From Geoglobus sp. (GTDB lineage Archaea; Halobacteriota; Archaeoglobi; Archaeoglobales; Archaeoglobaceae): a DNA stretch of 10,218 bases. Shown piece after piece: positions 1-10,218 of this stretch. How positions within the stretch are numbered: position 1 is the first letter of the stretch; each line of letters starts with the position of its first letter. The stretch is from NCBI GenBank assembly GCA_027019885.1, contig JALUWC010000270.1:1-10218 (forward strand), written 5' to 3'. The notes beneath the pieces were generated by a model that saw only the letters and a program-made list of their open reading frames with translations, had not been told where the DNA came from and ran no database searches. Position numbers and translations under genes: made by a program.

Positions 1-7
1 GCAAAAT

Positions 8-406
8 ATGGATGCAAAAACAATCACAGCAATCGCAATAGGTGTTGTTATTGCCTTTCTCATCTACAACAGCTACGTACTTTTCCCTCGAGAGAGAGCT
101 TACGTGTCAGTCTCTCCACAGGAGTTTTACAGAATGATGCAGGAAAATGATGTTTTCATACTGGACGTTCACGTTCCTGAGCAGCAGCACTTACCAGGAA
201 CAGATGCGTGGATACCTTACGACAGAATAGATGAGTTCAAAGATTCCCTTCCAAAGGATAAAAACACAAAAATCTTAGTGTACTGCAGAAGCGGACACAT
301 GAGCAAGATTGCAGCATCAAAACTCGCCCAGATGGGTTACAGGAATATCTACGATCTGGATGGAGGGATAAACGCATGGAAAAGAGAGGGCTTACCTCTG
401 TCTTAG
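8..406 (+). CDS. Membrane-anchored rhodanese-like sulfurtransferase
   Basis: A 132-residue protein with one N-terminal hydrophobic anchor (about residues 5-26) followed by a single rhodanese domain (about 35-132). The active-site loop is CRSGHMS with Cys93 as the expected persulfide-carrying nucleophile, and the family-typical ending DGGINAW (residues 118-124) is present. The usual DVR near the start of the domain reads DVH (residues 53-55). The anchor has few flanking positive charges, so I infer that the domain sits outside the membrane. The ATG at 8 lies at the window edge, so its promoter and any upstream partner are not visible. The 3' end overlaps the thioredoxin-like gene by 31 bp, implying translational coupling. 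Single-domain rhodaneses transfer sulfane sulfur or act in thiol redox; the substrate cannot be read from the sequence. Confidence 0.88.
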   Translation: MDAKTITAIAIGVVIAFLIYNSYVLFPRERAYVSVSPQEFYRMMQENDVFILDVHVPEQQHLPGTDAWIPYDRIDEFKDSLPKDKNTKILVYCRSGHMSKIAASKLAQMGYRNIYDLDGGINAWKREGLPLS

Positions 407-867
407 CAGCAGTTCTCGTTCTGGCTGGAATCTATCTGATTCTCCAGCAGTCAGTTAGCCAGAACACGGAAAAGTATCCGATTGAGTTTTACAGTTACAG
501 CGAAGGACTTGAGAAGGCAAAAAGTGAAAACAAACCTGTTTTGATCTACATCCATTCCGACACGTGCCACGTTTGCAAGGCTTTTCTTGAGGATCTGAAA
601 AAGTACAGGGACCTCAGGGAGGCCATGGACAGATTTATTGTGGTGAAGGTTGACTTCAATACAGAGAGGCTCCTGGCAATGAAATTTGGAGCAACAGGAA
701 CACCCGAGTTCTATGTTCTATATCCAAATGGCACTGTAATGGTGGTGAACGGAAAAAGAATGGCTTACATAGGCTATGCCAATACTCCCGACAATGAGAT
801 GGCAAGAAAGTCGCTTATCTCATTTCTGGACTTTGCCTACCAGAGTTTTTACGGCAGACCATCATGA
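376..867 (+). CDS. Membrane-anchored thioredoxin-like protein (CHVC motif)
   Basis: A 163-residue protein with a single N-terminal membrane segment (about 7-26) and a thioredoxin-fold domain. The redox motif is C64-H-V-C67 after a PVLIYIHSD strand, and the cis-Pro loop TGTP (Pro110) follows. It resembles thioredoxin_2/DsbD-gamma type domains, which reduce disulfides outside the membrane. Its ATG lies inside the end of the rhodanese gene in another frame, 9 nt after a GATGGAGG ribosome site at 359-366, so the two are probably translated together. The 3' end overlaps the convergent phosphoesterase gene by 6 bp (862-867). It could serve apocytochrome reduction (a CcmG-like role) given ccmEF in the same window, but those genes are about 8 kb away, so that link is inference. 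Confidence 0.88.
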   Translation: MEKRGLTSVLAAVLVLAGIYLILQQSVSQNTEKYPIEFYSYSEGLEKAKSENKPVLIYIHSDTCHVCKAFLEDLKKYRDLREAMDRFIVVKVDFNTERLLAMKFGATGTPEFYVLYPNGTVMVVNGKRMAYIGYANTPDNEMARKSLISFLDFAYQSFYGRPS

Positions 868-1992
868 GATGAGAAGCTCTCTAACAAGCTCTCTCACTCT
901 CTTTTCAATTTCTCCCACCAAATCTGCACATTCTCTCTCATTTTCAGGAGGCTTTATTTTCCAGACTTCATCTGCTTTTATTCTATCCACATCCTCACCA
1001 AAGGACACGATGTAGTCTGCATCCTTCACCATTTCATCTGTGAGCCTTCTTGGTGCTGTGAGTTCAAGTCCTGCTCTCTCTGCAACTTCTATCATATCAT
1101 GACCTAATCCCCTGTCTGGATCAATTCCAGCGCTTATTGCATGCATGTTGTGGGGGGAAATTTTATTGAAAATAGCTTCAGCCAGCTTTGTTCTGCATGA
1201 ATTTTTCTCCGAGACAAAAAGCACCTTAATTGTTGATGTCAGTCTGTGGTATTTGAGCAGCGATTCTGGAATTTCTGGTTTTAGGGTGAACGTGCCTATG
1301 TCGATCTCTCCGAGATCAACAAATCTCAGTTTGAGATTTATTTTTTCCCCTTCAACTTCCATTATGTTGTAGCTGTTGTCCGGCATCAGAACCTTGTATG
1401 AGCTCAGCGATCCTGCATGAATTATGTGCGTTCTGAGCAGCTTTGTTGAGTATGGGACATGTCTGTGGCCTGCAAGCACTATTCCGCCATGACAGTGCAG
1501 GGTTAAAGCCTCTACCGTTTCAGCAGCATCAATCAGCACATTCATGTTTCTTCCTGTGTGGGGGACAGGAACAACATGGTGATGCATGGCTATGACATTA
1601 ATGCAGTTCTCTCTGACTCTTTCTGCAATCCACGCTCTTTGATCCGGGCCAATATAACCATCGTCTGTGTCTGGCAGAGTGCTGTTAACTCCCAGAATTA
1701 TCACATCGTCCATCTTGAGTCTTTTTCTTGATTTTCCGAAGTAGAGCTCAAAATACTTGAGACCATCATTTCTTGCATCGTGGTTTCCCGGAATGGCAAA
1801 GAGATCCGGCTTTAATTTTGAGAGAGCCTCATAAGCTTCCCTGAACTCGTGATGAATTCCCCAGAGCCCGATATCTCCGGTTAGAACCACAATATCCGGC
1901 TCCATCTCGTTTATCTGCCTTATCGCCTTCTCGGCCTTATCCCTGAGATGCTCAAATCCGAAATGAACATCTGAAATATGAACGATTTTCAT
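862..1992 (-). CDS. Metallophosphoesterase fused to a LMW-phosphatase/ArsC-like domain lacking the nucleophile Cys
   Basis: A 376-residue two-domain protein. Residues 1-250 form a calcineurin-like metallophosphoesterase with all metal motifs: D8-x-H10, G39-D40, G69-N70-H71-D72, H137-H139 and G175-H-R-H178. This part is expected to be an active metal-dependent phosphohydrolase or phosphodiesterase of unknown substrate. Residues 254-376 match the low-molecular-weight tyrosine phosphatase/arsenate reductase fold: a VLFV strand, the P-loop, then SAG at 287-289 and a closing helix. In that family the P-loop starts with a catalytic Cys; here it reads V-S-E-K-N-S-C-R-T with Ser261 at that position (codon TCG at 1210-1212), although Arg267 is kept. 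The general-acid Asp-Pro is replaced by Lys-Pro (347-348). The second domain is therefore probably non-catalytic. No strong ribosome site is seen; a weak TATA-like stretch lies about 29 bp upstream. Confidence 0.85.
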   Translation of the reverse strand: MKIVHISDVHFGFEHLRDKAEKAIRQINEMEPDIVVLTGDIGLWGIHHEFREAYEALSKLKPDLFAIPGNHDARNDGLKYFELYFGKSRKRLKMDDVIILGVNSTLPDTDDGYIGPDQRAWIAERVRENCINVIAMHHHVVPVPHTGRNMNVLIDAAETVEALTLHCHGGIVLAGHRHVPYSTKLLRTHIIHAGSLSSYKVLMPDNSYNIMEVEGEKINLKLRFVDLGEIDIGTFTLKPEIPESLLKYHRLTSTIKVLFVSEKNSCRTKLAEAIFNKISPHNMHAISAGIDPDRGLGHDMIEVAERAGLELTAPRRLTDEMVKDADYIVSFGEDVDRIKADEVWKIKPPENERECADLVGEIEKRVRELVRELLIS

Positions 1993-2014
1993 GTCATCTT
2001 TTTCTGTTCAACCT

Positions 2015-2030
2015 GTGCTTAAACTTTTTT
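2015..2030 (-). promoter_or_regulatory. Possible promoter of the phosphoesterase gene
   Basis: Read on the minus strand, an A-rich stretch followed by GTTTAAGC lies about 29 bp before the ATG at 1992. This fits an archaeal BRE/TATA pair giving a very short or absent leader. The match to consensus is weak. Confidence 0.35.
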
Positions 2031-2054
2031 GCAGCATTCAGGTAACTGGACTCA

Positions 2055-2064
2055 TGAAAAAATA
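2055..2064 (-). terminator. Possible oligo-T terminator after the oxidoreductase gene
   Basis: On the minus strand a run of six T (2062-2057) follows the oxidoreductase stop codon by about 50 nt. Archaeal transcription often ends at such T runs without a strong hairpin. There is only this one run, so the call is tentative. Confidence 0.35.
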
Positions 2065-2110
2065 GGGTTTAAAGCAAAACATCAGTTGAAATTGACTGAG
2101 GTTTTGAGTT

Positions 2111-4075
2111 TCACTCCACTCCAAATGCAGCCTGATGGACAAGCTCTACCACATCCATAACCCTCATTCTGTCATCAAGCTTCTCCATCTTGACTCCATC
2201 CTCAAGCATGATCATGCAGAAGGGGCATGCAACTGCCAGAACCTCTGCTCCAGTTCTGCCTGCTTCTCTTGCCCTTATGTTGTTTGGTCTGTCCTCTCCG
2301 GGATACTCTCTCACGAGATTGCCCCCTCCACCACCGCAGCAGAATGAGTTATCTCTGTTTCTTGGCATTTCCACAAGCTCCAAGCCGGGAATTAACTGAA
2401 GAATTTCTCTCGGCAGATCATACATTCCATTGTATCTTCCCAGGAAACACGGGTCGTGGAATGTTACCTTCTTGTTAACAGGATATTTTAGCTTCAATCT
2501 ACCGTCCTTTATTGCTTCCAGTATCAGCTCGAGAACGAACTTCGACTCAAAGCCCCCGTACTCATTTTTGAAGGTGTTGAAGCAGTGGGGAGAGGTGGAA
2601 AATACCTTCTCAACCCCATACTTTTCAAAGAGAGCCATGTTTTCCTCTTTGAGGAGCTGGAAAAGTCCCTCCTCCCCGACCCTCCTGACATCGTTTCCAC
2701 AGCATCCTTCCTCTCTTCCAACCGTGGCGTAGCCTATTCCCATCTCATCAAGAATTCTGACAAGCTTCCTTGCCACCTCCTGATTTCTGCTGTCAAACGC
2801 ATGCCCGCATCCAACCCACCAGAGCCACTCGAACTCTGTATTTTTAGCATGCGGGACATCAAGGCCCTTTGCCCATGCATCTCTCTTGTATTTCGCTTCT
2901 CCCCACGGGTTCTTCTGCTTTTGAATGTTTGTCAGAAAATCTCTTATATCTGGAGGAGCTTCACCGCTCTCAACTATTCCTCTTCTCATCTCTCCAATTA
3001 TCTCCATCTGCTCGATGTAAACGGGACACATCTCCATGCACGCCCTGCATGTTGTGCATGCCCACACCGCCTCCATGTCAAGAACCGAGTCAAGGAGGAG
3101 AACATCATCCTTCTTCTGCCTTCCAATCAGGTCAAAGCTCTCATCAAGGGTCTTTCTTATGTTCTGCATCAGGAACATTGGTGATAAAGTTGTGCCTGAG
3201 TTTGTTGCGGGACATGCATCCTGACATCTCCCGCACCTCATGCATGCAAGACTTGAGAGCATGTCCCTCCACTGCAGGTCTTTTGGCTCTATTGCACCCA
3301 TATATTCTTCATCATCAACCTCCCTACCCGAAATTCTTTCTGTTCTTGTCAGAATGTTGAGAGGGCCAGCGATGATATGGGCGAGCTTTGTGTACGGTAT
3401 TAAAGCTATGAAGAGCATTGCAAGGAGGGAATGCAGACTCCATGTAACTCTGTAGGCGGTGAGGTTGAATGGTATCAGGTTCGAGATGAAACCGCCAATC
3501 AATGCTGTGTAGGCAGGCATTCCGCTTGATATTCTTATTGCCTCGACAACAAAACCCAGAATTCCGATTACAAGGAGAAGTGCAAGCACCGCTCCATCAT
3601 CTTTTGCTTGCGCCCATCTCTTCTCAAACCTCGATGGCTTTGCAAAATACCTGTTGTGTATTGCGATGAGAAGCCCAGAAATAAATGCAAATCCCGCAAG
3701 GTCCATTGTGGCCTCAAATATCAGGTAAAAAGCACCTCTGAAAAATTCGGAGGTGACATACTCAGCAACTGTAAGGGTAAGCGTTCCAATTGTAAGCAGA
3801 ATAAAGCCCCATAAGACTAAAAGATGCATTATTCCCATTTTTTCTTCTCTTAGGTAAAGTCTGACAAAAACAAACCCGTCTTTGATAACGTAGTAGAATC
3901 TTCTGCCAAGATTGTCAAATCTCACCTCATCATCCCGACCTGTTTTTAGAATTCTGTACCACCTGATAATGCCAAGAACAAAAATTACAGTTGCAATTGC
4001 AAAGAGCACGTAGTGGAGTTTCTGCGCTAAGCTCCCGCTCACACCCCAGAGCAGTTCTCTCGTTGCTTCAGCCAA
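2111..4075 (-). CDS. Membrane-bound HdrD/EMO-like Fe-S oxidoreductase with fused cytochrome b domain
   Basis: A 654-residue protein when read from the TTG at 4075. I prefer this start because AAAGGAGGTG (4091-4082) sits 6 nt before it, whereas the longer GTG start at 4084 lies inside that ribosome site. The N-terminal third has about five membrane segments of NarI/HdrE type with candidate heme ligands His84, His140, His215 and His233. Two [4Fe-4S] motifs follow (C278, C281, C284, C288; C340, C343, C346, C350). Two CCG domains follow: the first has C423, C458-C459 and C498 but no closing CxxC; the second has C543, C579-C580 and CPFC (617-620). This order matches membrane Hdr-like proteins that oxidise electron transfer flavoprotein and reduce menaquinone (EMO). 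Archaeoglobales oxidise fatty acids, so that role fits, but no ETF genes are in view; an Hme/Dsr-related electron carrier is the alternative. Confidence 0.85.
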   Translation of the reverse strand: MAEATRELLWGVSGSLAQKLHYVLFAIATVIFVLGIIRWYRILKTGRDDEVRFDNLGRRFYYVIKDGFVFVRLYLREEKMGIMHLLVLWGFILLTIGTLTLTVAEYVTSEFFRGAFYLIFEATMDLAGFAFISGLLIAIHNRYFAKPSRFEKRWAQAKDDGAVLALLLVIGILGFVVEAIRISSGMPAYTALIGGFISNLIPFNLTAYRVTWSLHSLLAMLFIALIPYTKLAHIIAGPLNILTRTERISGREVDDEEYMGAIEPKDLQWRDMLSSLACMRCGRCQDACPATNSGTTLSPMFLMQNIRKTLDESFDLIGRQKKDDVLLLDSVLDMEAVWACTTCRACMEMCPVYIEQMEIIGEMRRGIVESGEAPPDIRDFLTNIQKQKNPWGEAKYKRDAWAKGLDVPHAKNTEFEWLWWVGCGHAFDSRNQEVARKLVRILDEMGIGYATVGREEGCCGNDVRRVGEEGLFQLLKEENMALFEKYGVEKVFSTSPHCFNTFKNEYGGFESKFVLELILEAIKDGRLKLKYPVNKKVTFHDPCFLGRYNGMYDLPREILQLIPGLELVEMPRNRDNSFCCGGGGGNLVREYPGEDRPNNIRAREAGRTGAEVLAVACPFCMIMLEDGVKMEKLDDRMRVMDVVELVHQAAFGVE

Positions 4076-4111
4076 AGTAACCACCTCCTTTGATGAAAGA
4101 ACGATTACTTG

Positions 4112-4123
4112 AGCTTTTAAGGG
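4112..4123 (-). promoter_or_regulatory. Probable promoter of the oxidoreductase gene
   Basis: On the minus strand CCCTTAAAAGC forms a TATA-like box. A transcript starting about 25 bp downstream (near 4092) would begin just before the ribosome site at 4091-4082. A second AT-rich stretch at 4130-4140 is a weaker alternative. Confidence 0.45.
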
Positions 4124-4311
4124 GTCAGATTATTAATAATTTTCTCTTAAAATGGAAGAAAGGCTGTCTGAAGAAAAATTTATCAAAAAGCAGCAAGATT
4201 TAGAATGATTAAATTTAATTATCCAACGAACCCTTAAAAAATGGAGACTTCAATTTCAGCTTTCGTTTGAGTTACTTGATTTCTAAAATTACAATTTTTC
4301 TCTTAAATCTG

Positions 4312-4328
4312 CACAAAAATTTAAATAT
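4312..4328 (+). promoter_or_regulatory. Promoter of the structured leader and Cys-rich gene
   Basis: An A-rich BRE-like stretch precedes TTTAAATAT (4320-4328). The usual archaeal spacing of about 26 bp from the box centre puts the transcription start near 4350. That is almost exactly the 5' edge of the GC-rich structured leader at 4352, so promoter and leader support each other. Confidence 0.65.
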
Positions 4329-4351
4329 CCTAATTGCATTCAACCTTTTCC

Positions 4352-4410
4352 GCAGGCAGGTATGCCTGACCCCGACAACCTGTCTGCTTACAGTCTGGGG
4401 TCGGAGGTGA
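4352..4410 (+). ncRNA. Structured 5' leader: candidate H-type pseudoknot, riboswitch-like
   Basis: Stem 1 pairs GCAGGCAGGT (4352-4361) with ACCTGTCTGC (4378-4387): ten base pairs including one G-U, around a 16-nt loop. Inside that loop GACCCC (4368-4373) is complementary to GGGGTC (4397-4402), and GAC (4374-4376) to GTC (4393-4395) with one bulged base. Together these make an H-type pseudoknot whose last strand ends directly against the ribosome site GGAGGTGA (4403-4410). A competing six-pair hairpin, CAGGCA (4353-4358) with TGCCTG (4363-4368), would exclude stem 1. The block is GC-rich within AT-rich intergenic DNA, as structured RNAs of hyperthermophiles tend to be. This resembles small translation-controlling riboswitches such as preQ1 types, but I recognise no known class and cannot name a ligand; a protein-bound operator is the alternative. 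Confidence 0.55.
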
Positions 4411-4415
4411 ATTGA
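4362..4415 (+). CDS. 17-codon upstream ORF ending at the next start codon
   Basis: An ATG lies in the loop of leader stem 1 and opens a reading frame coding MPDPDNLSAYSLGSEVN. It ends at TGA 4413-4415, immediately followed in the same frame by the TTG start of the Cys-rich gene. The ribosome site of that gene (4403-4410) lies inside the last codons of this ORF. If translated, ribosomes would melt the leader fold and could re-start at the TTG, so it may be a leader peptide. It has only a weak ribosome site of its own (GGCAGG), partly buried in stem 1. It may equally be chance. Confidence 0.3.
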   Translation: MPDPDNLSAYSLGSEVN

Positions 4416-5432
4416 TTGGAAGTGGAGGATGAAAGGTTGCAATTTAAGGAGTGTGAAAGTTATGACTATTTTTGTCCTATAACAGACAGGTGCACGATTG
4501 CAGAGCTCAAAGGAAAGGTGTGTGTCAGGTGTGTTGATGAGATCAGAAGGGTTTTGAATGAAGAGGGCTTTTCTGTCGTTCCTGCTGGAAGAACTACAGT
4601 CGTGATCGTTCCGGAGGTTGTAGAGGGCAGGGATGGCTACCATTATGAAGGTGCGAGAATATATGTCTTAAGCGATCCAAGTTCTGGAATAAGCAGAGTA
4701 GATGAGCTGTTCATAACAGGACTGAGGTTTGGACTGACTGATATTATTTTCAATGGCGTTCCGGTTTATTCGGTTTATGGCAGCTTCGGCAATGATGCTC
4801 GTTACGCTCTTTCGAGGCTGATGGCATCCGTTCAGTGGAAATTCATGAATGATGAGGGCAAAATTGCCGATGAAGATCGAGTGAAAGAACTTCAGAGAAT
4901 GCTTATCGAGATTGGCAGAGAACTTAACTGCCACATCGACGAAAGGTATGCATTCCACGGCACATACACCAGCAGTTTCGAACCAGTCGGACCGAGGAGA
5001 ATCCTCATAGTTTCAGAAGATGACTCTCTTCTCGGACCAATAGCAAGATTTGCCCTCAGAAAAGTGGTGGATTTGGTGGAGCTAACGATCTTTGTGGATT
5101 CTGCAGCGTATCACAGCAAAACGGAACTGCACGAGTTTGCGAAAGAAGTCATAGACAAACTTTACGGCAATTCTAACGAATTCACTCCAAAAGATGTTGA
5201 GTGCTTGGAATTTGAAGTGTTTTCGAGACCGGTTCTGGACTATGATCTCATCATAGTGCTCGAGGAGAGGTTCAGGGTAGGTCTGCCGGAAAATAGGACT
5301 TACTCGCTTGAGGAGATCACAGGAGTAAGACTGAATAATCCCGAAGACATCTATGAAGCCTTTGAGATTGCAGAGGCTCTGGAAGATGCGTTCAGGAAGA
5401 ACATATTCAAAATTTTGGAGTTGATTTACTGA
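4416..5432 (+). CDS. Cys-rich protein with C-terminal LMW-PTP-like pseudo-phosphatase domain
   Basis: A 338-residue soluble protein of no family I can name. It starts at TTG 4416, five nt after GGAGGTGA. The N-terminal part has five Cys in 27 residues (C13, C20, C26, C36, C39), suggesting a Zn or Fe-S site, followed by an unrecognised alpha/beta region to about 190. Residues 194-338 follow the LMW tyrosine phosphatase layout: strand RILIV, a P-loop position reading SEDDSLLGP, a DSAAY segment where SAG(T) is usual, strand DLIIVLEE, an N308-P309 where the general-acid Asp-Pro is expected, and a long C-terminal helix. Both the nucleophile Cys (Ser200) and the P-loop Arg are missing, so phosphatase activity is not expected. 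It lies 20 bp ahead of the zinc-finger gene, probably in one operon, behind the structured leader. The fold assignment is by eye and moderately sure. Confidence 0.6.
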   Translation: MEVEDERLQFKECESYDYFCPITDRCTIAELKGKVCVRCVDEIRRVLNEEGFSVVPAGRTTVVIVPEVVEGRDGYHYEGARIYVLSDPSSGISRVDELFITGLRFGLTDIIFNGVPVYSVYGSFGNDARYALSRLMASVQWKFMNDEGKIADEDRVKELQRMLIEIGRELNCHIDERYAFHGTYTSSFEPVGPRRILIVSEDDSLLGPIARFALRKVVDLVELTIFVDSAAYHSKTELHEFAKEVIDKLYGNSNEFTPKDVECLEFEVFSRPVLDYDLIIVLEERFRVGLPENRTYSLEEITGVRLNNPEDIYEAFEIAEALEDAFRKNIFKILELIY

Positions 5433-5452
5433 GTTTTTATGGGGGGAGAGCT

Positions 5453-5836
5453 ATGGAAAGGATTCAAATCCCGCCTGACCTGTTTCTCGAATTTATTGAT
5501 GTGGAGCTTCCCTACTATCTAATCAAGCTGGGGAGGTATGGGATGGCTGAAACTTCAGACTTTATTGAAATGATCCTTGACGGAGAGAAACTGAGTGCAT
5601 TTGCGGTGAAGGGAGAGGAAAAAATACTCTTGGGAGAGGTTGACAGGAGAAAGCTCAAGAAAGTTGAGGAGCTTTACAGAAAGGGATTGCTTGAGGCAGT
5701 ACCATACAGAGGTGCACCAGAGGGCAGAGCTCTCTGTCCGATGTGCGGAGAGCCGGTATTTGACAAATGGCAGTATTATATGGGCCACTACTATCACAAG
5801 GAGTGTTTCCTGAAGCACTACAGGAAGTTCTGGTAG
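5453..5836 (+). CDS. Small protein with C-terminal CxxC/HxxC zinc finger
   Basis: A 127-residue hypothetical protein. The body (1-90) is charged, alpha/beta in character and unrecognised. The C-terminus holds C95-P-M-C98 and H115-K-E-C118, a LIM/RING-like treble-clef arrangement that should bind one zinc ion; His112 could be an alternative ligand. The ATG at 5453 follows a G-rich ribosome site (GGGGGGAGAG, about 5440-5449) and lies 20 bp after the previous stop, so it is probably co-transcribed with the Cys-rich LMW-PTP-like gene. Both proteins carry Cys clusters, which hints at a shared metal- or nucleic-acid-related task, but nothing in the sequence fixes the function. The frame stays open and gene-like throughout, with no sign of decay. 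Confidence 0.75.
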   Translation: MERIQIPPDLFLEFIDVELPYYLIKLGRYGMAETSDFIEMILDGEKLSAFAVKGEEKILLGEVDRRKLKKVEELYRKGLLEAVPYRGAPEGRALCPMCGEPVFDKWQYYMGHYYHKECFLKHYRKFW

Positions 5837-5886
5837 GGGAGAACTTAACTCTCCGGTGTATTTAACACAGACCTTCTTTGGGGATT

Positions 5887-6320
5887 CAGGAAAAGAAAGT
5901 ATAGAGAGATTGGCTGGTATGTGGCCACTGTAAGAATGTCACAAATCGTGAATTCCGGTTAGAGTGTATCCCACTTAATCTTTTTAATTCTATTTTGTAT
6001 GCAGACCCTCTTAAAGAATATTCCAGGCCCTTATCGAAATCCCTTGCTACCATCATTCCTCTCACAGCGTTACCTCTGGCTTTATTTTCTTTAGCCCATG
6101 CCAGATATTTTTGTATCTGTCCAACAGCCTCATATGTCGCGCGTCTGACTTGACTTCGATCGCCATGATGTACAACGATACAAGACTTTCATCCAGATTC
6201 GACTGCATATGGGTTTCTCACAATCATGTCAATGATCTCGGAGTGTGTCAGTTCGACTTCATAGTCTTCTTCATCAGGATTCCTGATGAAAGTGTGCCTT
6301 TTGCTTTTTTCAGGGAGTCT
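5887..6320 (-). pseudogene. Decayed PD-(D/E)XK nuclease gene (NucS/DUF91-like)
   Basis: Minus-strand translation gives coding-like blocks broken by lesions. From 6296 one frame reads a FIRNPDEEDYEVELTHSEII-like block, then DMIVRNPYAVESG, then TGA at 6189-6191. A different frame at about 6149-6169 gives DIMAIEVK-like residues: IEVK (6160-6149) matches the catalytic E-x-K strand of RecB/NucS-type nucleases. The first frame resumes from 6137 with TYEAVGQIQKYLAWAKENK and then VRGMMVARDFDKGLEYSL, typical of the C-terminal part of DUF91/NucS-like proteins (QxxRYxxWxKEN, VRGxxxA). The stretch between ESG and IEVK is too short, so sequence appears to have been lost there. An upstream TAA blocks the 5' part. 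The intact ancestor probably recognised branched or mismatched DNA or belonged to a defence or mobile locus. The homology is by eye; the boundaries are approximate. Confidence 0.65.
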
Positions 6321-6671
6321 GGATTATTTGAAATCATCATTGGAAAAAGTCTCAAAAAACGGATTTCGATTTAATTTTGGTTTAATTTTTTGTATTTTTC
6401 GGAATACCTCAAGAATTTGTTTAGGTTTGGTACATTTTACTCCCAGTATCCAAAAAATGCTTGAAGTGAGGTTGAGCGGGGAGATATGGTGCCATCATGG
6501 TTATTTGAGTTTCTGATAGATTAAGTGGTGATTAAGGGAGGATAATAGTAGATTACGGAGCCTGAAATGTTTCTGGGATCAAAACGAATGTTTTTGAAGA
6601 GCGTATGAAACGAACTTGAATCAACCTGCTATCCTACTCACCGGACTTTAAATAATGATGTATTGGAGATT
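6321..6671. other. Gene-poor AT-rich stretch
   Basis: No gene, RNA or clear repeat is recognised here. On the minus strand an open frame of about 60 codons (roughly 6330-6500, no start codon) runs towards the nuclease remnant and ends in TAA; its part near 6335-6420 is Lys/Asn-rich and may be the eroded N-terminal portion of that pseudogene. The plus-strand frames across the region are compositionally unlike proteins. The ribosomal protein gene ends at 6672 without an obvious T-run terminator. Confidence 0.4.
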
Positions 6672-7049
6672 TTATTCCATCAAAACCGCATTCACTATTC
6701 CTTCCTGCCCCGGTCTGTTTGTAACCACTGCTTTTCCTGCTGAAGTCTCTATCACTGCTCCTTTTGTCAGAACGTTTCTTCTGGCAAAGTGTATGTGTGC
6801 CCTGTTTTCTATGACTGACTTTATCTCAGCTCTGACAACCTTTTTTTCAGAGGGGATGTAGACGTTAGCCTGTTTCTCTTTGAACAGCCTTATCTTGTAG
6901 TTTCCTCCTCTCACCCTGATTTTCTTGATCTTTCTGTCGCCTATGAGTGTCTCTATGTGCTCTCTTCCGAGCTCATACTTTCTCTTTTTCCTAAACCTCT
7001 TGTAAAGTTTTCCAGTGTACTTTCTCTTACTTCTTCCCTGCCAGATCAC
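6672..7049 (-). CDS. rps8e: 30S ribosomal protein S8e
   Basis: A 125-residue, strongly basic protein matching the archaeal S8e family in length and motifs: the start WQGRSKRKYTGK, the central GGNYKIR, and the end RRNVLTKGAVIET with the closing NRPGQEGIVNAVLME. It is a structural component of the small ribosomal subunit found only in archaea and eukaryotes. The start is GTG at 7049, set by AGGAGGTG five nt upstream. An AT-rich TATA box lies between this gene and the stop of the DUF22-like gene upstream, so it probably has its own transcript although both genes point the same way. Nothing is odd about the sequence. Confidence 0.96.
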   Translation of the reverse strand: MIWQGRSKRKYTGKLYKRFRKKRKYELGREHIETLIGDRKIKKIRVRGGNYKIRLFKEKQANVYIPSEKKVVRAEIKSVIENRAHIHFARRNVLTKGAVIETSAGKAVVTNRPGQEGIVNAVLME

Positions 7050-7082
7050 AGCAGCACCTCCTGATGATTCGGAAAAGATTTC

Positions 7083-7093
7083 AATTTAAATAG
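7083..7093 (-). promoter_or_regulatory. Promoter of rps8e
   Basis: On the minus strand CTATTTAAATTG forms a good TATA box 35-42 bp before the GTG start. A transcript starting about 25 bp downstream (near 7062) would begin at the AGGAGGTG ribosome site, giving a very short leader. It lies in the 53-bp gap after the upstream gene's stop codon. Confidence 0.55.
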
Positions 7094-7102
7094 TTTGTGC
7101 CC

Positions 7103-8371
7103 TCAGCCATACCTCTTGACGAACAGCTCAGGGTAGGTGAGCGGAGATATCTGATACTGCATTATGACTCCGATCATGTCCCCTCTCAGGATCTCCCCAT
7201 CAACAGGTGAGATGACTATTGCATAATCTATGACCCTGTCATCTTCGACAAATCTCTGATCCTCGAATTCAACATCTATGACTGCTCCCGCTGCATGCAC
7301 TTTACCACTCATTGGCTGGATTATTGCTCCAGCAGGAATGTCGATCTTTTCAACCATCACCTTCTCAGGAATGTTTGCCCTTATTCTCTTTGTCTCTGTG
7401 CTTATTATTGGCTTGAAATAACCCAAAGCACTGCGTCTGAAGAAAAAGGGTCTGTGTTCAAACTCAACCCTCTTCAGCTTTCTGTCCTCTCTGACAATGA
7501 CATTTCCCTTCTCCGATCCTGTGAGGAATGGTGCCACGCTTTCAACAATTCCTCCAACAGCAACGCTGTAAACATTTATCACACCTATGATATCGCCCTC
7601 TTTAATCTCCCCCTCCTCAAACGGGATGAAGAGAGCATGTGTTATGATCTTTCTTTCCTCAATTTTTCTCGGCCTTCCCGGAGAGTAGATATCAAGAACC
7701 GTTCCAAAAGGGGGTCTGTATCCATAAAGAGGGGCAGGTATGCTGTTTGACGGGATCTCAATATTTCTGACCTTGATCAATCTCGAATTCCCAGGAATGA
7801 GCCTCACATTTTCCTCAGCTATAAGCATTCTCCACTCTCCCAGATTCCATCTGGAATACCACGCCTCCTTAACTCTGATCCTGTTCCTGGCAACATTCTT
7901 TCCATCTCTGTACACCATGCTCGCATCTGTCTCCTCCAATTTTGGTTTTATTTCAGGCGACTTTATGTAGTCCATGTCATCAACATCCCCAACGTTGACA
8001 GGATAGACCTTCATCACACCTATGATATCATCTTTCTTGATTTCTCCGTCCTCTACTGGATAAAATACTGCATGACTGATCTCTCTTGTCTCCTCAACCT
8101 TTTTCAGTTCTGATGAGAGAACGTCTATTGCAGTTCCAAATGCATGTCTTAGAATGGAGAGTGGTGCAACAGTACTTCTTGGAGGGAGCCTTATCTTCCT
8201 GATCCTTATGAATTCAAGCTTGTCTTTCCTGATCTTTTTATCTTCATCTGAAACGAGAACTTTCCAGTATGCCTGGTTGGCGCTTTTAAAAACAGCATTT
8301 CTGAAGGAAATCTCCTCTCTTTCGACAATCCTCTTTTCCACATCCTTGAGTAATGCTACAGAGCATCTCAT
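7103..8371 (-). CDS. Three-repeat DUF22-like protein
   Basis: A 422-residue soluble protein built of three diverged tandem copies of about 140 residues. Each copy ends in the same block: GEIKKDDIIGVMKVYPV (109-125), GEIKEGDIIGVINVYSV (254-270) and GEILRGDMIGVIMQYQI (392-408). Each also has an earlier IxxPxxxxxP...(F)G(T)xIDV core (about 61-84, 205-228, 345-368). This repeated beta-rich design matches what I recall of DUF22 (PF01629), known from Archaeoglobus and methanogens and of unknown function. The spacing of P and G residues suggests a barrel or sandwich module, perhaps a ligand-binding or assembly domain. The ATG at 8371 has no ribosome site but lies about 30 bp after a clear BRE/TATA, as expected for a near-leaderless mRNA. 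It sits directly upstream of rps8e; a translation link is only a guess. Confidence 0.7.
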   Translation of the reverse strand: MRCSVALLKDVEKRIVEREEISFRNAVFKSANQAYWKVLVSDEDKKIRKDKLEFIRIRKIRLPPRSTVAPLSILRHAFGTAIDVLSSELKKVEETREISHAVFYPVEDGEIKKDDIIGVMKVYPVNVGDVDDMDYIKSPEIKPKLEETDASMVYRDGKNVARNRIRVKEAWYSRWNLGEWRMLIAEENVRLIPGNSRLIKVRNIEIPSNSIPAPLYGYRPPFGTVLDIYSPGRPRKIEERKIITHALFIPFEEGEIKEGDIIGVINVYSVAVGGIVESVAPFLTGSEKGNVIVREDRKLKRVEFEHRPFFFRRSALGYFKPIISTETKRIRANIPEKVMVEKIDIPAGAIIQPMSGKVHAAGAVIDVEFEDQRFVEDDRVIDYAIVISPVDGEILRGDMIGVIMQYQISPLTYPELFVKRYG

Positions 8372-8396
8372 ATTGAATAAAGGTTGATCACCGAGC

Positions 8397-8411
8397 CGTA
8401 TAAATCTTTCT
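8397..8411 (-). promoter_or_regulatory. Promoter of the DUF22-like gene
   Basis: On the minus strand GAAAG followed by ATTTATAC is a near-consensus archaeal BRE/TATA. Its centre is about 30 bp before the ATG at 8371, so the mRNA should start within a few nt of the start codon. This agrees with the absence of a ribosome site. Confidence 0.65.
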
Positions 8412-8429
8412 CTGAAAGGTTGGCGTTAC

Positions 8430-8442
8430 AGTTAAATTTAAT
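8430..8442 (+). promoter_or_regulatory. Promoter of the C/D box sRNA
   Basis: TTAAATTTAA (8432-8441) is a TATA-like box about 20-26 bp before the 5' stem of the sRNA at 8458. The spacing suits RNA that starts at or just before the terminal stem. The preceding bases are not a strong BRE. Confidence 0.5.
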
Positions 8443-8457
8443 GGAGTCAGAGAACGA

Positions 8458-8517
8458 ATGGCGATGATGAAAGGGCCCCTCTGAAGGTGGTGATGAGGGT
8501 CTTGAGTGCTGAGCCAT
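8458..8517 (+). ncRNA. C/D box guide sRNA (2'-O-methylation)
   Basis: All parts of a canonical archaeal C/D box sRNA are present in order. The terminal stem is ATGGC (8458-8462) with GCCAT (8513-8517). Box C is ATGATGA (8464-8470), box D' is CTGA (8481-8484), box C' is GTGATGA (8490-8496) and box D is CTGA (8509-8512). The D' guide is 10 nt (8471-8480), the D guide 12 nt (8497-8508) and the D'-C' spacer 5 nt, all within the tight archaeal size limits. Such RNAs bind L7Ae, Nop5 and fibrillarin and direct methylation of the base paired to the fifth guide nucleotide before D or D'. The D guide's nine box-proximal bases complement CACUCAAGA, which fits the anticodon arm of a tRNA-Leu(CAA), with C34 as the target. 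I did not identify the D' target (AGGGGCCCUU). Confidence 0.93.
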
Positions 8518-8537
8518 CCTAAATGTTTAATTATGTC

Positions 8538-8552
8538 CGAAAAGCTTTAATT
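8538..8552 (+). promoter_or_regulatory. Promoter of ccmE-ccmF
   Basis: CGAAAAG followed by CTTTAATT is a BRE/TATA pair whose centre is about 27 bp before the ATG at 8575. The mRNA should therefore be leaderless, in line with the lack of a ribosome site in front of ccmE. Confidence 0.55.
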
Positions 8553-8574
8553 TGTTTGATATTCAGTATAAAGC

Positions 8575-8961
8575 ATGGAGAAAAGCCAGAAGGTAAAGAT
8601 TATTGTTGGAATTTCTGTAATCGTATTTTCGGTGCTCGTTATAGTCTCTTTTAATCAGGGTATCAGTCCTTACCTGACCGTCTCTCAGGTTGTGGAAAAA
8701 GGATATGCTGAAAATGTACAGGTTAATGGAACGATAGTACCTAACTCCACCAAGTATTTCTTTGAAAACAATACAAGGGTCTTTAAATTGACCGATGGAA
8801 AAACTGAAATTATTGTGAAGTACACGGGCGCGGTCTCCAACTATCAGGAAGGAATACCTGCAGTCGTCAGAGGGGATTACAGAAATGGAATATTCTATGC
8901 CAAGGAACTCCTGCTGAAATGCCCAAGCAAATACGAAGTGAAAAAGGGGGAGACAGGATGA
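8575..8961 (+). CDS. ccmE: Cytochrome c maturation protein CcmE, CXXXY type
   Basis: A 128-residue heme chaperone. An N-terminal membrane anchor (about 8-25) is followed by an OB-fold domain outside the membrane: YLTVSQVVEKG (33-43), the strand NVQVNGTIVP (47-56), FKLTDGKTEIIVKY (70-83), GIPAVVRGDYRNG (93-105) and FYAKELLLKCPSKYE (107-121). CcmE takes heme covalently and hands it to the CcmF/H ligase for attachment to c-type cytochromes. In most bacteria the heme-binding residue is His in HXXXY; here it is Cys116 with Tyr120, giving CXXXY, the variant known from archaea and some sulfate reducers. The gene starts without a ribosome site at a leaderless promoter and is followed after 9 bp by ccmF. 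Length and motifs are normal for the family; nothing suggests decay. Confidence 0.92.
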   Translation: MEKSQKVKIIVGISVIVFSVLVIVSFNQGISPYLTVSQVVEKGYAENVQVNGTIVPNSTKYFFENNTRVFKLTDGKTEIIVKYTGAVSNYQEGIPAVVRGDYRNGIFYAKELLLKCPSKYEVKKGETG

Positions 8962-8970
8962 GGTGAGTTA

Positions 8971-10218
8971 ATGGATATTGGATATGTACTTCTCCTCATA
9001 TCCTTTCTGCTCGCGTTTTTCTCATCTTACTCGTTTTTCATGGCCATCAGGAGCAAAGGAAAAAAGGCCATTAAACACGTTGTGAATGGAGAAAAATCAC
9101 TTTATGCCTACACAGCAGTGGTGTTCCTTTCTTACCTTCTTCTGACCTACTATTTCCTCATAAGGGATTTTGATGTAAAGTATGTTTACTCATACTCTGA
9201 CACCCATCTGAGTCTGCTTTACACCATAAGTGCTGTCTGGGCTGGAAGAGAGGGATCTCTGCTCCTGTGGGCGATGTTTGTCTCTGCCCTCAATGTGGCA
9301 CTTTTGAGGATTGAAACGAAGGACAGGGTCTCTGCCCTTTCCCTGAGCATCTCTGGAATGGTTGTTGCTTTCTTTCTTTTCATAATGCTGAGTCTGTCAA
9401 ATCCATTTGAAAGATGGGGTATTGGAAGACCAATTTTGGAAGGTTACGGTCTCAATCCGTTGCTCAGAACTCCTGAAATGGCTTTGCATCCACCAACCGT
9501 ATTTCTCGGATATGCTGCCGCAACAATACCCTTTGCCATTGCAGTATCATCAGCTTACTTTAAAGAAGAGCTGTGGCATTTGAGAATAAGGAAGTGGGCA
9601 ATTCTTTCATGGCTTTTCCTCACGATTGGGATATTTCTTGGGGGATGGTGGGCATACAAGACCCTTGGATGGGGTGGTTTCTGGGCATGGGATCCTGTTG
9701 AGAACGCATCTCTACTTCCGTGGCTCACCGTAACAGCCCTCCTTCACGGAATAATGAGGAGCAGAAATTTCAGAGCATGGAACTACTGGCTTGCGGTTGT
9801 GTCGTTTGTTCTGGTTGTCATAGCCACCTTCATAACGAGAAGCGGAATAATCGAGAGCGTTCACGCATTTGGTCAGAATCCAGAGGGGTGGTTCTACCTG
9901 TTTTTAATTCTGGTCTCTTTTGGGGTATCAGGGTATGTGTTTTTCCATGATAGAAAATTTTTTGCCGCCGAAAAGTTTCAGGTTACCAGCAGGGAGTTCA
10001 CAATATTCCTGAATCTTGTGATACTCATCCTTGCAACCGTAACAGTTCTGATCGGAACCCTCGCTCCTGCGGTTGTTGAAAATCTCAGTGTGGGAAGAGA
10101 ATACTACGACAGGGTTGAGACTCCACTGGCTGTGATTCTGCTCACACTCCTTGGCATCTGCATTGCAATGGGCTGGATATACAACAGCAGCAGAGTCAGA
10201 AGAATTATGTTTATCTCT
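8971..10218 (+). CDS. ccmF: Cytochrome c heme lyase subunit CcmF (3' end beyond window)
   Basis: An open frame of 416 codons runs to the window edge without a stop. It encodes a polytopic membrane protein of the CcmF/CcmC/NrfE heme-handling family. The WWD domain is clear: W226-W227, then GWGGFWAWDPVENASLLPWL (232-251), which binds heme from CcmE. The periplasmic-side His motif HPP (173-175) and TRSG (about 282-285) are also typical. CcmF together with CcmE performs thioether bond formation on apocytochrome c. The ATG at 8971 follows GAGGTGAG by three to four nt and lies 9 bp after the ccmE stop, so both genes form one operon. Full-length CcmF is usually around 600-650 residues, so roughly two thirds are visible. 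ccmA, ccmB and ccmC are not in this window and may follow. Confidence 0.95.
   Translation, partial: MDIGYVLLLISFLLAFFSSYSFFMAIRSKGKKAIKHVVNGEKSLYAYTAVVFLSYLLLTYYFLIRDFDVKYVYSYSDTHLSLLYTISAVWAGREGSLLLWAMFVSALNVALLRIETKDRVSALSLSISGMVVAFFLFIMLSLSNPFERWGIGRPILEGYGLNPLLRTPEMALHPPTVFLGYAAATIPFAIAVSSAYFKEELWHLRIRKWAILSWLFLTIGIFLGGWWAYKTLGWGGFWAWDPVENASLLPWLTVTALLHGIMRSRNFRAWNYWLAVVSFVLVVIATFITRSGIIESVHAFGQNPEGWFYLFLILVSFGVSGYVFFHDRKFFAAEKFQVTSREFTIFLNLVILILATVTVLIGTLAPAVVENLSVGREYYDRVETPLAVILLTLLGICIAMGWIYNSSRVRRIMFIS

Follow-up and report, generated by a model that had tools for sequence, protein, structure and literature searches.

The question raised by this locus is whether the leader of a gene with an N-terminal Cys cluster folds into a pseudoknot that controls its translation, and whether such an RNA belongs to a known class. 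The window, i.e. the whole stretch of DNA analysed, comprises 10,218 nucleotides of a Geoglobus sp. The preferred reading, to which we assign a probability of roughly 0.55, is a narrow, new archaeal pseudoknot leader: a conserved H-type unit at the 5' end of the gene A mRNA, gating translation. The features concerned are the following.

4308..4344, + strand: promoter motif TTGA..AAAAATTTAARTAT..TCAAC, with TATA box at 4320-4327 (3 mismatches to a loosened pattern that 0 of 200 shuffles match)
4352..4361, + strand: P1 5' arm (direct reading; 50/50 P1 cells paired in five copies, P1 also given by RNAalifold)
4362..4365, + strand: loop L1 (NTGC; pairwise identity 82.5%)
4366..4373, + strand: P2 5' strand, core 4368-4373 (38/40 P2 cells paired; two pairs changed on both sides)
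4374..4377, + strand: loop L2 (GACA), invariant in five copies
4378..4387, + strand: P1 3' arm (direct reading and pair count)
4388..4396, + strand: loop L3, 9 nt (8 in genome G002), near-random in sequence (pairwise identity 38.4%)
4397..4404, + strand: P2 3' strand, core 4397-4402 (core identity 83.3%, two extension columns 30%), the last two bases overlapping the ribosome site
4403..4410, + strand: ribosome-binding site GGAGGTGA (direct reading)
4416..5432, + strand: gene A, 338 aa, TTG start at 4416; Cys cluster at the N-terminus, degenerate LMW-PTP-like domain at the C-terminus; no Pfam match
5453..5836, + strand: gene 2, a small CxxC/His protein next after gene A and kept beside it in genomes G001 and G002

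All the bases of the stem, the loop complementarity and the adjoining ribosome site put forward in the original prediction were confirmed on reading. P1 consists of ten pairs, one of them G-U, between 4352-4361 (GCAGGCAGGT) and 4378-4387 (ACCTGTCTGC). The loop that it closes (4362-4377) contains GACCCC (4368-4373), the exact complement of GGGGTC at 4397-4402, and the ribosome site lies directly 3' of the latter. This second helix, P2, can be extended to eight pairs (4366-4373 with 4397-4404), the two added pairs, C4366-G4404 and U4367-G4403, reaching the first two bases of the ribosome site. An alternative hairpin (4353-4358 with 4363-4368) is also present in the sequence. The TATA box (TTTAAATA) is compatible with a start near 4350, and at two sister promoters (L102 and L105), the genes of which look leaderless, the ATG lies 5 nt past the motif, a place equivalent to 4349 in the window. 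Both agree with the start predicted near 4350, and transcription would begin at about 4349-4352, at the 5' edge of P1. A scan for bacterial-type promoters is uninformative for archaea.

A scan of the window for a 10-bp stem combined with a 6-bp helix between loop and 3' sequence, with criteria fixed after the element had been seen, returned a single match, which lies on the + strand, and nothing on the - strand; five matches came from 60 first-order Markov sequences of equal length, about 0.08 per strand. Without the second helix, stems of 10 bp are no rarity (window 3 and 4, random sequences 1.7 on average).

Copies were sought with a 36-nt pattern allowing up to 3 mismatches, which has five matches, spread over 4 of the 60 genomes searched (that of the window among them), the reversed control giving none. 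A 32-nt pattern recovered the same five within the class (4 of 59 genomes), and a covariance model found them again as strong matches in 4 of 59 class and 4 of 392 phylum genomes. These copies lie in the window, in G002, on contig C46 of genome G000, in G001 and in G008. The G002 copy stands 5' of a gene A orthologue. That on C46 stands 5' of a gene A paralogue which the contig end truncates; McrBC genes lie immediately upstream. The G001 copy faces an unrelated gene, gene B. The G008 copy (L020:6600-6850) possesses the shared promoter described below and the element, the next listed gene (at least 80 aa) starting about 265 nt downstream; this copy may be a remnant or an RNA that acts on its own. 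Among 40 offsets compared, all five copies reach six pairs out of six only at the P2 place.

The covariance model gave 12 places at E <= 1, of which five were used. Four weak places (G003, G060, G065 and G006) were dropped, as were three antisense readings (G001, G002 and G008) of the same palindromic elements, the one in G001 (E 1.7e-5) being the gene A side. Another search (E <= 10) gave 11 places, of which four were used and seven (E 0.2-1.4) were taken as chance. A pattern scan of a set of genome contigs returned four stretches, the only true copy being that of Archaeoglobus sp. JdFR-32, taken to be the one listed above as G008. The bacterial stretches L029 and L030 were rejected; they are devoid of the P1 5' arm and were read as coding for Leu-Asp-Pro-Asp-Asn-Leu-Pro. 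Bacterial L031, cut on its 5' side at the match and without a GGGG partner in the 29 nt that follow, was rejected as well. None of the 27 pattern matches from a related-locus search of contigs was confirmed as a relative, the element was not found in the viral contigs and phages searched, and the plasmids searched gave one weak, chance-like match (E 0.07). A sixth instance is implied by protein P0002: its N-terminus and the window leader, read in the same frame, give an ungapped alignment of 20 residues. According to the genetic code, this protein sequence would place GGxCCx and GGGxCC at the two P2 positions with the same L3 length.

The two interleaved helices are retained in the five copies: together with the 50 paired cells of P1, the 8-bp P2 brings the total to 88 of 90, one row being registered by hand. 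Pairing falls to 28-53% when the partners are slid by 1-3 columns. Within P2, at column pair 20-52 the window has A-U and the remaining four copies have G-C; pair 17-55 is U-A in C46, C-G in three copies and an unpaired C-A in G001; pair 18-54 is U-A in two copies, U-G in two and an unpaired U-U in C46. One-sided changes with pairing kept occur at P1 columns 3-38 and 7-34 and at P2 columns 19-53, and no P1 pair has changed on both sides among the five copies. The observed pairing and covariation were reached by 37 of 500 shuffles with the 8-bp P2 and by 86 of 500 with a 6-bp P2, and an N inserted by hand in the G002 row, which keeps its 8-nt L3 in register, favours structure for that row. The P2 covariation in five sequences is suggestive, not significant. 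The outcome that the original prediction had set against itself, related leaders with neither conservation nor compensatory changes, did not occur: they show conservation and two compensatory P2 changes, weak as the latter are at 37 of 500 shuffles.

The conservation profile is a stronger sign than covariation. Mean pairwise identity amounts to 100 and 88% for P1, 100% for L2 and 90% for the P2 5' strand, drops to 38% in L3, rises again to 83% in the P2 3' core and falls to 30% in the two extension columns and 35% in the two that follow, so that the P2 3' core is conserved between drifted flanks. The 36-nt core of the window is identical to that of G002 at 33 of 36 positions; 36-column stretches of gene A average 25.2, with a maximum of 31.

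Folding energies leave the pseudoknot undecided and partly speak against it, since most copies are predicted to fold otherwise. Over 4346-4420 the minimum-energy structure contains the alternative hairpin and not P1 (z -1.82; 11 of 200 shuffles as good), and 4350-4390 alone folds as P1 (z -3.88; 0 of 200 shuffles). At 37 C, the energies predicted for 91 nt are -28.1 kcal/mol for the nested fold, -16.2 for P1 alone and -10.4 for the P2 duplex. The minimum-energy nested fold includes P1 in one of the five copies at 37 C (C46) and in two at 80 C (C46 and G008), the predicted fold of the window RNA at 80 C being an extended P2; RNAalifold on the five copies gives P1. The alternative hairpin had been offered as a second state of the RNA. 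It is contained in the minimum-energy fold of the full leader and pairs in 30 of 30 cells, but the sequence there is near-invariant and no pair has changed on both sides; P0002 implies a base other than G at the position of 4364, and the hairpin would thereby lose a pair. Independent support for it as an evolved second state was not obtained.

Masking of the ribosome site, also proposed at the outset, may apply to some copies and is not supported as a general rule. P2 abuts the site in the window and in G002, two of the four copies that precede a gene. Past the P2 core, the site follows after 13 nt at the C46 paralogue and after 5 nt before gene B of G001, and G008 has no gene there. Masking is thus not universal, since the site is 5-13 nt downstream in two other copies, a distance that may still be near enough to disturb 30S loading. 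The proposed mechanism can be summarized as follows. The first 55 nt or so of the gene A mRNA would fold into an H-type pseudoknot (P1 of 10 bp, L1 of 4 nt, P2 of 6-8 bp, L2 of 4 nt and L3 of 9 nt) acting as a conserved functional unit, and P2 would close on the ribosome-binding site or just upstream of it. Formation of P2, helped by a bound trans factor (a protein or a small molecule), would then block or gate the loading of the 30S subunit. Conservation, pairing, position, narrow spread and the shared promoter are observed; transcription from about 4350, the action on translation, the direction of control and the binding of a trans factor are inferred, and the leader could be a riboswitch.

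The gene placed under this leader is itself rare. Within about 5.8 billion proteins, a search with the single gene A sequence found four homologous entries, itself included, and a profile found five among the best 8000 candidates scored. Four of 60 genomes gave a match: the window, G001 (70% identity), G002 (69%) and a partial one in G024; the profile matched in 5 of 59 class genomes and adds a partial G037. Gene A has no Pfam or PADLOC match at the limits used, and its relative P0004 matches PF01451, the low-molecular-weight phosphatase family (E 9.6e-7). By alignment, the active-site stretch of gene A is degenerate and P0004 keeps more of the motif; we take the gene A domain to have lost catalytic residues. 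A structure prediction of gene A from six sequences (mean pLDDT 39.7) was not used. The window holds a second domain of this kind at 862-1992, where a metallophosphoesterase is fused to an LMW-PTP domain.

The promoter in front of the element is shared with other genes. A search for TTGA-N-CAAAAAATTTAARTAT...TCAAC with 3 mismatches allowed gave 12 places in 6 of 8 genomes and none with the reversed control; the window copy is outside those 12 and is found exactly by another pattern made partly from it. The motif is an imperfect inverted repeat around the TATA box (window 4308-4344; loci L094-L105). Three of the 12 places are element loci (G002, C46 and G008). Pfam analysis of six of the nine other downstream proteins identified RmuC (7.5e-50), GIY-YIG (9.5e-6), the CARF-winged-helix family HFX_2341/DUF6293 (3e-14), NurA (4.6e-14), Mrr_cat (4.6e-6) and a Csa3_N-like match below the cut-off (3.9e-5); at the remaining three loci the proteins begin like RmuC (G001 and G002) and GIY-YIG (G005). 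This sharing of the promoter with CARF, RmuC and nuclease genes makes it probable that gene A is part of a set of repair and defence genes. The genes with this promoter (CARF-HTH, RmuC, GIY-YIG, NurA, Mrr_cat and gene A) constitute a candidate CARF regulon. We assume that MM_0565, a CARF protein of Methanosarcina mazei, is of the same subfamily as the CARF protein found here. MM_0565 is reported to be a transcriptional activator that lacks a distinct binding motif (PMC7465815), and recognition of cyclic oligoadenylates is reported for CARF regulators of the Csa3 type (PMC8844856, PMC8699464). On a bolder and quite unlikely extension of the preferred reading, promoter and pseudoknot would form a cassette, a new archaeal RNA class in front of several CARF-linked defence and repair genes that adds an RNA-level translation check to transcriptional control and, in its boldest form, reads an infection signal such as a cyclic nucleotide.

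The foremost competitor of the pseudoknot leader, unlikely as we hold it to be, is a DNA operator. A dimeric repressor, perhaps the CARF-winged-helix protein encoded nearby, would bind the palindrome CAGGCA-N4-TGCCTG just past the predicted start, the P1 3' arm supplying a third half-site, and the fold of the RNA would be incidental. The near-invariance of P1 argues for sequence-specific recognition rather than a mere stem and suggests that P1 is read either by a protein on the RNA or by a DNA-binding protein on the palindrome. An operator would account for P1 bases that hardly vary and hold a 16-bp DNA palindrome, perfect in four of five copies (TGCTTG in C46) and placed at the predicted start. 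A CARF-HTH gene is found in the neighbourhood of gene A in G001 and G002 and some 1 kb away from the element in G008, and a CARF homologue of at least 55% identity is present in all four element genomes. Such homologues are however found in 23 of 59 genomes, 19 of which lack the element, and 44 of 59 match at E <= 1e-20, which weakens CARF as an element-specific partner. Moreover, the nine promoter loci (of 12) without the element are also without the palindrome, and an operator does not account for the compensatory change in P2, for the conservation of L2 or for a conserved P2 3' core that keeps an almost constant distance.

The G001 locus also speaks against a pseudoknot leader of gene A. 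Its genes A and B are divergent with one element between them (L022:5650-5800) and both frames open. Seen from gene A, the core is inverted; the opposite reading faces gene B, on the side of which a matching GGGGCT lies 9 nt beyond P1 and is followed after another 5 nt by the ribosome site. The search for the shared promoter motif gave nothing at this locus, and G001 gene A has an inverted core and no recognisable promoter, yet an intact frame. The simplest account would be that both genes once diverged with a promoter and an element each, and that a deletion between two 10-nt direct-orientation arms removed both promoters. The distance from the conserved tRNA-Val flank to the element is about 38 kb in G001 versus about 430 nt in G002. 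A defence island occupies G001:1199747-1237550 (L076, L077), with Cas10, a CRISPR array, a PLD-helicase, an Eco57I-like restriction-modification methylase and a family B DNA polymerase near the tRNA; it is not at this place in G002. A CRISPR-repeat origin of the element was rejected, the repeat of the one array compared (GTTACCGTTCTCCTTATGAGATTC, in G001) being unrelated.

Recent descent could by itself produce much of the conservation if promoter-plus-leader copies had travelled with their genes, with common origin and not function keeping them alike. The narrow spread (4 of 392 phylum genomes) fits this decidedly unlikely reading, as does the promoter kept with the leader: the window, G002 and C46 show 0 mismatches to the pattern made from them and G008 shows 3. 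The drift is nevertheless uneven, since L3 and the bases past P2 are down to 30-38% identity, a loss not shared by P1, L2 and the two P2 core strands, and the DNA of gene A itself is 71% identical between the window and G002. A 5'-terminal pseudoknot might also shield the mRNA from 5'-3' decay instead of controlling initiation. P1 does start 6-7 nt after the promoter motif in the window, G002 and C46, at the predicted first nucleotides, and the ribosome site is not at a constant distance. In G008, however, P1 is preceded by about 34 additional nucleotides (41 versus 6-7), and in the window and G002 P2 runs into the ribosome site; we hold this explanation to be highly improbable. Finally, next to no credence is given to a leader peptide encoded by NTG CYT GRC CCC GAC AAC CTG: the variable base of column 13 does give ATG, TTG or GTG in all five copies, but a coding frame conserved in length and content was not found among them (the frames end after 17 codons in the window, 25 in G001, 16 in C46 and 11 in G008, and that of G002 stays open through 34 translated codons), the shared-codon changes (CCT/CTT, GAC/GGC and TCT/CCT) all change the amino acid, there is no clear ribosome site upstream and P0002 has Ile there.

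The pseudoknot leader was compared with known RNAs. The absence of a known class, already noted in the original prediction, agrees with the Rfam covariance models, which gave 0 matches in the window. On 4300-4480, with E up to 5, Rfam returned only msiK (11.9 bits, cut-off 33) and flavi_FSE (10.3, cut-off 43), both on the other strand; the G008 copy matched no family, and the preQ1, SAM-II, SAM-V, SAM-SAH and crcB models gave no match at gathering score. No description of the element was found in the literature searched, which consisted mostly of abstracts and left many subscription papers outside. To our knowledge, few leader RNA classes are known in archaea. The element, if real, would be a compact and testable RNA control element of a hyperthermophile and would have to fold at the growth temperature, near 80-90 C. 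It would be attached to an almost unstudied gene family and to a promoter common to CARF, RmuC, NurA and other nuclease genes.

The ToxI RNA of type III toxin-antitoxin systems is a pseudoknot of about 36 nt before a protein gene, as is the element by size and place; a system of this type was rejected, there being one element at each of the five places, no tandem repeats and, at the limits used, no Pfam or PADLOC match for gene A. The fluoride (crcB) riboswitch is a pseudoknot as well. It is reported as a structured leader class found in archaea (PMC2864571), a trait shared with the element, which differs in giving no match to its covariance model. Leaders with k-turns bound by L7Ae are described as archaeal 5' leader RNAs through which translation is regulated by the bound protein (PMC6298567); the element is likewise a predicted archaeal 5' leader and differs as a proposed pseudoknot. 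The element shares with two further riboswitches a small H-type pseudoknot with the second helix at the ribosome site, as seen in the window and G002. These riboswitches, preQ1-I and SAM-II, are H-type pseudoknots at the ribosome site, and the element is unlike them in its longer P1, its L2 of 4 nt, a site that is not always adjacent and a downstream gene that is no known metabolic gene. Small pseudoknot leaders are known as a kind; the family described here is new to Rfam 15 and very narrow.
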